DNA of 64,000 nucleotides from Nocardioides sp. (GTDB taxonomy: Bacteria; Actinomycetota; Actinomycetes; Propionibacteriales; Nocardioidaceae). The translations under genes were made by a program, and so were the position numbers. Position 1 is the first letter of the stretch. Each line of letters begins with the position of its first letter. The stretch is from NCBI RefSeq assembly GCF_025965415.1, contig NZ_JAOPWY010000032.1, forward strand, positions 1 to 64,000, in the 5' to 3' direction. Of the stretch, positions 1 through 64,000 are shown piece after piece. Below the pieces are notes generated by a model. It ran no database searches, had not been told where the DNA came from, and saw only the letters and a list, made by a program, of their open reading frames with translations.

Positions 1-347
1 TGATCCGCGAACACGTCATCCTCAGAGACCGCACCTGCGTCTTCCCCTGGTGCGGCAGGCCGGCCAGGGGTTGCGACGTCGACCACGTCATCGCGCACGA
101 CCACACCGCCGCAGACGAGGCCCGACCTCAACCCGGCCCCACGAGCACCGCGAACCTCGCCGCGCTGTGCCGATTCCACCACCGGCTCAAGACCCACACC
201 GCCTGGCACTACCGGACGACCGAGCCAGGGGTCTTCGAGTGGACCAGCCCCCACGGCCACCGCTACCGACGCGACACCACCGGCACCACCGCGCTGGACC
301 CACCCGACCCGCCACCGCCCCAGATCCCACAGCCCCGCCGACCCTGA
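1..347 (+). CDS. HNH endonuclease of the 13E12/DUF222 family, C-terminal part
   Basis: This is the end of a gene that begins before the window. The open frame runs from base 3 to the TGA at 345-347. It encodes an HNH nuclease domain: the zinc-binding CGRPARGCDVDH segment, a conserved NLAALCRFHHRLKTH block and a proline-rich tail. In this family an N-terminal DUF222 domain precedes the HNH domain. The genes are multicopy in actinomycetes and their role is unclear. A second, broken copy lies at 12.6-13.2 kb on the opposite strand. Confidence 0.85.
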   Translation, partial: IREHVILRDRTCVFPWCGRPARGCDVDHVIAHDHTAADEARPQPGPTSTANLAALCRFHHRLKTHTAWHYRTTEPGVFEWTSPHGHRYRRDTTGTTALDPPDPPPPQIPQPRRP

Positions 348-404
348 CCCCGCCCCGCACCCCGCCGACCCAGCATCAGCGGGGCCGCAGGCGCGTCTGG
401 GCTG

Positions 405-761
405 TCAACCAATGACGGCGGCGTTGATCCGGTCGACCAGCGCCCGGCCGTCCTCGACCGACAGGTACAGCCGCGCGAACGGGGCAGCGTCGAGCTCGAT
501 GACCACCGTCTGGCCGCCCCGACGGACGTTCCAGTAGGTCCGCTGCCCGTCACGGAAGAAGGTGCCGACCCACTTCACGTTCGGTAGCGCCAGGCCCGGC
601 GCGCGCAGTCCCTTGCCGGCGTAGAAGGCTTCGGGGTCGTACGTCGCCCCGCGCACCTGCGCCAGCGGCACCTCGATACGCCGTCGCAGGCCCCACAGCT
701 TGTCGAGGCCTCGGGGCTCCACGACCAGCCGGTCGCCGGCAAGGGTCACGTCGTTACGCAT
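405..761 (-). CDS. hypothetical protein, PH-like fold possible
   Basis: This 118-residue protein starts at an ATG one base after the stop of the TetR gene, so it is probably the last gene of a three-gene minus-strand operon (MerR-PP2C, TetR, this gene). It has no signal peptide or membrane segment. A strand-rich sequence with a WVGTFFRDGQRTYWN stretch and a C-terminal helix resembles small bacterial PH-like proteins, but I do not recognise the family with certainty. No catalytic motif is visible. Function is unknown; the context suggests a regulatory or stress role. Confidence 0.7.
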   Translation of the reverse strand: MRNDVTLAGDRLVVEPRGLDKLWGLRRRIEVPLAQVRGATYDPEAFYAGKGLRAPGLALPNVKWVGTFFRDGQRTYWNVRRGGQTVVIELDAAPFARLYLSVEDGRALVDRINAAVIG

Positions 762-762
762 C

Positions 763-1173
763 TCAGTCGTCCTTCGTCTCGTCCAACAGGGCGCGGGTCA
801 GCAGGCGTCGGCCCAGGTCGGTCGCGGTGACGCCGCGCCGACCCAGGTGCTCGCCGAGCAGGCCCCGGACCTCCTCGTCGCGCGGGGCCAGCTCGAGCAG
901 CGCGACCAGCACCAGGTCGGTGGTGTCCTCGCTCTCGGGGTGCTCGGAGAGCTGCCAGCGCAGGCAGCTGACGAACAGCCCCCGCTTGCTGCCGAACGCC
1001 TGGTAGAGGCTTCCGCGGTGGAGGCCGGTTGCGCCCACCAGCTCCTCGACCGACGTGCCCTCGTAGCCCGCTCGCAGGAAGGTCGCCGCCGAGCGGTCGA
1101 GCACGTCGCCCTCGTCGTACCCTCGCTGCCGTCCCACGCCGTCAGCGTAGTTGATAACCGACCGTTCGTTCAA
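763..1173 (-). CDS. TetR family transcriptional regulator
   Basis: The N-terminal helix-turn-helix (about residues 22-66) contains the typical TetR pattern AATFLRAGYEGTSVEELV followed by GLHRGSLYQAFGSKRGLF. The rest, about 70 residues, is a short ligand-binding part. The listed start is a TTG that overlaps the upstream stop (TTGA), which suggests translational coupling. A GTG at 1137 is an in-frame alternative and would still leave the whole HTH. Bases 1155-1166 contain an imperfect dyad (AACNGNCNGTT) that could be its operator. The effector is unknown. Confidence 0.85.
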   Translation of the reverse strand: MNERSVINYADGVGRQRGYDEGDVLDRSAATFLRAGYEGTSVEELVGATGLHRGSLYQAFGSKRGLFVSCLRWQLSEHPESEDTTDLVLVALLELAPRDEEVRGLLGEHLGRRGVTATDLGRRLLTRALLDETKDD

Positions 1174-2204
1174 GTTATGAAGCCCAGGTCGACCACCACG
1201 ACCGTGTGGTTGTCGGGCTCACCTGCCTCGCCCACCGCGACGGCGACGGCGTCGGCGACCGCTTGCGGTGCAGCGGCCATGGTGAGCAGCGGAGCGAGGT
1301 CGTCGACGAACGAGTGCACACCGTCCGTCGTCAGCACGAGCCGATCATCCCGGCGCAGGTCGACGACCGACTCGTCGGCCACCACCCCCGGCGTCAGGGC
1401 ACGGTTGAGCAGGTTGCGGTGCGGGTGGGACCGGGCCTCGTCGACAGTCAGCTGGCCCGCCTCGAGCAGGCCCGCGACGACGGTGTGGTCGTGGGTGACC
1501 TGCTGGAGCTCGCCGTCGCGCACCAGCCAGACCCGTGCGTCGCCGATGTGGGTGATCCGCGCGGTCGCGCCGTCGAGCGCTACGGCGGTGAGGGTGGTGC
1601 CGGACGACGGCTGGTCCGGCAGGGCCGCGCCGACCCCCTGCGCGATCTCGGAGACGGCACCGGTCAGCCCCCCGACCGCGAAGGCCGCGAGCGCCGCCGG
1701 TGCGATGTCGTCCCGGTCACCGAAGCCGTCGGCGACGGCGAACAGCTCGGGCGTGGCGATGAAGGCGTCCTGCTGCAGGTCGCGGCGCCCCTGGCGGTGG
1801 CTGGCGCCGTACGCGGCGTGGAGGGTGTGGGTGGATGTGGTCATGGTGCGTGCCTCGTTCCTCAACTGGTGGACGAGGGTGGTGACGATGTGGCGGCGCG
1901 TGGCCGTGTCGGCCTCGACCTGGGCCCAGTAGGCCTCGACCTCGCGCGCCGCCGCAGCAGGCCGGAGGTCGACGAGCCGCTGGATCCGCGCGAGCGGCAT
2001 CCCCAGCAGGCGCAGTGTGGCCACCAGCCGGGCGCCTTCCAGCTGGGACGGTGCATACCGCCGGTAGCCGGAGTGCGGGTCGACCTCCGCAGGAGGCAGC
2101 AGGCCCAGGTCGTCGTACAACCGCAACGCCTTCGCCGTCAGGCCCGCCGCGCGGGCGAAGTCGCCGATGGTGAGAAGCGTCTGCGGCTCGGTCATCGTCT
2201 CCAT
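1170..2204 (-). CDS. MerR family regulator fused to a PP2C-type protein phosphatase
   Basis: This 344-residue protein has two domains. Residues about 10-80 form a MerR winged HTH (TIGDFARAAGLTAKALRLYDDLGLL, then SGYRRYAPSQL), followed by a short dimerisation helix. Residues about 125-340 form a PP2C-like phosphatase with metal-binding acidic motifs: QQDAFIATPELFAVADGFG, HIGDARVWLV, LTTDGVH and GEPDNHTVVVV. The usual RSNNED-type first motif appears as RRDLQQDAF. Fusing a DNA-binding domain to a phosphatase suggests a regulator that senses or reverses protein phosphorylation; this is inference. It overlaps the TetR gene by four bases and heads the operon. Confidence 0.85.
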   Translation of the reverse strand: METMTEPQTLLTIGDFARAAGLTAKALRLYDDLGLLPPAEVDPHSGYRRYAPSQLEGARLVATLRLLGMPLARIQRLVDLRPAAAAREVEAYWAQVEADTATRRHIVTTLVHQLRNEARTMTTSTHTLHAAYGASHRQGRRDLQQDAFIATPELFAVADGFGDRDDIAPAALAAFAVGGLTGAVSEIAQGVGAALPDQPSSGTTLTAVALDGATARITHIGDARVWLVRDGELQQVTHDHTVVAGLLEAGQLTVDEARSHPHRNLLNRALTPGVVADESVVDLRRDDRLVLTTDGVHSFVDDLAPLLTMAAAPQAVADAVAVAVGEAGEPDNHTVVVVDLGFIT

Positions 2205-2385
2205 CCTCCCCGGTGGACCTCACCGGTCCGACGACCGTGGTGCCTGCCGCTGGGGCAAGGTCAAGCCCGCCGGTGACGGCCGGGCCAACAGCAGCCGAGA
2301 CCTCGGCCAACCCCCCGGGCTCTCCTTCCCCAGCCGCGCGCCACCGTCGTAGGTTGGCTCGACCCCCTCTCGGAAGGTTCCAGCC

Positions 2386-3699
2386 ATGCGCTCTCGATCC
2401 CTACGCCGTCGCCTCGCCCCCGCCGTGGCCGTCCTCGCCGCGGCGGCGCTGACCACCCCGGCGCTCACCTCCCCGGCGACGGCGGGAGGCGGCCCGGGCC
2501 ACGACTACGGGCACGGACACGGACATGGGCACGGACACGGGCACGGACACGGCCACGGCACGTCCGGCGAGGTCCGCTTCGCGACCTTCAACGCCTCGCT
2601 CAACCGCAACAACGCCGGCGACCTGGTGCGCGACCTCTCCACGCCGGACAACGCCCAGGCGGCGGCCGTTGCGGAGACCATCCAGCGCACCGACCCCGAC
2701 GTGCTGCTGATCAACGAGTTCGACTACGTCGAGGGCGGCCGGGCGGCCGAGCTGTTCCGTGACAACTACCTCGAGGTGCCCCACAACGGCGCCGCCCCGG
2801 TCGACTACCCCTACTACTACGTCGCGCCCGTCAACACCGGCGTGCCCAGTGGGCTCGACCTCGACAACAGCGGCACCGTCGGTGGAGGCAACGACGCCTA
2901 CGGCTTCGGGCTCTTCCCCGGCCAGTACGGCATGGCGGTCTACTCCAAGTATCCGATCGCCGCCGACGACGTGCGCACCTTCCAGCACTTCCTCTGGAAG
3001 GACATGCCGGGCGCACTGCTGCCCGACGACCCGGCGACCGCAGCACCCGCGGACTGGTACTCCCCCGCCGAGCTGGACGCCGTACGGCTGTCGTCCAAGT
3101 CGCACTGGGACGTGCCGATCCGCATCGACCGCCGCACCGTGCACTTCCTGGTCTCGCACCCGACGCCGCCGGTCTTCGACGGTCCGGAGGACCGCAACGG
3201 CACCCGCAACCACGACGAGATCCGGCTGTGGGCCGACTACGTCCGCGACCGCGCCGACTACCTCTACGACGACGAGGGCACGTACGGCGGCCTGGAGCGC
3301 GGCAGCCGGTTCGTGATCGCCGGTGACCAGAACTCCGACCCGCTCGACGGCGACTCGCTGCCGGGCTCGGCCCAGCAGCTCCTGGACAACCCGGCGATCA
3401 ACGCCACCGTCCGACCCCGCAGCGACGGCGCCGTCGAGGCGGCGCGGCGCGACGGTGGGATCAACCTGGAGCACCGGAGCGACCCGGCCTTCGACACCGC
3501 CGACTTCTCCGAGCCGCCGGGCAACATCCGCGCCGACTACGTCCTGCCGGACCGCTCGACGAAGATCCGCGACGCCGGCGTCTTCTGGCCGGAGTCGACC
3601 GACCCGCTGTTCCGCCTGGTCGGCACCTTCCCGTTCCCGGCGAGCGACCACCGCCTGGTCTGGATCGACGCGCGCGTCACGGGAGCGCACGGGCACTGA
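2386..3699 (+). CDS. secreted endonuclease/exonuclease/phosphatase family protein with His-Gly tract
   Basis: This 437-residue protein begins with a signal peptide (arginine-rich start, then alanine-rich core to about residue 33). A low-complexity His-Gly tract follows (about residues 38-58). The EEP fold follows, with the motifs FATFNASLNRN, LLINEFDYV (metal-binding Glu), FVIAGDQNSDP and a terminal ASDHRLVWID. EEP proteins hydrolyse phosphodiester bonds in nucleic acids, lipids or nucleotides; the substrate here is not predictable. The His tract at the mature N terminus may bind metal. The stop codon directly abuts that of the convergent hspR-like gene. Confidence 0.85.
   Translation: MRSRSLRRRLAPAVAVLAAAALTTPALTSPATAGGGPGHDYGHGHGHGHGHGHGHGHGTSGEVRFATFNASLNRNNAGDLVRDLSTPDNAQAAAVAETIQRTDPDVLLINEFDYVEGGRAAELFRDNYLEVPHNGAAPVDYPYYYVAPVNTGVPSGLDLDNSGTVGGGNDAYGFGLFPGQYGMAVYSKYPIAADDVRTFQHFLWKDMPGALLPDDPATAAPADWYSPAELDAVRLSSKSHWDVPIRIDRRTVHFLVSHPTPPVFDGPEDRNGTRNHDEIRLWADYVRDRADYLYDDEGTYGGLERGSRFVIAGDQNSDPLDGDSLPGSAQQLLDNPAINATVRPRSDGAVEAARRDGGINLEHRSDPAFDTADFSEPPGNIRADYVLPDRSTKIRDAGVFWPESTDPLFRLVGTFPFPASDHRLVWIDARVTGAHGH
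2509..2559 (+). repeat. in-gene hexanucleotide repeat encoding (His-Gly)n
   Basis: About eight copies of a GGNCAC hexamer, mostly GGACAC and GGGCAC, lie in tandem and in frame. They encode the His-Gly tract of the secreted EEP protein. Such a tract can change length by slippage without breaking the frame. Confidence 0.85.
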
Positions 3700-4008
3700 T
3701 CACGTCCGTGCGGGTGCGACGTCCTCGTGGGCCGGACCGGCCCGCGCCAGCCGGGCGCGGAGCCGGTCCACCTCGTCCTCGAGGTCGAGCACGCGGGCGA
3801 TCCCGGCGAGGTTGAGCCCCTCGGCCAGCAGGTCGCGGATGCGCAGGAGGCGGGCGACGTCGTCGGCGCTGTAGAGGCGCGTGCCACCCGCCGTACGGTC
3901 GGGCTGCAGCAGGCCGCGACGCTCGTAGACACGCAGGTTCTGGATCTCCATGGAGACCATCGCGGCGGCCACCGATATCGCGAACACCCCGCGGCTGCTG
4001 CCCGTCAT
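3700..4008 (-). CDS. hspR: HspR-like MerR family heat-shock regulator
   Basis: This 102-residue protein matches HspR in pattern: FAISVAAAMVSMEIQNLRVYE, then RRGLLQPDRTAGGTRLYS and NLAGIARVLDLEDEVDRL. HspR represses chaperone operons. The gene is divergent from hsp20, so control of hsp20 is the obvious role. A good ribosome-binding site (AGGAG) precedes the ATG. I do not see a canonical HAIR operator (CTTGAGT-N7-ACTCAAG) in the intergenic region, so the binding site may be diverged. Other MerR regulators cannot be excluded. Confidence 0.8.
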   Translation of the reverse strand: MTGSSRGVFAISVAAAMVSMEIQNLRVYERRGLLQPDRTAGGTRLYSADDVARLLRIRDLLAEGLNLAGIARVLDLEDEVDRLRARLARAGPAHEDVAPART

Positions 4009-4049
4009 CGTGGCTCCTCTCGGCTCCGCACATTTCTTGGTCGAAGGGC

Positions 4050-4078
4050 TTGATCCTTGCTGATTGTTTGACTATAAG
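4050..4078 (+). promoter_or_regulatory. predicted promoter of hsp20
   Basis: A -35-like TTGATC (4050-4055) and a -10-like TATAAG (4073-4078) are separated by exactly 17 bases, upstream of hsp20 in an unusually AT-rich patch for this genome. Predicted by eye only. Confidence 0.55.
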
Positions 4079-4103
4079 AAACCTGTAACGACAAGTACAG
4101 GTC

Positions 4104-4120
4104 GTGGACCACTGGTCCAC
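4104..4120 (+). promoter_or_regulatory. perfect palindrome in the hsp20 leader
   Basis: GTGGACCA and TGGTCCAC form a perfect 8-bp inverted repeat around one central C. It lies downstream of the predicted -10 and 10 bases before the AGGAGGAG ribosome-binding site. It could be a protein operator or an RNA hairpin that affects translation. Confidence 0.5.
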
Positions 4121-4142
4121 CGGTGAGAATCAGGAGGAGCCG

Positions 4143-4583
4143 ATGTTGCTTCGCACCACTGACCCGTTCCGTGATCTCGATCGCCTGACCCAGCAGCTGC
4201 TCGGCACCACCAACCGTCCCGCGGTGATGCCGATGGACGCATGGCGCCAGGGCGACCGGTTCGTCATCGAGTTCGACCTGCCCGGTGTGGCACCGGACAG
4301 CATCGACCTCGACGTCGAGCGCAACGTGCTGACCGTGCGCGCCGAGCGCGTGGCGCAGAACGGCGACTGGGAGGCGCTGGCCGCCGAACGACCCAAGGGC
4401 GCCTTCAGCCGTCAGCTCGTCCTCGGTGACAACCTCGACCTCGACCGCATCGAGGCGGCGTACGTCGACGGTGTCCTGCGGCTGGTCGTCCCGGTCGCCG
4501 AGAAGGCGAAGCCGCGCAAGATCCAGATCGCACAGTCCGGCGGATCGGACAGGTCCGGCGAACCCGCTCAGCTGAGCAGCTGA
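4143..4583 (+). CDS. Hsp20/alpha-crystallin family small heat-shock protein
   Basis: This 146-residue protein has the alpha-crystallin domain from about residue 35 to 130: [38 protein letters not shown] and the end motif [12 protein letters not shown]. Small heat-shock proteins hold unfolding proteins in solution until DnaK refolds them. The ATG at 4143 is chosen because AGGAGGAG lies four bases before it; an upstream GTG at 4104 would run through the palindrome. The gene is divergent from hspR. Confidence 0.93.
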
Positions 4584-4588
4584 GTCCC

Positions 4589-4631
4589 GGGGCGGGGGCA
4601 GACCCTTGCGCAGCGTGTGTGCCCCCGCCCC
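4589..4631 (+). terminator. strong hairpin after hsp20
   Basis: A perfect 12-bp stem (4589-4600 with 4620-4631, G-rich then C-rich) with a 19-base loop starts five bases after the hsp20 stop. It has no U tract, as is common for terminators in high-GC actinomycetes. Confidence 0.6.
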
Positions 4632-4676
4632 CTCCACCCCGGCGTCCTGACGGTCGGCCCGTGATCTGATCTCCGC

Positions 4677-5498
4677 ATGGGCACCGACCTGCGCACCCGA
4701 GGACCGGTGCACGCCCGTCGACGGCTTCGCGTGACGCGACCGCTCGCGACCACGAGCGCGGTCGCCTTCGTCTCGGTGGCGCTGCTGGCGGTGGCTGTCG
4801 GCGAGGGCTGGCTCGGCCCGGATGTCGGTCGCGGTGCCAACTTCTGCGAGGCACCGCACGACGGCTGGATCCGCCAGCCCGCCAACACGCTCTCCAACGC
4901 GGGATTCGTCATCGCCGGGCTGCTGGTCGCCCTTCGCGCCGGTCGGGACCGGCGGCCGGACGCGGTGATGTCGACCGGGGTGGCGACCTTCTACGCCTGC
5001 GTCGTCGTGCTCCTCGGCCCCGCGTCCGCGGCGATGCACGCCACCCAGACCGAGTGGGGCGGCCACCTCGACATGCTGAGCATGTACCTCATCGCCGGGT
5101 TCGCCGCGGCGTGGGCATGGGTCCGCTGGACGCGCCGAGGCACGCTCGCCCTCGTGACGGCGTACGTCGTGTGCGTGGCGGCCTGCGAGGTCGTCGGCCT
5201 CTGGCCGGACCCCGTGCCGGTGGTCCACTACGCCGGCAACCTGGCGTTCGGGCTGCTCCTGGTGGTGGCGGTCGTGCTCGAGACCCAGCGGTGGCGCCGC
5301 GGCGAGACGGTGATCGCCTTCCGCCAGGGCGTCCTCGCTCTGGTCGCGATGCTCGTCGCGTTCACCATCTGGCTGCTCAGCAACGCCGGCTGGTGCGACC
5401 CGACGTCACTCCTGCAGGGCCACGCCGCCTGGCACCTGCTGTGCGCCGTGGCGGCCTACTGGCTCTTCCGGATGTATGCGTCGGAACGTCAGGCGTAG
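4677..5498 (+). CDS. ceramidase-like integral membrane hydrolase (CREST superfamily)
   Basis: This 273-residue protein has about seven membrane segments. It carries the metal-binding pattern of alkaline ceramidases: a Ser/His pair in GPASAAMHATQTE, an HLDMLSMY motif, and a terminal HAAWHLL. Zinc-dependent CREST enzymes hydrolyse amide bonds of membrane lipids or act as receptors. Bacterial members are uncharacterised, so the lipid substrate is unknown. The 3' end overlaps the convergent ctlX gene by ten bases. Confidence 0.75.
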   Translation: MGTDLRTRGPVHARRRLRVTRPLATTSAVAFVSVALLAVAVGEGWLGPDVGRGANFCEAPHDGWIRQPANTLSNAGFVIAGLLVALRAGRDRRPDAVMSTGVATFYACVVVLLGPASAAMHATQTEWGGHLDMLSMYLIAGFAAAWAWVRWTRRGTLALVTAYVVCVAACEVVGLWPDPVPVVHYAGNLAFGLLLVVAVVLETQRWRRGETVIAFRQGVLALVAMLVAFTIWLLSNAGWCDPTSLLQGHAAWHLLCAVAAYWLFRMYASERQA

Positions 5499-6520
5499 TC
5501 CTTCGCCACGTAGCGGCCGTCGGGGGTGACCGGGTTGTCCTCGTTGATCGCCACGACGTTCTCCCCGGGCTCCGGCAGCTCCACGGGCCGGCGGTCGAGG
5601 TGGACGCCGGCGATCATGCAGCGCACCGACCCGCCGGCCAGCTCGATGGTCGGGATGTCGACGGCGAGGATCTCGCACGACTCCTCGATCGCGGCGACCT
5701 GCTCGGGGCGCAGCGAGCGCTTCGCCCGGGCCGACATGGTCATGACGTAGCGGCGCTTGCCCTCCGGCGTACGCCCGCACATCTCGACGGCGTTGCCGGC
5801 GAACTCGCGGATCTGCTCCTCGGTCAGCTCGATGATCGTCCGCCCGGTGACGGCGAGGCGCTCGCGCACCTGCTCGCGCCGGACCTTGTCGGGGATCATC
5901 TCGAGCGCGATCATCGCGACGTGCGTGCCGACGCAGGCGATGACGTTGGTGTGGTAGACCGGCACGCCGTCGGAGTCGACCGCGTCGAAGGCCATCGGCT
6001 CGTAGGTGAAGTCGGTGCAGAAGCGCTCCAGCACGGCCACGTCGGCGCGGTGGCTGCGGGCGGTGTAGGCCACACGGGAGATGTGGTCGAGCACCATCGC
6101 ACCGGTGCCCTCGAGGAAGATGCCGTCCGGCTCCAGGCCGGAGTAGTCCACGATCGCCTGCACGCGGTACTCGGACTTGAGCATCTCCAGCACGTCGGTG
6201 CGCCGCTCGTGGCGGCGGTTGGAGGCATACATCGGATAGACCGCGACGGCACCGCCGGCGTGGGTCGAGAGCCAGTTGTTGGGGAAGACGCTGTCGGGGC
6301 GCGTGTGGTCGTCGTCGTCGAAGACGTGCACGCGCACGCCGGCCTCCCGCAGGGCCGCGGCGAGGGCGTCCATCTCGGCCAGCGCGTGCGCCGACGTCGC
6401 CTCGTCGGACTGCCCGGCCGGGGCGTCGGACTGGAAGGCGTTGTCCGCGGCAGTCGCCGGGTTGGGGACGAAGCTGGTCGCGCGGATCAGGATGACAGCA
6501 GAAGGGGCCTGGGCACTCAC
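5489..6520 (-). CDS. ctlX: citrulline utilization hydrolase CtlX (amidinotransferase fold)
   Basis: This 343-residue protein is of the arginine deiminase/amidinotransferase superfamily. Visible motifs are VFPNNWLSTH near residue 80, GIFLEGTGAMVLD, YHTNVIACVGTH (catalytic His region) and GGSVRCMIAGVH with the catalytic Cys near the C terminus. Family members are annotated as CtlX, acting on citrulline or related guanidino compounds. A GTG start is preceded by GGAGG. It is monocistronic; the substrate is taken from family knowledge. Confidence 0.85.
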   Translation of the reverse strand: MSAQAPSAVILIRATSFVPNPATAADNAFQSDAPAGQSDEATSAHALAEMDALAAALREAGVRVHVFDDDDHTRPDSVFPNNWLSTHAGGAVAVYPMYASNRRHERRTDVLEMLKSEYRVQAIVDYSGLEPDGIFLEGTGAMVLDHISRVAYTARSHRADVAVLERFCTDFTYEPMAFDAVDSDGVPVYHTNVIACVGTHVAMIALEMIPDKVRREQVRERLAVTGRTIIELTEEQIREFAGNAVEMCGRTPEGKRRYVMTMSARAKRSLRPEQVAAIEESCEILAVDIPTIELAGGSVRCMIAGVHLDRRPVELPEPGENVVAINEDNPVTPDGRYVAKDYA

Positions 6521-6568
6521 GGGAGGAGGTTAGGGCATGTCTCCCGATGCTTCGCCGTCGCGAGTCCG

Positions 6569-7669
6569 CTACGTGCCGGCTGGACCTTCCCCGACGGCCG
6601 CAGCCATCAGACCGGCCACCTCGGCCGGATCGTGGCTGACTGCGGAGTCGTAGCAGGTCAGCTCGGTCTCCACCCAGCCCGGCACCTCGGCGTCGCGCCA
6701 CAGGCCGGAGGGCACGATGCCACGCTCCTCGGTGAAGGCGACGACGCGCTCGTTGACCTCCTCGGCCGTGCCGGGCGCGTAGGCCAGGAAGGTGGCGATG
6801 TGCGGCACCTCGGGGAAGGTCCTGATCCCCTGCTCGTGGAGTGCGGCCGCGAGCTCGATCGCCCAGGCGCGGTAGTCGCCGAACTTCGTCGGGTGCTCAC
6901 GCAGCCCCATCAGGCCGCCGACCGCTGGGGTGGTCAGCGAGAAGGGCGTGCCGCCCATCCTCGCGCGCCAGGTGCGCAGCTCGCCGGCGAGGTCCTCGGG
7001 GCACACGACCAGCGCGCCGCTCGTCCCGCCGAGGCCCTTGTAGAGCGAGACGTACATCGAGTCGACGAGGTCGGCGGCCTCGGCCAGGCTCCGGTCCCAG
7101 TGGGGCACGGACTCCCAGATGCGAGCGCCGTCGGCATGCAGGGGTACGCCGCGCTCGCGCGCCGCCGCGGAGAGCTCGACGAGCTCGTCCCAGGTCGGCA
7201 GCAGGCAGCCCGCGTCGCGCAGTGGCAGCTCGACCATCGCGGCGCCGAGCCGGCCGCCGATCCTGGCGAGCGCCTCCGCGGTCGGGGTCTCCCGACCGGT
7301 GGTCAGCCACTCCAGCTCCAGGCCGAGCACGCGGCGGGGTCCGTCCTGCTCGTAGCGGACCAGGTGGGACATGTCGGGCAGCGCGACGCGTCGGGAGCCG
7401 GACCGGTCGCACCAGGCGCGGAGTACGGCCTGCTGCGCCATGATCCCGCTGGGGAACATCACGGCGGCGGGCTTGCCGAGCAGCTCGGCGACCTCGCCCT
7501 CGAGCTGGGCGACCGCGCCGCGCTCGCCGTAGCGGTCCCACTCGACCTCGTGCTCCTCGGCGAACGCCGCGAGGTCGCGGAACATCGCCGCCGGGGTCGA
7601 GGGCGCACGCCAGAAGATCGCCTCCGCCGTCGCCTGGGCAGCGCGGAACCGGTCGTGGATCTCGGTCAC
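6569..7669 (-). CDS. threonine aldolase-like PLP enzyme (beta-eliminating lyase family)
   Basis: This 366-residue fold-type I PLP enzyme has the features of low-specificity threonine aldolases: AVMFPSGIMAQQA (phosphate cradle), LHADGARIWES (Asp contacting the pyridine nitrogen) and SLYKGLGGTSGA with the Schiff-base Lys. The likely reaction is cleavage of L-threonine or allo-threonine to glycine and acetaldehyde. It starts at GTG, seven bases after the stop of the small upstream gene, and so is probably co-transcribed with it. Confidence 0.85.
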   Translation of the reverse strand: MTEIHDRFRAAQATAEAIFWRAPSTPAAMFRDLAAFAEEHEVEWDRYGERGAVAQLEGEVAELLGKPAAVMFPSGIMAQQAVLRAWCDRSGSRRVALPDMSHLVRYEQDGPRRVLGLELEWLTTGRETPTAEALARIGGRLGAAMVELPLRDAGCLLPTWDELVELSAAARERGVPLHADGARIWESVPHWDRSLAEAADLVDSMYVSLYKGLGGTSGALVVCPEDLAGELRTWRARMGGTPFSLTTPAVGGLMGLREHPTKFGDYRAWAIELAAALHEQGIRTFPEVPHIATFLAYAPGTAEEVNERVVAFTEERGIVPSGLWRDAEVPGWVETELTCYDSAVSHDPAEVAGLMAAAVGEGPAGT

Positions 7670-7676
7670 CAGGGCG

Positions 7677-7880
7677 TCAGGCCTGGCGCTTGAACCAGTA
7701 GATCGTCTCCGGACCGGGGATCACCTGCACCAGCTCCCAGCCGTTGACGCCGAGCGTGGAGAGGAGGTCCTCCCACGACTCGGTGCCTTCCACGAGCGCC
7801 TCGGGGTCGGCGTTGTAGCCGCCGACCTCCACGTCGCCCTGGTCGTTGACGGTGATCTCGAGGTGCGCCCATGAAGCCAT
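7677..7880 (-). CDS. small hypothetical protein (DUF4177-like)
   Basis: This 67-residue protein has the pattern GVNGWELVQVIPG then IYWFKRQA, as in small DUF4177-type proteins. It has no signal or membrane segment. It sits directly upstream of the threonine aldolase-like gene. Function is unknown. Confidence 0.75.
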   Translation of the reverse strand: MASWAHLEITVNDQGDVEVGGYNADPEALVEGTESWEDLLSTLGVNGWELVQVIPGPETIYWFKRQA

Positions 7881-7923
7881 GCCGCGATCCTGCCACGCCG
7901 CCGGGAGGGCCGGTCAACCGCCG

Positions 7924-8655
7924 TCAGCGCCAGCAGCGGGTCCAGGAGCCGCGACCGAGACGCTCGGAGCGGCTCTCGACGCGACGGTAGGCGTCCGTAC
8001 GCCGGAAGGGGTCGTTGCGGTAGACGTAGACCTGCGCCTGGCCGGTGGCGATCTGCACCTTCCCGACGTCGCGGCCGCGGCCCTCGACGTAGCGCAGCAG
8101 CCGGTCGTAGCGGTCGCGGTCGGCCTGGGTGGAGTCCGAGACGAGCAGCACGCGCGAGCCGACCGGTGCCAGCCGCTTCATCGCGCGGCTGGCCGCGGCG
8201 CCGCCGCACTCCGTGCGCCCGTGGACCTCCGGGGTGTCGATGCCGATGAGGCGGACGTACTCCTCGACCCCGTCGGCCATCCGCACCTTGAGCGTGTCGC
8301 CGTCGGTGACGCCTACGACGACCGCGCGGTCGCGGCGGGTGGGCCCGCTGTTGCCGGAGCCGTAGGGATCCGTGTTCGAGGTGGGCGCCGGGGTGGGCGT
8401 CGGGGCGGGCGTGGGTGTCTGGCCGACCAGCGGCACGATCGTGGACGAGCAGGGGCACGGGTTGGACTCGCACGCGCTGCCGTCCCCGTCGCCGTCGAGG
8501 AGGTGCGGGTCGCCGGGGCCGGCCGCGACGAAGAACGTCTGGGCGTCGGCCTGGGTGGGGAAGTCTCCGCAGTCCATGTCGGCGGCGGCGGCGGGCTGGG
8601 TGGTCAGCAGCGAGGCGCAGAGGAGGGCGAGGACGAGGAGGGCGATGCGACGCAT
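7924..8655 (-). CDS. secreted thermonuclease-family nuclease with excalibur calcium-binding domain
   Basis: This 243-residue protein has a signal peptide (to about residue 25) and an excalibur domain with Asp-rich loop HLLDGDGDGSACES. A proline/threonine linker of TPTPAP repeats follows, then an SNase-like domain (GVTDGDTLKVRMADG, VRLIGIDTPEVHG, DRYDRLLRYV). Such nucleases cleave DNA or RNA outside the cell with calcium. In most family members excalibur lies C-terminal, whereas here it is N-terminal. It is a single gene with its own leader. Confidence 0.88.
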   Translation of the reverse strand: MRRIALLVLALLCASLLTTQPAAAADMDCGDFPTQADAQTFFVAAGPGDPHLLDGDGDGSACESNPCPCSSTIVPLVGQTPTPAPTPTPAPTSNTDPYGSGNSGPTRRDRAVVVGVTDGDTLKVRMADGVEEYVRLIGIDTPEVHGRTECGGAAASRAMKRLAPVGSRVLLVSDSTQADRDRYDRLLRYVEGRGRDVGKVQIATGQAQVYVYRNDPFRRTDAYRRVESRSERLGRGSWTRCWR

Positions 8656-8704
8656 GGGAGAAGCGTGGGCCGTCGAAGGCGTGAACGGAGGTGTTTTGGC
8701 CGAA

Positions 8705-9229
8705 TCAGCCCCCGAGCCGCCACTCGTGCATGACGTGGCAGTCCCCCGACTCCCACCAGGCGAGCTGGAGGCGGTCGAGCACGCACGCGACGGGTACGAC
8801 CTGGGCCAGCAGCGCCGCGGTGGTCGCGAGGTTCACCTCGTCGGAGGCTGCGTCCACGGTCAGGTGGGGCCGCACGGCGTCGCCGAACTCACCGCCGTAC
8901 GGCGGCCGGTCGGGGAACGCGGCCACCAGCCGTGCGGTCAGGTCCCGCAGCCGGTCGGCGGGGTCGGGGACGAGGTGGATGATCCCGTTGGGGAACTGCG
9001 CGAGGTCCGCCAGCCGGACCGGGATCGGCGGCGTCGTCGCGGCCAGCTCGGCGATCTCCCGCAGGCGGCGGTGCGACGGCGTCGGGTCGAAGGGGCCGAG
9101 GGCCGTGACGTGCGCGTGCCCGAAGCGCGGGTCGTGCGACACGAATCCGGCGTCGTAGTGGGCGGTCCGGGCGCGCACCCAGTCCTCCAGCTCGGGCACC
9201 GGCAGCTGCAGGACGGAGTGGCCGGGCAC
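8705..9229 (-). CDS. 2'-5' RNA ligase family protein (2H phosphoesterase)
   Basis: The two HxT motifs of the 2H superfamily are visible: HAHVTALGPF near the N terminus and RPHLTVDAA in the second half. These proteins hydrolyse or ligate cyclic phosphates in RNA or nucleotides. I chose the GTG at 9229 (174 residues), which begins just before the first strand (PGHSVLQLPVPELE). The longer reading from 9274 would run into the divergent cobT start at 9262. Confidence 0.8.
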   Translation of the reverse strand: MPGHSVLQLPVPELEDWVRARTAHYDAGFVSHDPRFGHAHVTALGPFDPTPSHRRLREIAELAATTPPIPVRLADLAQFPNGIIHLVPDPADRLRDLTARLVAAFPDRPPYGGEFGDAVRPHLTVDAASDEVNLATTAALLAQVVPVACVLDRLQLAWWESGDCHVMHEWRLGG

Positions 9230-9261
9230 CGGACCAGACTGGCATCTAGGCTGGCGCCGCC

Positions 9262-10302
9262 ATGGACCTGACACGCATCGCTCCGCCCCCCGCCGAGATC
9301 GCCGCGCTCGCGCAGGAGCGTCTCGCCGGCCTGGCCACCCCGCCGGGTGCCCTGGGGAGGATCGGGGAGGTCGGGGCCTGGCTGTGTGCCGTACAGGGCG
9401 AGGTGCCGCCGCACCCGCTGGACGACGTACGCCTCGCGGTGTTCGCCGGCGACCATGGTGTCGCCGCCCACGGGGTGTCGGCCTACCCCGCCGCGGTGAC
9501 GGAGGCGATGGTGCGCACGATCGTCGCCGGGCGCGCCGGGGTCTCGGCTCTCGCGAAGCAGCACGGCGTCGCGGTGACCGTGCTCGACATCGCGGTGGAC
9601 GCCGACCTCGCCGACCTTCCGGCGGCGGTCACCGCCCGCAAGGTGCGGCGCGGGTCCGGCGCGATCCACCTCGTCGACGCCCTGTCCCGCGACGAGACCG
9701 AGCGCTCTCTCGCCCTCGGCGCGGACGTGGCGCGGGAGATGGTCGCGGACGGTGCCCAGCTCCTCATGACCGGCGACCTCGGCATCGGCAACACGACGCC
9801 CGCGGCCGCGCTGGTCGCGGCGCTGCTCGGCCTGCACGCCGACGAGGTGACCGGTCGCGGCACCGGCATCGACGACGACGGCTGGGCACGCAAGCGCGAC
9901 GTGGTCGCGCAGGCGCTGGCGCGGGTCGAGGGCCGCACGGGTGACCCCGTCGACGTCCTCACGGCCCTGGGCAGCGCGGACCTCGCGGCCACGACCGGGT
10001 TCCTCGTCGAGTCGTCCGCCCGCGGGATCCCCGTGGTCCTCGACGGGCTGATGTCGCTCGCGTGCGCCGTGGTGGCCGAGGCGCTCGCTCCGGGCGCGAG
10101 CACCTGGTGGGTGGCCGGGCACCGCTCGACCGAGCCCGCCCAGACCCACGCCCTGAAGTCGCTCGGCCTCGACCCGCTGCTCGACGTCGGGATGCGGCTC
10201 GGCGAAGGATCCGGCGCCGTCGCAGCGTTGCCGGTGCTGCGCTCGGGCATCGCGGTGCTGCGTGACGTGGCGCTGCTGTCCGAGATCCTGCCGCCGTCGT
10301 GA
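9262..10302 (+). CDS. cobT: nicotinate-nucleotide--dimethylbenzimidazole phosphoribosyltransferase CobT
   Basis: This 346-residue enzyme of the lower-ligand branch of cobalamin synthesis makes alpha-ribazole phosphate from dimethylbenzimidazole and nicotinate mononucleotide. Family signatures present are LATPPGALGRIGEVG, FAGDHGVAAHGVSAYP, MTGDLGIGNTTPAAA and the C-terminal catalytic Glu region MRLGEGSGAV. It overlaps cobS by four bases (GTGA). I see no B12 riboswitch in the 32-base gap upstream. Confidence 0.96.
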   Translation: MDLTRIAPPPAEIAALAQERLAGLATPPGALGRIGEVGAWLCAVQGEVPPHPLDDVRLAVFAGDHGVAAHGVSAYPAAVTEAMVRTIVAGRAGVSALAKQHGVAVTVLDIAVDADLADLPAAVTARKVRRGSGAIHLVDALSRDETERSLALGADVAREMVADGAQLLMTGDLGIGNTTPAAALVAALLGLHADEVTGRGTGIDDDGWARKRDVVAQALARVEGRTGDPVDVLTALGSADLAATTGFLVESSARGIPVVLDGLMSLACAVVAEALAPGASTWWVAGHRSTEPAQTHALKSLGLDPLLDVGMRLGEGSGAVAALPVLRSGIAVLRDVALLSEILPPS

Positions 10303-11063
10303 TGCTGCGCGACGCCTGGCTCCTGGCCGCTGGGACCCTCACCGCCGTACGCGTCCCACCACCGGCCCGGGTCGACCAACACGTCGCGGGTCTGGCGATG
10401 GTCCTCGCGCCGCTGGCCGTGCTGCCCCTCGCCGCCGCGGCTGCACTCGTCGTGCTGGTCAGCGACCTGATCGGGCTCCCGCCGCTCGCCACCGCGTACG
10501 GCGTCGTGCTGGCGCTCGCGCTCGGCACCCGCGCACTGCACTGGGACGGGCTCGCCGACACCGCCGACGGCCTCACGGCCTCCTACTCCCCCGCGCGCTC
10601 GCTCGAGGTGATGCGCACCGGCCCGGTCGGTCCGGCCGGCGTCGTCGCGGTGGTCCTCGTCACCGGGCTGCAGGCCGCCGGGCTCACCGCGGTCGTCCGC
10701 CACGACGACGCGTGGTGGGTGGTCGCCCTCCTGGTCTGTGCCTCCCGTGCCTGCCTGGCCCTCGCCTGCCTGCGCGGCGTGCCCGCGGCGCGCGCCGACG
10801 GCCTCGGCGCGAGCGTCATCGGCGCGGTGCCTGTCATCGGTGCTGCAGCCTCACTCGTCGTGGCGGCGCTCGCACTCGCCCTCGCCGGGCGCGCGCTCGG
10901 ATCGGCGTGGCCGACCACGATCGGACTGGTCGTGATGGTGGCTGTGGTGCTCGCCCTCCTGCTGCGCTGCGTACGTCGCCTCGGCGGGATCACCGGTGAC
11001 GTGCTGGGTGCGGCGGTCGAGATCTCGTTCGCGGTGCTGGTGCTGGCCGCTGCGACGGTCTGA
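10299..11063 (+). CDS. cobS: adenosylcobinamide-GDP ribazoletransferase CobS
   Basis: This 254-residue polytopic membrane enzyme joins adenosylcobinamide-GDP and alpha-ribazole to give adenosylcobalamin. The signature HWDGLADTADGL near residue 88 and five to six hydrophobic segments fit the family. It starts at the GTG overlapping the cobT stop; the next codon is ATG, so the start could be one codon later. cobU, usually adjacent, is 3.8 kb downstream here. Confidence 0.94.
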   Translation: MMLRDAWLLAAGTLTAVRVPPPARVDQHVAGLAMVLAPLAVLPLAAAAALVVLVSDLIGLPPLATAYGVVLALALGTRALHWDGLADTADGLTASYSPARSLEVMRTGPVGPAGVVAVVLVTGLQAAGLTAVVRHDDAWWVVALLVCASRACLALACLRGVPAARADGLGASVIGAVPVIGAAASLVVAALALALAGRALGSAWPTTIGLVVMVAVVLALLLRCVRRLGGITGDVLGAAVEISFAVLVLAAATV

Positions 11064-11356
11064 CCGGGGAGCTGTTGCGGGAGCTTGCGTGAACGGCGTG
11101 CCACCGGGTGCACGACGCAGTCAGGGTTGCGGAAGACCTTGTGGCGTCGCGGGTCCACGGCGAGGCAACGGTGGAGGTCGCGGCGCTGAGCCGCGACAGC
11201 CTCGGCAGCGACGCTGGATCGCTTGTACGGGCGATGCGGGCCGAACTCCGCATCGACGTGCCAGGCGCTCCGGACGAAGATTCGCCCCCGGATCGGTGCG
11301 CTCATCGCGGCATCCGGATGCGTTCCCGGCTCCCGTGGCTCGTCGTCGAATGCCTC
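11064..11356. other. stretch after cobS without a convincing gene
   Basis: No frame shows a recognisable family or a ribosome-binding site. Short coding-like frames exist on both strands (plus from 11109, minus near 11305), but each runs into unrelated sequence. It looks like decayed DNA continuous with the NUDIX remnant. Confidence 0.4.
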
Positions 11357-11700
11357 CTACTGCGAATGACGTCTGGACGACAGGCTGCGCACCCAATCGA
11401 CCGTCGCGCTCGGGTAGAGCGGGAACGGCTCATCTCGATCGTCGATCGGCCGCCAGACAACCGGCACCGCGGTGCCGTCGATCTCAGTGAGCGACGCGTC
11501 CCTCAGGGCAGGTGAGGGATCTAGTCGACCCACGTAGAGGAAGACGATCTCGTGGCCAACGTGCCATCGATGCGGAAGATGCTCTCAACAGCAGTCAGGA
11601 ACGCCGGGTCCCGAATGGTTGCGCGGAGTTCTTCGTCCACCTCGCGCACGATCGCATCGTGGTGTGTCTCACCGCTTCAACCGTGAGCCACCCAGGCATG
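11357..11700 (-). pseudogene. NUDIX hydrolase remnant with frameshift
   Basis: On the minus strand, bases about 11560-11680 encode a recognisable Nudix box, GETHHDAIVREVDEEL. The reading then jumps by one base near 11555 and continues as GHEIVFLYVGRLD, PVVWRPIDDRDEPFPLYP and WVRSLSSRRHSQ before a TAG at 11357. The upstream part that should hold the first half of the fold is scrambled across frames. I read this as a decayed NUDIX gene. A sequencing error could explain the single shift, but not the missing N-terminal half. The Gly near the end of the box is Arg. Confidence 0.55.
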
Positions 11701-11873
11701 GCCGACCGACGCGGAGCTCGGTCGGCCGAAAGTACGAGACGCACAAGCTCTGGAGCCGATTCGCTCGACGTCCAAGTCAGCAATCGTGCAGTCACGGATC
11801 AGCGGACTGCAATGGAGGAGCAAGAGATGAGATCTCGGCAGAACACACCGCCACCGCGCTGGAATCCCTGCAC

Positions 11874-12614
11874 GTGCCCGGGGGCGCGGCAACGACAGGG
11901 GCCACCGCGACCCGAGCGCTCTACCACCGGGTCGTGGGCGCGACAGCGATCGCGTTGGCGGCATCGGTGGCGATCCAGAACGTGGTGGTGGTCTGGGCCG
12001 GGGCGCCGAGCTACGGGGACCCGATCAAGGATGTGCTTGCCTTCCACGCGGAGCATCGGGTCGCGGTCGAGATCGCGGTCGGTCTGGAGGCGCTGAACCT
12101 GCCGCTGCTGCTCGGGTTCCTGACCGGTCTCCACGGCCTCGTCGGGCGTCGCGGGGGTGCGGGCGCGGACTGGTCGCGCCTCGCGCTGGCCGCGGGCGCG
12201 ACGCTCTCGGCGGTCTTCGCGCTCTACGCCGTTCTGTGGAACGGTGTGGTGCTGTCCGCGGGCGAGCTCGCCGCGCCGAGCCCCGAGTTCGAGCTTGTCT
12301 GGCAACTGCATGCAGCAGCGTTCGCGCTGGCGCTTCCGGCGCTCGGCGCCACATTCATCGGCGCTGCGCTGGCGGCGCACACGAGCCGGCTGACGCCGCC
12401 GTGGCAGCGTCTGCTCGGAGTGGCAGGGGGAGGCCTGCTGCTCGCCGCCGGGGCGGCGAACCTCGCGATCGCGGACGGCTCGGCGCTCCTGTTCGTGGGG
12501 TTGCCCGGCTATGCCGCCTGGCTCGTGTGGCTGCTTGCGACCGGCGTACGGCTGGTGCGCGCTCGAACAGCTGACCGCACTGACGACGCATCGACCTCCA
12601 CCGAGGAGGAATGA
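11874..12614 (+). CDS. hypothetical integral membrane protein
   Basis: The frame encodes about six hydrophobic segments beginning at GATAIALAASVAIQNVVVVW, with a short charged C-terminal tail rich in Asp, Thr and Glu. The overall look is of DUF4386-type membrane proteins, but I cannot confirm the family. The start is uncertain: the GTG at 11874 is chosen because coding character upstream of it disappears, and no clear ribosome-binding site is present. It lies inside a decaying region, so it may itself be 5'-truncated. Confidence 0.55.
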   Translation: MPGGAATTGATATRALYHRVVGATAIALAASVAIQNVVVVWAGAPSYGDPIKDVLAFHAEHRVAVEIAVGLEALNLPLLLGFLTGLHGLVGRRGGAGADWSRLALAAGATLSAVFALYAVLWNGVVLSAGELAAPSPEFELVWQLHAAAFALALPALGATFIGAALAAHTSRLTPPWQRLLGVAGGGLLLAAGAANLAIADGSALLFVGLPGYAAWLVWLLATGVRLVRARTADRTDDASTSTEEE

Positions 12615-12627
12615 CGGGAGCTGGTTC

Positions 12628-13234
12628 CTATCTGCGTCGGTGAAACCTGAGGTCGCCGTCGGGGAGGCGGTCGGCGCGGTAGCCAATGTCGTGGATCCGG
12701 TGGTGATGGTGCGAGCAGAGCAGGACCGCGTTAGCCAGGTCGGTGGGTCCGCCGGTGTGCCAGCGATCGAGGTGGTGGGCGTCACCAGGTGCCGGGGGTG
12801 TCGCAGCCCTCGGCGCGGCAGGTCTGGTCGCGGATCAGCAGTGCCTTGCGCTGCGCCGGGGAGAACAGCCGCTTCGCACGTCCGAGGTCGATCGGCAGAG
12901 AGTGGCAGTCGAGGACGGTGGGGAGGATCTTCGCGGTGCACGCGAGCCGGCGGGCCTGGGCGGCGGTGATCCGATCGCCGGTGAGGTCGTCGCCGGGAAC
13001 GGGGCCGGCACCGATGAGGTCGGCGACACCCAGCTCGGCCCGCAGGGAGGCGAGCGGGACGGTGACGATGACGGTGGTCGCGTCGCCGCCGTGGATCGGC
13101 AGGCGGGGAAGATCGGATGGATGCTGGTCGGATCTGACGCCGCGGTCCTCCTCTCGTCGGGCGCTCCCCCGCTGCGGGGAGCTTGTGTCCGACACTACGC
13201 TCCATCGTGTGTTATAGAACACACGCTCGATCAA
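12628..13234 (-). pseudogene. 13E12/DUF222 HNH endonuclease pseudogene
   Basis: The frame contains the middle and end of a DUF222-HNH protein: TTVIVTVPLASLRAELGVAD, RRLACTAKILPTVLD, FSPAQRKALLIRDQTCRAEG and CDTPGTW. There a TGA appears, and the rest of the HNH domain (AHHLDRWHTGGPTDLANAVL, then CSHHHHRIHD) continues in another frame down to a TAG at 12628. A two-base loss in the expected Cys-Asp codons explains the shift. The DUF222 N-terminal half is missing, and unrelated residues occupy the first 45 codons. Confidence 0.75.
13206..13225 (+). other. perfect inverted repeat upstream of the HNH pseudogene
   Basis: CGTGTGTT and AACACACG flank an ATAG loop in a locally AT-rich patch at the 5' end of the broken HNH gene. 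It may be a relic of that gene's promoter or operator. Its half-sites are in the opposite order to an actinobacterial LexA box. Confidence 0.4.
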
Positions 13235-13252
13235 TATTGGGTCATGACAGCC

Positions 13253-13693
13253 TCAGGCGTCGAGACGGGTCCTTGAAGGTCGCGACCGGTGCTCGTCCTG
13301 CCGCGACGTGTCAAGGGTGCGCAGGCTCCGCGCCAGCACCGGGATCATCACCGCCGCCGCAACGAGGTGCAGCACGACGAGTGCGACGCTCGTGGAGCCC
13401 GCAGCCCCGACCAGCCAGGGCGGGACCAGCGACACCGCGGTCAGCGCGACCGTCGTACGCACGAAGTGCTGCCGCGGACGAGGGCTCCACCGCTCCAGAG
13501 CCGCCGCGATGACCACCCCGGCGACCGAGAACACACCAGTCATGAACGCGATCCCCGACAGCGGGATCGTCTCACCGCCGTCGGGCACCTCGAGCTCCAC
13601 GCCGATGGCCCGTGCAAGCGCCGCGGTGACCGCGGTGAGCGCCACGGCCGCGAGCGCGGCGAGGAGGCCGGTCCGCGCCACCCGGCGCATCAT
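13253..13693 (-). CDS. DUF6069 family membrane protein
   Basis: This 146-residue protein has four hydrophobic segments and the pattern PLSGIAFMTGVFSVAGVVIA followed by RTTVALTAVSLVPPWL, typical of DUF6069 proteins. Its ATG overlaps the stop of the sigma-factor gene (ATGA), so the two are translationally coupled, and it is probably part of that sigma factor's own regulon. Function is unknown. A charged tail ends the protein. Confidence 0.8.
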   Translation of the reverse strand: MMRRVARTGLLAALAAVALTAVTAALARAIGVELEVPDGGETIPLSGIAFMTGVFSVAGVVIAAALERWSPRPRQHFVRTTVALTAVSLVPPWLVGAAGSTSVALVVLHLVAAAVMIPVLARSLRTLDTSRQDEHRSRPSRTRLDA

Positions 13694-14688
13694 GCCGACT
13701 CACCCGCCGGCAGGCGCTCCGGGAGGCCGAGCCGCGGGAAGTGGTCGCGATCGAAGATCGTGACCTCGGTGATCTGCCCACCGGAGATGCGCAGCACGTC
13801 GATCGTGATCGGCATGTAGGCGCCTTCACCCTCCTGCCAGATGTAGTAGCCCACGGCGGGCTGACGGTTGACCGAGGTGACGACCGGACGCAGGCCGGCC
13901 ATGTCCGGGTAACCACCTGCCACCCAGTCCGCGATGACGGCGTCGCGTCCCACGATCAGACCCTGCGTGGGCGGCATCGCGAAGCGGACGTCGTCGCGCA
14001 GCATCGTGGCGATGGTGTCGACGTCGGCGGCGGCGCTGGCCTCGGTGAAGCGGCGTACGAGCTCACGGTTGTCCGGGTCGTCCTCGGCGCCGGTCCACTC
14101 CTGGCGCTCCGCCGGCAGGTGCTCGCGCATGCCGGCGCGGGCCCTCTGGAGTGCGCTGTTGACGGAGTTGACCGAGGCGCCGAGCAGGTCGGCGACGTCC
14201 TTCGCGGGCCACCCGAGCACGTCGCGCAGGATCAGCACCGCGCGCGGTCGCGGCGCGAGGTGCTGGACCGCGACCAGATAGGCCAGCTCGATCGTCTCCC
14301 GGGCGACGGCGAGGGCCTCTGGCTCGTCGGCGCCGACGGCGGGCAACTCGTCGAGCAACCGGTCCGGGTAGGGCTGGAGCCACATCACCTCTCCCCCAGT
14401 GGCCGGCTTCGGTCGGCGCTTCTCGAGCAGGTCGAGGCAGGCGTTGGTGGCGATCCGGTAGAGCCAGGCCCGGAACGTCGAGCGCCCCTCGAAGGTCTCC
14501 CGCCGGCGCCAGGCGCGGAGGAACGTCTCCTGCACCGTGTCCTCGGCGTCCTCGAACGACCCGAGCATCCGGTAGCAGTGCACGTGCAGCTCCCGTCGGT
14601 GGCGCTCCGCCACCCCCGCGAACGTCGCCTCGTCCATCGCGTCCAGCTCGCTCACGTCCCACTCCTCCAGCCGCGTCACCGCAGTCAT
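13690..14688 (-). CDS. ECF sigma factor of SigG/SigX5 type with C-terminal SnoaL-like domain
   Basis: Region 2 (residues about 20-90) has HCYRMLGSFEDAEDTVQETF and FRAWLYRIATNACLDLLEKR. Region 4 (about 135-195) has ILRDVLGWPAKDVADLLGAS. A SnoaL/NTF2-like domain (about 210-330) replaces the need for a classic anti-sigma factor in this group. The start ATG at 14688 has GGAGG nine bases upstream; another in-frame ATG lies three codons earlier, directly after that GGAGG. The gene is followed by the coupled DUF6069 gene. The signal it senses is unknown. Confidence 0.9.
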   Translation of the reverse strand: MTAVTRLEEWDVSELDAMDEATFAGVAERHRRELHVHCYRMLGSFEDAEDTVQETFLRAWRRRETFEGRSTFRAWLYRIATNACLDLLEKRRPKPATGGEVMWLQPYPDRLLDELPAVGADEPEALAVARETIELAYLVAVQHLAPRPRAVLILRDVLGWPAKDVADLLGASVNSVNSALQRARAGMREHLPAERQEWTGAEDDPDNRELVRRFTEASAAADVDTIATMLRDDVRFAMPPTQGLIVGRDAVIADWVAGGYPDMAGLRPVVTSVNRQPAVGYYIWQEGEGAYMPITIDVLRISGGQITEVTIFDRDHFPRLGLPERLPAGESA

Positions 14689-14844
14689 CGCACCCATCCT
14701 CCAGTCTCGTCGTGTCCTGTCGTAGGTATGACTGGCACGGGCGCGAGAACTCATCACCGTCCGGATGCCATCCCGGGCGGTCGTCATCCACCGCACCTGT
14801 GTGCGCCGACCCGGAGCCCCCGGTCCTCTGGGAAGATCGTCGCC

Positions 14845-15372
14845 ATGCGGATCCTGGTCACCGGCGGCGTACGGTCCGGCAAGTCGACGCACGCCGAGGC
14901 GCTGATCGGCGACGAGGCAGCCACCTACGTCGCTGCCGGCCCGACGCCCGATGCGGAGGCCGATCCCGACTGGACCGCCCGCATCGCCGCGCACCAGGCG
15001 CGCCGGCCCGCGTCGTGGACGACCGTCGAGACCCAGGACCTCGCCGACGCCGTACGCCGTGCGGAGCAGCCCGTGCTGATCGACTGCCTCGGCACCTGGC
15101 TCACCGCGGTCATCGACGCGGAGGCCGCGTGGGAGCAGGACGCCGATGTCGTTCACGGTCTCGTGGTCGCCCGCACCGACGAGGTCGTCGCCGCCGTCCG
15201 CGCGTGCGAACACCACGTCGTCGTCGTGACCAACGAGGTCGGGCTCGGCGTGGTGCCCGAGCACCGGTCCGGCCGCCTCTTCCGCGACCTCCTCGGCACC
15301 GTCAACCAGCGGGTCGCCGCCGCCTGCGACGAGGTGCACCTCGTGGTGGCCGGTCGCGTGCTGCGGCTCTGA
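14845..15372 (+). CDS. cobU: bifunctional adenosylcobinamide kinase/guanylyltransferase CobU
   Basis: This 175-residue enzyme phosphorylates adenosylcobinamide and then transfers GMP to it. The P-loop GGVRSGKST lies at residues about 7-15. The catalytic His lies in RIAAHQARRP, and LIDCLGTWLTA and VVTNEVGLGVVPEH are family signatures. It completes the CobT/CobS/CobU trio for nucleotide-loop assembly. It is separated from cobTS by a 3.8-kb stretch with decayed genes. No riboswitch is seen upstream. Confidence 0.95.
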   Translation: MRILVTGGVRSGKSTHAEALIGDEAATYVAAGPTPDAEADPDWTARIAAHQARRPASWTTVETQDLADAVRRAEQPVLIDCLGTWLTAVIDAEAAWEQDADVVHGLVVARTDEVVAAVRACEHHVVVVTNEVGLGVVPEHRSGRLFRDLLGTVNQRVAAACDEVHLVVAGRVLRL

Positions 15373-15607
15373 GCGGACGCCGGGGGCGCTGGACGGCCGC
15401 CCGGAGCGTGTGGTCGAGGCACGGCAGGGCCGAGGTCACGGCCGGGAGTTGTTCTGCGCGCCGTGCCCCGTGCACGCAGGGGGTTGTCGCCGACCGTCCA
15501 CTCCACCCCTGAGGGCGAATCCGGTGAACGGGTTCGCACGTACGGTGCGGTGCGCCCGAGGTGACGGCACCGCGTGTGCACCCCTTCGGGTGGAAGGTTC
15601 CGGTTCT

Positions 15608-15643
15608 GCCACGACCGGCGGACAACCCGCCTATGGTCGCGGC
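15608..15643 (+). other. nested hairpin in the leader of the large secreted protein gene
   Basis: An outer stem (GCCACGACC with GGTCGCGGC, eight of nine paired) encloses an inner GGCGG/CCGCC stem, 20 bases before the GTG start. The rest of the 290-base region between cobU and this gene shows no gene. It may be a structured mRNA leader. I could not match it to a known riboswitch. Confidence 0.35.
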
Positions 15644-15663
15644 ATCGGCTCCGCCAGGGCGTC

Positions 15664-18600
15664 GTGATCCGTCGTGAGGACCGTGCCTTGACCCGCTCTG
15701 CCATCTCGTTGTTCCGTCGTGCCAGCGGCATTCTCGTGACGTTCGCGCTGGTCGTCGCCGGCCTCGTCGCCGGCCTCGTCGCCGTGGCACCAGCAGCCTC
15801 GGCAGCGCCGACCTGCGATGCCACCACGTGCTCGATCACCTATGGCCTCACGCGCTCGTTGCAGACCTTCACGGTCCCGGCTGACGTGACCTCCGTGACG
15901 GCGACCGTGACCGGTGCGTCGGGCGGCGGCGTCTACAGCGGCAAGGGCGGGCAGACGACGGCGACACTGGGCGTGACACCGGGGCAGAACCTGTTGCTCC
16001 TCGTCGGGGCCGGCGGTGGCTACAACGGCGACGGGGTGAACGCCCGGTCGTACGGCGGCGGTGGCGGCGTCGACCCCAACGCGTTGTACGCCTCGACCGG
16101 TGGCGGCGGTTCGTTCGTGTACAACGCCGGCGGCGGCCTGCTGCTCGCCGCGGGCGGCGGCGGTGGCTCGCAGGGTCCCCCCACCGCGGAACTGGCCCCC
16201 CAGCGTTCCGGCGGCGACGGCAACGGTGCCGCGACCCCCAGCAACGACGGCAACGGCCGCACGGGCCGCACCGACAACACCTTTGCGGGCATGGCCCCGG
16301 CCTATGGCGGCACACAGAGTGCCGGCGGGGCGGGCGGGCGGTCGATGGCGAACAGCAGCCTCGCTCATGGCACCGGAAGCAACGGGACCGGGCCGGCGAG
16401 CGGCGGTGCCCCGGGCGACGGCGGCGATGGGGCCATCGGAGGAAGCTCCCCCGGCGGCAACGGCGGTGGCGGAGGCGGCGGCTACTACGGCGGTGGCGGT
16501 GGTGGCTACATCATGGGCGCCGGCGGCGGATCGGGCTTCGCGGCGGCGTCCGCATCGGCTGTCAGCTCGGCGGTCGGCGTCAACACCGGCGACGGCTCGA
16601 TCACCCTCACGTGGACCAGCTCGGTGCCCACCACGACCTCACTGTCGGCATCTTCCGCCTCCGGCGCAGTCGACGGCGACAGCGTGACACTCACGGCAAC
16701 CGTCGCATCGGGCGGCGGTACGCCGACCGGCACCGTCACCTTCAAGGACGGTTCCGTGACGATCTCCGGCTGCGGTGCGGTCCCCCTGTTCGGCGGCACC
16801 GCGACCTGCGTGACGTACTTCGCGGCAGGAACGCGCTCCCTGACCGCCGCCTACGGCGGTACGGGCCTCTTCGCGACGTCGACGGGCTCCATCGGGTCCT
16901 ACTCGGTGGCGGCGCTCCCGCAGGTGACGACCAGCTCCCTGGCGAACGGCACTGTCGGCAGCGCGTACTCAGTCGCACTCGCAGCCGCAGGGGGCTCCGG
17001 CGGCCCGTACACGTTCTCCTTGCAGTCCGGCTCGCTGCCCCCGGGACTCACCCTGTCCGGCGCCGGGATGATCACGGGGACGCCGACCACGGCCGGCTCC
17101 GTCGTGTTCACGATCAAGGTGACCGACAGCGCATCCCACGTCGGCACCCGCTCGCTGAGCCTGCAGGTCGAGAAGGCCGCCCAGGCGGTGGCGTTCACGC
17201 TGTCCCCGGGCACCGCGGTCGTCGACACCACCTACACGATCACCGACATCGCCTCGGGGGCCGGCACCCAGCCGGTCGTCCTCACTGGCAACGCGGTCTG
17301 CTCGGTCAGTGGGACGACCGTGAGCTTCGACCACGCCGGGACCTGCAGCGTCACCGCGACGCAGGCCGGCGACGCCAACCACACGGCCGCGGCACCCCTC
17401 ACCCACACCGTCGCCGTCGGCCGGGCCGGGCAGTCGATCGCCTTCACCTCGACCGTCCCCACGTCCGCCACCGTCGACGGTGACGCGTACACGGTGACGG
17501 CCACGGGCGGCCCGTCCGGCCAGCCGGTGACCTTCACCGGCGGTGCGGGTTGCACCGTCACCACCACCACGTCCCCCACTGTCGGCGAGCATGCGGCCAC
17601 GGTGTCGTTCGGCAACGCCGGGACCTGCGTGGTCACGGCCGACCAGCAGGGCAGCAGCGACTACTCCGCGGCAGCAGCCCACACTCAGCAGATCGCGGTC
17701 GGCAAGGGCGCGCAGGCGGTCAACTTCGACTCGACGCCTCCGTCCGACGCCCGTGTGGACGGCAGCTATGTCGTGGCCGCGAGCGGCGGCGCCTCCGGCC
17801 GCCCGGTCACGCTGAGGATCGCGTCGGCCAGCGCCGACGTGTGCTCACTCGTCGGCACCACGGTCACCTTCGACCACGTCGGCACGTGTGTCGTCACCGC
17901 CGACCAGGACGGCACCGCCGACTACGACGCCGCACCGCAGAACGAGCAGAGCATCGCGGTCGGCAAGGCCGACCAGGACGTCGTCATCAGCAGTGCCGCG
18001 CCTGAGTCGGCGAAGGTCGACGGCAGCTACGACGTGGTCGCCACCGGCAACACGAAGTCCGGCGTGCCGGTCACGATCACCGTGACGAGCGATCCCGCCA
18101 CCGCCTGCTCACTCGCGGACGACACCGTCGCCTTCGCTCATGTCGGCACCTGCACCGTCACCGCGACGCAGCCGGGCAACGCCGACTACACCGCCGGCAC
18201 GGCCCAGCAGGTCATCACCATCGGCCAGGCAACCGGGACGGTCGCCTTCAGCTCCACCGAGCCCGGCACGGCGAAGGTCGGCGGCAGCTACGTCCCCACG
18301 ATCACTGCCGGGCCTGGATCGGGTACGCCCGCGCTCGCCGCCGATGGCGGCGCCGCGGCGTCCTGCGTCCTGTCCGAGGACGGCACGACGGTGGAGTTCC
18401 ACCACCCGGGCAGCTGCACCGTGACGGTGTCGCAGCTCGGCGGAGCCGACTACACCGACGCTGCGACCGAGCAGGTCTTCTCGGTCGCGAAGGGGATGCA
18501 GGCGGTCGCCTTCATCCTCGATCCGAGCGCGCCGACCGTCGGTGGGACGTACGACATCCGGTCCACGACCAAGGGATCGGGCACCGCGCCCCTCCTGCTC

Positions 18601-20328
18601 ACCGGCAACGACAGCTGCACGGTCGACGGCACCACGGTCACGTTCGTGCACGCGGGCACCTGCACCGTCACCGCGACCCAGGCCGGCGACGACGACTGGG
18701 TGAGCGCCACACCTGTCGAGCACAGTGTGGCGGTCGCCAGGCGTGACCAGGAGCTCCTGGTCACCTCCGACACCCCCTCCAGCGGCGTCGTCGACGGCGG
18801 CTACACCTTGACCGTCACCGGCGGAAGGTCCTCCGAGCCGATCGCGATCGTCCTCGGCGCGGGCAACCTCGACCCCGCGTGCACCGGTGAGGTCACCACG
18901 TCCGCGCCCGACGGCGTCCAGCGGGCGAGCGTCGCGATCACCTTCACCCGCGTGGGTTCGTGCACCGTGGCCATCACCCAGGACGGCGACGACGACCACA
19001 CCGCTGCGGCCCCGTCGGCCTTCAGCATCGCGGTGCTCGGCAAGGCGACCACCACCACGCTGTCGCTGTCATCGCCCGCCATCGTGCACGGCCAGCCCGC
19101 CACGGCAACGGCGACCGTGGGTGGAACGAGCACGGGAATCGTGACGTTCTCGCTCGACGGCGCCCCCTTCGCCCGCACCGAGCTGACGAACAGCGCGGTC
19201 ACCACGGTGCCCCTGCCGGGCGACCTGATGGACGTCGGAAGCCACGCCGTGGCCGCGACCTTCGCACCTGCCGACCCGAACACCTGGGCCGCTTCGGCCA
19301 CCGCTGCGGACTCGACCATCGCCGTCACCCCCGCCAGGTCCTCGGTCAGCGTGAAGGTCGGCGCCACGTCGCTGGTGGCGACGGTGACGGTGGAGGCACC
19401 GAGCACCGACGTCGCGACCGGTTCGGTCACCTTCTACGTCGGTGGCGAGCCAGTCGGCACGGCCGACATCGTCGACGGCGTGGCCACCCTGGCCTACGTG
19501 CTGCCGCCCGGTGACTCGAAGGCGGTCTCGGCCGTCTACTCCGGACGTACGGGCGGCACCGGAGGCAGCGAGGTCGATGCCTCGTCAGGTTCCACCGCGC
19601 GCCGCAACCCGACGGTCACAGCCGTGGCCAGCAGCAGCACGGCCATCACGCCCTTCGGTTGGTACTCCCAGCCGGTCACCGTCCAGTTCGTCTGCTCCGG
19701 GGGTGACGGAGCGGTCACCTGCCCCGGTCCCGAGGTCGTCACCCGCAACGGCATCACGACCGTCACCGCGACCGTCGTGGCCGGCGATGGTGGGGCGACC
19801 ACGGCGAGCATCACGGTCAAGCTCGACCAGACCGCGCCGAACGTCGCGATCAGGGGCGTCGCCGACGGCAGCGTCTACTCAGGCACCCTCCCCAAGGTCA
19901 GGTGCGAGGCGGATGACCGGATGTCGGGCATCGCGGAGTGCACGCTCACGCGGACCACGCGTGGGGACAAGGTCACCTACACCGCCGTGGCCGTCGACCG
20001 GGCCGGCAACGCCACGCATGCAAGCGCCACGGTCGGCCGCTCGCCGGTGCTCATCACCGGCGCCAGGCATCGAGACGGCGTCCCCGTGGTGAAGGCGGGT
20101 CGCCGCTACACGCTCGTCTTCACCGGCACTCTGCGTCCGACCTACGTCCACGCCAGGCCGTTCCCGGGCAAGCCCCGCAGCGACGGCGGCCGCTTCGTCA
20201 AGATCGGCAAGAACCGGTGGGCGCTGGGCGTCGTGTTCACGAAGGATCGTCGCGGACACAAGCTGTGGAGCTTCGGCATCAGGGTGGGGAAGAAGACCTC
20301 GGTGGTGACCGTGAAGGTCACCCCGTAG
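15664..20328 (+). CDS. large secreted Ig-like repeat protein with glycine-rich N-terminal domain
   Basis: This 1554-residue protein has a signal peptide ending near residue 48 (APAASAA). A glycine-rich domain (about 60-310) contains repeated GGGG and YGG stretches. One Ig-like Big_5-type domain and one putative Ig/cadherin-like domain (GTVGSAYSVALAAAGGSGG) come next. Seven repeats of about 89 residues follow, then two more Big_5-type domains and a C-terminal region ending in basic residues. There is no LPXTG motif or membrane anchor, so it is probably secreted or held non-covalently at the cell surface. The GTG at 15664 is chosen because it lies just before the signal peptide. Confidence 0.8.
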   Translation: MIRREDRALTRSAISLFRRASGILVTFALVVAGLVAGLVAVAPAASAAPTCDATTCSITYGLTRSLQTFTVPADVTSVTATVTGASGGGVYSGKGGQTTATLGVTPGQNLLLLVGAGGGYNGDGVNARSYGGGGGVDPNALYASTGGGGSFVYNAGGGLLLAAGGGGGSQGPPTAELAPQRSGGDGNGAATPSNDGNGRTGRTDNTFAGMAPAYGGTQSAGGAGGRSMANSSLAHGTGSNGTGPASGGAPGDGGDGAIGGSSPGGNGGGGGGGYYGGGGGGYIMGAGGGSGFAAASASAVSSAVGVNTGDGSITLTWTSSVPTTTSLSASSASGAVDGDSVTLTATVASGGGTPTGTVTFKDGSVTISGCGAVPLFGGTATCVTYFAAGTRSLTAAYGGTGLFATSTGSIGSYSVAALPQVTTSSLANGTVGSAYSVALAAAGGSGGPYTFSLQSGSLPPGLTLSGAGMITGTPTTAGSVVFTIKVTDSASHVGTRSLSLQVEKAAQAVAFTLSPGTAVVDTTYTITDIASGAGTQPVVLTGNAVCSVSGTTVSFDHAGTCSVTATQAGDANHTAAAPLTHTVAVGRAGQSIAFTSTVPTSATVDGDAYTVTATGGPSGQPVTFTGGAGCTVTTTTSPTVGEHAATVSFGNAGTCVVTADQQGSSDYSAAAAHTQQIAVGKGAQAVNFDSTPPSDARVDGSYVVAASGGASGRPVTLRIASASADVCSLVGTTVTFDHVGTCVVTADQDGTADYDAAPQNEQSIAVGKADQDVVISSAAPESAKVDGSYDVVATGNTKSGVPVTITVTSDPATACSLADDTVAFAHVGTCTVTATQPGNADYTAGTAQQVITIGQATGTVAFSSTEPGTAKVGGSYVPTITAGPGSGTPALAADGGAAASCVLSEDGTTVEFHHPGSCTVTVSQLGGADYTDAATEQVFSVAKGMQAVAFILDPSAPTVGGTYDIRSTTKGSGTAPLLLTGNDSCTVDGTTVTFVHAGTCTVTATQAGDDDWVSATPVEHSVAVARRDQELLVTSDTPSSGVVDGGYTLTVTGGRSSEPIAIVLGAGNLDPACTGEVTTSAPDGVQRASVAITFTRVGSCTVAITQDGDDDHTAAAPSAFSIAVLGKATTTTLSLSSPAIVHGQPATATATVGGTSTGIVTFSLDGAPFARTELTNSAVTTVPLPGDLMDVGSHAVAATFAPADPNTWAASATAADSTIAVTPARSSVSVKVGATSLVATVTVEAPSTDVATGSVTFYVGGEPVGTADIVDGVATLAYVLPPGDSKAVSAVYSGRTGGTGGSEVDASSGSTARRNPTVTAVASSSTAITPFGWYSQPVTVQFVCSGGDGAVTCPGPEVVTRNGITTVTATVVAGDGGATTASITVKLDQTAPNVAIRGVADGSVYSGTLPKVRCEADDRMSGIAECTLTRTTRGDKVTYTAVAVDRAGNATHASATVGRSPVLITGARHRDGVPVVKAGRRYTLVFTGTLRPTYVHARPFPGKPRSDGGRFVKIGKNRWALGVVFTKDRRGHKLWSFGIRVGKKTSVVTVKVTP
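17173..19038 (+). repeat. seven tandem repeats of about 89 codons
   Basis: Each unit starts with Lys/Arg-x-x-Gln and a hydrophobic strand, then VDGSY-like and GxP segments. It ends with a conserved HVGTCTVTATQxGxxDY-type block containing a Cys pair, and an IAVG junction. The units have diverged at protein level, so this is an old duplication, not a recent DNA expansion. Confidence 0.85.
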
Positions 20329-20409
20329 GACGTGCGACCTCCGGGTGGCCCAGCCGACGTCGGCGAGGCTGGGCGCCCGGCGCGGTGCGGGTCCGCTCCC
20401 GTGCCGTCC

Positions 20410-21138
20410 TCACACCAGCAGCACGTAGGACCCCAGCGCGACCAGCCACGACATGAACGACCCGAGCAGGAAGTATTCCGTCATCTGGTGGATCCGCTCC
20501 TGGTCACGGCGCGACGACAGCTCCGGGAAGCGCAGCAGACCCTTCGCCGCCACGACGACGCTGGCTGCGGTCACCTGGCCGCCGAGGGCCAGCGCGAGGA
20601 TGAAGACCCGCTCGAGCGGGCCGAGCAGTCGGCCACCCTTGAGCCGGGTCGGCGGCATCGCGCCGTCCGCGAGCGGGTGGAGGGTGCCGGTGGACTTGAG
20701 CACCAGCCGGACGAGCACGTTGCCGGTGGAGAGTTGGATGCCGAAGGCGCCCGCCATCAGCAGGAATCGATCGGCGCTCACGTCCTCCAGGACCGGCAGA
20801 GTCACCGAGTCGAGCCAGCGCGACAGCGGGCCGGTGGCCTCAGGCGCCAGGCCGGAGCACGCCACTGCGGCGGACAGCGCCACCACGAAGACGCCCAGAG
20901 GCAGCCACGCCGGCCCCGGGTGTCCGAAGCCCCACGTGACGGTGAGGCCCCACAGCAGCACCACGGCGGCGATCACGAGGAGTGCGCCGACATCGCGACC
21001 GGACGTGAGCCCCGCGAGCAGGCCGACACACAGCGCCACCAGTGCACCGACGCACTCGGGAAGGAAGCGCGTGCGTCGCACGGCGTGGGTCAGGTCAGTC
21101 ACCGCGAAGCCGATCAGCAGGATCCCGAGCCAGCTCAT
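20410..21138 (-). CDS. multi-pass membrane protein paired with SatD
   Basis: This 242-residue protein has about six membrane segments and a soluble, charged stretch near residues 165-220 (KGGRLLGPLERVFILALALG). It starts 13 bases after the SatD gene and is thus co-transcribed with it. A pairing of a SatD family protein with a membrane protein is recurrent in bacteria. Function is unknown. Confidence 0.75.
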   Translation of the reverse strand: MSWLGILLIGFAVTDLTHAVRRTRFLPECVGALVALCVGLLAGLTSGRDVGALLVIAAVVLLWGLTVTWGFGHPGPAWLPLGVFVVALSAAVACSGLAPEATGPLSRWLDSVTLPVLEDVSADRFLLMAGAFGIQLSTGNVLVRLVLKSTGTLHPLADGAMPPTRLKGGRLLGPLERVFILALALGGQVTAASVVVAAKGLLRFPELSSRRDQERIHQMTEYFLLGSFMSWLVALGSYVLLV

Positions 21139-21151
21139 CGTCGTTGTCTCC

Positions 21152-21799
21152 TCACAGGTGTCGCAGCAGCTCGTCGGCCGTCAGCACGACGCCGATCCCC
21201 TCGGCACGGACCCGCTGGGAGACCGCAGAGGGACTGATCCCCAGGTCGTCGGCGATGTCCTGCTGCCGCTTGCCCCTCATCAGACCATCCAGCACCGACA
21301 TCGACCGCTCCGACAAGCCGCTCACGATCTGGTCCCTCGACATCAGCGCGGCGTTGACCAGCGCCTGGTCGGGCCCGGGCTCGTCGTCGGCAGCGACGTA
21401 CGCCGTGCGCACCGCGCGCAGCGCCGCCTTGCGCTCGTAGCCCTCGGCCATCTCGATCGCGGCCCGGGCTGCCCACCAGCCGGGACCGTCCTCGACGCGC
21501 GGGTCCTCGGCCAGCACCAGCACCCGTCCCCAGCCGATGCCCTGTCGCACGTCGACGTCCGGCAGCAGCGCCATCCGGAGCCGGAGCGTCGCGGTGATCG
21601 CGTCTCCGAGACCGGCGAAGATCCCCTGGAACTCGTCGCCCACCGTGATGCGCAGGGGCACCGGCGGCGCGTACGTCGTGTTGATCGCCTCGATCGCCTG
21701 CTCGAAGCGAGCGTGGGCAGCCGCCCGGTCGACGCTCCGGCGTGAACCCACCAGGTCACCGATGACCGTCACTGAAGCCTCAGTCTTCACTTCATCCAT
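21152..21799 (-). CDS. SatD family protein with C-terminal HTH
   Basis: This 215-residue protein carries the SatD-type N-terminal pattern (VIGDLVGSRRSVDRAAAH) and the nucleotidyl-cyclase-like segment ITVGDEFQGIF. A C-terminal helix-turn-helix follows (RQQDIADDLGISPSAVSQR, near residue 180). It may be a regulator that senses a small molecule. The ATG at 21799 lies within a short AT-rich promoter region. SatD was first named in streptococci; its biochemical role is not settled. Confidence 0.8.
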   Translation of the reverse strand: MDEVKTEASVTVIGDLVGSRRSVDRAAAHARFEQAIEAINTTYAPPVPLRITVGDEFQGIFAGLGDAITATLRLRMALLPDVDVRQGIGWGRVLVLAEDPRVEDGPGWWAARAAIEMAEGYERKAALRAVRTAYVAADDEPGPDQALVNAALMSRDQIVSGLSERSMSVLDGLMRGKRQQDIADDLGISPSAVSQRVRAEGIGVVLTADELLRHL

Positions 21800-21831
21800 A
21801 TGAAGAACATACCTTCTTCCTCACTGAGTGA
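21793..21831 (-). promoter_or_regulatory. possible autoregulatory operator of satD
   Basis: The 43-base gap between satD and glnE plus the first codons hold two short dyads: TTCAT-CCAT-ATGAA over the start codon and TCACT-G-AGTGA at 21821-21831. Since SatD carries an HTH, these are candidate autoregulatory sites. Evidence is symmetry only. Confidence 0.3.
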
Positions 21832-21842
21832 AGCAAGTGTCT

Positions 21843-24821
21843 TCATTCCCAGAACACCCGCTCGACCACGGCGTGCGCTCGCCGGGTGGTGCGGAGGTAG
21901 TCGTTGACCATCGCGTCCGACGACCCCGACGGATAGCCGAGGACGCGGGCGACCGAGGCCCGCTCGCGGGCGTCGCGCGGGAGCTGGTCGGCCGGCTTGC
22001 CGCGCACCAGGGTCACCGCGTTGCGCACCCGGCTCACGAGCCGCCACGCCTCGGCCAGCGTCTGGGCGTCGGAGTCGGCGATCAGGCCGGCCGCGGCGGC
22101 GGCGGCGAGGGCGGGCAGGGTCTGCGGCGTCCGCAGCTCCGGATGGGTGCCGGCGTGGCGCATCTGCAGGAGCTGGACGGTCCACTCGACGTCGGCCAGC
22201 CCGCCGCGACCCAGCTTGAGGTGGGTGTGGCGGTCGGCGCCGCGCGGGAGCCGCTCCACGTCGACGCGCGCCTTGATCCGGCGGACCTCCACCACGTCGG
22301 AATCGGAGATCCCCTCCGCCGGGAACCGCAGGGGGTCGATGAGCTCGGTGAAGCGCCGGCGTAGCCCCTCGTCGCCCGCGACCGGGTCGGCCCGCAGCAG
22401 CGCCTGGAACTCCCAGACGTGCGACCACTTGGCGTAGTAGGCGGCGTACGACTCGACCGTGCGCACCATCGGACCGTTCTTGCCCTCGGGGCGGAGGTCG
22501 GGGTCGACCTCCAGGGGCGGGTCGCTCGCCGGCAGCGACAGCAGCCGCCGCACCTCCGAGATCACCGCCTGCGCGAAGGAGGCGGCCACCTGCGCCTCGG
22601 CGCCGGCGACCGGCTCCTGCACGAACATCACGTCCGCGTCACTGCCGTACGACAGCTCGAAGCCGCCGTAGCGGCCCATCGCGACCACCGCGATCCGGCT
22701 CGGCGCGGTCTCCAGGCCGCGCTGGCGGCGGACGGACTCCGTCGCGATGTCCAGCGTGGCCTGCAGGGTGGCGTCGGTGAGCCGGCTGAGGCCCTGCCCG
22801 ACGACCGCGACGTCGGTGCCGGCCACCAGCTCGCCGCACGCGATCCGCAGCAGCTCGCGACGGCGTACGGCCCGCACTGCGACCACCGCTGCCTCGGGCG
22901 ACTCGGCCCGCTCGACCAGCGCCTGCATCTCGGCCAGCGCAGCCTCGGCGCTGAGCGGCTCGAGCGACTCCCCCAGCATCTTCACGCCCTGGGGCTCGCG
23001 CTCGAGCAGGTCGGTGGCATAGCGGGAGGTGCCGAGGACGTACGCCAGCCGCTGGGCCACCTCGCCCTCGTCGCGCAGCATCGTGAGGTACCACGGCGTA
23101 CGTCCCAGGCTCTCGCTGATCCGCCGGAAGCCGAACAGCCCGGCATCGGGGTCGGGCGCGTCCGCGAACCACTCCAGCAGCACCGGCAGCAGCGTCCGCT
23201 GGATGTCGGAGGTGCGCGAGACCCCGCTGGTCAGGGCCTCGAGGTGGCGCAGCGCCGCCTTGGGGTCGGCGTAGCCCAGCGCGGCCAGGCGCGCCTCCGC
23301 GGCCTCCAGCGAGAGGCGCGCCTCGGTGCCGGCCAGCTTGGCGACGGCGCCGAGCAGCGGGCGGTAGAAGAGCTTCTCGTGCAGCCGACGCACCTCGCGG
23401 CGGTGGTAGCGCCACAGCTTGTCGAGCTGCACGGCCGGCTCCGAGAAGAGCCCGATGGACCGGCCCAGGCGGCGCAGCGACGCCTCGTCCTCGGGCAGCA
23501 CATGCGTGCGCCGGAGCTGGTAGAGCTGGATCCGGTGCTCGAGCGTGCGCAGGAAGGCGTAGGCCTCGTGCAGCTTCTCGCCGTCCGCCCGACCGACGTA
23601 GCCGCCCTGGGTGAGGCTGGTCAGGGCGCTGAGGGTGGCGCCGTCGCGGAGCGAGGGGTCGGCCCGGCCGTGCACCAGCTGGAGGAGCTGGACGGCGAAC
23701 TCGACGTCGCGCAGGCCGCCCGAGCCCAGCTTGATCTGGCGCTCGGCCTCCTGGGCGGGGATGTGCTCGATGACGCGGCGCCGCATCGCCTGGACGTCGG
23801 TCACGAAACCGGTGCGCTCGGCGGCGCTCCACACCATCGGCTCGATCGTCTCGAGGTAGGCGCGCCCGAGCGCGAGGTCGCCGGCGACCGGCCGGGCCTT
23901 GAGCAGCGCCTGGAACTCCCAGGTCTTGGCCCACTTCTCGTAGTAGCCGCGGTGGCTGGCGAGGGTGCGCACGAGCGGGCCCTGGCTGCCCTCGGGACGC
24001 AGGTTGGCGTCGACCGGCCAGATGGTGCCCTCGCGGGTGTGGTCGGAGCAGATCCGCATCAGCTGCGAGGCGAGCTGGGTCGCGGCCCGGAGCGCGGTGC
24101 CCTCGTCGGCCCCGTCGGTCGGCTCGTAGACGAAGATGACGTCGACGTCGGAGATGTAGTTGAGCTCGTGCCCGCCGCACTTGCCCATCGCGACCACCGA
24201 CAGCCGCGCGGACGTCGCGATCTCGCCGACCCGGGCGCGGGCCACGGCCAGTGCCGCCTCGAGGGTCGCCGCGGCGAGGTCGGAGATCTCGGCGGCCGCG
24301 TCGTCGATGCCGACGTGGTGGGCCAGGTCGCGCGAGGCGAGGCGCAGCAGGATGCGGCGGTACTCCACGCGAAGGGCGTCGACGGCCTGCGCGTCGGGCA
24401 GCGTGGCCACCGGGGCCTCGACGTGCGGGTCGGCGCCGACCGCGGTCAGCATCGCCTCGCGCACGGCGTACGCCGCAGCCCGCGTGCTGCCCAGCGTCGG
24501 GTCGGTGAGCTCGCACCAGTGCTCGGGGTGCCGCACCAGGTGGTGGGTCAGCGCGACGCTGGCACCCAGCACGCTGCACAGTCGCATCGCGGTGCCCTCG
24601 TCGTCGGCGACCTCGGCGAGCATCGCCGGACCCGCGCCGGCCTCCTGCTCGTCGAGGGAGTCCGCGAGCCGGAGCAGGCCCTCCAGGGCGGCGTCGGGGT
24701 CCGCTGACGCGGCGAGCTTGGCGGTGAGCGGGGCACCCGCCGGACCGAGCCGTTCGATGCCGCGCGCGGCGGCGGCACCGTCGACGAAGCCGAGCCGGAC
24801 GAAGGTCCCCGACGAGGTCAC
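21843..24821 (-). CDS. glnE: bifunctional glutamine synthetase adenylyltransferase/deadenylylase GlnE
   Basis: This 992-residue protein has both nucleotidyltransferase domains. The deadenylylase motif MGKCGGHELNYISDVDVIF lies near residue 212, and the adenylylase motif MGRYGGFELSYGSDADVMF near residue 715. Regulatory helical domains lie between. It turns glutamine synthetase I off and on by AMP transfer to a Tyr. The GTG start at 24821 overlaps the stop of the amidotransferase gene (GTGA). It is downstream of a GlnA2-type synthetase, as in mycobacteria. The length matches the family. Confidence 0.95.
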   Translation of the reverse strand: MTSSGTFVRLGFVDGAAAARGIERLGPAGAPLTAKLAASADPDAALEGLLRLADSLDEQEAGAGPAMLAEVADDEGTAMRLCSVLGASVALTHHLVRHPEHWCELTDPTLGSTRAAAYAVREAMLTAVGADPHVEAPVATLPDAQAVDALRVEYRRILLRLASRDLAHHVGIDDAAAEISDLAAATLEAALAVARARVGEIATSARLSVVAMGKCGGHELNYISDVDVIFVYEPTDGADEGTALRAATQLASQLMRICSDHTREGTIWPVDANLRPEGSQGPLVRTLASHRGYYEKWAKTWEFQALLKARPVAGDLALGRAYLETIEPMVWSAAERTGFVTDVQAMRRRVIEHIPAQEAERQIKLGSGGLRDVEFAVQLLQLVHGRADPSLRDGATLSALTSLTQGGYVGRADGEKLHEAYAFLRTLEHRIQLYQLRRTHVLPEDEASLRRLGRSIGLFSEPAVQLDKLWRYHRREVRRLHEKLFYRPLLGAVAKLAGTEARLSLEAAEARLAALGYADPKAALRHLEALTSGVSRTSDIQRTLLPVLLEWFADAPDPDAGLFGFRRISESLGRTPWYLTMLRDEGEVAQRLAYVLGTSRYATDLLEREPQGVKMLGESLEPLSAEAALAEMQALVERAESPEAAVVAVRAVRRRELLRIACGELVAGTDVAVVGQGLSRLTDATLQATLDIATESVRRQRGLETAPSRIAVVAMGRYGGFELSYGSDADVMFVQEPVAGAEAQVAASFAQAVISEVRRLLSLPASDPPLEVDPDLRPEGKNGPMVRTVESYAAYYAKWSHVWEFQALLRADPVAGDEGLRRRFTELIDPLRFPAEGISDSDVVEVRRIKARVDVERLPRGADRHTHLKLGRGGLADVEWTVQLLQMRHAGTHPELRTPQTLPALAAAAAAGLIADSDAQTLAEAWRLVSRVRNAVTLVRGKPADQLPRDARERASVARVLGYPSGSSDAMVNDYLRTTRRAHAVVERVFWE

Positions 24822-25540
24822 CCCCGCACCTCCCCGGCGACGGCGGCGAAGCGCGCGACCAGCGGCTGCCAGTGCGACGCGAGGTCCGGAGCCACCTCGT
24901 CGATCGCGGCGAGCACGGCGTCCTGGTCGAGGCCCAGCGCGAGGTGGTCGTCGCGGTCGGACTCGGCCCAGTGGCGTACGACGTCGGTGTCGACCTCGGG
25001 ATGCGCCTGGATCCCCCAGGCGCGGGGACCGAAGCGGGCCACCTGGACCTCGCCGCCGGGGCTGCGCGCCAGCACGACCGCGTCCTCGGGCAGGCGCACC
25101 ACGACGTCGTTGTTCCAGTGGACCGCGACCTCGGCGCCGCTGCGTCCGCCGACCCAGGCGTCGTCCGCGGCGGCCTCGCTCCAGCCCACCGGCTGCGGTC
25201 CGACGGCGGGTCCGAGCGGGTTGCGCCCGACCTGCCCGCCCAGGGCCGCGGCGACCACCTGGTGGCCCAGGCAGATCCCCAGCAGCGGGGTGCCGGCCGC
25301 GACCGCGTCGCGGACGCCGTCCTTCAGCGGAGCCAGCCACGCGACGGTGTCGTCGTCGTGCGCGCCCATGTCGCCGCCCAGCACCAGCACCCCGTCGTAC
25401 GACGTCAGCGCGGGCAGCTCGTCGCCGGCGTAGGGCCGGCAGACCTCGAGCGTGCAGCCGGCCTCCGACAGCCAGGTCCCCACGAGGTGCGGCGGGCAGG
25501 ACGCCTGGTGCTCGACGGCCAGGATGCGCGGCCCCGCCAT
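24818..25540 (-). CDS. class I glutamine amidotransferase
   Basis: This 240-residue protein has the triad motifs of class I amidotransferases: Cys in LLGICLGHQ near residue 92, and His and Glu in IQAHPEVD near residue 180. It resembles the stand-alone GMP-synthase-like amidotransferases. It lies between glnA2 and glnE (one base after the former, four-base overlap with the latter), so it belongs to a glutamine metabolism operon. The acceptor substrate is unknown; gamma-glutamyl cleavage is also possible. Confidence 0.87.
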   Translation of the reverse strand: MAGPRILAVEHQASCPPHLVGTWLSEAGCTLEVCRPYAGDELPALTSYDGVLVLGGDMGAHDDDTVAWLAPLKDGVRDAVAAGTPLLGICLGHQVVAAALGGQVGRNPLGPAVGPQPVGWSEAAADDAWVGGRSGAEVAVHWNNDVVVRLPEDAVVLARSPGGEVQVARFGPRAWGIQAHPEVDTDVVRHWAESDRDDHLALGLDQDAVLAAIDEVAPDLASHWQPLVARFAAVAGEVRG

Positions 25541-25541
25541 C

Positions 25542-26885
25542 TCAGAGGACCGGCAGCATCCGGTCGCGCTCGTAGGCGGAGACCTGGATGCGGTACTCCT
25601 CCCACTCCGCGCGCTTGTTGCGCAGGAAGAAGTCGAAGACGTGCTCGCCGAGGGTCTCGGCCAGCAGTTCGGAGTCCTCCGCGATCCCGATCGCCTCCCA
25701 CAGGCTCTTGGGCAGCGGCGAGATGCCGAGCGCCTTGCGCTCGCGCTCGGTCAGGCTCCAGACGTCGTCCTCGGCCTCGCGCGGCAGCTCGTAGGCCTCC
25801 TCGATGCCCTTCATGCCCGCGGCCAGCACGACGGCGTAGGCGAGGTAGGGGTTGCAGGCGGGGTCGACGGTGCGCAGCTCGATGCGGGTGGACTGACCCT
25901 TGTTGGGCTTGTACATCGGCACCCGGATCATCGCCGAGCGGTTGTTGTGGCCCCAGCAGATCGACGAGGGCGCCTCGCCGCCGCCGAGCAGGCGCTTGTA
26001 GGAGTTGACCCACTGGTTGGTGACGACGCTGATCTCGCTGGCGTGGCGCAGGATGCCGGCGATGAACTGCCGGCCCGTCTTGGACAGCTGGTACTGCGCA
26101 CCGGCCTCGAAGAAGGCGTTGCGGTCGCCCTCGAAGAGCGAGACGTGCGTGTGCATGCCCGAGCCGGGGTGGGTGGTGAAGGGCTTGGGCATGAACGAGG
26201 CCCAGATGTCCTGCCCCAGCGCGACCTCGCGGACCACGGTGCGGAAGGTCATGATGTTGTCGGCCGTGGTGAGGGCGTCGGCGTAGCGCAGGTCGATCTC
26301 CTGCTGGCCCGGTCCGCCCTCGTGGTGGCTGAACTCCACCGAGATGCCCATCGCCTCGAGCATCGTGATCGCCTCGCGACGGAAGTCCGAGCCGCGCGAC
26401 TGCGCGGTGTGGTCGAAGAAGCCGCTGCGGTCGACCGGCACCGGCTCGTCGCCCTTCCCGGGCACGTTCTTGAAGAGGTAGAACTCGATCTCGGGGTGGG
26501 TGTAGAAGGTGAAGCCCTTGTCGGCCGCCTTGCTCAGTGTCCGCTTCAGCACGTGGCGGGGATCGGCGTACGACGGGCTGCCGTCGGGCATCACGATGTC
26601 GCAGAACATGCGCGCGGTCGCCGGACCGTCGTCGCCACCGCGCCAGGGCAGGATCTGGAACGTCGAGGCGTCGGGGTGCGCGAGCATGTCGGACTCGTAG
26701 ACACGGGCGAAGCCCTCGATGGCCGAGCCGTCGAAACCGATGCCCTCCTCGAAGGCGTTCTCGAGCTCGGCCGGGGCCACGCTCACGCTCTTGAGGAAGC
26801 CCAGCACGTCGGTGAACCACAGCCGCACGAACCGGACGTCACGCTCCTCGAGCGCGCGGAGTACGAAGTCCTCTTGCTTGCCCAT
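25542..26885 (-). CDS. glnA: glutamine synthetase, GlnA2 type
   Basis: This 447-residue type I synthetase has the signatures GFDGSAIEGFARV, EIEFYLFK, GSGMHTHVSLF (ATP and glutamate sites) and RIELRTVDPACNPYLA. It makes glutamine from glutamate, ammonia and ATP. The segment that carries the adenylylated Tyr in GSI-beta enzymes (NLYDLP-like) reads as EAYELPREAEDD. It is also shorter than the main housekeeping enzyme, so it fits the GlnA2 subclass, often not regulated by GlnE. It heads the three-gene operon with glnE. Confidence 0.92.
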   Translation of the reverse strand: MGKQEDFVLRALEERDVRFVRLWFTDVLGFLKSVSVAPAELENAFEEGIGFDGSAIEGFARVYESDMLAHPDASTFQILPWRGGDDGPATARMFCDIVMPDGSPSYADPRHVLKRTLSKAADKGFTFYTHPEIEFYLFKNVPGKGDEPVPVDRSGFFDHTAQSRGSDFRREAITMLEAMGISVEFSHHEGGPGQQEIDLRYADALTTADNIMTFRTVVREVALGQDIWASFMPKPFTTHPGSGMHTHVSLFEGDRNAFFEAGAQYQLSKTGRQFIAGILRHASEISVVTNQWVNSYKRLLGGGEAPSSICWGHNNRSAMIRVPMYKPNKGQSTRIELRTVDPACNPYLAYAVVLAAGMKGIEEAYELPREAEDDVWSLTERERKALGISPLPKSLWEAIGIAEDSELLAETLGEHVFDFFLRNKRAEWEEYRIQVSAYERDRMLPVL

Positions 26886-26918
26886 GGGCCCAGCCTAGGG
26901 GTCGCCCTCCGGCGCAGC

Positions 26919-27004
26919 GCGCTCCCGCCGCCGGTTGAGCAGCGAGCGCCCGCCGCCGGTTGAGCAGCGCGCTCCCGCCGCCGGTTGAGCAGCGAGCGCA
27001 GCGC
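26919..27004 (+). repeat. three tandem copies of a 21-bp repeat (REP-like element)
   Basis: The 21-bp unit CCCGCCGCCGGTTGAGCAGC plus G occurs at 26924-26944, 26949-26969 and 26974-26994, with four-base spacers, giving a 25-base period. The sequence then continues as AGCGCAGCGCGCGTGTCG. From memory, GGTTGAG..AGCGAGCGCAGCGAGCG motifs are scattered between genes in Nocardioides and relatives. The cluster marks the break point of the AbgT remnant. Confidence 0.75.
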
Positions 27005-27006
27005 GC

Positions 27007-27684
27007 GTGTCGCCCTGGCGCAACGAGGACGGCGGGTTCCTGCCCGAGTGACCCCTCCTGGACTCCACCGTCTTCATCGTCTTCGTGCTGTTCCTCGGCC
27101 CCGCGCTGGCCTTCGACTTCGTGAGCGGCTCCCTGCGGGAGGCCGGCGACGTCCCGAAGGTGATGGGGCTCGGCATCAAGGACATGTCGGCCTTCATCGT
27201 CCTGGGCCTCATGCTGGGCCAGTTCATCGCGCTCTTCAACTGGACCAACGTGGGCTCCGCGCTGGCCGTGGCGGGCGCCGATGGGCTGGAGTCGATCGGG
27301 CTCATCGGCTATCCCGCGATCATCGGCTTCATCCTGCTCGCGTCGGTGCTCAACCTGTTCATCGTCAGCGGGTCGTCGATGTGGACGTTGATGGGCGCGG
27401 TCTTCGTCCCGCTCTACGCGCTGCTCGGCTACGAGCCCGGTTTCGTCCAGGCGGCGTTCCGCGTCGGCGACTCGGCCACCCAGGTCATCACCCCGATGAA
27501 CCCCTACATCTGGATCTTCCTGGTGATGCTCAAGCGCCACGAGCCGGAGGCGGGACTCGGCACGGTGATTTCCCGGATGCTGCCGTTCGTGGTGCCCTTC
27601 TGGATCTCGTGGGTCGCGGTGCTGACCGTCTTCTACGTCACCGGCGCCGACGTCGGGCCGGGCGTCGGCATCCGGATCGAGTGA
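27007..27684 (+). pseudogene. AbgT family transporter remnant
   Basis: Only the last 225 or so codons of a roughly 500-residue AbgT (p-aminobenzoyl-glutamate type) transporter remain: FLVMLKRHEPEAGLG, SGSSMWTLMGAVFVPLYALL and QVITPMNPYIWIFL are typical. The frame starts inside the REP-like repeat, so the first half is gone. An in-frame TGA at 27049 interrupts WRNEDGGFLPE and PLLDSTVFIVF, where a Ser codon is expected. Both lesions make it non-functional. Recombination at the repeat is the likely cause. Confidence 0.8.
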
Positions 27685-27709
27685 CCCCGGGCCCGTCCCT
27701 GATCGCGCG

Positions 27710-28108
27710 TCAGCGGCAGAGGTTGACGTCCTGCGAGCCGAGCACGCCGTCCCAGACCTCGCGCATCGGGCCGAGCCAGCTCTGCGTGGTGGGCACGAAC
27801 GCGATGCTCCCCGGCACGCGCTCGTGCACGCCGTCCACCTCGACCTCCTCCACGACGAGCGGGATCGTCACGTCGCGACGTCGGGTGCCCTCCCAGCAGG
27901 CGGACGCCCTCTTCTTCGTCACGGCCTCCTCGAGGGTGACGGTGTCGCCGACCTGCTCGCCGTTGTAGCGCCAGGCGACGGTGGTCAGGTAGCCGGTGTG
28001 GCCCTCCCACGGCGCGATGACGGTCGCGGACAGGCCGCTGGTGCGCCTGGTCGCGACGTCGAAGGTGACGGTGCCGTCCTCGACGCGGCGTCCCCTGGAC
28101 TGCCACAC
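27710..28108 (-). CDS. hypothetical protein, 5' end unclear
   Basis: The annotated part uses the GTG at 28108 (132 residues). Codon usage shows that the coding frame continues upstream to 28306, through GCEGCRIR-like sequence and a lipobox-like PGAGC, but has no start codon there. It meets the TGA of the upstream gene, which is in the same frame. So it is either a 5'-truncated lipoprotein gene or the second part of a readthrough product. The protein is strand-rich with Cys residues and probably secreted. I do not recognise the family. Confidence 0.5.
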   Translation of the reverse strand: MWQSRGRRVEDGTVTFDVATRRTSGLSATVIAPWEGHTGYLTTVAWRYNGEQVGDTVTLEEAVTKKRASACWEGTRRRDVTIPLVVEEVEVDGVHERVPGSIAFVPTTQSWLGPMREVWDGVLGSQDVNLCR

Positions 28109-28306
28109 GAGGATGTCCTCGGCGGCGTCGTACCAGCCGCGCGTGCTGACGAGCCGGATCCGGCAGCCCTCGCAGCCGTCGACGGCGAAGGTGAGGCGGG
28201 TGCGCGGCTCGGCGGAGCGCCGGGCCGCGCCCGGGGCGTCGGCCGTGGCGTCGGCCGTGGCGTCGGACTGGACGCATCCCGCCCCCGGGAGGTTGCACCC
28301 GTGACG

Positions 28307-28735
28307 TCAGTCGTCGCCCAGGGTGTTGCGCTCGAGCTCGGCCAGGGTGGGCCGGCCGCGGTTGCAGAAGACCTCGAGGTCGACGGAGTTGCGCCCGTCG
28401 CTGAAGACCGCGTCCACGTCGTCGTCGGGCCCCTTCTCCCAGCTCACCACGCGCCATCCGGCGGACCTGTCGGGGCGCGCCGCGATGCCGTACGCCCAGG
28501 TGTCGCGGCACTCGACGACGAAGGCGCCCCACTCACCGGCGACCTCGTCCTCCACGGCCGGGCCGTCCGGCGCGGTCGTCGGCGGCTTGACCGTGTCGTT
28601 GCGCTGCACCTCGTCGCCGACCGGTCCACGGTCGCGGATGGTGGCGCCCACGGTGGACACGGCGAACACGCCGACGAGCACGGCGACGGCCGTGGTGGCG
28701 GCCCACAGGCCGATCAGCAGCATCCGACGTCTCAC
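28307..28735 (-). CDS. hypothetical membrane-anchored extracytoplasmic protein
   Basis: This 142-residue protein has one N-terminal membrane segment (residues about 5-27, LLIGLWAATTAVAVLVGVFA). A Thr/Pro linker and an extracytoplasmic domain with two Cys (VVECRDTWAYG and LEVFCNRGRP) follow. It ends in GRPTLAELERNTLGDD. It is divergent from the two-component system. I do not recognise a function. Confidence 0.7.
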   Translation of the reverse strand: MRRRMLLIGLWAATTAVAVLVGVFAVSTVGATIRDRGPVGDEVQRNDTVKPPTTAPDGPAVEDEVAGEWGAFVVECRDTWAYGIAARPDRSAGWRVVSWEKGPDDDVDAVFSDGRNSVDLEVFCNRGRPTLAELERNTLGDD

Positions 28736-28836
28736 CCGCCCATCGTGCCCGTGGCCAGGTCAGCGTGGGGCCATGAGGTGGTTAACGTGCGGTTAAGGCG
28801 GGCGCCCGGCTGCGTGCCGGGCGGTACGGTCACGGC

Positions 28837-29535
28837 GTGGCCGAGGTGCTGATCATCGAGGACGACGACCGGATCCGGCCGTTGCTGGTGCGGGGCCTGC
28901 GCGAGCTCGGGCACACCGTGACCTCCGCGCCGACCGGGATGGCCGGGCTCCAGCTGGCCGTCGACTCCTCCCCCGACCTCGTCGTGCTCGACCTCGGGCT
29001 GCCCGACGTCGACGGCACGCAGGTGCTGTCGATGCTGCGCGCCGTCAGCACCGTGCCGGTGATCATCGCCAGCGCCCGTGACGACGACCCCTCCCTGGTG
29101 GGCGCGCTGAACTCCGGGGCCGACGACTACGTCGTGAAGCCGTTCACCAGCGCCCAGCTCGACGCCCGCGTGCGGGCGGTGCTGCGCCGCGTCGCGGCCG
29201 GGCGCGAGCGACCCGTCACCCTCACCGTGGGCGGGCTCTCCGTCGACCTGGCCGGGCGCCGGGTGCACCTCGACGGGCAGGAGGTCGACCTGACCCCCCG
29301 CGAGTTCGAGCTGCTCGCCCACCTCGCCCAGCGGCCCGGCGAGGTGGTGACCAAGCGCGACCTGCTGGTCGAGGTGTGGCGCCAGCCGTGGGGAGGTTCC
29401 GACAAGACCGTCGACGTCCACCTGTCGTGGTTGCGCCGCAAGCTCGGCGAGACCGCGGCCGCCCCGCGCTACCTCACCACCGTCCGCGGGGTCGGCGTAC
29501 GACTCACCGCCCCCGATCCCTCCCAGGCGGGCTGA
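28837..29535 (+). CDS. OmpR/PhoB family response regulator
   Basis: This 232-residue protein has a receiver domain (phospho-acceptor Asp about 52 in VVLDLGLPD, Lys in DDYVVKPF) and a C-terminal winged helix (LTPREFELLAHLAQRPGEVV, GVGVRL). The sensor kinase starts one base after its stop, so the two form an operon. The genes it controls are unknown. The divergent small membrane gene and the paired secreted proteins downstream are candidates. Confidence 0.95.
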   Translation: MAEVLIIEDDDRIRPLLVRGLRELGHTVTSAPTGMAGLQLAVDSSPDLVVLDLGLPDVDGTQVLSMLRAVSTVPVIIASARDDDPSLVGALNSGADDYVVKPFTSAQLDARVRAVLRRVAAGRERPVTLTVGGLSVDLAGRRVHLDGQEVDLTPREFELLAHLAQRPGEVVTKRDLLVEVWRQPWGGSDKTVDVHLSWLRRKLGETAAAPRYLTTVRGVGVRLTAPDPSQAG

Positions 29536-29536
29536 C

Positions 29537-30835
29537 GTGCGGCGCAGCCTCCTGGTCACCGCTGCCGCGGCGATCTCGATGGTCCTGCTGGCGATGCTGG
29601 TGCCGATGGCGATCCTGGTCCGCAGCTATGCGCTGGAGGACCGGCTGGCTCGGGCCGCCCTCGAGGTGCAGGCGGTCGAGACGGTGGTGTCGGGGCAGGA
29701 CAAGGGCGCCGTCGCGGTCTACGTCGACCGGCTCAACGACGCCGAGGGACCCTCGCAGGTGACCGTGCTCTATCCCGACGGCGAGGGCATCGGCCCCCAG
29801 CCCGGGGAGGACGACAAGGTCCTCGACGCCCGCAACACCGGCCGCGCCCGCGTCGACGACGTCGCCGGCGGCTCGCAGATCCTGGTGCCGGTGTCGCGCG
29901 GCGGCAACTCCGGCCTGCCGGAGCAGACCCCGGTGATCCGGGTCGTGGTCGACGAGCCCGGCCTCGCCTCGGCGGTCGGCGTCGCCTGGGGCCTGCTGGG
30001 CGTGCTCGGTCTCGTGCTGCTCGCCGGATCGCTCCTGGTGGTCGACCGGCTCGGCCGGTCCTTCGTGCAGCCGATCCGCCAGCTCGCCGAGCACACCCAG
30101 TCGCTGGGCCGGCCCGGAGCGGTCGCCCCCCTGCCCGCGATCGAGGGTCCGCCGGAGGTGCAGGAGCTCGCCGGTGCCGTCGACCGGCTGGTCGGGCGCA
30201 TCGAGCTGCTGCTGGCGCGCGAGCGCGAGTCCGTCGCCGACCTGTCGCACCGGCTGCGCACGCCCGTCACGGCGCTGCGCCTGCGCGTCGAGGCCGTCGG
30301 CGACCTGGACCTCCGCGGCCGGCTCGGCTCCGACCTCGACGCCCTGCAGGCCACGGTGGACGAGATCGTGCGGGACGCCCGTCGCTCCGAGCGGGAGGGC
30401 CTCGACCCCCGCACCGACGCGGTCGCGGTGATCGCCGACCGGGTGCGCCACTGGGAGCCGCTCGCCGAGGACCTGGGCCGCCCCTACGACGTCGACCTCG
30501 CCGGCTCGGGGCCGCTCCTGCGTGCCAGTCGCGCCGACCTGGAGGCGCTCGTCGACGTGCTGCTGGACAACGTCTTCTCCCACACGCCCGACGACGCCGC
30601 CGTACGCATCACCCTCACGGCCGCCGACGACCGGATCGACCTCGTGGTCGAGGACGCCGGCCCCGGGCTGCCCGCCGGTCTCGACGCCACCGGCCGGGGG
30701 GCGAGCGGCGCCGGGTCCACCGGCCTCGGCCTGTCGATCGCCGCCCGCACCGCGGAGGACTCCGGCGGCCAGGTGACCACGGGCTCCTCGGACATGGGAG
30801 GAGCCCGGGTCGCCGTCACGTTGCGGACGGCCTGA
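29537..30835 (+). CDS. sensor histidine kinase
   Basis: This 432-residue kinase has two membrane segments (about residues 7-30 and 148-172) around an extracytoplasmic sensor domain. A HAMP-like linker follows, then the phosphorylated His near residue 238 (DLSHRLRTPVTALRLR). A HATPase domain shows N and G boxes (DVLLDNVFSHTP, VEDAGPGLP, GLGLSIA). It partners the OmpR-type regulator just upstream. The signal is unknown. Confidence 0.94.
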   Translation: MRRSLLVTAAAAISMVLLAMLVPMAILVRSYALEDRLARAALEVQAVETVVSGQDKGAVAVYVDRLNDAEGPSQVTVLYPDGEGIGPQPGEDDKVLDARNTGRARVDDVAGGSQILVPVSRGGNSGLPEQTPVIRVVVDEPGLASAVGVAWGLLGVLGLVLLAGSLLVVDRLGRSFVQPIRQLAEHTQSLGRPGAVAPLPAIEGPPEVQELAGAVDRLVGRIELLLARERESVADLSHRLRTPVTALRLRVEAVGDLDLRGRLGSDLDALQATVDEIVRDARRSEREGLDPRTDAVAVIADRVRHWEPLAEDLGRPYDVDLAGSGPLLRASRADLEALVDVLLDNVFSHTPDDAAVRITLTAADDRIDLVVEDAGPGLPAGLDATGRGASGAGSTGLGLSIAARTAEDSGGQVTTGSSDMGGARVAVTLRTA

Positions 30836-30859
30836 CCCGGGCTCCAGGGGTGTCGCAGC

Positions 30860-31234
30860 TCAGCGCACGGTGACCTTCAGCGAGCAGGCGCTGCCGCCGA
30901 CCGGCTTCACCGACAGCGTGAAGGTGTCGGTGCCGGCGGTGTTGCGGCGGAAGGTCTCCAGGTCGAGCTCGCCCTCGTCGTCGGCCCGCAGGACCCGCGA
31001 GGTGGCGACGGTGCCGTCGTGGCGGAGGACGACCCGCCACTCGCTGCCCACCCGTGCGTTGTCGAGGTCGGCCCCGACCTCGAACCCGCCTCGCTCGCGG
31101 TCGACGTTGAGCTCGAAGGTCGCGCCGGCGCAGGTGCCGCGCCGCTCGACGTCGGCGTGGGCCGGGGCGGCCACCAGGACGGTCGTGCCCGCGGTGGCGA
31201 GCAGGGCGGTGGTGGCGATCAGGGTCTTGTTCAT
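30860..31234 (-). CDS. small secreted protein, paralogue A
   Basis: The ATG at 31234 with AGGAGA upstream gives 124 residues: a signal peptide (MNKTLIATTALLATAGTTVL, cleavage after AHA) and a strand-rich domain with Cys near the start (RRGTCAGATFEL) and end (SACSLKVTV). The domain aligns by eye with the next gene upstream (RGTC, then GG.EV.A.L, then DDEGELD), so the two are tandem paralogues. Function unknown; probably periplasmic or cell-surface. Confidence 0.75.
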   Translation of the reverse strand: MNKTLIATTALLATAGTTVLVAAPAHADVERRGTCAGATFELNVDRERGGFEVGADLDNARVGSEWRVVLRHDGTVATSRVLRADDEGELDLETFRRNTAGTDTFTLSVKPVGGSACSLKVTVR

Positions 31235-31271
31235 GGTGTGTCTCCTGTGCGTTGCGGTGCGGGTGGGTGGA

Positions 31272-31655
31272 TCAGGAGCCGAGGGTGGCCGTGCAGGGCT
31301 CACCGTCGGCGGGGGTGAACGTGACGGAGTACGTCGCGTCGCCGGGGTTGCCGGAGCTGAACGCGTCGACGTCGATCTCGCCGTCCTCGTCCGTGGTGCG
31401 GGCGCCGGTCAGCAGGGAGGTGTCGCCGCGCAGCAGCGCGACCTCCCACGCTTCGCCGGGACCGGAGGACTGGAGCTCGGCACTCACCTCGGTGCCGCCG
31501 TCCTCCGCCTCGGCGCTGAGCTCCCAGGTCGCGGAGCCGCAGGTGCCGCGCTCCGTCGCCTGGGCCTCGACCGACCGGTCGATCGCCCAGCAGGCGCCGA
31601 GCCCGATCACGACCGCGGCTGCGGCGGTGCCGCCGATGACTGCCTTCTTCTGCAC
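31272..31655 (-). CDS. small secreted or anchored protein, paralogue B
   Basis: The GTG at 31655 is chosen because GAGGAGG lies four bases before it. The 127-residue product has an N-terminal hydrophobic segment (KKAVIGGTAAAAVVIGLGA). Its domain has the same layout as paralogue A (RGTCGSATWEL, DEDGEIDVDAF, GEPCTATLG). It lies 37 bases upstream of paralogue A on the same strand, probably in one transcript. Function unknown. Confidence 0.75.
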   Translation of the reverse strand: MQKKAVIGGTAAAAVVIGLGACWAIDRSVEAQATERGTCGSATWELSAEAEDGGTEVSAELQSSGPGEAWEVALLRGDTSLLTGARTTDEDGEIDVDAFSSGNPGDATYSVTFTPADGEPCTATLGS

Positions 31656-31783
31656 GATTCCTCCTCGTCGTACGACGCCGGGTGGCGTCATGACCAGAAG
31701 GTTCGTCGGAGGGGGCCTAACCGCGCTCCAGCCCAGGGCTAAGGGCAGGCAAAGGCCCTCGGGGGCCGGGGCGTCGGGGTGTC

Positions 31784-31821
31784 GCCAACTCACCAGTTGG
31801 CGCGCCAACTCACGAGTTGGC
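31784..31821 (-). repeat. twin palindromes between nadE and the secreted-protein genes
   Basis: Two 18-bp hairpins with identical 7-bp arms (GCCAACT / AGTTGGC) and loops CACC and CACG lie at 31784-31801 and 31804-31821, period 20. They begin 16 bases after the nadE stop, so they may terminate nadE transcription, though no U tract follows. They may also be a dispersed palindromic element. Confidence 0.65.
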
Positions 31822-31836
31822 AAGCCGGGCCGCGCC

Positions 31837-33879
31837 TCAGCCCCGCGGCACGTCCCGCTCGATCTCGGCCAGCCAGGCCGTGCCCTTGGCGTCGCTGGGC
31901 ATCCGCCAGTCGCCGCGCGGGCTCATCGTGCCGATGGCGCTCACCTTGGGGCCGTTGGGCAGCGCGGAGCGCTTGAACTGGTTGGCGAAGAACCGCTTCA
32001 CGAAGACCTCGAGCCAGCGCCGTACGGTCGGCAGGTCGTAGGCGACGCGCGCGTCGTCGGGATAGCCGGGCGGCCACTCCCCCACCTCGACGTCCTGCCA
32101 CGCGTGCCAGGCCAGGAAGGCGATCTTGCGCGGCCGGTAGCCGAGGCGCACGACGTGGGCGAGGGTGAAGTCCTGGAGGTTGTAGGGGCCGACCGAGTCC
32201 TCGGTGGCCTGCGGCTTCTTGCCGTCCTCGGTCGGGATCAGCTCCGGGGTGATCTCCTGCTGGAGGATCTCGCCGAGGACGACGTTGGCGGCCTGCTCGA
32301 ACTCGCCGTGGCTGATCACCCAGCGGATCAGGTGCTGCACGAGCGTCTTCGGCACCCCGGCGTTGACCGTGTAGTGCGACATCTGGTCGCCCACGCCGTA
32401 GGTGCACCAGCCGAGCGCGAGCTCGGACAGGTCGCCGGTGCCGACGACGATGCCGCCGCGCTGGTTGGCGAGGCGGAAGAGGTAGTCGTAGCGCAGCCCG
32501 GCCTGCACGTTCTCGAAGGTGACGTCGTAGACCTTCTCGCCGTCGGCGTAGGGGTGGCCCATGTCCTTCAGCATCTGCTCGGCCGCGGGCCGGATGTCGA
32601 GCTCCTCGAAGGTGACGCCGAGCGCCTCGCAGAGCCGGGTGGCGTAGGCCTTGGTGGTCGCACCGGTCGCGAAGCCGGGCATGGTGAAGGCCAGCACGTC
32701 GCTGCGCGGCCGACCCAGCCGGTCCATCGCCTTGCAGGCGACGATGAGCGCGTGGGTGGAGTCGAGGCCGCCGCTGACGCCGATGACGGCCTTGGGCGAG
32801 CCGATCGCGGCGAGACGCTGCTCGAGGCCGGAGACCTGGATGTTGTAGGCCTCGTAGCAGTCGAGCTCGAGCCGGGCCGGGTCGTCCGGCACGAACGGGA
32901 ACCGGTCGACCTTGCGCAGCAGGCCGATGTCGCCGGCAGGCGGCTCGAGCTCCCACTCGACCGTGCGGAAGCGCTGGACCCGCTCGTGGTGGGTGCGACG
33001 GTTGTCGTCGAAGGACCCCTGGCGCAAGCGCTCCTGGCGCAGCCGGTCGAGGTCGACGTCGACGACCGTCCGGCGCGGGCCGTCGGGGAACCGCTCGCCC
33101 TCGTCGAGCAGGTCACCGCACTCGTAGACCAGCGTCTGGCCGTCCCAGCTGAGGTCGGTGGTCGACTCCCCCTGCCCCGCCGCGGCATAGACGTACGCCG
33201 CCGCGCACCGCGCGCTCGCGCTGCGGACCAGCAGACGACGGTCCTCCGCGCGGGCGACGGTGATCGGTGAGCCGCTGAGGTTGGCGAGCACGGTCGCTCC
33301 GGCGAGTGCGGCCTCGGCACTCGGCGGCACCGGCACCCACATGTCCTCGCACACCTCGACGTGCAGGTCGAGCCCGGGGACGTCGAGGCACCGGAAGATC
33401 AGGTCCGGCCCGAAGCGCACGTCCTGACCGGCGACGGTGATCCACTCGAGCTCGCGGTCGTCACCCGGGGCGAACCAGCGGCGCTCGTAGAACTCGCGGT
33501 AGTTGGGCAGGTAGGACTTCGGCGCCGCGCCGAGGACCTGCCCGCGGTGGATGACGACCGCGCAGTTGTAGACGCGGTTGCCCTGCACCAGCGGCGCGCC
33601 GACCACGAGCGCGGTCATCAGGTCACCGCTGGCCGCGACGATCTCCGCGATCGCGTCCTGCACCCCGGCGAGCAGCGTGTCCTGGAGGAAGAGGTCGTCG
33701 ACGGAGTAGCCGGTCAGGCAGAGCTCCGGGAAGACGGCGACGGCGACGTGGTCGTCGTGGCACGCGCGGGCCTGCTCGATGACGGCGGCCGCGTTGGCGG
33801 CGGGATCGGCCAGGTGCACCGGCAGGGTGCACGCAGCGATGCGCGCGAAGCCCTGGGCGTAGGCGGAGTAGAAGTCCAC
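31837..33879 (-). CDS. nadE: glutamine-dependent NAD+ synthase
   Basis: This 680-residue two-domain enzyme has an N-terminal nitrilase-type glutaminase domain with the triad Glu52 (FPELCLTGY), Lys121 (PKSYLPNYREFYERRWF) and Cys177 (VEVCEDMW). The C-terminal synthetase domain has the ATP-binding GVSGGLDSTHALIV near residue 365. It amidates nicotinate adenine dinucleotide with ammonia taken from glutamine. Length and order match the actinobacterial enzyme. Monocistronic. Confidence 0.96.
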   Translation of the reverse strand: MDFYSAYAQGFARIAACTLPVHLADPAANAAAVIEQARACHDDHVAVAVFPELCLTGYSVDDLFLQDTLLAGVQDAIAEIVAASGDLMTALVVGAPLVQGNRVYNCAVVIHRGQVLGAAPKSYLPNYREFYERRWFAPGDDRELEWITVAGQDVRFGPDLIFRCLDVPGLDLHVEVCEDMWVPVPPSAEAALAGATVLANLSGSPITVARAEDRRLLVRSASARCAAAYVYAAAGQGESTTDLSWDGQTLVYECGDLLDEGERFPDGPRRTVVDVDLDRLRQERLRQGSFDDNRRTHHERVQRFRTVEWELEPPAGDIGLLRKVDRFPFVPDDPARLELDCYEAYNIQVSGLEQRLAAIGSPKAVIGVSGGLDSTHALIVACKAMDRLGRPRSDVLAFTMPGFATGATTKAYATRLCEALGVTFEELDIRPAAEQMLKDMGHPYADGEKVYDVTFENVQAGLRYDYLFRLANQRGGIVVGTGDLSELALGWCTYGVGDQMSHYTVNAGVPKTLVQHLIRWVISHGEFEQAANVVLGEILQQEITPELIPTEDGKKPQATEDSVGPYNLQDFTLAHVVRLGYRPRKIAFLAWHAWQDVEVGEWPPGYPDDARVAYDLPTVRRWLEVFVKRFFANQFKRSALPNGPKVSAIGTMSPRGDWRMPSDAKGTAWLAEIERDVPRG

Positions 33880-33945
33880 GCGCTCACTCTAGGGAAGTGC
33901 CGAGCGCACCATCGGTCGAGGATGGACGAAGCGATGTCCTGAGGA

Positions 33946-33959
33946 GGCCGCCGGCGGCC
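33946..33959. other. perfect GC palindrome in the gap between nadE and the acetyltransferase gene
   Basis: A 14-bp perfect palindrome (GGCCGCCGGCGGCC) sits in the 175-base gap between two divergent genes, flanked by GATGTCCTGAGGA and TCTCGAAGGGTCCTG. It may be a remnant of a dispersed palindromic repeat. No gene is visible in the gap. Confidence 0.4.
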
Positions 33960-34054
33960 GTCTCGAAGGGTCCTGTCACGAGAACCCCAGCAGCACCACG
34001 AGGGCGCCACAATTCGCTGGCGCGGACCACCCCCACCTCGCCTACGGTGCCGAC

Positions 34055-34939
34055 ATGGACATCACTCCGTGCACCACCGACGCGGACTACGAGGAGTGGC
34101 GGCAGGTGCGGATCGCGGTCCTGCCCTACGAGCGCTGCGACTCCGTCGAGGAGCTGCGCCGGCAGGACGAGAGCGAGACGCGGCTGATGCTGCTGGCCCG
34201 CGAGGGTGGCGTCGTCGTGGGCTCCGGGTTGGCCGACCGGTCGGACTCGGCGGCCATGGGGTCGCTCGCCCCGCGGGTCGTGGCCGAGCACCGGCGACGC
34301 GGCATCGGCACCGCACTGCTGCGACGGCTGGGTGAGCACCTGACCGGGCTCGACCTGCCCCGCGCGCGGGCCACGGTCGACGACGAGGAGTCGCTGGCGT
34401 TCGCGCACTCCTGCGGGTTCGAGGACACCGACCACGAGGTCGAGCAGACCCGTGCGGTGCAGGACGCCCCGCCGCCGGATCGCGCGCCCCACGGCATCGA
34501 GGTGGTGCTCGAGTCGCAGGTCCCGGGACTCTGGGCAGCCAGCCTCGACACCTTCGGACGCGAGGTGCTCGCCGACTTCGCGCTCTCCACGACGATCGAC
34601 GTCACGCCCGAGCGGTGGGTGACCTCGTGGCTCGGCGACCCGATGTTCCTGGCGGTCCACGACGGCCAGGTCGTCGGGTGCGCCGGGCTGATCGTCGACA
34701 CCGACGTGCCGGGCCGCGCCGAGAACGCGTTGACGGCTGTGCGCCGGGACTGGCGCGGCCGCGGCCTGGCCGTCCACCTCAAGCTCCGGACGCTTGCCTG
34801 GGCCCGCGATGCGGGGATCTCCGAGGTCTACACATGGACCCAGGACGGCAATGCCGCGATGCGCAGCCTCAACGAGCGCCTCGGGTACGCCACCACGCGT
34901 CGCAGCACGATGGTGGCGCGCGCACTCCCGCTGGACTAG
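34055..34939 (+). CDS. GNAT family N-acetyltransferase with two GNAT domains
   Basis: This 294-residue protein has two GNAT folds. The first has the acetyl-CoA loop VAEHRRRGIGTALLRRLGEH. The second has VRRDWRGRGLAVHLKLRTL and the end motif TWTQDGNAAMRSLNERLGY. Double-GNAT proteins acetylate small amines or antibiotics; the substrate is unknown. The next gene starts eleven bases downstream. Confidence 0.87.
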   Translation: MDITPCTTDADYEEWRQVRIAVLPYERCDSVEELRRQDESETRLMLLAREGGVVVGSGLADRSDSAAMGSLAPRVVAEHRRRGIGTALLRRLGEHLTGLDLPRARATVDDEESLAFAHSCGFEDTDHEVEQTRAVQDAPPPDRAPHGIEVVLESQVPGLWAASLDTFGREVLADFALSTTIDVTPERWVTSWLGDPMFLAVHDGQVVGCAGLIVDTDVPGRAENALTAVRRDWRGRGLAVHLKLRTLAWARDAGISEVYTWTQDGNAAMRSLNERLGYATTRRSTMVARALPLD

Positions 34940-34949
34940 CGTCGCCGAC

Positions 34950-36137
34950 GTGCGCCGCCACCTCCGCACCACCTCGTTGTCCCTGTCCCTCGCCGCCCTC
35001 GCGGGTGGCCTGCTCGCCGGCCTGCCGCCGTCGGTGGCCGACTCCGGCGGCGCGTCCGAGACCCGAGCCGGGACCCGTGCCGAATCAGGTGTCGAGGCCC
35101 GCGTCCCGCAGCTCCGCGTCAGGGCGGCCGCCCGCGGCCTGGAGCACCCGTGGGACGTCCAGCAGGGCCCCGGCGGACGGCTCGTCGTGACGGAGCGCGA
35201 CCGCGCCCGCATCGACGTCGTACGCAACGGCAGGCGGCGCACCCTCGCCCACCTGGCGAAGCTGGTGTGGGTCTCCGGCGAGACCGGGCTGATGTCGGTC
35301 GCCGTCGACACCGGCTCCCGCACGCTCTGGGCGTGCCACGGCGCCACCACCGACGGCGGCCACGAGGTGCGCGTGACGCGCTGGCGCGTCGACGCGACGT
35401 GGCGCCGGCTCTCCCACCGCACGGTCGTCCTCTCGGGCCTGCCGTCATCCTCCGGTCGGCACGGCGGCTGCCGCCTGCTGCTCGAGCGCGAGGGCGACGG
35501 CCTCGTCGTCGGCACCGGCGACGCGGCGATCGGCACCAACCCGCGTGACCTCGACTCGCTGGGCGGCAAGGTGCTGCGGGTCCACCGGCGCACGGGCGCG
35601 CCGATGCCCGACAACCCCTACGCCGACGCGTCGTCCGCCCGCCGTTTCGTGTGGACCTACGGCCACCGCAACGTGCAGGGCCTCGCCCAGCGCGCGGACG
35701 GGTCGCTCTGGTCGGTGGAGCACGGCAGCTACCGCGACGACGAGGTCAACCTCCTCGTGCCCGGTGGGGACTACGGCTGGAACCCGGTCCCGGGGTACGA
35801 CGAGTCGGTGCCGATGACCGACCAGGGCCTGCCCGGGGTGCAGCAGGAGGCCGCCTGGTCCTCCGGTGACCCGACGATCGCGACCTCGGGCGCGGCCTGG
35901 GTGCGCGGCTCCCAGTGGGGCAGCCTCGAGGGCACGCTCGCCGTCGCCGCCCTCAAGGGCTCGGAGGTGCTCTTCATGCGCTTCGACGCCGCCGGCGCCC
36001 TCGTCTCGGTGACCCGGCCCGCACGACTGCAACGCTTCGGCCGGCTGCGCTCGGTCACCTCGGCGCGCAACGGCGACCTGCTGCTGACGACCGACAACGG
36101 CACCGACGACCGGGTCCTGCGGGTCTCACCCCGATGA
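34950..36137 (+). CDS. secreted PQQ-dependent sugar dehydrogenase-like protein
   Basis: This 395-residue protein has a signal peptide (to about residue 30) and a six-bladed propeller of the soluble glucose dehydrogenase/aldose sugar dehydrogenase family. Motifs are LEHPWDVQQGPGGRLVVTER, ETGLMSVAVD, GHRNVQGLAQRADGSLWSVE and GGDYGWNPVPGYD. It would oxidise sugars outside the membrane if PQQ is available; no PQQ synthesis genes are in the window. The GTG at 34950 is chosen since it precedes the signal peptide. Confidence 0.87.
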   Translation: MRRHLRTTSLSLSLAALAGGLLAGLPPSVADSGGASETRAGTRAESGVEARVPQLRVRAAARGLEHPWDVQQGPGGRLVVTERDRARIDVVRNGRRRTLAHLAKLVWVSGETGLMSVAVDTGSRTLWACHGATTDGGHEVRVTRWRVDATWRRLSHRTVVLSGLPSSSGRHGGCRLLLEREGDGLVVGTGDAAIGTNPRDLDSLGGKVLRVHRRTGAPMPDNPYADASSARRFVWTYGHRNVQGLAQRADGSLWSVEHGSYRDDEVNLLVPGGDYGWNPVPGYDESVPMTDQGLPGVQQEAAWSSGDPTIATSGAAWVRGSQWGSLEGTLAVAALKGSEVLFMRFDAAGALVSVTRPARLQRFGRLRSVTSARNGDLLLTTDNGTDDRVLRVSPR

Positions 36138-36250
36138 CGGGAGGGTGCCGACGTGACCCTCGACACAGCGCCACGACCCCTGGTCGGCACTAGCCTGAGA
36201 CGTGGTCCGTGGACTCCACCAGGGAGCCGCGAGATGACGAGGAGCGACCC

Positions 36251-37114
36251 ATGTCAGGACAGCCCGAGGAGACGGCGCCCTACGGCTCCGGCCCCGCCGC
36301 CGCCCCGGCCCCGGCCCCGGCCAGGCGCGTACGCACCCATCACCTGCGGGAGATGAAGGAGCGCGGCGAGAAGATCACCATGCTCACGGCGTACGACATG
36401 TACACCGCCGCCACCTTCGACGAGGCCGGCATCGACCTCCTCCTGGTCGGTGACTCGGCGTCCAACTACGTCTTCGGCAACGAGACCTCGCTGCCCGTCA
36501 CGGTCGACGAGCTCCTCCCCCTGACGCGCGCCGTGGCGCGCTCGGCGAAGCGGGCGATGGTCGTCGGCGACCTCCCGTTCGGCAGCTACCAGGCCTCGCC
36601 CGAGCAGGGCTACCTCACCGCCGTGCGCTTCATGAAGGAGGCGGGCGCCCACGCCGTCAAGCTCGAGGGCGGCGCCGAGATGGTGCCCGTGATCGAGAAG
36701 TGCACGCAGGGCGGCATCCCCGTGATGGCGCACATCGGCTTCACGCCGCAGAGCGAGCACACCCTCGGCGGCTACCGCGTCCAGGGGCGCGGCGAGGCCA
36801 GCGACCGGATCGTCGCCGACGCGCTCGCGGTCCAGGAGGCCGGTGCGTTCGCCGTCGTCATGGAGATGGTGCCCGGCGACGTGGCCGAGCAGATCAGCAA
36901 GGAGCTCACCATCCCCACCATCGGCATCGGCGCCGGCGCCGGCTGCGACGGCCAGGTGCTGGTGTGGCAGGACGCCTTCGGGCTGCGCACCGGCAAGATG
37001 GCGCGCTTCGTCAAGCAGTACGCCGACGTGCACGCGGTCCTGCTCGACGCGGCCCGGGCGTACGCCGACGACGTCCGCGGCGGCACCTTCCCGGGCGCCG
37101 AGCACACGTTCTGA
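36251..37114 (+). CDS. panB: 3-methyl-2-oxobutanoate hydroxymethyltransferase PanB
   Basis: This 287-residue enzyme makes ketopantoate from 2-oxoisovalerate and methylene-tetrahydrofolate in the pantothenate pathway. Signatures are [44 protein letters not shown] and [21 protein letters not shown]. The ATG at 36251 has GAGGAG upstream. The first 35 residues, rich in Ala and Pro, are an extension typical of actinobacteria. Confidence 0.95.
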
Positions 37115-37124
37115 CGCCGCGCCG

Positions 37125-37403
37125 TCAGGTCCAGCCGAGGAACCTGGCGCCGCCCAGCACGGTCGCGATCCACACGAGGCCCAGCACCACCGGGACCATC
37201 GCGACGGTCCGCGGGCGGGTGGTGAACCACGCGATCGCGAGCAGCATCGCGGCCAGCCACAGCAGGGCCAGCAGCGTGATCGCCCACCACGGTGCACCGA
37301 CCGCGACCGGGGTGGCGCCGATCAGGAAGGCCGCGCACGCCAGGCCCACGAGGCCCACGAACGGCCACGGCGACAGGGGCTCGCGGACCGGGGGTTGACG
37401 CAC
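37125..37403 (-). CDS. small integral membrane protein
   Basis: This 92-residue protein has three predicted membrane segments (PFVGLVGLACAAFLIGATPV and two more). It is convergent with panB, whose stop lies ten bases away. Function is unknown. Confidence 0.6.
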   Translation of the reverse strand: MRQPPVREPLSPWPFVGLVGLACAAFLIGATPVAVGAPWWAITLLALLWLAAMLLAIAWFTTRPRTVAMVPVVLGLVWIATVLGGARFLGWT

Positions 37404-37477
37404 GCCGACACGCTAGCCGGTGACAACGGCACCGGGGCGGGGCAGGATCAGGCATCCACCGACGCGAGGAGTGAGCT

Positions 37478-38014
37478 GTGAGCGAGACCCCGGTCAAGAA
37501 GACGGCGGCCAAGAAGGCCCCCACCCAGAAGGCTCCCGCGAAGAAGGCGGCGGCCGCGAAGGCTCCCGCGAAGAAGACGACTGCCAAGAAGACGACCGCC
37601 AAGAAGTCCCCCACCACGAAGACGACCGCCACGAAGACGACGGCGAAGAAGACGACGGCGAAGCAGGCTCCCGCGAAGCGGACGACGGCCAGGCGGACGA
37701 CGCCCACCCGGACCGCACCCCCGGCCCCCAAGCCGGTGGCGACGGCGGCCCGGAAGTCGCCCACCGAGCGCGCCGTCGACGCCGGTGCCCAAGCCCTCAG
37801 CACCGCGGCACTCATCCAGAAGGTCGCCCAGGAGACGGCCGAGCGTGTCGCCGCCGAGACCGCGGCCCGCGTCAGCCAGCAGTACGAAGCGGCGATCGCC
37901 GAGCTCACCAAGAGCCTCGACAAGAACACCAAGCGGGCGCTGAAGAGCGTCCGCACCGCCGCCGACCTGGCTCAGTCGGTCTCGCCCCTCAAGGGCAAGA
38001 AGCGGAGGAAGTGA
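37478..38014 (+). CDS. histone H1-like lysine/alanine-rich nucleoid protein
   Basis: This 178-residue protein starts with GTG after GAGGAG. Residues about 6-80 are a tract of AKK, AKKTT and APAKK motifs, as in eukaryotic histone H1 tails and actinobacterial nucleoid proteins. Residues about 90-178 form an amphipathic helical domain (ALIQKVAQETAERVAAETAA) ending in basic residues. Likely binds DNA without sequence preference and compacts it. The stop abuts the convergent gene (TGATCA). Confidence 0.8.
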   Translation: MSETPVKKTAAKKAPTQKAPAKKAAAAKAPAKKTTAKKTTAKKSPTTKTTATKTTAKKTTAKQAPAKRTTARRTTPTRTAPPAPKPVATAARKSPTERAVDAGAQALSTAALIQKVAQETAERVAAETAARVSQQYEAAIAELTKSLDKNTKRALKSVRTAADLAQSVSPLKGKKRRK

Positions 38015-38239
38015 TCAGCTGTCGGGCGTGCCGTCGGTGAGGCCGTCGCCCGAGCCGGAGCCGTCGTCGTTCCAGGCCGGGTCGTTGTCCCAGGCCTCGT
38101 TGCGCTCCTGCACCTTCTCCAGCGCGCGGGAGGCCTCCTCCGACGAGGCGTAGGGGCCGAGCCGGTCGGCGTTCTTGCAGCCGTCGGTGCCCTCGACCGT
38201 GTGGTGCTTCAGGCAGAACCAGTATTCGTTCTCGCTCAT
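38015..38239 (-). CDS. small SPOR-like protein
   Basis: This 74-residue protein reads [20 protein letters not shown], then [20 protein letters not shown]. The LGPYAS..EA.RAL pattern is that of short SPOR-type proteins annotated in actinomycetes; the tail is acidic. No signal peptide. Function is unknown. Confidence 0.75.
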
Positions 38240-38262
38240 ACCTCGAAACTACACTCGCGCAC

Positions 38263-39111
38263 GTGTCTGCCGTCGCCCCTGCCCTGATCTCCCCGCGGCG
38301 CGTCGTGCCCGCGCACGTCGTCCGCCCCGAGTACGTCGACCGACCGGCGCCGCAGCGCTTCACCGGCGAGGAGGTCAAGGACGCCGAGACGATCGCCCGG
38401 ATGCGGGTCGCCGGCCGGCTGGCCGCCCAGGCCCGTGAGCTGGTCGGTTCGCACGTGGTGCCCGGCGTGACCACCGACGAGCTCGACCGGATCGGCCACG
38501 AGTTCCTGTGCGACCACGGCGCATACCCCTCGACCCTGGGCTACCGCGGCTTCCCCAAGTCGCTGTGCTCGAGCGTCAACGAGGTCATCTGCCACGGCAT
38601 CCCGGACTCCCGCGTGGTCGAGGACGGCGACATCGTCAACATCGACATCACCGCCTTCATCGATGGCGTCCACGGCGACACCAACGCCACCTTCCTCGCC
38701 GGCGAGGTCGACGAGGAGTCGCGCCTGCTCGTCGAGCGCACCCGCGAGTCCCTCGACCGAGCCATCAAGGCGGTCAAGCCGGGCCGCCGGGTCAACATCA
38801 TCGGCCGGGTGATCGAGGCCTACGCGCGGCGCTTCGGCTACGGCGTGGTCCGCGACTTCACCGGCCACGGCATCGGCACGTCGTTCCACTCCGGCCTGAT
38901 CATCCCCCACTACGACGACGAGCGCTTCGACGACGAGATCCGCGTCGGGATGACCTTCACCATCGAGCCGATGCTCAACCTCGGCACCCCCGACTACGAC
39001 ATGTGGGACGACGGCTGGACCGTCGTGACGAAGGACCGCCGGCGCTCCGCGCAGTTCGAGCACACCCTGCTCGTCACCGAGACCGGCGCCGAGGTCCTCA
39101 CCCACCCCTGA
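38263..39111 (+). CDS. map: type I methionine aminopeptidase
   Basis: This 282-residue enzyme removes the N-terminal Met from new proteins. Metal ligands lie in the motifs [11 protein letters not shown] and GDTNATF (two Asp), [11 protein letters not shown] (His), FTIEPML (Glu) and [10 protein letters not shown] (Glu). An N-terminal extension of about 40 residues matches the actinobacterial MapB type. GTG start. It lies just upstream of rnpB. Confidence 0.95.
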
Positions 39112-39216
39112 CCGGGACACACACCCGATCGGCATCCCGGCCCGCTGCGTCTACCTCCACCCCAGGTCGACGCGCGGATCGCGTGGGTCGGCCCCGGCAG
39201 CGCTAGGCTTCCGTCC

Positions 39217-39616
39217 CGAGTGGGTCGGCCGGGCGGCCGCGGTCCGCCGTCCTGGGCTTCGGCTCTGGGCGGCTGGTCGAGGAAGGTCCGGGCTCCACAG
39301 GGCAGGGTGGTGGCCAACAGCCACCCGGGGAAACCCGCGGGACAGTGCCACAGAGAACAGACCGCCTCTCCCTCACGGGAGCGGTAAGGGTGAAACGGTG
39401 GTGCAAGAGACCACCAGTGCGCCGGGCGACCGGCGCAGCTAGGCAAACCCCACCCGGAGCAAGATCAGACAGGATGCGTTCGAGGGCGGCCCGCCCGAGC
39501 ATCCGGGTAGATCGCACCAGGCGGCCGGCAACGGTCGTCGCAGATGGATGGTCGCCCCCGCGCCTGAGCTACTTTTCAGGTGAGGGACAGAACCCGGCCT
39601 ACAGGCCGACCCACTC
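39217..39616 (+). ncRNA. rnpB: RNase P RNA (bacterial class A)
   Basis: About 400 bases that begin with GAGTGGGTCGGCC and end with the complementary GGCCGACCCACTC, forming the terminal P1 stem. Conserved cores are visible: GAGGAAGGTCCGGGCTCC at 39279-39296, CCACAGAGAACAGACC in the middle, and ACAGAACCCGGCCTACAGG near the 3' end. It cleaves the leader from precursor tRNAs together with RnpA. The 3' end is the integration site of the element that follows and remains complete after insertion. TAGGCT at 39204-39209 is a candidate -10. Confidence 0.96.
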
Positions 39617-39618
39617 CC
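39593..39618 (+). other. attL core, 26-bp repeat
   Basis: This copy forms the last bases of rnpB (from CCCGGCCTACAGG on). It is identical over 26 bases to the copy at 48362-48387, while the bases on both sides differ. It starts 29 bases before the integrase stop codon. Confidence 0.93.
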
Positions 39619-39646
39619 AACAAGCCTCTGACCTGCACCGGAGCCA

Positions 39647-40759
39647 TCAGACGGCCCCGCCAGTCCGCACAGAGTCCGCACGAGCGCCGAGAACGGCGTC
39701 AACGGCGTCCCTGGTGCGGTCGTCAGAGTCCGGCCAGAGGTGCGAGTAGGTGTCCAGCGTCTCCGCGGCCGAGGCGTGCCCCAGCCGCGCCTGGACCGTC
39801 TTCACGGACTCGCCGTGGCGGATCAAGAGCGAGGCGTAGTAGTGCCGCAGCGCGTGCAGGCCCTGACCGGCTGGGATGCCCGCTGCTCGAGCCGCTGGGC
39901 GCCACTGGTGGCCGAACGCCTGCCGAGAGATCGGGAGACCAGAGAGCGTGAACAGCAGGCCACCCGGTTCGACGTCGTACGCCGCCAGGTGTTGCTGCAG
40001 CGCCTCGAGCACGACGTTCGGAACCGGGATGGTCCGGTAGCTCGCCTCCGTCTTCGGAGGGCCCCACACGGGGGTCGTGCCGGTACCGACCAGCTGGCGA
40101 TCGATGGTCACCTCACGGCGCAGGAAGTGCACCCGGTCGAGCGTCAGGCCGCGCAGCTCCCCGCCACGCACCCCGGTCCCGGCTGCGAACGTCACGAGCG
40201 CCCGGAGCTCGGCCGGCATGGCCGCCGTCAACGTCTCGACCTGGTCTGTCATGATCGGGACGACCTTCGACCGCTCACGCTTCGGCAGCCGCGTGCCCTC
40301 GCACGGGTTGGCCGGGATGCGGCGGTCGCGCACGGCGGCCTTGAAGACCGACGACACGATCGAGTGCACGACGGACACGGTTGACGGCGCCAGAGGGCGC
40401 TGGTCCGCTCCCCCGACACTGAGCCGCTTCACCCACGCCTGGACCTCGCTGGGCAGGATCGTGGACAGCGGCCGGTCGCCGAGAGTCGGGTAGGCGTGCC
40501 GGCGCAGCATCGTCTCGACGTGCGCCTGGCTCGAGGGACGGTGCACCTGCGCGTCGCGCCACTTCTCGGCGTACTCACGGAAGGTCATGCGACCGGCGTT
40601 GGGGTCGACGTACTGTCCGGTGACGACGGACGTGGTGACTTCGTCGAGCCACCGCTGGGCATCGACCTTCCGGGGGAAGTGCTTGGAGTGTTCACGACCG
40701 GCGGAGTCCCTGTAGCGAGCCCTCCACTGGCCATTCGGGCGCTTGGCGACACTGGCCAT
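39647..40759 (-). CDS. tyrosine-type site-specific integrase
   Basis: This 370-residue recombinase has an N-terminal AP2-like arm-binding domain (RYRDSAGREHSKHF), a SAM-like core-binding domain and a catalytic domain. The catalytic residues are Arg in GVRGGELRGL, His-x-x-Arg in LHALRHYYAS, His in LGHASAAET and the Tyr in DTYSHLWP. It integrates the element at the rnpB 3' end. The ATG at 40759 overlaps the upstream stop by one base, which decides the start; the longer reading is in the neighbouring gene. GC content is slightly lower than in host genes. Confidence 0.95.
   Translation of the reverse strand: MASVAKRPNGQWRARYRDSAGREHSKHFPRKVDAQRWLDEVTTSVVTGQYVDPNAGRMTFREYAEKWRDAQVHRPSSQAHVETMLRRHAYPTLGDRPLSTILPSEVQAWVKRLSVGGADQRPLAPSTVSVVHSIVSSVFKAAVRDRRIPANPCEGTRLPKRERSKVVPIMTDQVETLTAAMPAELRALVTFAAGTGVRGGELRGLTLDRVHFLRREVTIDRQLVGTGTTPVWGPPKTEASYRTIPVPNVVLEALQQHLAAYDVEPGGLLFTLSGLPISRQAFGHQWRPAARAAGIPAGQGLHALRHYYASLLIRHGESVKTVQARLGHASAAETLDTYSHLWPDSDDRTRDAVDAVLGARADSVRTGGAV
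39663..39680 (+). promoter_or_regulatory. paired arm-type sites, left end
   Basis: GTCCGCA occurs at 39663-39669 and 39674-39680 in direct orientation, period 11. The same pair with the same period lies near the right end (48237-48254). They are the likely integrase or excisionase arm sites. They lie inside the last codons of the integrase gene. Confidence 0.6.
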
Positions 40760-41385
40760 CAGACGATCCTTCCCTTGCTCTTGGCAGGCAGCATGAGGCC
40801 GCGCTTGCGCGCCTTGTAGATCCACGACTGCGCGGTCTTCTTGGTGACGCCTGCCAGATCCGCGATCGTCACGGCCGGCGGCAGGCCTCGAGCGATGGCT
40901 GCGTCGTACGCCTTGCCGACGTCCGAAAGAAACCCATCCGTCAGCCCAGCCTCAGGTGCTTGCAGACGCAGCGGTGGCAAGACGAGCTCCGTAGGAGCTG
41001 CGTTGCGCGACCGGTCTCCCATTCTTGGCTGGCGGATGTCTGACTTCGGGTACTGGGCAAACCACGACAGCGCGACCCAGTTGTGGATGGTGGCCTGCCG
41101 ATCTCCCCAGGTTGTTCCGAAGTGCGACGCCAGCCGGCTCAGATCTGGGCCTGCCACTCCGCGGCGTGCCTTGCTCGACCAGGTTGAGAGCCACTGCTCC
41201 AGCACGGCCAGCGGAAAACGGCGGATCGCGCCGGGCTGGATCGCCTCGCCCCTGCCGTCGATATAGATCTCAGTGACCCGGTCTATCCCGTCAACATCCG
41301 ACAATCGCACATAGGTGCGACCAGGAAGACCAAGGTCGTCGTCCTCGACCTCGACCCAACCTCCGTTGCCTTCGCTCGCTCGCAA
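40759..41385 (-). CDS. putative regulator of the element (integrase-linked)
   Basis: This 208-residue protein has a C-terminal helix-turn-helix (PAVTIADLAGVTKKTAQSWI, near residue 175) and an N-terminal part with YVRLSDVDGI. Genes of this type often sit between integrase and the divergent early genes of actinobacterial elements. It may be the repressor or the integrase activator. The start is a TTG at 41385, directly beside the first GGTAGTAC motif, so autoregulation is likely. Translationally coupled to the integrase gene. Confidence 0.7.
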   Translation of the reverse strand: MRASEGNGGWVEVEDDDLGLPGRTYVRLSDVDGIDRVTEIYIDGRGEAIQPGAIRRFPLAVLEQWLSTWSSKARRGVAGPDLSRLASHFGTTWGDRQATIHNWVALSWFAQYPKSDIRQPRMGDRSRNAAPTELVLPPLRLQAPEAGLTDGFLSDVGKAYDAAIARGLPPAVTIADLAGVTKKTAQSWIYKARKRGLMLPAKSKGRIV

Positions 41386-41475
41386 GGTAGTACTTCCTTC
41401 GCCGTCGGTGGTACTTCCAACTATGTACCTCGCGGCCAGAGTAGTCCACGGTGGTAGTACCTGACAAGTACTACC
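41386..41475. promoter_or_regulatory. divergent control region with GGTAGTAC motifs
   Basis: Three copies of GGTRGTAC (41386-41393, 41407-41414, 41453-41460) and one inverted copy (GTACTACC, 41468-41475) lie between the divergent regulator and alpA-like genes. The last two form an 8-bp perfect inverted repeat with a 7-base spacer. This is the probable lysogeny or induction switch of the element. Confidence 0.65.
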
Positions 41476-41486
41476 CGGGAGCGAAG

Positions 41487-41678
41487 ATGCCTGATTACAT
41501 GACCACCACCGAGGTCGCTGACCTGCTGCGCACCCCAGTCGAGACTGTTCGCTACTGGAGGCACGTCAGCAAGGGCCCCAAGTCCTTCAAGGTGGGCCGT
41601 CGCGTGCTCTACGCCCGCGAGGACGTCGAGGCCTTCCTCGCCGAGGCGCGAACCGGCGTCGGCCCGGACGCAGTCTGA
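41487..41678 (+). CDS. AlpA-like excisionase/regulator
   Basis: This 63-residue protein is a single MerR-like HTH: MTTTEVADLLRTPVETVRYW, then KSFKVGRRVLYAREDVEAFL. AlpA-type proteins regulate excision and early genes in satellites and prophages. The ATG at 41487 follows GGGAG. The next gene's ATG overlaps its stop by one base (TGATG). Confidence 0.85.
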   Translation: MPDYMTTTEVADLLRTPVETVRYWRHVSKGPKSFKVGRRVLYAREDVEAFLAEARTGVGPDAV

Positions 41679-41953
41679 TGGGCCGCCGGGTGCTCGAGGT
41701 CGAGTTCGCCGGCGTTGGCTCCCTGGTCCGGGGCTACGGCTCCCGCGACATCGTCATCTCCGTGACCGGTCGAGCGCCGCTCTGGTCCTCCGTTCGCCGT
41801 GGCTGGAGCCTGCAAGAGTCATCTGCTAGGGACGTCGTCGCGGCAGCCGAGGCGCTGAACTACGACGTCGTCATCACCGGTCGACGCGCTGTGGAGCGGA
41901 ACCCGGCCAACACCCCGCGGGCGGCTGCACCTGACCCGGGCGGTCTCTGGTGA
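41678..41953 (+). CDS. hypothetical element protein (91 residues)
   Basis: It is in the early operon, coupled by stop-start overlap with alpA and with the next gene (GTGA). The sequence has a strand-rich N half (VEFAGVGSLVRGYGSRDIVI) and a helical segment. No family recognised. Confidence 0.6.
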   Translation: MGRRVLEVEFAGVGSLVRGYGSRDIVISVTGRAPLWSSVRRGWSLQESSARDVVAAAEALNYDVVITGRRAVERNPANTPRAAAPDPGGLW

Positions 41954-42180
41954 CCCCGGAGAAGATCGATCGGATCGCCCAGCTGCTCATCATCGATCTG
42001 CTACTCCAGGGCTCGGCCCGGTACTGGCTCAAGCGCGCGGACGACTTCGCCGCGGTGGGCACGCCGGCCTGCGACGAGATCGCCCGGGCGTGCCGCAACA
42101 AGGCCGTGATGTGCCGCTCGGAGGACGAGCGGAACGAATGGGTCGAGCTGCTGGCCCTCGAGCTGGGTGACGTCGCATGA
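41950..42180 (+). CDS. hypothetical element protein (76 residues)
   Basis: A short, largely helical protein (IAQLLIIDLLLQGSARYWL) that starts at GTG overlapping the previous stop and ends with ATGA overlapping the next start. This tight coupling supports that it is translated. No family recognised. Confidence 0.6.
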   Translation: MTPEKIDRIAQLLIIDLLLQGSARYWLKRADDFAAVGTPACDEIARACRNKAVMCRSEDERNEWVELLALELGDVA

Positions 42181-42629
42181 CCTGGACCAAGACTGGCGAT
42201 GAGTTCGCCGACGACTGCGCCAACGTCGACCTGTCAGACGCTGCCTACCGCACACACCACGAGGCGATCAGCTGGCTCTACCGAGTGGAGCGGATCGACT
42301 GCCGGGTTCCCACTCGGCTGGTGCCCAGGTTCGCCGGCTCACCCCACGTCGAGCTCGCGATCCAAGAGCTGGTGAACCACGGATGGTGGCGGATCAACCA
42401 GCAGGACTACGAGATCGTCCACCACTCCGACGTCATCCGCAGTTCGATCGTGGCACAGCAGAACAACCGCGCCAAGAACAAGCGGAACCAGGCTGCCTAC
42501 CGTGCTCGAGCCAAGCCATCTGTAAGCGATGACGTAACCGGTTACCCAGACAGACAGACAGACAAACAGGCAGCTACGACGGAGGCACCAACAACCGGGT
42601 GGCCGGACACGATGGAGGTCACGCCATGA
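42177..42629 (+). CDS. putative replication initiation or DNA-binding protein of the element
   Basis: This 150-residue protein has a winged-helix-like N-terminal half (LSDAAYRTHHEAISWLYRVE, IQELVNHGWWRIN). A basic stretch (QQNNRAKNKRNQAAYRARAK) and a flexible tail follow. The pattern is common in short replication-module proteins of actinophages. A CAGA tetranucleotide run encodes DRQTDKQ near the end. Function is inferred from pattern and place; no helicase or primase motif is present. Confidence 0.55.
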   Translation: MTWTKTGDEFADDCANVDLSDAAYRTHHEAISWLYRVERIDCRVPTRLVPRFAGSPHVELAIQELVNHGWWRINQQDYEIVHHSDVIRSSIVAQQNNRAKNKRNQAAYRARAKPSVSDDVTGYPDRQTDKQAATTEAPTTGWPDTMEVTP

Positions 42630-42874
42630 CGATCACTACGCGCTGCGAGCACTGCCACTCGCCGGCCGTCGAGCACGCCGGCATCGTGCGAGTCGTGCAC
42701 CTGAGCTGGTGCCCGAGGGCACCGCGTTCGGTCTCCATACCGCTGCTCCCCCCCGGGGAGGGGCCAGCACGTCCAGACGCTGGCCCATCCACCCCAGCTC
42801 CAAACTCCGCATCTCTCTCTCCGCACCCCCCCCTCCCCCTCCCCCTCCCAGCGAGAGGCGAGGTGCTGGCATGA
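42626..42874 (+). CDS. small zinc-ribbon-like protein with a repeat-derived tail
   Basis: This 82-residue frame has a Cys/His N-terminal part (TRCEHCHSPAVEHAG, SWCPRAPRS) that could bind zinc. The C-terminal 45 residues are encoded by repeat A and are low-complexity Pro. The original protein was probably about 36 residues longer at most, or ended differently before the repeat arrived. Coupled to its neighbours by ATGA overlaps at both ends. Confidence 0.5.
   Translation: MTITTRCEHCHSPAVEHAGIVRVVHLSWCPRAPRSVSIPLLPPGEGPARPDAGPSTPAPNSASLSPHPPLPLPLPARGEVLA
42748..42830 (+). repeat. element repeat A (about 85 bp)
   Basis: A C-tract/G-tract (CCCCCCCGGGGAGGGG) is followed by a hairpin (GGGCCAGC paired to GCTGGCCC around ACGTCCAGAC). 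The core TCCACCCCAGCTC lies at 42788-42800, with a pyrimidine tail ATCTCTCTCTCCGC. It shares its layout with repeats B and C. Confidence 0.75.
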
Positions 42875-43173
42875 CCAGCGACAACCCGCTGAAGGGCATG
42901 GACCCGGGGGGCCCTCAGTCACGGCGAGGCACGTCTCCTGGGACCTCTGCCCCGCTTTTCGGCGTCTCTCCCCGGCAGATCGTTGGACGCATCCCCGGGG
43001 GGAGGGGTCGACACGTAGGCCCCGCAGGCCATCCACCCCAGCTCGCTTCCTTTCGTCTGTCCCTGAGCTTTTTTTCGGTGGAGGTGGATCGCGATGGCTG
43101 GCCGCAAAACCCGACTGCGCTCCGTCGCTCCAGACGAGCAGCCCGCCAAGGTCAAGCCGAAGACGTTGGCTGA
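42871..43173 (+). CDS. uncertain open frame through repeat B
   Basis: It begins with an ATGA-coupled start and a plausible sequence (MTSDNPLKGMDPGG). From about residue 40 it runs through repeat B and then, out of frame, through the next gene. If translated, the true product is short or truncated by the repeat. Listed because the start is coupled to the preceding gene. Confidence 0.3.
   Translation: MTSDNPLKGMDPGGPQSRRGTSPGTSAPLFGVSPRQIVGRIPGGRGRHVGPAGHPPQLASFRLSLSFFSVEVDRDGWPQNPTALRRSRRAARQGQAEDVG
42993..43076 (+). repeat. element repeat B (about 85 bp) with terminator-like end
   Basis: It has the same order as repeat A: CCCCGGGGGGAGGGG, a variable segment with CACGT, and the core TCCACCCCAGCTC at 43032-43044. 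The tail differs and ends in AGCTC...GAGCT plus seven T (43069-43075), which could terminate transcription. It lies 17 bases before the terminase-like frame. Confidence 0.75.
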
Positions 43174-43333
43174 GGCCGTCGAGGGCGACGACTACCTGAT
43201 GATTCTGATCGCTCAGCGTCGCGAGGTCTCAGGGGGTTTTTCAGTGCGCGGAGAGAGAGATCCGAGGAACGGAGCTGGGGTGGACGGGGGTCGTGCATCA
43301 CGTCCGACCCCCACCCCCGGGGGGTTGTGGTGA
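43094..43333 (+). CDS. terminase small subunit-like protein, truncated by repeat C
   Basis: The first 46 residues (MAGRKTRLRSV, LAEAVEGDDYLMILIAQRRE) resemble the N-terminal part of small terminase-like proteins of actinophages. From there the frame enters repeat C and becomes low complexity (RASRPTPTPGG). It has a good ribosome-binding site (GGAGG). The DNA-binding half may be kept and the rest lost. It is flanked by repeats B and C in opposite orientation. Confidence 0.5.
   Translation: MAGRKTRLRSVAPDEQPAKVKPKTLAEAVEGDDYLMILIAQRREVSGGFSVRGERDPRNGAGVDGGRASRPTPTPGGLW
43230..43324 (-). repeat. element repeat C (about 90 bp, inverted)
   Basis: Read on the minus strand it has CCCCCCGGGGGTGGGGG, a hairpin (GGGGGTCG paired to CGACCCCC), the core TCCACCCCAGCTC (43272-43284) and the tail ATCTCTCTCTCCGC that is shared with repeat A. 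It ends with five A and C-tract sequence. Its orientation is opposite to A and B. Confidence 0.75.
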
Positions 43334-43719
43334 GCGCGCTCTCTCCCCGTCTCCGTCGGTTCCTGACGAACGCGGTCATGGCGCACGGCAACGCACTGGC
43401 TCGAGCTGGGCAGATGGATCCGGCCCTGAAGGCAGAGGTGCGCGACCTGATCGCTGAGCTGGTGCTGACCCCTGAGGAGGACTGGAAGGGACTGGAGGGG
43501 ACATCGGATGCGCCGGCCGCTGGATCCGGCGACGCTTCTGGTGGGACAGGTGGTCGCTCCACGGCGGTGAGTCGGTCCGAGGCGGCCGAGCTGCTTCAGA
43601 TCTCGACCAAGCACCTCGACCGGCTCATCGCTGCCGGCCACCTCCCCAGCCAGAAGGCAGGCCGTCGCAGGTTGATCGCCCGCGAGGACATCGAGACGTA
43701 CATGCGGGAGGCATCGTGA
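43330..43719 (+). CDS. AlpA/excisionase-type HTH protein with N-terminal extension
   Basis: This 129-residue protein has a helical N-terminal part (RRFLTNAVMAHGNALARAGQ) and a Gly/Ala/Ser linker. The C-terminal HTH (SRSEAAELLQISTKHLDRLI, then RRRLIAREDIETYM) is of the excisionase family. It ends in a GTGA overlap with the protease gene. It may regulate the capsid operon or be a second excision factor. An extra GTG codon at 43327 is a possible start. Confidence 0.7.
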   Translation: MSALSPRLRRFLTNAVMAHGNALARAGQMDPALKAEVRDLIAELVLTPEEDWKGLEGTSDAPAAGSGDASGGTGGRSTAVSRSEAAELLQISTKHLDRLIAAGHLPSQKAGRRRLIAREDIETYMREAS

Positions 43720-44282
43720 CCCAGACCAAGAACTTCTCGGACGTGGTCGTTAAGAACGCGGCCAAGGGCGAGGTGTCGGCCGTCTTCTCGACGTTCAACC
43801 ACCTCGACCTGGACGGCGATGTCACGCTGCCTGGCGCGATCAAGGACGGTGCCGAGGTCGTCATCTCGGCGTACGGCCACCAGTCGCACTACGGCGCACT
43901 GCCGGTCGGCCGCGGGAAGATCCGCACGACGCCCACCGTGGCCATTCTCGAGGGCCAGTTCTTCATGAGCACCGAGTCCGGCCGCGACACGTTCGAGATC
44001 GTCAAGGAGCTCGGCGAGCTGGGTGAGTGGTCCTACTCGCTCCACGACGTGGTGTCGGAGCGCGGGACCTGGCAGGGAGAGCCGGCGAACCTGCTGAAGT
44101 CGATCCGGGTCAAGGAGGTCTCACCCGTTCTCCTCGGCGCTGCGGGCCCGGGGGCCACCCGGACTCTCGTCGCCAAGGCCGCCAGCCACGTCGACCCAGA
44201 CCTCCACAGCATCGCCACCGCGCTCCGCATCCGCACCGGGATGCAGGCGCTCCAGAGCAAGTACCTGAAGGAGACCCCGTGA
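43716..44282 (+). CDS. HK97 family prohead protease
   Basis: This 188-residue serine protease matures phage capsids. Features are FSTFNHLDLDGDVTLPGAI near the start, the His in YGHQSHYGALPVG, and the Ser region LGEWSYSLHDV, then SVLL-like EVSPVLLGAAG. It starts with GTG overlapping the upstream stop. It is followed by a coiled-coil gene and the capsid gene, the usual order for HK97-type head modules. Confidence 0.9.
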   Translation: MTQTKNFSDVVVKNAAKGEVSAVFSTFNHLDLDGDVTLPGAIKDGAEVVISAYGHQSHYGALPVGRGKIRTTPTVAILEGQFFMSTESGRDTFEIVKELGELGEWSYSLHDVVSERGTWQGEPANLLKSIRVKEVSPVLLGAAGPGATRTLVAKAASHVDPDLHSIATALRIRTGMQALQSKYLKETP

Positions 44283-44686
44283 ACACCTGCACCTGCTGCG
44301 CCGTCCACAACCAGGGTGTGCACCGGACAGGCGACCTCGTCAGTCCGTCCGACCATCTCAAGCCCGCCAGTACCCCTGGGATCGTCCGGGCAGAGGCGGC
44401 CCTGGACAGGGCGATGGAGCGCGAGGCCAAGGCCCGGGCCGAGTGGAGCCGCCTGGAATTGGCGCGGCGTGCGCACGAGAACCAGCTCATGGTCACCTGG
44501 CGAAACCACCCCGGAGGCATCAAGGCCGCGCCGGCGCACCTCCTCGCGGAGATGGAGGGGATGGCCGACCAGTCCAAGAAGCAGCTCGAAGAGCTCCACC
44601 GACTCGGCCTCGAGACCGTGGCCGCGCGGGCGCGCGTGGCCCACGAGAACCACAAGGCCACCCAACTCATGATCGCCAACTGGTGA
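44279..44686 (+). CDS. coiled-coil protein between protease and capsid (possible scaffold)
   Basis: This 135-residue protein starts with GTG overlapping the protease stop. It has a Cys-rich N terminus (NTCTCCAVHNQGVH), followed by two long helices with coiled-coil character (AALDRAMEREAKARAEWSRL, KKQLEELHRLGLETVAARAR). A helical protein at this place, together with a capsid protein that lacks the long N-terminal delta region, suggests a separate scaffold. This is inference only. Confidence 0.65.
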   Translation: MNTCTCCAVHNQGVHRTGDLVSPSDHLKPASTPGIVRAEAALDRAMEREAKARAEWSRLELARRAHENQLMVTWRNHPGGIKAAPAHLLAEMEGMADQSKKQLEELHRLGLETVAARARVAHENHKATQLMIANW

Positions 44687-44697
44687 AGGGATCCACC

Positions 44698-45621
44698 ATG
44701 AAGAGCAAGAGCATCGGACAGGCGTTCGTCGACGGAGGCGGCGCCACCAAGCCCCTGAAGGGGTGCAGCGGCCCCGAGATCGAGGTGAAGGGGGTCGACG
44801 TCAAGACGCTGATGACCACCTCGACGTACGTCCCGGATACCGGCCGGGATGGCGCGGTCAGCGTCTCCATCGCCACCCGCACGCCGACCCTGATGGACCT
44901 GGTCACGGCCACGCCCACCGACTCGGACCCCTACACGTTCATGGAGGAGACCACCTTCACGAACAACGCGCTTGAGGTCGCCGAGGGGGGCACGTACGGG
45001 GAGGCGGCCCTGGGCTTCACCGAGCGCACGGTCGACGTCTCCAAGGTCGTGGTGTGGCTGCCCGTCACCGACGAGACGCTGGAGGACACGGCCGGCCTTC
45101 CCGGCTACATCGACCAGCGCCTCGGCTTCATGCTGCGTCAGCGGACCGAGCTGCAGATGCTCGTCGGCAATGGCACGGCGCCGAACATGCGCGGGATCCT
45201 GAACACGGCCGGCATCCAGACCCAGCCCAAGGGTGCCGACACGATCGCCGTGGCCGTCCGCAAGGCGCGGACCAAGGTCAAGACGCCCGGCTACGGCAAC
45301 GCGGACCTGCTCGCGCTCAACCCGGCCGACTCCGAGGACATCGACGTGGCCGCCGCGGTCGACCTCCAGGCGCCGTTCATCGACACGTCGAAGATGTGGA
45401 ACGTCCCCCGCTACGAGAACGACGGACTCACGGCCGGCACTGGGCTCATCGGCGACTTCGCCAACTACACGGCGCTCAAGGTGAAGAAGGCGATCACGCT
45501 CAAGGTCAGCAACAGTCACGGCACGTTCTTCGTCGAGGGCAAGCAGGCGATCCGCGCGGAGATCCGGGTCGCGTTCGTCATCTTCCGCCCGGCCGCCTTC
45601 GTGACCATCACCGGGATCTGA
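44698..45621 (+). CDS. HK97-fold major capsid protein
   Basis: This 307-residue protein has HK97-fold features: TPTLMDLVTATPTDSDPYTF, VVVWLPVTDETLEDTAGLPG, LRQRTELQMLVGNGTAPNMR and a C-terminal GKQAIRAEIRVAFVI. The ATG at 44698 follows AAGGGA. HK97 gp5 is about 385 residues with a 100-residue delta domain; here the N-terminal part before the fold is only about 40 residues, so the delta domain is missing or very short. Confidence 0.92.
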   Translation: MKSKSIGQAFVDGGGATKPLKGCSGPEIEVKGVDVKTLMTTSTYVPDTGRDGAVSVSIATRTPTLMDLVTATPTDSDPYTFMEETTFTNNALEVAEGGTYGEAALGFTERTVDVSKVVVWLPVTDETLEDTAGLPGYIDQRLGFMLRQRTELQMLVGNGTAPNMRGILNTAGIQTQPKGADTIAVAVRKARTKVKTPGYGNADLLALNPADSEDIDVAAAVDLQAPFIDTSKMWNVPRYENDGLTAGTGLIGDFANYTALKVKKAITLKVSNSHGTFFVEGKQAIRAEIRVAFVIFRPAAFVTITGI

Positions 45622-45740
45622 TGATGAGCCCCGCGGAGAAGGTGCTTGTGGTCGCCACGGCGATCGTGGAGGCCGAACTCGACCGCCTGCTCGAGGTCGC
45701 CGAGGGACCGAACTACGTCACCATGCGGGAGCAGCCGTGA
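45621..45740 (+). CDS. small protein after the capsid gene (39 residues)
   Basis: The ATG overlaps the capsid stop by one base. The product is helical (EKVLVVATAIVEAELDRLLE). Coupling to the capsid gene and good codon use support translation. It might be a head accessory or regulatory peptide. No family recognised. Confidence 0.5.
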   Translation: MMSPAEKVLVVATAIVEAELDRLLEVAEGPNYVTMREQP

Positions 45741-45787
45741 CCGACGCCGACCGTCCCCTGGCCTGACCACTAGAGAAGACCAGTCGA

Positions 45788-46507
45788 ATGAACCGTGCCG
45801 AGGAGTATGCGCAGTGGCGGGACAGCCCTGAGCGCGCCCGTGCGCTCTCCGTGAGCCGGTGGGAGCCTCCCGCCGAGGTTCGGGTGTACCGGACCCGAGC
45901 ACCGGAGCGTGAACCGGTCGAGTGGACCGAGGCCGGCTGGCGAATGTGGCGGATCGACCCGACCACCGGGTTGCTGCGGAATCCGTGGACGAACAGTGGC
46001 ACCTGCTGGCTGTGGTCCCCCGCGGTGATCCAGGAGGCCGAGTGCTTCTGGAACACCGGGTGCCGGGGTCTGGTCGCCAAGGACTGCAGCTGTGGGATTC
46101 GGAGCATGCGAGCGGTGTCGCACCTGGCTTCGTTCTTGGCGCGCGACTCTCAGCTTGGCCGGCACCCAGACAAGGCGGCCGTCGTCGGCCGGGTCCGGCT
46201 CGGAGGAAGAGTGCAGTACGGCTTGCTCCCGGGCTTGGGCTCCATCCCGGGCTACCAACGATCACAGTTCGCCGAGATCGACGGACCGCTCTATGTAAGC
46301 CCGCGCGCGGCCGAACACTTCGAGACCATCGCGGGCCACTACGACTCCGCACGGACGCCCGTGGTGGGACCGGACTTCGTCACCGGTGCGAGCGGACAGC
46401 AAGACTGGCTCGAGCGTCTCGCAGGCGAGTTGCCAAACGATGCGACCGACGGCCAGCTCGACTCGACGTACGTGCCTGACGACCGCCGACTTCCTCGATG
46501 CTCCTAG
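45788..46507 (+). CDS. hypothetical protein (239 residues), accessory gene of the element
   Basis: Visible features are a Trp-rich N half (WRMWRIDPTTGLLRNPW, TCWLWSP) and a Cys cluster (CFWNTGCRGLVAKDCSCGIR) that could bind metal. VGRVRLGGRVQYG and a C-terminal acidic tail follow. The pattern of a W-P-x-A-x-C strand followed by CxCGI occurs in several uncharacterised actinobacterial proteins. It lies in the accessory position between the capsid gene and the right end, where satellites often carry defence or exclusion genes. Function unknown. Confidence 0.65.
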   Translation: MNRAEEYAQWRDSPERARALSVSRWEPPAEVRVYRTRAPEREPVEWTEAGWRMWRIDPTTGLLRNPWTNSGTCWLWSPAVIQEAECFWNTGCRGLVAKDCSCGIRSMRAVSHLASFLARDSQLGRHPDKAAVVGRVRLGGRVQYGLLPGLGSIPGYQRSQFAEIDGPLYVSPRAAEHFETIAGHYDSARTPVVGPDFVTGASGQQDWLERLAGELPNDATDGQLDSTYVPDDRRLPRCS

Positions 46508-46571
46508 CCGTTCCCGGTCTTGTGCCATAGTTGGCCCACTGACTACACGCGACGAACACAACGGCTCGGGG

Positions 46572-46814
46572 GTGAGCTTCCTCGTGGGCCGTTACTGGCA
46601 GAAGGCCAAGGACAAGCACATAGGGGTGTTGCTCGAGGCATTCGACGAGGCGGGCTGGAAGATCGATGATCCTCCTACCTACTACAGGGTGCGTTGCCCA
46701 TGTGGAAAGCACATGAGGTGGATTCACCTGACACCCTCGGGAGCAAACTACGTGCGTAACGCGTTGAAGTGGCTAGAGCGACAGCCATGCAGTCGAAAGG
46801 AGGAGACAAAGTGA
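46572..46814 (+). CDS. HicA-like small protein
   Basis: This product of about 80 residues reads VLLEAFDEAGWKIDDPPTYY, then RVRCPCGKHMRWIHLTPSGA. This is the shape of HicA-like mRNA interferase folds: a helix, then CPCGKH with a catalytic-type His. It is in an AT-richer patch. It overlaps the next gene by four bases (GTGA), like a toxin and antitoxin pair. The start is uncertain (GTG at 46572 or 46584). Confidence 0.6.
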   Translation: MSFLVGRYWQKAKDKHIGVLLEAFDEAGWKIDDPPTYYRVRCPCGKHMRWIHLTPSGANYVRNALKWLERQPCSRKEETK

Positions 46815-47131
46815 TCTCGATTGACGTAACCGTGGACCTCAATGTTCGGATCGACGAGGACGCTGAGCCAATCGACGAGCAACTCGGTGCCGTTATGGAG
46901 GAGCTCGTCAAGCTGGCGGACAGTGATTGCGGCATCTCCGACCCGGCGGTCTCCTATGACAGCGACCTCCGGCTTGTGACCATCGAAGTGGTCGCAGAGA
47001 GTGATGACTTCGACGACGCCGTGGTCACCGCTGACTCCTGCATTCGGTCTGCCATCCACGCTGCCGGAGGCGCTACTCCCGGATGGACCGTCGAGAGACT
47101 GTCGCAGAAGGCCGAGCTAGCTGACGCCTGA
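46811..47131 (+). CDS. partner of the HicA-like protein (possible antitoxin)
   Basis: This 106-residue acidic protein starts with GTG after AAAGGAGGAG. Its N-terminal strand pattern (ISIDVTVDLNVRIDEDAEPI) and a second beta segment (LRLVTIEVVAESDDFDDAVV) fit a small alpha-beta fold. It has no evident DNA-binding domain. Its position and coupling suggest an antitoxin or partner. Confidence in function is low. Confidence 0.6.
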   Translation: MISIDVTVDLNVRIDEDAEPIDEQLGAVMEELVKLADSDCGISDPAVSYDSDLRLVTIEVVAESDDFDDAVVTADSCIRSAIHAAGGATPGWTVERLSQKAELADA

Positions 47132-47158
47132 CACAAGGGTTTCCAGAAACGCAGACCA

Positions 47159-47193
47159 CCCCCGGCGATTGTCGCGCCGGGGGTGTTGTCTGT
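47159..47193 (+). terminator. rho-independent terminator
   Basis: A perfect 9-bp stem (CCCCCGGCG with CGCCGGGGG) and a 7-base loop, followed by TGTTGTCTGT, lie 28 bases after the HicA-like pair. Confidence 0.85.
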
Positions 47194-47226
47194 CGTGCTC
47201 GCGCTCTGAGGCGTAGCGTGCGGCGC

Positions 47227-47379
47227 ATGGCCGCACCCATCAGACCCGCCAAGCGCGAACCCTGCCCTGAGTGCAGCGGGACCGCATTCCACGTAGACAC
47301 GATCAGCCCGGACCGCCTAGGCGACGGGCTGGAGCGGGTCACGTGCGATCAATGTGGGCACGTCGTCAGCAACAGATGA
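47227..47379 (+). CDS. small zinc-ribbon protein (50 residues)
   Basis: MAAPIRPAKREPCPECSGTA is followed by VTCDQCGHVVSN. The CPEC...CDQC pattern is a treble-clef or zinc-ribbon type, typical of small phage proteins. It is coupled to the next gene by ATGA overlap. Confidence 0.65.
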   Translation: MAAPIRPAKREPCPECSGTAFHVDTISPDRLGDGLERVTCDQCGHVVSNR

Positions 47380-47633
47380 CGACCCCCGCCCCGATGCCTG
47401 AGCGCCTGACCAAGGCCGCCGACCTGGCCGCCGAGTGGGACATGTCCGAGGGCGAGCTGAAGCGTCTGGTGCGTCGCAACGGCTGGCCGTACGTGCGCCT
47501 CACGCGGACCGACTGGCGTTTCACCGATGAGCAGTTGGCGCAGATCATTCGGACGCAAACGACGTCGGCGAGGGCTCCCGAGAAGCCCTCGCCGACGGGA
47601 CAGAGCAAGCTCAGCCGCGCACGCTCCTACTGA
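47376..47633 (+). CDS. small HTH protein (85 residues)
   Basis: It has a helix-turn-helix-like region (ERLTKAADLAAEWDMSEGEL, RRNGWPYVRLTRTDWRFTDE) similar to excisionases, and a basic tail. It is convergent with the XRE-type gene. Probably a regulator of the element. Confidence 0.6.
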   Translation: MTTPAPMPERLTKAADLAAEWDMSEGELKRLVRRNGWPYVRLTRTDWRFTDEQLAQIIRTQTTSARAPEKPSPTGQSKLSRARSY

Positions 47634-47647
47634 TGAGCCGGCGGGGG

Positions 47648-48151
47648 TCAGGCCATCAGGACGCCGCCGATGTGTCGGGCCATCTGCCCCACCTCGGCTA
47701 CCGACAACGGCGGGATCATGCCGAGGTCGCCGGCAACGGTCTCGACGGTGTGGTGCGTGCCCCGAGCGGCGTTGATCGCGTCCAGCGACACGGTGAGGGC
47801 TCGCAGTGCGTCGGGTGACGCCGTGACGAGTTCGTCGACGTCGAAGGTCTCGTCAGCCCCGGGTGCTCGGGTGCCCCACTTCGACGGGTCCGGGATCGGC
47901 CCGCGACCACCCGGAGCCACGAGCTCCCGCACGCGGATGTCGAGGGCGACTGAAACCGCCCACAGCTCGTTCATCGTCATGCTGCTCGCGTCACCGGCGT
48001 ACGACGTGAGCCTGTGCAGTGAGAGGCCGGCTGCGTCCGCGAGCTGCTCGTAGTCCCAGCCGCGGCGGCTCAGCTCCTCAGCGATGTTGCCGGCGACGAC
48101 CTCTCCGGCGTTGATGGTCTCGGTGGTCTGCATCTGGTCTGATGTGTTCAT
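47648..48151 (-). CDS. XRE-type HTH protein of the element
   Basis: This 167-residue protein has an N-terminal HTH (LSRRGWDYEQLADAAGLSLH, then MTMNELWAVSVALDI). A C-terminal half with DELVTASPDALRALTVSLDA follows. It is the last gene before the right attachment site, on the opposite strand to most genes, and could be the repressor of the element. Confidence 0.7.
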   Translation of the reverse strand: MNTSDQMQTTETINAGEVVAGNIAEELSRRGWDYEQLADAAGLSLHRLTSYAGDASSMTMNELWAVSVALDIRVRELVAPGGRGPIPDPSKWGTRAPGADETFDVDELVTASPDALRALTVSLDAINAARGTHHTVETVAGDLGMIPPLSVAEVGQMARHIGGVLMA

Positions 48152-48236
48152 GGGGGGTGCCTTCTAGGTGGGTGCTGCTCCTAGGCCTCGGCTCGGTGTT
48201 CGTAGCACCGACCGGGGCCGACTTACGTGGGCGGCG

Positions 48237-48254
48237 GTCCGCAGATAGTCCGCA
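48237..48254 (+). promoter_or_regulatory. paired arm-type sites, right end
   Basis: GTCCGCA at 48237-48243 and 48248-48254, direct, period 11, matches the pair at the left end of the element. It lies in the 200-base region between the XRE gene and attR, which holds no gene. Confidence 0.6.
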
Positions 48255-48361
48255 AGACAGCCGCATGAGGTCACCGCCTGCCAACGGTCGGCAGGACGTT
48301 TGCGCAGGTCAGTGGCACATAGCCACCGCCAACCAACGCAAGCACTCAGGCGGGGCCCGTT

Positions 48362-48387
48362 CCCGGCCTACAGGCCGACCCACTCCC
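48362..48387 (+). other. attR core, 26-bp repeat
   Basis: This copy is identical to the end of rnpB at 39593-39618. Bases on both sides differ from the left copy. It also encodes the last five codons and stop of the kinase gene on the other strand, so the target sequence serves both genes. Confidence 0.93.
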
Positions 48388-49249
48388 TGTCCCGGCTGCT
48401 CGCGGCCAGGACCTCCCCCAGCCCGTCGTGCACCTCGAGGACCGTCGGACGGTCCGCGGGGTCCGTGGCCAGGCACGCGGCCACGAGCTCGCTGAACGGC
48501 GCCGGCACGCGCAAGCGCAGGGAGGCGATCGGCGGGGCCGTACGCACCAGCTGCAGGAAGTCGCCGCGGCCGAACGCCTCGCGCTCGTCCTCGTCGCGAG
48601 GAGCGAAGGGCGCGACTCCCGTCGTCGCCTCGTGGAGCGTCGCCCCCAGGCCCCACACGTCGGACGCGGCCGAGACGACCTCGCCGAGCGCCTGCTCGGG
48701 GGCGAGGTACTCCTGGGTGCCGGTCCCGCGACGCACCGGGCCAGGCGGGCGGGCGATGCTGAGGTCGATGAGGGTCGCCGTGCCCCCGTGGGCCATGACG
48801 TTGCCGGGGCGGATGTCCAGGTGCAGGTAGCCGTGACCGTGCAGATAGCGGACGGCGGAGGCGAGCTGCCGGCCGAGGTGGCACAGGTCGGTCACCGGGA
48901 GTCGTCGCTGCCGCATGTCGATGATCTCCTCGAGGGTCAGGCCGACGTCGGTCTCGAGGATCACCACCGGGGCGTCGCCCTCGACCGTCTCGAAGGCGCG
49001 GGGCAGGTGCGGGTGGGCCAGCTCCTTCAACAGCCAGCCCTCCTGCAGCAACCGGCTCCGCACACGCAGCACGTCGGCCCGGTCGGGCCGCACGGTCTTG
49101 GCCACGCAGCTGCACAGCCGCTCCTCGGACCACACCTCGTAGACGTCGAGCGCGGAGCCGCGCGACAGGAGCCCGACCACTTGGTAGCCGGGTGCGATGA
49201 GCGCGCCCTCCTCGAGCACCGGTGGCTCCGCCCGGCCCACGCTCATCAC
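48368..49249 (-). CDS. Ser/Thr protein kinase linked to an exporter and a Thr-repeat peptide
   Basis: This soluble, stand-alone kinase domain has 293 residues. The catalytic set is complete: Lys51 in CVAKTVRP, Asp145 in HLDIRPGN (HLD in place of HRD), Asn150, Asp162 in IDLSIA (DLS in place of DFG), and APE-like YLAPEQ. The Gly loop (LLSRGSALDVYE) is atypical. There is no PASTA or membrane segment, unlike PknB. The GTG or ATG start overlaps the exporter stop. The last residues are encoded by the attR core. It may phosphorylate the Thr-repeat peptide; this is inference. Confidence 0.85.
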   Translation of the reverse strand: MMSVGRAEPPVLEEGALIAPGYQVVGLLSRGSALDVYEVWSEERLCSCVAKTVRPDRADVLRVRSRLLQEGWLLKELAHPHLPRAFETVEGDAPVVILETDVGLTLEEIIDMRQRRLPVTDLCHLGRQLASAVRYLHGHGYLHLDIRPGNVMAHGGTATLIDLSIARPPGPVRRGTGTQEYLAPEQALGEVVSAASDVWGLGATLHEATTGVAPFAPRDEDEREAFGRGDFLQLVRTAPPIASLRLRVPAPFSELVAACLATDPADRPTVLEVHDGLGEVLAASSRDREWVGL

Positions 49250-51051
49250 ACGCCCACCGGCTCGGCCGGCACGGCGTCACGCCCGGTGACGACCTGGGCG
49301 TGCCACAGCTCGGCGTATCGGCCGTCGCGCTCCAGGAGCTCGTCGTGCCTGCCGCGCTCGACCACCTCGCCGCGGTCCATGACCAGGATCAGGCTGGCCT
49401 CCCGGACGCTGGCGAGGCTGTGCGAGATCACGACGGTGGTGCGCCCGGCCATCAACCGGCGCAACGGCTCGGTGACCCGCCGCGCCGACAGCACGTCCAG
49501 GCCGGTCGTGGGCTCGTCGAGCAGCAGCACCGGGGCGTCGCGCAGCAGGGCGCGGGCGATGGCCACCCGCTGGGCCTGACCGCCCGACAGGCGGCGCCCG
49601 CGCTCCCCCACCCGGGTGTCGTAGCCGTCGGGCAGGGCGGTGATGAAGGCGTGGGCGTCGGCGTCCCGCGCGGCCTGCTCGACCTCGGCGCGGGTGGCGG
49701 ACGGTCGTCCGAAGACGATGTTGTCGAGCACGGTGCCGTCGACGAGCAGGGTCTCCTGCAGCACCACCGCCACGTGACGGCGTACGGACGCGCGCGTCAG
49801 GTCGCGCAGGTCGCGGCCCCCCATGCGGACACAGCCGGTGTCGGGGTCGAGGCTGCGCCTCAGCAGCCCGGCCAGGGTCGACTTGCCCGCCCCGCTGGCG
49901 CCGACGACGGCGACCACGTCGCCCGGCGCGGCGGAGAAGGTGAGACGGCGCACGGCGGGGACGCTCGACCCGGGGTAGGTGAAGCCGACGTCCTCGAAGG
50001 ACAGCTCCCCGCGACCCGCGTCGAGGCTGACGGCTCCGGGCCGGTCGGGGGGCAGGGTCGGCTCGTCGAGGAGCTCGATCACGCGCTCGGCCCCCGCGGA
50101 GGCGGAGAAGGCGTTCGTGATGGTGCTGCCCAGCCCGCGCACCGGGCCGTAGAGCCGGCTGAGGAAGGTCAGGAAGGCGAGCAGGCCACCGACGGTGAGG
50201 CGGTCCTGCGACAGCAGCCACGCGCCCGTGCCGATGACCACGAGGGCGCCCAGGAGCTCGATGAAGTCCAGCGTCGGGCTGTAGAGCGAGCGCAGGCGTG
50301 CCGAGGCCATCTCGGCGCGGTACTTGCCCTCCGCCTCGGCGACGTAGCGCTGCACCTCGCGACCGCCCTGGTCGTAGGCCTGCACCAGCGGCAGCGTGCT
50401 CAGCGTCTGCTCGAGGGAGGTGTTGAGCGTGCCCGAACGGCGCTGCTTCTCCCGGGAGATCTCCTTGAGCCGGCGGGCGAAGTAGCGCGACGTGGCCCAG
50501 AACAGGGGCGTCACCACCAGCGCGACCAGCGCGAGGAGCGGCTGCAGGACGAAGAGCGCGGCGGAGAAGAAGACGAGCTGCAGCAGGCTCGAGACCGCGC
50601 TGCTCGCCCCGGACACCAGGAAGGACTCGATCGCGGACACGTCTCCCGACACCCGGCTCATGACGTCGCCGAGGCGGCTGCGGGAGAGGAACTCCAGCGG
50701 CAGCCGCTGCAGGTGCTCCAGCAACGCGGTGCGTACGTCGACGAGGAACCGCTGGCTGAGCCAGGTGGACAGCAGGCGGTCGGCGCCGTCGCAGACCGCC
50801 TGGACGAGCGTGAGGCCGACGTAGGTCGCGGCGACCAGGGGGAACAGGCCGAAGTCGCGCGGGATGAGCACGTCGTCGACGACCACCTTGAAGAGCCAGA
50901 TCTCCACCGACAGCAGGGCCGGGCTGATGGCTGCGAGCAGCAGGGCGACGAGCATCCAGCCCTTGCGAGGAGCGGCGTAGGGCCAGAAGCGGCGCACCAC
51001 GTCGCGCACCCGCAGGCCCGACCGCGCGGGCCGGGTGGGGGTGCGCGACAT
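49246..51051 (-). CDS. ABC exporter, fused membrane and ATPase domains
   Basis: This 601-residue half-transporter has six membrane segments in residues about 25-310. The nucleotide-binding domain (about 350-590) has Walker [12 protein letters not shown], signature [14 protein letters not shown] and Walker [13 protein letters not shown]. It has no N-terminal C39 peptidase domain. The ATG at 51051 is preceded by GGAGA. It lies 77 bases after the Thr-repeat peptide gene and overlaps the kinase gene, so peptide, exporter and kinase form one operon. The substrate is probably the peptide. Confidence 0.92.
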
Positions 51052-51128
51052 CGGGTCTCCTGGGGTGAGTTGCAGGAACGGGGAGGGACGGGCGAGGTGG
51101 GGGCCTCGCCCGTCCCAGGGAGCTCCGG

Positions 51129-51257
51129 TCAGTGACCGGTGCGGGTGCGGGTGCTGGTGCCCGTGTTGGTGTTGGTGTTGGTGTTGGTGTGGGTGCCGGT
51201 CGAGTTGCGGCCGCGGCCACGACCACGGCCCCGCGTCTGGTAGGCGCTGAATCCCAT
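51129..51257 (-). CDS. 42-residue Thr-x repeat peptide, candidate modified peptide precursor
   Basis: An ATG with a perfect AAGGAGGAG three bases upstream opens a 42-residue frame that ends in TGA. It reads MGFSAYQT, an Arg-Gly tract (residues 9-17), then NS and a tract in which every second residue from 20 to 40 is Thr, the others being Gly, His, Asn (four times), Gly, Ser, Arg and Arg. No Cys is present. It precedes an ABC exporter and a kinase on the same strand. The Thr tract could be phosphorylated or dehydrated. Not a known family to me. Confidence 0.75.
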   Translation of the reverse strand: MGFSAYQTRGRGRGRGRNSTGTHTNTNTNTNTGTSTRTRTGH

Positions 51258-51370
51258 GGCTCCTCCTTCCATCGATGGTTCGTCCCGGTCCTGCGAGGTG
51301 TCTTCCTGGGACCGGCTGATGGCTCGACGCTATGAGGCAGCGGGTCCAGTTGGGCAGATGTCCGTTGGTA

Positions 51371-52099
51371 CTAGGACCCCCCGGCGCCGCCGTGCGGCAG
51401 GTCGTGCGGGCTCTCCTCGAAGCGCGACGAGAGGGCGTAGCGCAGGAGCACCACGTCACCGATCTGCAGCGTCTCGGCGAGGCGCGCGCGGTGCCCCGGG
51501 TTCCAGGGGAAGGCACCGTCGCCCACGAAGCGCCGGGCCTGCGACGTGCCGACGAAGAACGGGGCGACCACGAGGTGGAGCTCGTCCGCCGCCGCCGCGG
51601 TCAGGAACTGGGTGTGCACGTGGCCGCCGCCCTCGACCATGAGCCGGCGCACGCCGCGGTCGTAGAGGTCCTCGGTGAGGCGGCCGACCTCGACCCGGGC
51701 GCCGCCGTCGACGACGGTCGCCACCCCGTCGAGGCGGCGGCGGGCGGCAGCGACCGAGCCGCGCGGGCAGTAGACGATCTTCTCGGTGTCGCCGGTCGCG
51801 AAAAAGTTGCTGGCCACGTCGAGGTGCCCGTGGCGGGTCAGGGTCACCTTCGTGGGCGACTCCGCGAGGCCGCGCTGGCGGCGCTGCGCGCGACGGGCGG
51901 GGTCGCGGACCAGCAGCCGCGGGTTGTCGTCGCGCACCGTCCCGGCGCCCACCAGGATCGCGTCGCACTCGGAGCGCACCCGGTCGACGCGGTCGAGGTC
52001 GGCCTCGTTGGACAGGACGAGGCGCTCGTCGGTGCCACTGCCGAGGTAGCCGTCGAGCGAGATGCTGCAGCTGAGGATCGTGTAGGGCCGCTCAGGCAT
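51371..52099 (-). CDS. RibD C-terminal-like reductase (dihydrofolate reductase family)
   Basis: This 242-residue enzyme of the RibD-C/DHFR-like fold has SISLDGYLGSGTDERLVLSN, DAILVGAGTVRDDNPRLLVR, VEGGGHVHTQFL and LVVAPFFVG. In riboflavin synthesis this fold reduces a ribosyl-aminopyrimidine with NADPH. Stand-alone versions also occur in secondary pathways. It is the last gene of the five-gene set and overlaps its upstream neighbour by eight bases. The substrate is unknown. Confidence 0.85.
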   Translation of the reverse strand: MPERPYTILSCSISLDGYLGSGTDERLVLSNEADLDRVDRVRSECDAILVGAGTVRDDNPRLLVRDPARRAQRRQRGLAESPTKVTLTRHGHLDVASNFFATGDTEKIVYCPRGSVAAARRRLDGVATVVDGGARVEVGRLTEDLYDRGVRRLMVEGGGHVHTQFLTAAAADELHLVVAPFFVGTSQARRFVGDGAFPWNPGHRARLAETLQIGDVVLLRYALSSRFEESPHDLPHGGAGGS

Positions 52100-53036
52100 G
52101 CGACCCGCCTCCTGCGGCCGCGACCTCGGCGGTGGGCGCGGGCGCCGGGGTGCGCCACGCCACCGCCAGCACGACGGCACCCGGCAGGTTGGCGACCAGC
52201 ACCATCGCGCCGTAGGCCACCGCCGTCGCCAAGCCCGTGGCGGCACCCAGCCCGGCCGCCGCGAACACCCAGGCGGCCATGCCCTCACGCGGTCCCCACC
52301 CGGCCAGGTTCAGCGGGATGCCGGCGGCGACCAGCACCACCAGCGCCAGCGGCACCAGGCTCGCGACGGGAGCGTCCACCCCGACCGCGCGGGCCGCCAC
52401 GACGTAGGTGGCGACGTAGCCGACCGTGGCGACGCACGACGCCGCGACCACCCCCGGCCACGACCGCCGCACCAGGAGAGAGAGCCGTACGTCGTCGCGC
52501 ACCGTGCGCGCCACGCGACACCACCACGCGTCACTGCTCGGCGCGAGCAGCACCAGCGACACCAGGATCGCGGCCGCCCCGGCCACGATCGCGAGCACCC
52601 AGGGCAGCAGTGGGCGCACGGGCGACGGGAGCAGCACCAGGACGACCACGGCCAGGGCCGCCTGCACGACCTGCCCGGCGAACCGCTCCCAGGCGACCGT
52701 CCGGAGCGCCCGCCCGGTCTCCCGGGTCGGTCGGCCGAGCCGCAGGCCGCGGTGGACGTCGCCCAGCACACCGCCGGGCAGGACCGTGTTGAGGAACTGC
52801 GCCCGGTAGCAGGCCGCCACCGCCGTCGGCAGCGGCACGTCCATCCCGAGCTCCCGCGCGACCAGGTGCCAGCGCCAGGCACACGCCAGCGTCGTGACGG
52901 CGGCGATGCCCGTGCCGAGTGCGAGGGGCCCGACGTCGACGGCTCGCAGGCCCGCCAGGACGGAGCCACCACCCACCCGGTGCACGACGTACGCCAGCAC
53001 GCACGCGCCCGCCACCCACCGCCAGGACGTCCTCAT
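52092..53036 (-). CDS. lysylphosphatidylglycerol synthase TM-type membrane protein
   Basis: This 314-residue protein has seven to eight membrane segments and the PF03706-type signatures AQFLNTVLPGGVLGDVHRG and VAAGIPLNLAGWGPREGMAA. Members without a synthetase domain are thought to flip or transport lipid-linked products. It overlaps the glycosyltransferase gene by four bases. It fits a role in handling a lipid-linked intermediate of this pathway. Confidence 0.85.
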   Translation of the reverse strand: MRTSWRWVAGACVLAYVVHRVGGGSVLAGLRAVDVGPLALGTGIAAVTTLACAWRWHLVARELGMDVPLPTAVAACYRAQFLNTVLPGGVLGDVHRGLRLGRPTRETGRALRTVAWERFAGQVVQAALAVVVLVLLPSPVRPLLPWVLAIVAGAAAILVSLVLLAPSSDAWWCRVARTVRDDVRLSLLVRRSWPGVVAASCVATVGYVATYVVAARAVGVDAPVASLVPLALVVLVAAGIPLNLAGWGPREGMAAWVFAAAGLGAATGLATAVAYGAMVLVANLPGAVVLAVAWRTPAPAPTAEVAAAGGGSHA

Positions 53037-54091
53037 GCCGCCACGTCCCGAACGACGTCGGCCACGAGCGCCGCGGTGGCCGGCCACCCCGCGAGCCCGC
53101 GTCGCCTCTCGCGAGCCGTCGCGCGCAGGTCCTCGCGGAGCGAGGCGCCCGTGAGCCACAGGCGCAGCGCCATGGCCAGCGCCGGGCCGTCGCCGGCGGG
53201 CACCAGGATGCCGGGGTAGCGCCCGCGGGCGGTCTCCCCCATCGCCTCGCGCACGCCCCCGACGTCGGCGGCAACGACCGGCAGTCCGCGAGCGAGCGCC
53301 TCGGTCACGACCATGCCGTAGGTCTCGGTGCGGCTGGGCAGCACCAGGAGGTCGGCCCGTGCATAGGCCTCGTCCAGGTCGGGCCCACCCAGGGCGCCCG
53401 CGAGCGCGACCCGGTCCCCCAGCCCGAGCTCGTCCGCCGTGTGCCGCAGGTGTGCCGCGGCGGCGGGCTCCACCGACGTCGAACCCGCGCAGGTCCAGCG
53501 CCACCGGAGGTCGGCGAGGCCGGCGAGAGCCGCCAGCAGCCGGTCCTGGCCCTTGACCGCACAGATGCTGCCCACAGTGAGCAGCGAGCCGCCGTCCGCC
53601 GACCCGCGGGCGGTGGGAGCCCGGTCGACGCCGGGGTGGGCGACGTGCACGCGCGCCGGGTCAAGGTCGTACTCCTCGACCAGCCAACCGCGACACCACG
53701 CGCTGGGCGTGAGCACCGAGGCGGCGGCCGCCGCCACCTCGCGCTCCGCGCGCCGGGCCCCCCGGTCGTCGACCCCCGCCGGCAGGTGCATCAGCAGCAC
53801 GATCCGGAGCCGGCGGCTCGCGGACGTCATGACCTTCGGCAGTCGCGACGCCAGCAGGCCGTCGACCACCACCGAGGCGTGGTCCGGGATCCCGTCCAGG
53901 GCCCGCTCGAGGTTCGTCGCGCCGGGCCCCGGCTGCCACGGCCAACCACCGTCGACCTCGACGACGCGCACCCGATGGCCCTGGTCGCGCAGGGCTGCGC
54001 ACAAACGGCGGTCGTAGGTGTTGCCGCCGCTCGCCCGCGTCGGGTCGTCGATGCCCGCCGGGACGACGAGGTGCAGCACGGCCGGCGTCAC
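53033..54091 (-). CDS. glycosyltransferase family 4
   Basis: This 352-residue GT-B glycosyltransferase has the N-terminal signature [20 protein letters not shown] and the C-terminal donor site [20 protein letters not shown], with the Glu pair of family GT4, then [14 protein letters not shown]. It would transfer a sugar from a nucleotide donor. The GTG start at 54091 overlaps the stop of the 6-carboxytetrahydropterin synthase-like gene. Confidence 0.9.
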
Positions 54092-54483
54092 AGCGCCCGC
54101 TCGTAGCTGGCCCACGCGACGTGGGACTCGTGGAGGGTGACGACGACGGCGCTGACGTGCGGCACCGGCCCCAGCGCGCCGGCCGCGACCTGCTCGGCCA
54201 GCCGGTCCGCCACGTGGCGGGCGAGCACCTCGGTCGTGGTGTTGCGCCCGGCGAACGCGGCGACGTCGTCGAGGTTGCGGTAGGACAGCTCCGCCACGAC
54301 CCGCCTCAGCTCGTCGGTCGCGCGCCCGATGTCGACGAGGATGCCGTCGTCGTCGAGCGCGTCGCCGCGGAAGGTCGCATCGACGACGAAGGTCGCACCG
54401 TGCAGCCCTTGCGCGGGCCCGAACACCTCGCCGCGCAGGCTGTGCGCCACCATCATGTGGTCGCGGACCGTCACGCCGAACAC
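54088..54483 (-). CDS. 6-carboxytetrahydropterin synthase-like (PTPS/QueD family)
   Basis: This 131-residue protein has the PTPS fold: zinc ligands in [23 protein letters not shown], written here in two parts (HS..., then LHGAT), [35 protein letters not shown] and [12 protein letters not shown] at the end. Proteins of this fold act on dihydroneopterin triphosphate or a related substrate. No queuosine genes are present here, so a role in another pterin-derived pathway is likely. GTG start. Confidence 0.85.
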
Positions 54484-55466
54484 GCCGCCACCTCCTCGTA
54501 GGTCACCGCGTGGCACAGCGCCGGCAGTGCGCCCGACACGAGTCGCGGCATGACCTCCGGCAGTGACTCGAAGGGCGACTCCCCCGTCAGCAGGCAGTCG
54601 AAGGCGTCGTCGTGCAGCAGGTCGAGGGCGAGGGCGAGGCGCTGGGCAGTCGTACGCCGGTCCCGGCGCGCCGGCGCCACCCGGCCCACCTGGCTGGCCC
54701 GGAGCGTGAGCCGGCCGGAGTGGAAGCTGCCCCCCAACGACACCGTGGTCGGCGCGTCGCCGTACCAACTGAGCTCGAGCACCGTCCCCTCCGCCGCGAG
54801 CAGGTCGAGCGAGCGCTGCAGGCCGGCCGAGGTGGCGCTGGTGTGGAGCACGAGGTCGGCGCCCGCCTCCGCGTCCTCGGGCAGGGAGAAGTCCACGCCG
54901 AGAGCGGCGGCCACCGGCGCCCGGGACGGGTCCACGTCGACGAGCGTCACGCTCGTGCGCGGCACGCGCGAGGCGAGGCGGGCGACCGTGCAACCGAGGA
55001 CCCCCGCGCCCACGACCACGATCCGGTCGCCGACCAGCGGGGGCGCGTCCCAGAGGGCGTTGACGGCCGTCTCCACCATCCCGGCCAGAACGGCGCGGGC
55101 CACCGGCACCCCCTCGGGCACCGGCGTGACCGCCGCGGCCGGCACGACGTACGCCGTCTGGTGCGGGTGGAGGCAGAAGACGTGGCGCCCGAGCAGCGGG
55201 TCGGGCCCCTCCTCGACGAGGCCGACGCTGAGGTAGCCGTACTTCACGGGCCCGGGGAAGTCCCCGTCCTGGAAGGGCGCCCGCATCGCGTCGTGCTGGC
55301 TCGCGGGCACGTGTCCCCCGAAGACCAGGCTCTCCGTCCCGCGGCTGACCGCGGAACGCACGGTCCGCACGACCACGTCGTGCGGGCGGGGCTCGGTGAG
55401 CGCGAGGTCCCGGATCTCGCCCACCCCCGGCTCACGGACCCAGAAGGCCCGCGCGTGTCGCTGCAT
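54471..55466 (-). CDS. medium-chain dehydrogenase/reductase, zinc-type alcohol dehydrogenase-like
   Basis: This 331-residue MDR-type protein has [35 protein letters not shown] and the NAD(P)-binding motif [20 protein letters not shown], then an acidic residue (DVDPSR). The Cys cluster of structural zinc is absent. It may oxidise or rearrange a sugar or pterin intermediate. It is the first gene of the minus-strand set and overlaps the PTPS-like gene by thirteen bases. Confidence 0.88.
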
Positions 55467-55567
55467 CCGTCCACCTCTGGTCTTTGCGGGTGAACCGGAC
55501 GGCGCCCGGCTCCGTTCCCACTCTTGAGCTGCCTGGAGCTGCCTGCAACGGGGTGAACGGAGGAGAG

Positions 55568-57238
55568 GTGCCGACGGTTCAACGCCGGACCCCGACGGTG
55601 CTGTCGGGGGCCCTGACCCTGCTCGCGCTCGTCGTCGTGGTGGTGGCCCTCGTCGTGCCCGACCGGCTGGAGGACGTGACCCCGACCGCCTTCCTCCGGC
55701 TCCCGGTCGAGCTGGTCGTGCTGCTCGGCCTGGTGCTCGCGCTCCCGGACCGCGCTCGCCCGCTGCGTCGTCTCCTGGTCGCCGGAGCGGGGATCATCCT
55801 GGCGCTGCTGACGGTCCTCAGGGCCCTGGACATCGGGTTCGTGGAGGCGCTGAACCGGCCCTTCGACCCGTTGATCGACTGGCGCTACGGGCCGGACCTC
55901 GTCGAGACCGTCCGGGGCTCCGCTCCCGGCGCGCTCGGTGTGCTGCTGCTGGGCGGCGCGGTGCTCACCCTGCTCGGGATCGTGGCGCTGGTGCCGCTCG
56001 CCGTACGCCGCCTCGCGCGAGTGGCCCGTCGCCACCGACCGGCGGCCGCGCGCCTGGTCGCCGTCCTCGCCTCGGCGTGGGTGGCCGCCAGCCTCCTCGG
56101 CGTGCAGGTCGGCTCGCACCCCCTGGCCTCGGACGACGCCGCCTCCTATGCCTTCGACCAGGTGGCGCGCGTGCCGTCCGAGCTGCGTGACCAGCGCGCG
56201 TTCGTCCGCGCCGCGGCGAGCGACCCGGAGCGCGACACCCCGGCCGGCGAGCTCCTGACCGGGCTGCGCGGTAAGGACGTCCTGCTCGTCTTCGTCGAGA
56301 GCTACGGTCGCGTCGCGCTCGACGACCCGGGACTCTCCGGGCCCGTCACCGACGCGCTCGCCGACGGCGCTCGCGACCTGGGACGACAGGGCTGGTCCGC
56401 CCGCAGCGCCTGGCTCACCTCGCCCACCTTCGGCGCGCTCAGCTGGCTCGCGCACTCCACGCTCCAGTCGGGACTCTGGGTCGACAGCCAGCGGCGCTAC
56501 GACCACCTCGTGACCACCCGCCGGGAGACGTTGTCGAGCCTGTTCGGCCGTGCCGGCTGGCGCACGGCGGCCGCGGTGCCGGCGAACACCCGCGACTGGC
56601 CGGAGGGCGCCTTCTACGGGTTCGACCACGTCTACGACTCGCGCAACCTCGGCTACGCCGGCCCACGGTTCGGCTACCCGACGATGCCCGACCAGTTCAT
56701 CCTCGACGCGTTCCGGCGCCTCGAGCTCGCTCCGCGTGACCGCGCACCGGTGATGGCCGAGATCGACCTCATCAGCAGCCACGCACCGTGGTCGCGCACC
56801 CCCCACCTGGTGCCGCAGGACGCCATCGGCGACGGCTCTGTCTTCGAGGGCATGCCGGAGACGCTGCCTTCGGAGTCCGACATCTGGCCGGATGCCGACC
56901 GGGTGCGGGCGGCGTACGCCGACTCCATCGGCTACTCCCTGCGCTCCGTCAGCGCGTTCCTGTCGGCGTCGGCCGACGACGACCTCGTCGTGGTCCTCGT
57001 CGGCGACCACCAGCCGGCGACCATCGTCTCCGGGGACGACGCCGGTCACGACGTACCCGTCACCGTGCTCTCCCGCGACCAGGGTGTGGTCGATCGGATC
57101 ACGCCGTGGGGCTGGGACCTGGGGCTGCGCCCCACGGCCGACGCCCCCGTGTGGCGCATGGATGCCTTCCGCGACGAGTTCCTCGCCGCGTTCGGTCCCG
57201 AGGGCGACACTGGGACCCCGCCGGCGAGCACCCGGTGA
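55568..57238 (+). CDS. membrane sulfatase/phosphoglycerol transferase-like protein
   Basis: This 556-residue protein has about four N-terminal membrane segments and an extracytoplasmic alkaline-phosphatase superfamily domain. Candidate metal and catalytic residues are Glu in LVFVESYGRV, Thr/Ser in SPTFGALSWLAHSTLQSG, and Asp-His in VVLVGDHQPA. The GTG at 55568 follows GGAGGAGAG. It may modify an envelope polymer or lipid. The ECF sigma gene starts 45 bases downstream. Confidence 0.85.
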   Translation: MPTVQRRTPTVLSGALTLLALVVVVVALVVPDRLEDVTPTAFLRLPVELVVLLGLVLALPDRARPLRRLLVAGAGIILALLTVLRALDIGFVEALNRPFDPLIDWRYGPDLVETVRGSAPGALGVLLLGGAVLTLLGIVALVPLAVRRLARVARRHRPAAARLVAVLASAWVAASLLGVQVGSHPLASDDAASYAFDQVARVPSELRDQRAFVRAAASDPERDTPAGELLTGLRGKDVLLVFVESYGRVALDDPGLSGPVTDALADGARDLGRQGWSARSAWLTSPTFGALSWLAHSTLQSGLWVDSQRRYDHLVTTRRETLSSLFGRAGWRTAAAVPANTRDWPEGAFYGFDHVYDSRNLGYAGPRFGYPTMPDQFILDAFRRLELAPRDRAPVMAEIDLISSHAPWSRTPHLVPQDAIGDGSVFEGMPETLPSESDIWPDADRVRAAYADSIGYSLRSVSAFLSASADDDLVVVLVGDHQPATIVSGDDAGHDVPVTVLSRDQGVVDRITPWGWDLGLRPTADAPVWRMDAFRDEFLAAFGPEGDTGTPPASTR

Positions 57239-57282
57239 ACCGTTCCCGCACGCCGCGCGTCTTCTCCGGAGGGAGGGGTGAC

Positions 57283-57801
57283 ATGCCGAAGGACGAGGTC
57301 GCGCTCATGCAGCACGTGCACGACGAGCACGCCGAGGTGCTCTGGCGCTTCTGCCTGAGCCTCGTCGGTCACGACCGGGCCCGTGCCGAGGACGTCACCC
57401 AGGAGACCCTCCTGCGCGCCTGGCGCCACGGCGCGATCCTCGACAGCCCTCCGGCGGCGGTGCGCTCATGGCTGTTCACGGTCGCGCGCAACATCGTCAT
57501 CGACGACTGGCGCGGCCGGCGCGCGCGGCCCGAGACCTCGGTCGCCGAGGTCCCCGAGCAGCGCCGCGCCGTCGAGGACGACGAGAGCGACCGGCTCCTC
57601 CTCTCGTGGGTGGTCGCGGAGGCGCTCACCCACCTCTCCGAGGACCACCGCACCGTGCTGCTGGAGTGCTACTACCGCGGCCGTCCCGTCGCCGAGGTGG
57701 CCCGACGTCTCGGCGTCCCCCCGGGCACGGTGAAGTCCCGCACCCACTACGCCCTGCGCGCCCTCCGGCTGGCCCTCGAGGAGATGGGGATGAGCGCGTG
57801 A
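57283..57801 (+). CDS. ECF sigma factor
   Basis: This 172-residue protein has region 2 (HAEVLWRFCLSLVGHDRARA, EDVTQETLLRAWRH, FTVARNIVIDDWRGRRARP) and region 4 (EDHRTVLLECYYRGRPVAEV, LGVPPGTVKSRTHYALRALR). The sequence resembles the SigL/ECF19-type group. It is followed by a coupled zinc-type anti-sigma gene. The ATG has GGAGGG upstream. Confidence 0.93.
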   Translation: MPKDEVALMQHVHDEHAEVLWRFCLSLVGHDRARAEDVTQETLLRAWRHGAILDSPPAAVRSWLFTVARNIVIDDWRGRRARPETSVAEVPEQRRAVEDDESDRLLLSWVVAEALTHLSEDHRTVLLECYYRGRPVAEVARRLGVPPGTVKSRTHYALRALRLALEEMGMSA

Positions 57802-58532
57802 ACACCCACCTGAGGTGCTCCTTCGCCCACCACGACGCGTCCTACGTCCTCGGCGCACTGAGCCCGACCGAGCGGCTGGAGTTCGAGCGGCACCTGGAGA
57901 CGTGCGACGAGTGCTCCCGCACCGTCCGGGCACTGGCAGGCATGCCCGGGCTCCTCGACCTCGTCGACCCGCGGGTGCTCGAGGACCCGCCGGTCGACCC
58001 GCCCCTCCCGGCCACGCTGCTGCCCGCGCTCAACCGGGCGGTGGAGACCCGTCGGCGGCGGCGCACGGTCGTGGTCGCGGGCCTCGCAGCAGCGGCGGCC
58101 GTGGTCGTGGCCGTCAGCGTCCCGACGGTCCTCGACCGCGGCGACGACCCCGCCCCCGTGACGGGCACGGGCACGGGCACGAGCACGAGCACCAGCGCGC
58201 CCTCGGCCGACGTGGAGACGCTCGCGATGGCCCCGCTCGGCGACGTGCCGGTCAAGGCCGACGTGGCCCTGGAGCAGGTCGCGTGGGGCACGCGGCTCCT
58301 GGTCACGTGCACGTACGACGCCGACTGGGTCGACGTCGCGCTCCCCGACGAGGTCGACTACCTGCTCTTCGTGACCGCGCGCGACGGGAGCACCGAGCAG
58401 GTGGGCAGCTGGGCCTCCGTCGACGGCACCACGATGCGCGTGCCTGCCGCCACCTCCGTGGCGCGCAGCGACATCGCCGCCGTCGAGGTCCGCACCACCG
58501 GCGGCCGGGTGGTGCTACGGGTCGAGGCGTGA
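57798..58532 (+). CDS. zinc-type anti-sigma factor, membrane-anchored
   Basis: This 244-residue protein has an N-terminal ZAS domain with the HxxxCxxC motif (HLETCDEC), one membrane segment near residue 95 (VVVAGLAAAAAVVVAVSVPT), and a TGTGTGTSTSTS linker followed by an extracytoplasmic domain. GTG overlaps the sigma stop. It holds the ECF sigma factor at the membrane until a signal comes. Confidence 0.92.
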   Translation: MNTHLRCSFAHHDASYVLGALSPTERLEFERHLETCDECSRTVRALAGMPGLLDLVDPRVLEDPPVDPPLPATLLPALNRAVETRRRRRTVVVAGLAAAAAVVVAVSVPTVLDRGDDPAPVTGTGTGTSTSTSAPSADVETLAMAPLGDVPVKADVALEQVAWGTRLLVTCTYDADWVDVALPDEVDYLLFVTARDGSTEQVGSWASVDGTTMRVPAATSVARSDIAAVEVRTTGGRVVLRVEA

Positions 58533-58880
58533 GCGGAGCGGGTTGTCCGCCGCCAGCAGCCGGGCACCCGCCAGCACCGCGACGACCTCCGACACCGCCG
58601 CGACCCACACCGCCCACCCGGTCCAGTTCGCCGTGACGCCGAACAGCCCGACGGTCGTGGCGAGCACGAACGCGAGCAGCGTGGAGAGCCCGAAGCCCAC
58701 GGCCAGGAAGGCCGGCACCCAGTGCTGCCACACCAGCAGCAGCACCGCGATGACGGCGCCACCGACGGCGTTCAGCATGAAGGAGGGCCCGAGGACGTCG
58801 TCGTCCCGGGCGAAGTCCAGCCAGAGATAGAGGTGCACCGCCGCCGAGACGAGCACCGCGAGGGCTGTCAGGATGCGCAT
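58515..58880 (-). CDS. small four-helix membrane protein
   Basis: This 121-residue protein has four predicted membrane segments; it starts with MRILTALAVLVSAAVHLYLW. Convergent with the anti-sigma gene, overlapping by 18 bases. Begins five bases after the CDP-alcohol phosphatidyltransferase gene. Function unknown. Confidence 0.7.
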   Translation of the reverse strand: MRILTALAVLVSAAVHLYLWLDFARDDDVLGPSFMLNAVGGAVIAVLLLVWQHWVPAFLAVGFGLSTLLAFVLATTVGLFGVTANWTGWAVWVAAVSEVVAVLAGARLLAADNPLRSRLDP

Positions 58881-58885
58881 CGCGA

Positions 58886-59692
58886 TCACCTGTTCTGCTC
58901 GAGGGTCATGTCGAGGTGTACGGCGTGGGGGTCCGTGCGGTTCACCCGCGCGGGGCGGCGGCGCCACAGCCAGACCACGTCCCAGCCGAAGGACTCCGCC
59001 AGCAGCACCCACGCGAGCACCAGCGCGGCCAGGGTCACGCCACGCGGCGCGTAGCCCGACGCGGTCAGCGCCAGTGTGATCCCCGCGACGGCAGCGACCA
59101 CCTTGCGCCAGTAGCGCGGGGGCAGCGGTCGCTGCATCCACGGCACCAGCCACGTCACCACGGCGTAGGCGTAGCGGACCAGCCCCATCGCCAGCACCCA
59201 GGCGCCGGCGGAGCGGGCGACGTACGCGCTGAGCACGAGGATGAGGAAGGCGTCGGCCTCGCCGTCGAGCCTGCCGCCGAACGCCGAGGCCGTGCCCGTG
59301 CGCCTCGCGACCCGTCCGTCCACGAAGTCCAGCGCCAGCGCCACCACGGTGACGGGGACCAGCGCGGGGACGACGTCCACGGAGGTGAGGAGCGACTCGG
59401 CCACCAGCGCCGCGACGCCGCACGCGAGCACCGCCCGGGTCATGGTGACCAGGTCGGCGGGACCGAGCACCTCGACCCGGTCGACGACCGCGCGACGCCC
59501 GGTCGCGACGGCGAGCACGACGCCGCACGCCAGTCCGGTCGTGGCGCCACGTGGACCGACTCCGGGGAGGACGAGCAGCATCACGAGCAGGCTCAGGACC
59601 GCGGCCAGCAGGCCGCGACGCACACCGATCACCGTGGCCTCCTCACGCGACGCCGTCGTGAGGAGTACGACGCGGAGCCGCGGGGGGTTCAC
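58886..59692 (-). CDS. CDP-alcohol phosphatidyltransferase family protein
   Basis: This 268-residue membrane protein has the family signature DGxxAR(x8)GxxxDxxxD: DFVDGRVARRTGTASAF, then GGRLDGEADAF. It joins a CDP-linked lipid to an alcohol. The alcohol is unknown. It may be connected with the nearby sulfatase-like gene and the lipid-linked set upstream. GTG start at 59692; an internal start near residue 22 is possible. Confidence 0.9.
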   Translation of the reverse strand: MNPPRLRVVLLTTASREEATVIGVRRGLLAAVLSLLVMLLVLPGVGPRGATTGLACGVVLAVATGRRAVVDRVEVLGPADLVTMTRAVLACGVAALVAESLLTSVDVVPALVPVTVVALALDFVDGRVARRTGTASAFGGRLDGEADAFLILVLSAYVARSAGAWVLAMGLVRYAYAVVTWLVPWMQRPLPPRYWRKVVAAVAGITLALTASGYAPRGVTLAALVLAWVLLAESFGWDVVWLWRRRPARVNRTDPHAVHLDMTLEQNR

Positions 59693-59705
59693 CGCGGGGG
59701 ACGGC

Positions 59706-61166
59706 TCAGGCCAGCCGGAAGGCCACCTTCCGCGCCAACGGGTCGGCCCGCACCAGTTCGACGGTCACTTCCTCGCCCAGCGGGAGCTCGGCGTCGCCGG
59801 CGACCGAGGCCTCGATGGCGGGGTCCTCGATGGTGACGTCGCCTTTGGTCCTGTCCTTCTCGGAGATCTCGACGACGACGGCGGAGAAGGACTGGCCGAC
59901 CCGCTCCGAGAGCAGCTCGGCCTCGCACAGGTCGACGATGGCGTTCTCGTACTGGTTGGCCCGCCGCCCCGACTCGCTCATCGTGTCGGGCAGCCCGACC
60001 ATCGCGGCCAGCACCCAGTCGGGCACCTCGGTGCCCGCACACAGCGCCACGCAGACCTCGCCGGCGTAGCGGTCGGCGAGGCGCCGCAGGGGTGCGGTGA
60101 CGTGGGCGTACTCGGAGGCCAGCGCCGAGTGCTGCGCCAGCTCGGGGAGCTCGCCGTTGAAGGTCACGTAGCCCGCCCCGCGCATCAGCCGGGTGCACGC
60201 GACGACCATCGCGGCGTGGGTGGGCCTCGAGGGGTCGAGCGTGCGGATGAAGTCGGGGTAGAGCTGCTCGGCCGGCCACTCGATCCCCAGCGCCCGGGCG
60301 GTGCGGTGGAGGCGCTGGACGTCGCGGGGATCCGCCGGCGGCAGGGTGCGGAGGATGCCGACGCGCGCGTAGACCATGAGCGAGGCCGCGGCCATCCCGG
60401 TCAGCAGCGAGATCTGGGCGTTCCAGCTCTCGACGGGCGTCAGCCGGCGGAACTCCAGGTCCCAGTGGCCCTCGGCGCTCTCCACGAGGTCCTGCTCGGG
60501 CAGCGGCAACGACACGCCCCCGCGCGCCGCCTCGCGGGCCAGCCGCAGCTCGCCCACCTCCTTCAGCAGGCCGATGAGCTCACCGGCGCGCCCGGCGTCG
60601 AGGTCGGCTTGGACGCCCTCGTAGGACAGCTTGGCGCGCGACTTCACCAGCGCTCGCTCGACCTTCACGTCGGTGCCCTCGCCCGTCTCGTCGACCTTGA
60701 TCGTCCACAGGAGGGCCGGTCGCACCTCGTCGGGGAGCAGCGACGCCGCGCCCTCGCTCAGCACGGTCGGGTGGAGCGGGATCTTGGAGTCGGCGCCGTA
60801 GAGGGTCTCGCCGCGGCGGTTGGCCTCGACGTCGACGGGGTCACCGGCAGTGACGAAGGCGGCCACGTCGGCGATCGCGTAGTGGACGACGTACCCGCCC
60901 GGGTGGTCCGGGTCGCGCTCGATGTGCATCGCCTGGTCGAGGTCGCGGGCCGACTCGGGGTCGATCGTCACGAGCTCGATGTCGGTGCGGTCGAGGCCGG
61001 GCAGGCGCGGGTCGGCCGCCGCATCGGCAGCCGCCTTCTCCACGGCCTCGGGGAATCCCGGCGAGACCTTCAGCTCCTGCTGGATCGCGGCGATGCCGTC
61101 GCGCATCTCCTGCGCGGAGACGCTGTCGCCGCTGGAACGGACCTTCACCACACGGTTGCTGGGCAT
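59706..61166 (-). CDS. RNB-domain ribonuclease (RNase II/R family)
   Basis: This 486-residue protein has the RNB catalytic motif DIELVTIDPESARDLDQAMH and YAIADVAAFVTAGDPVDVEA near the N terminus, the metal Asp residues in DSKIPLHPTVL, and MRGAGYVTFNG in the C half. It degrades RNA from the 3' end. It is shorter than RNase R, with no clear N-terminal cold-shock domains and only a short C-terminal S1-like piece. Confidence 0.9.
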   Translation of the reverse strand: MPSNRVVKVRSSGDSVSAQEMRDGIAAIQQELKVSPGFPEAVEKAAADAAADPRLPGLDRTDIELVTIDPESARDLDQAMHIERDPDHPGGYVVHYAIADVAAFVTAGDPVDVEANRRGETLYGADSKIPLHPTVLSEGAASLLPDEVRPALLWTIKVDETGEGTDVKVERALVKSRAKLSYEGVQADLDAGRAGELIGLLKEVGELRLAREAARGGVSLPLPEQDLVESAEGHWDLEFRRLTPVESWNAQISLLTGMAAASLMVYARVGILRTLPPADPRDVQRLHRTARALGIEWPAEQLYPDFIRTLDPSRPTHAAMVVACTRLMRGAGYVTFNGELPELAQHSALASEYAHVTAPLRRLADRYAGEVCVALCAGTEVPDWVLAAMVGLPDTMSESGRRANQYENAIVDLCEAELLSERVGQSFSAVVVEISEKDRTKGDVTIEDPAIEASVAGDAELPLGEEVTVELVRADPLARKVAFRLA

Positions 61167-61218
61167 GGCCACGACCCTAGCCACACGTGGCGACGGAGCG
61201 CTGCCTACTCTGTGCGGC

Positions 61219-61998
61219 GTGCTGATCCTGCTGCCGCCCAGTGAGGGCAAGACCGCGCCGCGCCGGGGCAAGCCCCTCGACCTCGCCGCGCTCGCGTCAC
61301 CCTCGCTGACCGCGACGCGTACGGCGCTGCTGGAAGCGCTCGTCACCCTCTGCCGCGACGACCCGGACCACGCCGCCGAGGTGCTGGGCCTCGGCCCCGC
61401 ACAGCGCGACCTCGTGCAGCGCAACGCGGGCCTCGCGAGCGCTCCGACGGCGCGCGCGGACGCGATCTACACCGGCGTCCTCTACGACGCCCTCGACCCC
61501 GCGACCCTCTCCCCCGCGGCGCGCCGGCGCGCGACCTCGCGCCTGGCGGTGACCAGCTCGCTGTTCGGGCTCGTGCGCCCGGGCGACCGGATCCCGGCCT
61601 ACCGCCTCTCCGGAGACGCCGTGCTGCCAGAGCTCGGCTCGGTCGCCGGCGTCTGGCGCGAGGTCCTCGGCGAGGCTGTCACCGACGGCATGCGACAGGG
61701 ACTGCTCGTCGACCTCCGCTCCAGCACGTACGCCGCCTTCTGGAGGCCGACCCCCGAGGTCGCCCGGCGGGTCGCGACCGTCCGCGTGCTCCACGAGTCG
61801 GGCGGGAGGCGCGCCGTGGTCAGCCACTTCAACAAGGCCACCAAGGGCCGCCTGGTCCGCGCGCTCCTCGAGGACGGTGCCGATCCGCGCAGCCCGAAGG
61901 CCCTGGCCGACACGCTCCGCCGCCTCGGCTGGAGGGTCGAGCTCGGCACACCGACCGCGAAGGGCACCCAGCTCGACGTCGTCGTCAGCGAGGTCTGA
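61219..61998 (+). CDS. yaaA: peroxide stress protein YaaA (DUF328)
   Basis: This 259-residue protein has the LLPPSEGKT start, the DLRSSTYAAFW motif and the VSHFNKATKGRLVRALL motif of the YaaA family. In E. coli YaaA lowers free iron and limits peroxide damage to DNA and proteins. The GTG at 61219 is chosen since the LLPPSEGKT motif begins at the next codons. Confidence 0.9.
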   Translation: MLILLPPSEGKTAPRRGKPLDLAALASPSLTATRTALLEALVTLCRDDPDHAAEVLGLGPAQRDLVQRNAGLASAPTARADAIYTGVLYDALDPATLSPAARRRATSRLAVTSSLFGLVRPGDRIPAYRLSGDAVLPELGSVAGVWREVLGEAVTDGMRQGLLVDLRSSTYAAFWRPTPEVARRVATVRVLHESGGRRAVVSHFNKATKGRLVRALLEDGADPRSPKALADTLRRLGWRVELGTPTAKGTQLDVVVSEV

Positions 61999-62005
61999 GC
62001 GGCGG

Positions 62006-63097
62006 CTAGCGCAGCGGGATCACGTCGGTCGCCTCGAGCGGGTCCATCCCGCACAGCGCCAGCAGGTCGGCGATGATCGAGCGCACCTGCGCGAGGATGA
62101 CCTCCGCCGACAGGTCGGCGCTGTGCTCCACCGACGCCGTCGCGCGGCCGAGGGCGATGAGGTCCTCGACCACGGCCGTGGCCATCCGGTCGGCCACCAG
62201 CTCGTCGGCGACCCGCTCGGCCAGGGTGGCCAGGTCCCGCAGCAGGGCGCCGTACGACGTGGGCACGGCTTCGCGGCGGTAGGTGGCCACCGCCACCCGG
62301 CGCACCACGACGCGGGTGTTGCGCAGGGCCACGTCGAGGGGCTCGACGAGGTCGGCGAGCTGGCGCTGGTGCTCACCGTGCCGCCGCCGGAAGGGCGAGG
62401 AGCTCACCACGGACAGCCCCTCCTGGGACGCGGCCCGCAGCTCGGCGATGAGGACGTCGGTCGAGCGGGCGTCGCGCAGCGTGGCGAGGGCGAGGTCGAC
62501 GTCCCCGTCGCCCAGGCGGTCAGCCGCGGAGCGGAGCAGGTCGGCGATCTTCCGCACCACCACTGCTGCCTGGTCGCGCGGCTTGCGCAGGGGTGCCCGC
62601 GGCACGACCGTGGCCGCCACGAGCGCCACGGCCCCGCCGATCAGTGCGTCGGTCCAGCGGAGGAACGCGTCCCCCGGCGCCGGGGCCAGCGCGGCCACGA
62701 CGATCCCCTGGACCGCCGCCTGGATGATCATCAGCTGCCCCGCGTCGAGCAGCAGCGCGATCGACATCCCGGCTGCCACGATCAGCGTGATCTGGAATCC
62801 GCCGGAGCCGATGAGGTGGGTCGTCACGTCGCCGAGCAGCACGCCCAGCGCCACGCCCACCGTCACCTCGGCGACCCGGCGCTGGCGCTGGCCGTAGGAC
62901 ATGCCCAGCGAGACCACCGCCGCGATCGGGGCGAAGAACGGCAGCCGGTGCTCGAAGACGTCGGCGGCCAGCCACCACGCCACGCCGGCGGCGATCGCAC
63001 ACTGGCCGATCACCCAGCCCTTGGCCCGCAGCCGGGCGACGCGGGCGCGCAAGGACGTCCGGCCGCGCGCTGCCATCAGCTCCGCGTCGAGGCGCAT
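62006..63097 (-). CDS. FUSC family membrane protein (aromatic acid exporter-like)
   Basis: This 363-residue protein has about six membrane segments in residues 25-160 and a long helical cytoplasmic part with DQAAVVVRKIADLLRSAADR. It belongs to the FUSC/aromatic acid exporter superfamily by overall layout. The substrate is unknown. It ends seven bases from the convergent yaaA gene. Confidence 0.8.
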   Translation of the reverse strand: MRLDAELMAARGRTSLRARVARLRAKGWVIGQCAIAAGVAWWLAADVFEHRLPFFAPIAAVVSLGMSYGQRQRRVAEVTVGVALGVLLGDVTTHLIGSGGFQITLIVAAGMSIALLLDAGQLMIIQAAVQGIVVAALAPAPGDAFLRWTDALIGGAVALVAATVVPRAPLRKPRDQAAVVVRKIADLLRSAADRLGDGDVDLALATLRDARSTDVLIAELRAASQEGLSVVSSSPFRRRHGEHQRQLADLVEPLDVALRNTRVVVRRVAVATYRREAVPTSYGALLRDLATLAERVADELVADRMATAVVEDLIALGRATASVEHSADLSAEVILAQVRSIIADLLALCGMDPLEATDVIPLR

Positions 63098-63109
63098 CGG
63101 CGAGAGGCC

Positions 63110-63850
63110 TCAGAGACCCGAGTCGTCCGAGCGCACCAGGATGCGCTGGCACTCCTCGCACCGGACGACCTCCTCGGCCGGGGCCGAGCGGATGCGCGAG
63201 ATCTCGGACGGGTCGATGGTCATGTTGCAGCCGCCGCACTGGCGGTCGCGCAGCAGCGCGGCGCCCACGCCCTTCTGCTCGCGGAGCCGCTCGTAGAGCG
63301 CCATCAGGTCGGCGGGCATCCCCTCGACCGCGGGGCCGCGGGCGCTCGCGACCTCGGCGAGCGCGGCGTCGATCCCGGCCTGCTTGTCGTCGCGGGCCGC
63401 GGTCAGCTCGGCCAGCCTCGCGTCGATGTCCTCGGCGCGGATGCCCAGTCCGGTCAGCACCTGCTGGGCCTCCTCGAGCGCCTCCATCACCTCGAGCTCG
63501 GCGTCCTCGAGCGTCGTGATGCGCCGCTCCAGCGACACCAGCTCGTGCTGCATCCGCTCGAGGTCCTTGGGCTGGGTGATCTGCCCGGAGTCCATCCGCG
63601 TGCGGTCGCGCTCGCGACGCGCCCTGACCTGCTCGACCTCGCGGTCGGCCTTGGCCTGCTCCACCGCCAGGTCGTCGACCACGATGCGCGCGTCGCGCAC
63701 CTGGTCGGTGAGGGCGGTGCGCTCGGCCTGCAGCGAGGCGATCTCGGCCAGCTCCGGGAGGTGGGCGCGCCGGTGGCGCAGCTGGCTGGCGCGCCCGTCG
63801 AGATCGGCGATGACGAGCAGCGCGAGCTGGTGGGTGGGATCGGCCTTCAA
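63110..63850 (-). CDS. coiled-coil protein with C4-type zinc ribbon
   Basis: This 246-residue protein has a long helical hairpin (residues about 20-175) rich in Glu, Arg and Leu, and a C-terminal C4 zinc ribbon (CGGCNM and VRCEEC). It is of the CdsZ-like family found next to Nif3 genes and proposed to act on translation. The start is a TTG at 63850, selected because AGGAGAGCCG lies directly before it; no ATG is available. Confidence 0.88.
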   Translation of the reverse strand: MKADPTHQLALLVIADLDGRASQLRHRRAHLPELAEIASLQAERTALTDQVRDARIVVDDLAVEQAKADREVEQVRARRERDRTRMDSGQITQPKDLERMQHELVSLERRITTLEDAELEVMEALEEAQQVLTGLGIRAEDIDARLAELTAARDDKQAGIDAALAEVASARGPAVEGMPADLMALYERLREQKGVGAALLRDRQCGGCNMTIDPSEISRIRSAPAEEVVRCEECQRILVRSDDSGL

Positions 63851-63867
63851 CGGCTCTCCTGAGGACT

Positions 63868-64000
63868 TCAGTAGCGAAACGACCACGGGTCGGTGCACTG
63901 CGTGCTGACCCGGGTCTCGACCCTATCGCCCATCGCGGTGCGCAGCCGACCCTCCACCACCGGGAGCCAGGTCCACTCCGCCGCCCAGTGCGCGACGTCG
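63868..64000 (-). CDS. Nif3-like dinuclear metal centre protein, C-terminal end
   Basis: The last 43 codons of a gene that continues beyond the window. It reads DVAHWAAEWTWLPVVEGRLR, then ETRVSTQCTDPWSFRY and TGA at 63868. This end pattern is typical of the Nif3/YbgI family (GTP cyclohydrolase 1-type 2 homologues). It is upstream of the zinc-ribbon gene on the same strand, a common pairing in actinomycetes. Confidence 0.85.
   Translation of the reverse strand, partial: DVAHWAAEWTWLPVVEGRLRTAMGDRVETRVSTQCTDPWSFRY

Follow-up and report, generated by a model that had tools for sequence, protein, structure and literature searches.

The stretch of DNA analysed here (the window, 64,000 nt) contains an integrated element of 8,769 bp, measured from one copy to the other of its 26-bp attachment repeat, and both att repeats are intact. 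It is integrated at the 3′ end of rnpB, which encodes the RNase P RNA. The genes of the element and the repeats among them are as follows.

39593..39618, no strand: attL, 26-bp repeat, overlapping the 3′ end of rnpB (39221-39617)
39647..40825, minus: tyrosine integrase (PF00589, E 3.3e-21; phrog_1, E 3.1e-73)
41451..41678, plus: HTH_17 protein, probable excisionase (Pfam scan)
41678..41953, plus: small protein; 20 of the 215 genomes of the genus, the own one among them, encode relatives
42177..42629, plus: replication-initiation-like protein (phrog_3926, E 2.4e-6)
42626..42874, plus: ORF that starts as a small CxxC protein and runs into repeat A; no PHROG match
42749..42824, plus: repeat A, cos-like, with G-block, ACGT, core (42788-42800) and pyrimidine tail
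42903..42987, plus: copy D, a worn fourth cos-like site between A and B
42993..43064, plus: repeat B, cos-like, directly 5′ of the TerS-like start; core 43032-43044
43094..43333, plus: TerS-like N-terminal fragment, about 46 residues, followed by unrelated residues reading through repeat C
43248..43324, minus: repeat C, cos-like, inverted, at the end of the broken TerS-like gene; core 43272-43284
43327..43719, plus: HTH_17/excisionase-family protein (PF12728, E 1.1e-11; TIGR01764, E 2e-11)
43716..44282, plus: HK97-type head maturation protease (phrog_80, E 3.1e-10; 69% over 150 residues to the prophage of genome G019)
44279..44686, plus: 135-aa ORF between the protease and capsid genes, overlapping the protease stop; no PHROG match
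44698..45621, plus: major capsid protein, HK97 fold (PF05065, E 3e-28, for the frame 44443-45621; 54% to the G019 prophage)
48362..48387, no strand: attR, second copy of the 26-bp repeat

The protein encoded from 43094 gave a weak match to phrog_1459 (E 0.0062, residues 5-46) and aligns with the TerS of the phages LilSpotty and Sarge and of the prophage L052, the last of which matches phrog_1459 at E 2.1e-11. The likeness of the protease to its G019 counterpart stops before its C-terminus. If started at the ATG at 44698, the capsid protein is without the N-terminal segment of its relatives, its alignment starting at residue 82 of the 403-aa G019 protein, and the frame is open upstream to 44443; the preceding 135-aa frame is perhaps a separate scaffold gene. 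Neither TerL nor portal nor HNH genes were found in the element among the proteins scanned or with a TerL/portal tblastn panel of limited sensitivity, and no tail gene was recognised. The excisionase-type HTH protein that sits between copy C and the protease has an extra N-terminal part, and another excisionase-like frame lies at 47271-47633.

The initial annotation had described three related 85-bp repeats, A and B direct and C inverted, with an identical 13-bp core. The relationship and the orientations are real, and all three copies fit the ungapped frame GGGG-N5-ACGT-N15-TCCACCCCAGCTC; a common block is present, although the three-way similarity peaks over about 55 bp and not over 85. The core, TCCACCCCAGCTC, is exact in A, B and C and nowhere else in the 4.2-Mb assembly, where 16 matches occur at up to one mismatch. 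The pyrimidine tail ascribed to A and C was likewise recovered (83% over 41 nt), B being less like C (75% over 36 nt). Exact identity between copies extends over 16 bp at most (A and B), so the repeats are unlikely to be an assembly artefact. Copy D, which had not been described, carries a tail that matches the tail of the G019 site over 47 nt (83%, E 2.4e-6). As to the short frames whose 3′ ends the repeats were said to overlap, C does lie at the 3′ end of 43094-43333 and A in the second half of 42626-42874, but B lies inside the frame 42709-43173, which is not taken for a gene. The terminase-like gene that had been placed between B and C is the TerS-like fragment of the frame 43094-43333, whose TerS-like part ends just before C.

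Matches to the capsid protein were present in 13 of the 215 genomes of the genus, own included, and through their capsid genes we located two prophages, in G019 and G226, each of which carries a single block of the repeats' design immediately 5′ of its terminase genes, with the same spacing, CACG-N19-ACCCCAGC. In G019 (L051), the closest other capsid match, the order is HNH-like gene, block, gene in the TerS position, TerL, portal, protease and capsid; the block has the sequence CCCCCGGGGGTCGGGTCGACACG-N19-ACCCCAGCACC, with the tail GGCATCTCTCCCC. The TerL and portal of this prophage match PHROGs. The gene 5′ of its block has no PHROG match and is called HNH-like for its 32% identity to the HNH protein of G226, while the gene 3′ of the block matches only phrog_6975, to which no function is assigned there, and is thus a TerS by position only; a protein search with part of this gene, which precedes TerL, gave no match. 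The prophage of G226 (L053) has a TerL that differs from that of G019 and a block of the same kind, preceded by an HNH gene (phrog_1808, E 3.9e-15) and followed by a small TerS-matching gene and directly then by TerL. This small gene matches the terminase small subunit family phrog_1897 at E 2.4e-9 and, better, phrog_226 (E 2.6e-32), a family labelled minor tail protein. By eye, an apparent transposase gene lies where the block would be expected in G182 (L052), and looser look-alikes can be seen 5′ of TerL (L054, L128, L136) and 5′ of TerS (L145).

A template was made of the 33 columns in which the sites of G019 and G226 agree, and both strands of the window (about 128,000 positions) were scanned with it without gaps, in a register that was chosen after the likeness of A, B and C to these sites had been noticed. 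Copies B, C and A scored 26, 25 and 24 of 33 and took ranks 1, 2 and 3, so that they have the frame and spacing of the sites of their close relatives. Among 3,836,940 positions of 60 Markov decoy sequences of 64 kb, scanned on one strand, a score of 24 was reached once and 25 never. The score of D was 22 (joint rank 5-7), which taken alone is within chance, and D sits in the same 600 bp as the other three.

A sequence-only model of the A, B, C, G019 and G226 sites (R1) was run on the 215 genomes and matched 46 places in 42 of them at E <= 0.05. Five places in three genomes (own included) were strong (E <= 8.5e-10), each at a phage module; these five are the training sites of the model, and the next match had an E of 0.0011. 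Near 27 checked of the 41 weaker places (E >= 0.0011), no Ter or HNH homologues were found, and two prophages checked alongside them do have such homologues. With R1, neither a copy scattered in a chromosome nor a further cos array was found among the 215 genomes, nor was a helper carrying such a site found in the own genome.

A model built only from more distant sites did not set the copies apart from decoys. An HMM of eight cos sites, with G019, G226 and LilSpotty left out, gave 4.3 bits for B, 4.2 for C and 3.5 for D, with A not among the listed hits, and the copies remained below the best decoys (up to 10.4 bits). When the G019 and G226 sites were added (ten sites), B became the top hit with 11.6 bits (E 0.44), followed by the best decoy with 7.6, D with 5.4 and C with 4.8. 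Cos sites of this type vary much, and given this result the identification of the copies as cos sites rests on the close relatives, the position and the spacing. The exact pattern ACGT-N15-core had no occurrence in viral contigs; the 20 stretches with it in genome contigs, where about 30 are expected by chance (17 fixed bases, 257 Gb; our own arithmetic), were rejected, none of them having the G-block. A DNA search of phages with 42600-43720 of the window gave no match. Two DNA matches in relatives, L057 and L058, were rejected as cos relatives, being ordinary-looking frames without the cos pattern.

The ends of phage genome records gave a further point of comparison. Phage references were picked by DNA matches around TerL or by TerS homologues, and the ends of seven records were inspected (those of Butters, Panchino, Sbash, Eyre, LilSpotty, Sarge and Shoya); in the practice of these depositors, record ends represent the physical ends of the DNA. 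In all seven, an HNH-type gene lies close to the right end and TerL is the second gene from the left, and a G-block with a C-rich core precedes the junction, in good form in five of the seven and loosely in LilSpotty and Eyre. In Butters, Panchino and Sbash, the record ends with the HNH gene, the G-block and GACCCCGCC... and starts with a tail such as GTCAGGAATCTCTC; Sarge and Shoya end in TCCGCCCGGTA. The annotation of gene 1 is terminase small subunit for Sarge and Shoya and hypothetical protein for the other five. For Alatato, which belongs to cluster FB as do Sarge and Shoya, a passage of PMC12716707 gives the 3′ overhang TGCCGCCCGGTA, and a passage of PMC4939774 on a phage set that includes Panchino and Sbash reports discrete ends in 52 of 61 phages, the individual phages not being named there. 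Viral contigs offered similar ends: of the 14 found, ten were inspected for upstream DNA, and L123, L124, L126 and L129 begin within the tail motif, while L128 spans it. By analogy with the phage records and contig ends, the sites at A, B and C may coincide with ends of virion DNA.

A cut position can be predicted from the same records. Gene 1 of LilSpotty, Sarge and Shoya is related to the 43094 protein, and its start codon follows the record start by 53, 48 and 58 nt, respectively. Counted back from 43094, these distances would make the first base 3′ of the cut in B fall at 43036-43046, that is, at the 13-bp core, where we infer that B would be cut. Only B has a TerS-like gene just downstream, 50 nt before the ATG at 43094, and no recognised TerS follows A, D or C; judged from this arrangement, B is the putative site belonging to the TerS-like gene. 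The actinobacteriophage cos region (HNH at the right end, TerL as gene 2; cluster N Butters and Panchino, Sbash, and cluster FB Sarge and Shoya) resembles the copies in its succession of G-rich block, variable stretch, C-rich core and tail, and in a gene 1 start about 50 nt after the cohesive end. The difference lies in number and context, since each of these records has one junction, whereas the element has three good copies and a worn one, with one copy inverted and the TerS-like gene broken.

The repeats had also been suggested to be a replication origin, small structured RNAs or a tiny mobile unit. In favor of an RNA or an origin present in three copies, A and C contain hairpins, and A folds clearly better than its shuffled versions (z -2.50). 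The variable stem-loop segment with ACGT attributed to all three copies is, however, only partly borne out: ACGT is common to A, B and C, but the 8-bp stem of A and C is absent at the corresponding place in B, and the folds of B, C and D are not clearly better than those of their shuffled versions (z +0.82, -0.53 and +1.12). A consensus fold of five sites contains one compensated pair of nine, so the covariance analysis proposed for the stem revealed practically no covariation, and a conserved structure is unsupported given the missing stem in B, the good folding of A alone and the single compensated pair. In addition, no Rfam match at the gathering threshold was found in the repeat region, and in other phages the block tracks the start of the terminase gene, which leaves an RNA or origin function highly improbable. 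A small self-spreading unit would account for three to four copies in both orientations within 600 bp. Yet the strong R1 matches beyond the window are the packaging modules of two prophages only, and the scattered chromosomal copies that such a unit would leave were not found by R1 in the 215 genomes; we regard this explanation as slightly more improbable still.

Common layout and spacing, position 5′ of terminase genes and agreement with the ends of phage records indicate instead that A, B, C and the worn D are, as far as their sequences can tell, very probably cos-type packaging sites. Of the packaging sites (cos or pac) by a small-terminase gene that had been proposed, cos is thus retained and pac is not, and the neighbour is a TerS-like N-terminal fragment. 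The association with terminase genes, for which a comparison across genomes had been proposed, has held, the place before these genes being common to the related prophages and phages. The intact att repeats, together with the capsid and protease genes and the lack of a recognised TerL, portal or tail gene, make it likely that we are dealing with a phage satellite, or with one that was active until recently. We therefore read the whole, with a probability of roughly 0.8, as the cos sites of a SaPIbov5-like phage satellite that form an unusual array with one site inverted.

Comparison with known satellites places the element between described types. SaPIbov5 is a cos-type SaPI whose capsid homologue Ccm alters the helper head, according to passages of PMC5052747 and PMC8569155. 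The two are alike in general description, as compact integrated elements that combine a cos site (a probable one in the present case) with an HK97-fold capsid homologue; the element differs in its adjoining protease homologue, its actinobacterial host and its several cos-like sites. What would be expected of a cos-type PICI is present here, namely an integrase and att repeats without an own TerL and, by homology, a capsid homologue and a cos site. Capsid-forming PICIs, as described in part of PMC10690885, encode a whole packaging set including portal, connectors, TerL, TerS and HNH. They share with the element a capsid protein and a head protease, but TerL, portal and HNH were recognised neither among the proteins scanned in the element nor, as far as the panel reaches, by tblastn.

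Satellites with two cos sites are known. Passages of PMC6739421 and PMC6092414 state that the E. coli PICI EcCICFT073 has cos1 and cos2, both functional, in which cosN, but not cosB, resembles the helper sequence, that exchanging cosB between cos1 and cos2 changes recognition, and that SaPIbov4 has two putative cos sites; the authors raise the question of why some islands carry two. EcCICFT073 resembles the element in having several cos sites in one satellite with a conserved cosN and a differing neighbouring part. This likeness is one of layout, and EcCICFT073 differs in having two sites shown to function, other helpers and, by the description given, no capsid morphogenesis genes. Three or four clustered sites are without a report that we could find: no account of three or more in one satellite was found in the open-access literature, among the matches listed, and the available sections of PMC10700106 and PMC9026076 yielded no statement on cos sites or DNA ends.

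In the satellite reading, packaging would proceed as in cos phages, where a TerS-TerL terminase binds cos and cuts concatemeric DNA to give cohesive ends. A helper phage's terminase would recognise at least one of the sites, cut at the core and package the element, whose capsid protein may change the helper head as Ccm of SaPIbov5 does. The core TCCACCCCAGCTC would cover most of the cohesive-end region (cosN), which may be why it is identical while the flanks vary, and an identical core with variable flanks would suit a cohesive end that is matched to one terminase or to a partner end. The array itself probably arose through successive recombination or joining events at the cohesive-end sequence common to the copies, where the identical core could have guided the joining of different phage ends, each event presumably leaving a cos site and a scrap of the DNA that followed it.

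Whether the cluster has a present role is a separate matter. The element could be a decayed prophage that holds its cos sites by descent, the cluster being a scar of phage recombination at cos with no present role. The TerS-like gene that ends just before C, the wear of D, the lack of a recognised TerL, portal or tail gene in the element, and the mere scrap of left-end-like DNA that, as we read it, follows each copy all fit such a history; moreover, the truncated TerS, the early end of the protease likeness and the lack of a helper found by R1 suggest that the element may be decayed. The att repeats are nevertheless intact, the integrase is present, the capsid and protease frames are open and the core is unchanged in three copies, and another small element (in G102, described below) has a capsid gene and a cos-like site with no TerL seen. 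We consider a scar to be a serious possibility, with somewhat less than an even chance. A working array, in which sites of the same cosN and different flanking recognition parts are kept for different helper terminases or for a redirected terminase, is a more tentative proposal. It accords with the identical core and variable flanks of A, B and C and with the two functional cos sites of EcCICFT073, in which the exchange of cosB alters recognition (passages of PMC6739421 and PMC6092414), but R1 found no other array among the 215 genomes, and the inverted copy C would direct packaging the other way.

Under the cos reading, an unexplained repeat becomes a candidate packaging site with a testable cut position, and the cluster an extreme case of the two-cos question raised for E. 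coli satellites. A working array would illustrate how satellites may come to use more helpers; a scar would be the trace of past recombination at cohesive ends. A census of small actinobacterial elements that carry a capsid gene, and in which no terminase is found, would be worthwhile.

The 41678-type gene provided a route to such elements. Among the 20 of 215 genomes that have it, 16 regions were fetched and the frames of five were listed. The element in G102 (L145:6000-14200) is about 8 kb long and by eye splits a chromosomal gene; PHROG matches mark a large integrase (phrog_95 at E 5.4e-98), a TerS of full length (phrog_1459 at E 1.9e-19) and a capsid frame (phrog_10 at E 1.1e-38), and the element has one cos-like site with, by eye, a CxxC-type ORF 5′ of it, as in the window. 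No TerL or portal was found among ten of its proteins scanned, nor with the tblastn panel, which we judge not sensitive because it missed the capsid gene there. In the G013 element (L056), an integrase-like frame accompanies a capsid gene, and the seven proteins scanned included neither TerL nor portal. Tape-measure genes occur in elements with the 41678-type gene in G072 and G067. No structural gene was recognised by eye in G107 (L148), and G145 (L146), with a match to TerL, has the appearance of a full prophage. No cos array was seen in the five listed elements or in G013 with the patterns and matrix used. It is conceivable, though we hold it doubtful, that the element belongs to a family of small satellites in the genus whose members hold one or a few structural genes derived from helpers (the capsid in the window, G102 and G013; the tape measure in G072 and G067) along with a common small-gene module, and that it keeps an array of cos variants, with one inverted, for several helper terminases.

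Some minor observations were made on the fetched sequences. The integrated elements at L150:6958-10251 and L141:7175-10297, which have the 41678-type gene, each contain a tail tape-measure gene, with no TerL or portal by the small and not very sensitive tblastn panel. On the reverse strand of L056, at about 12160-12230 and downstream of the G013 capsid gene, a G-rich block resembles by eye part of a cos region. Finally, the stretch before a TerL match at L131:955-1955 reads by eye like the end of an intein, suggesting a TerL intein.
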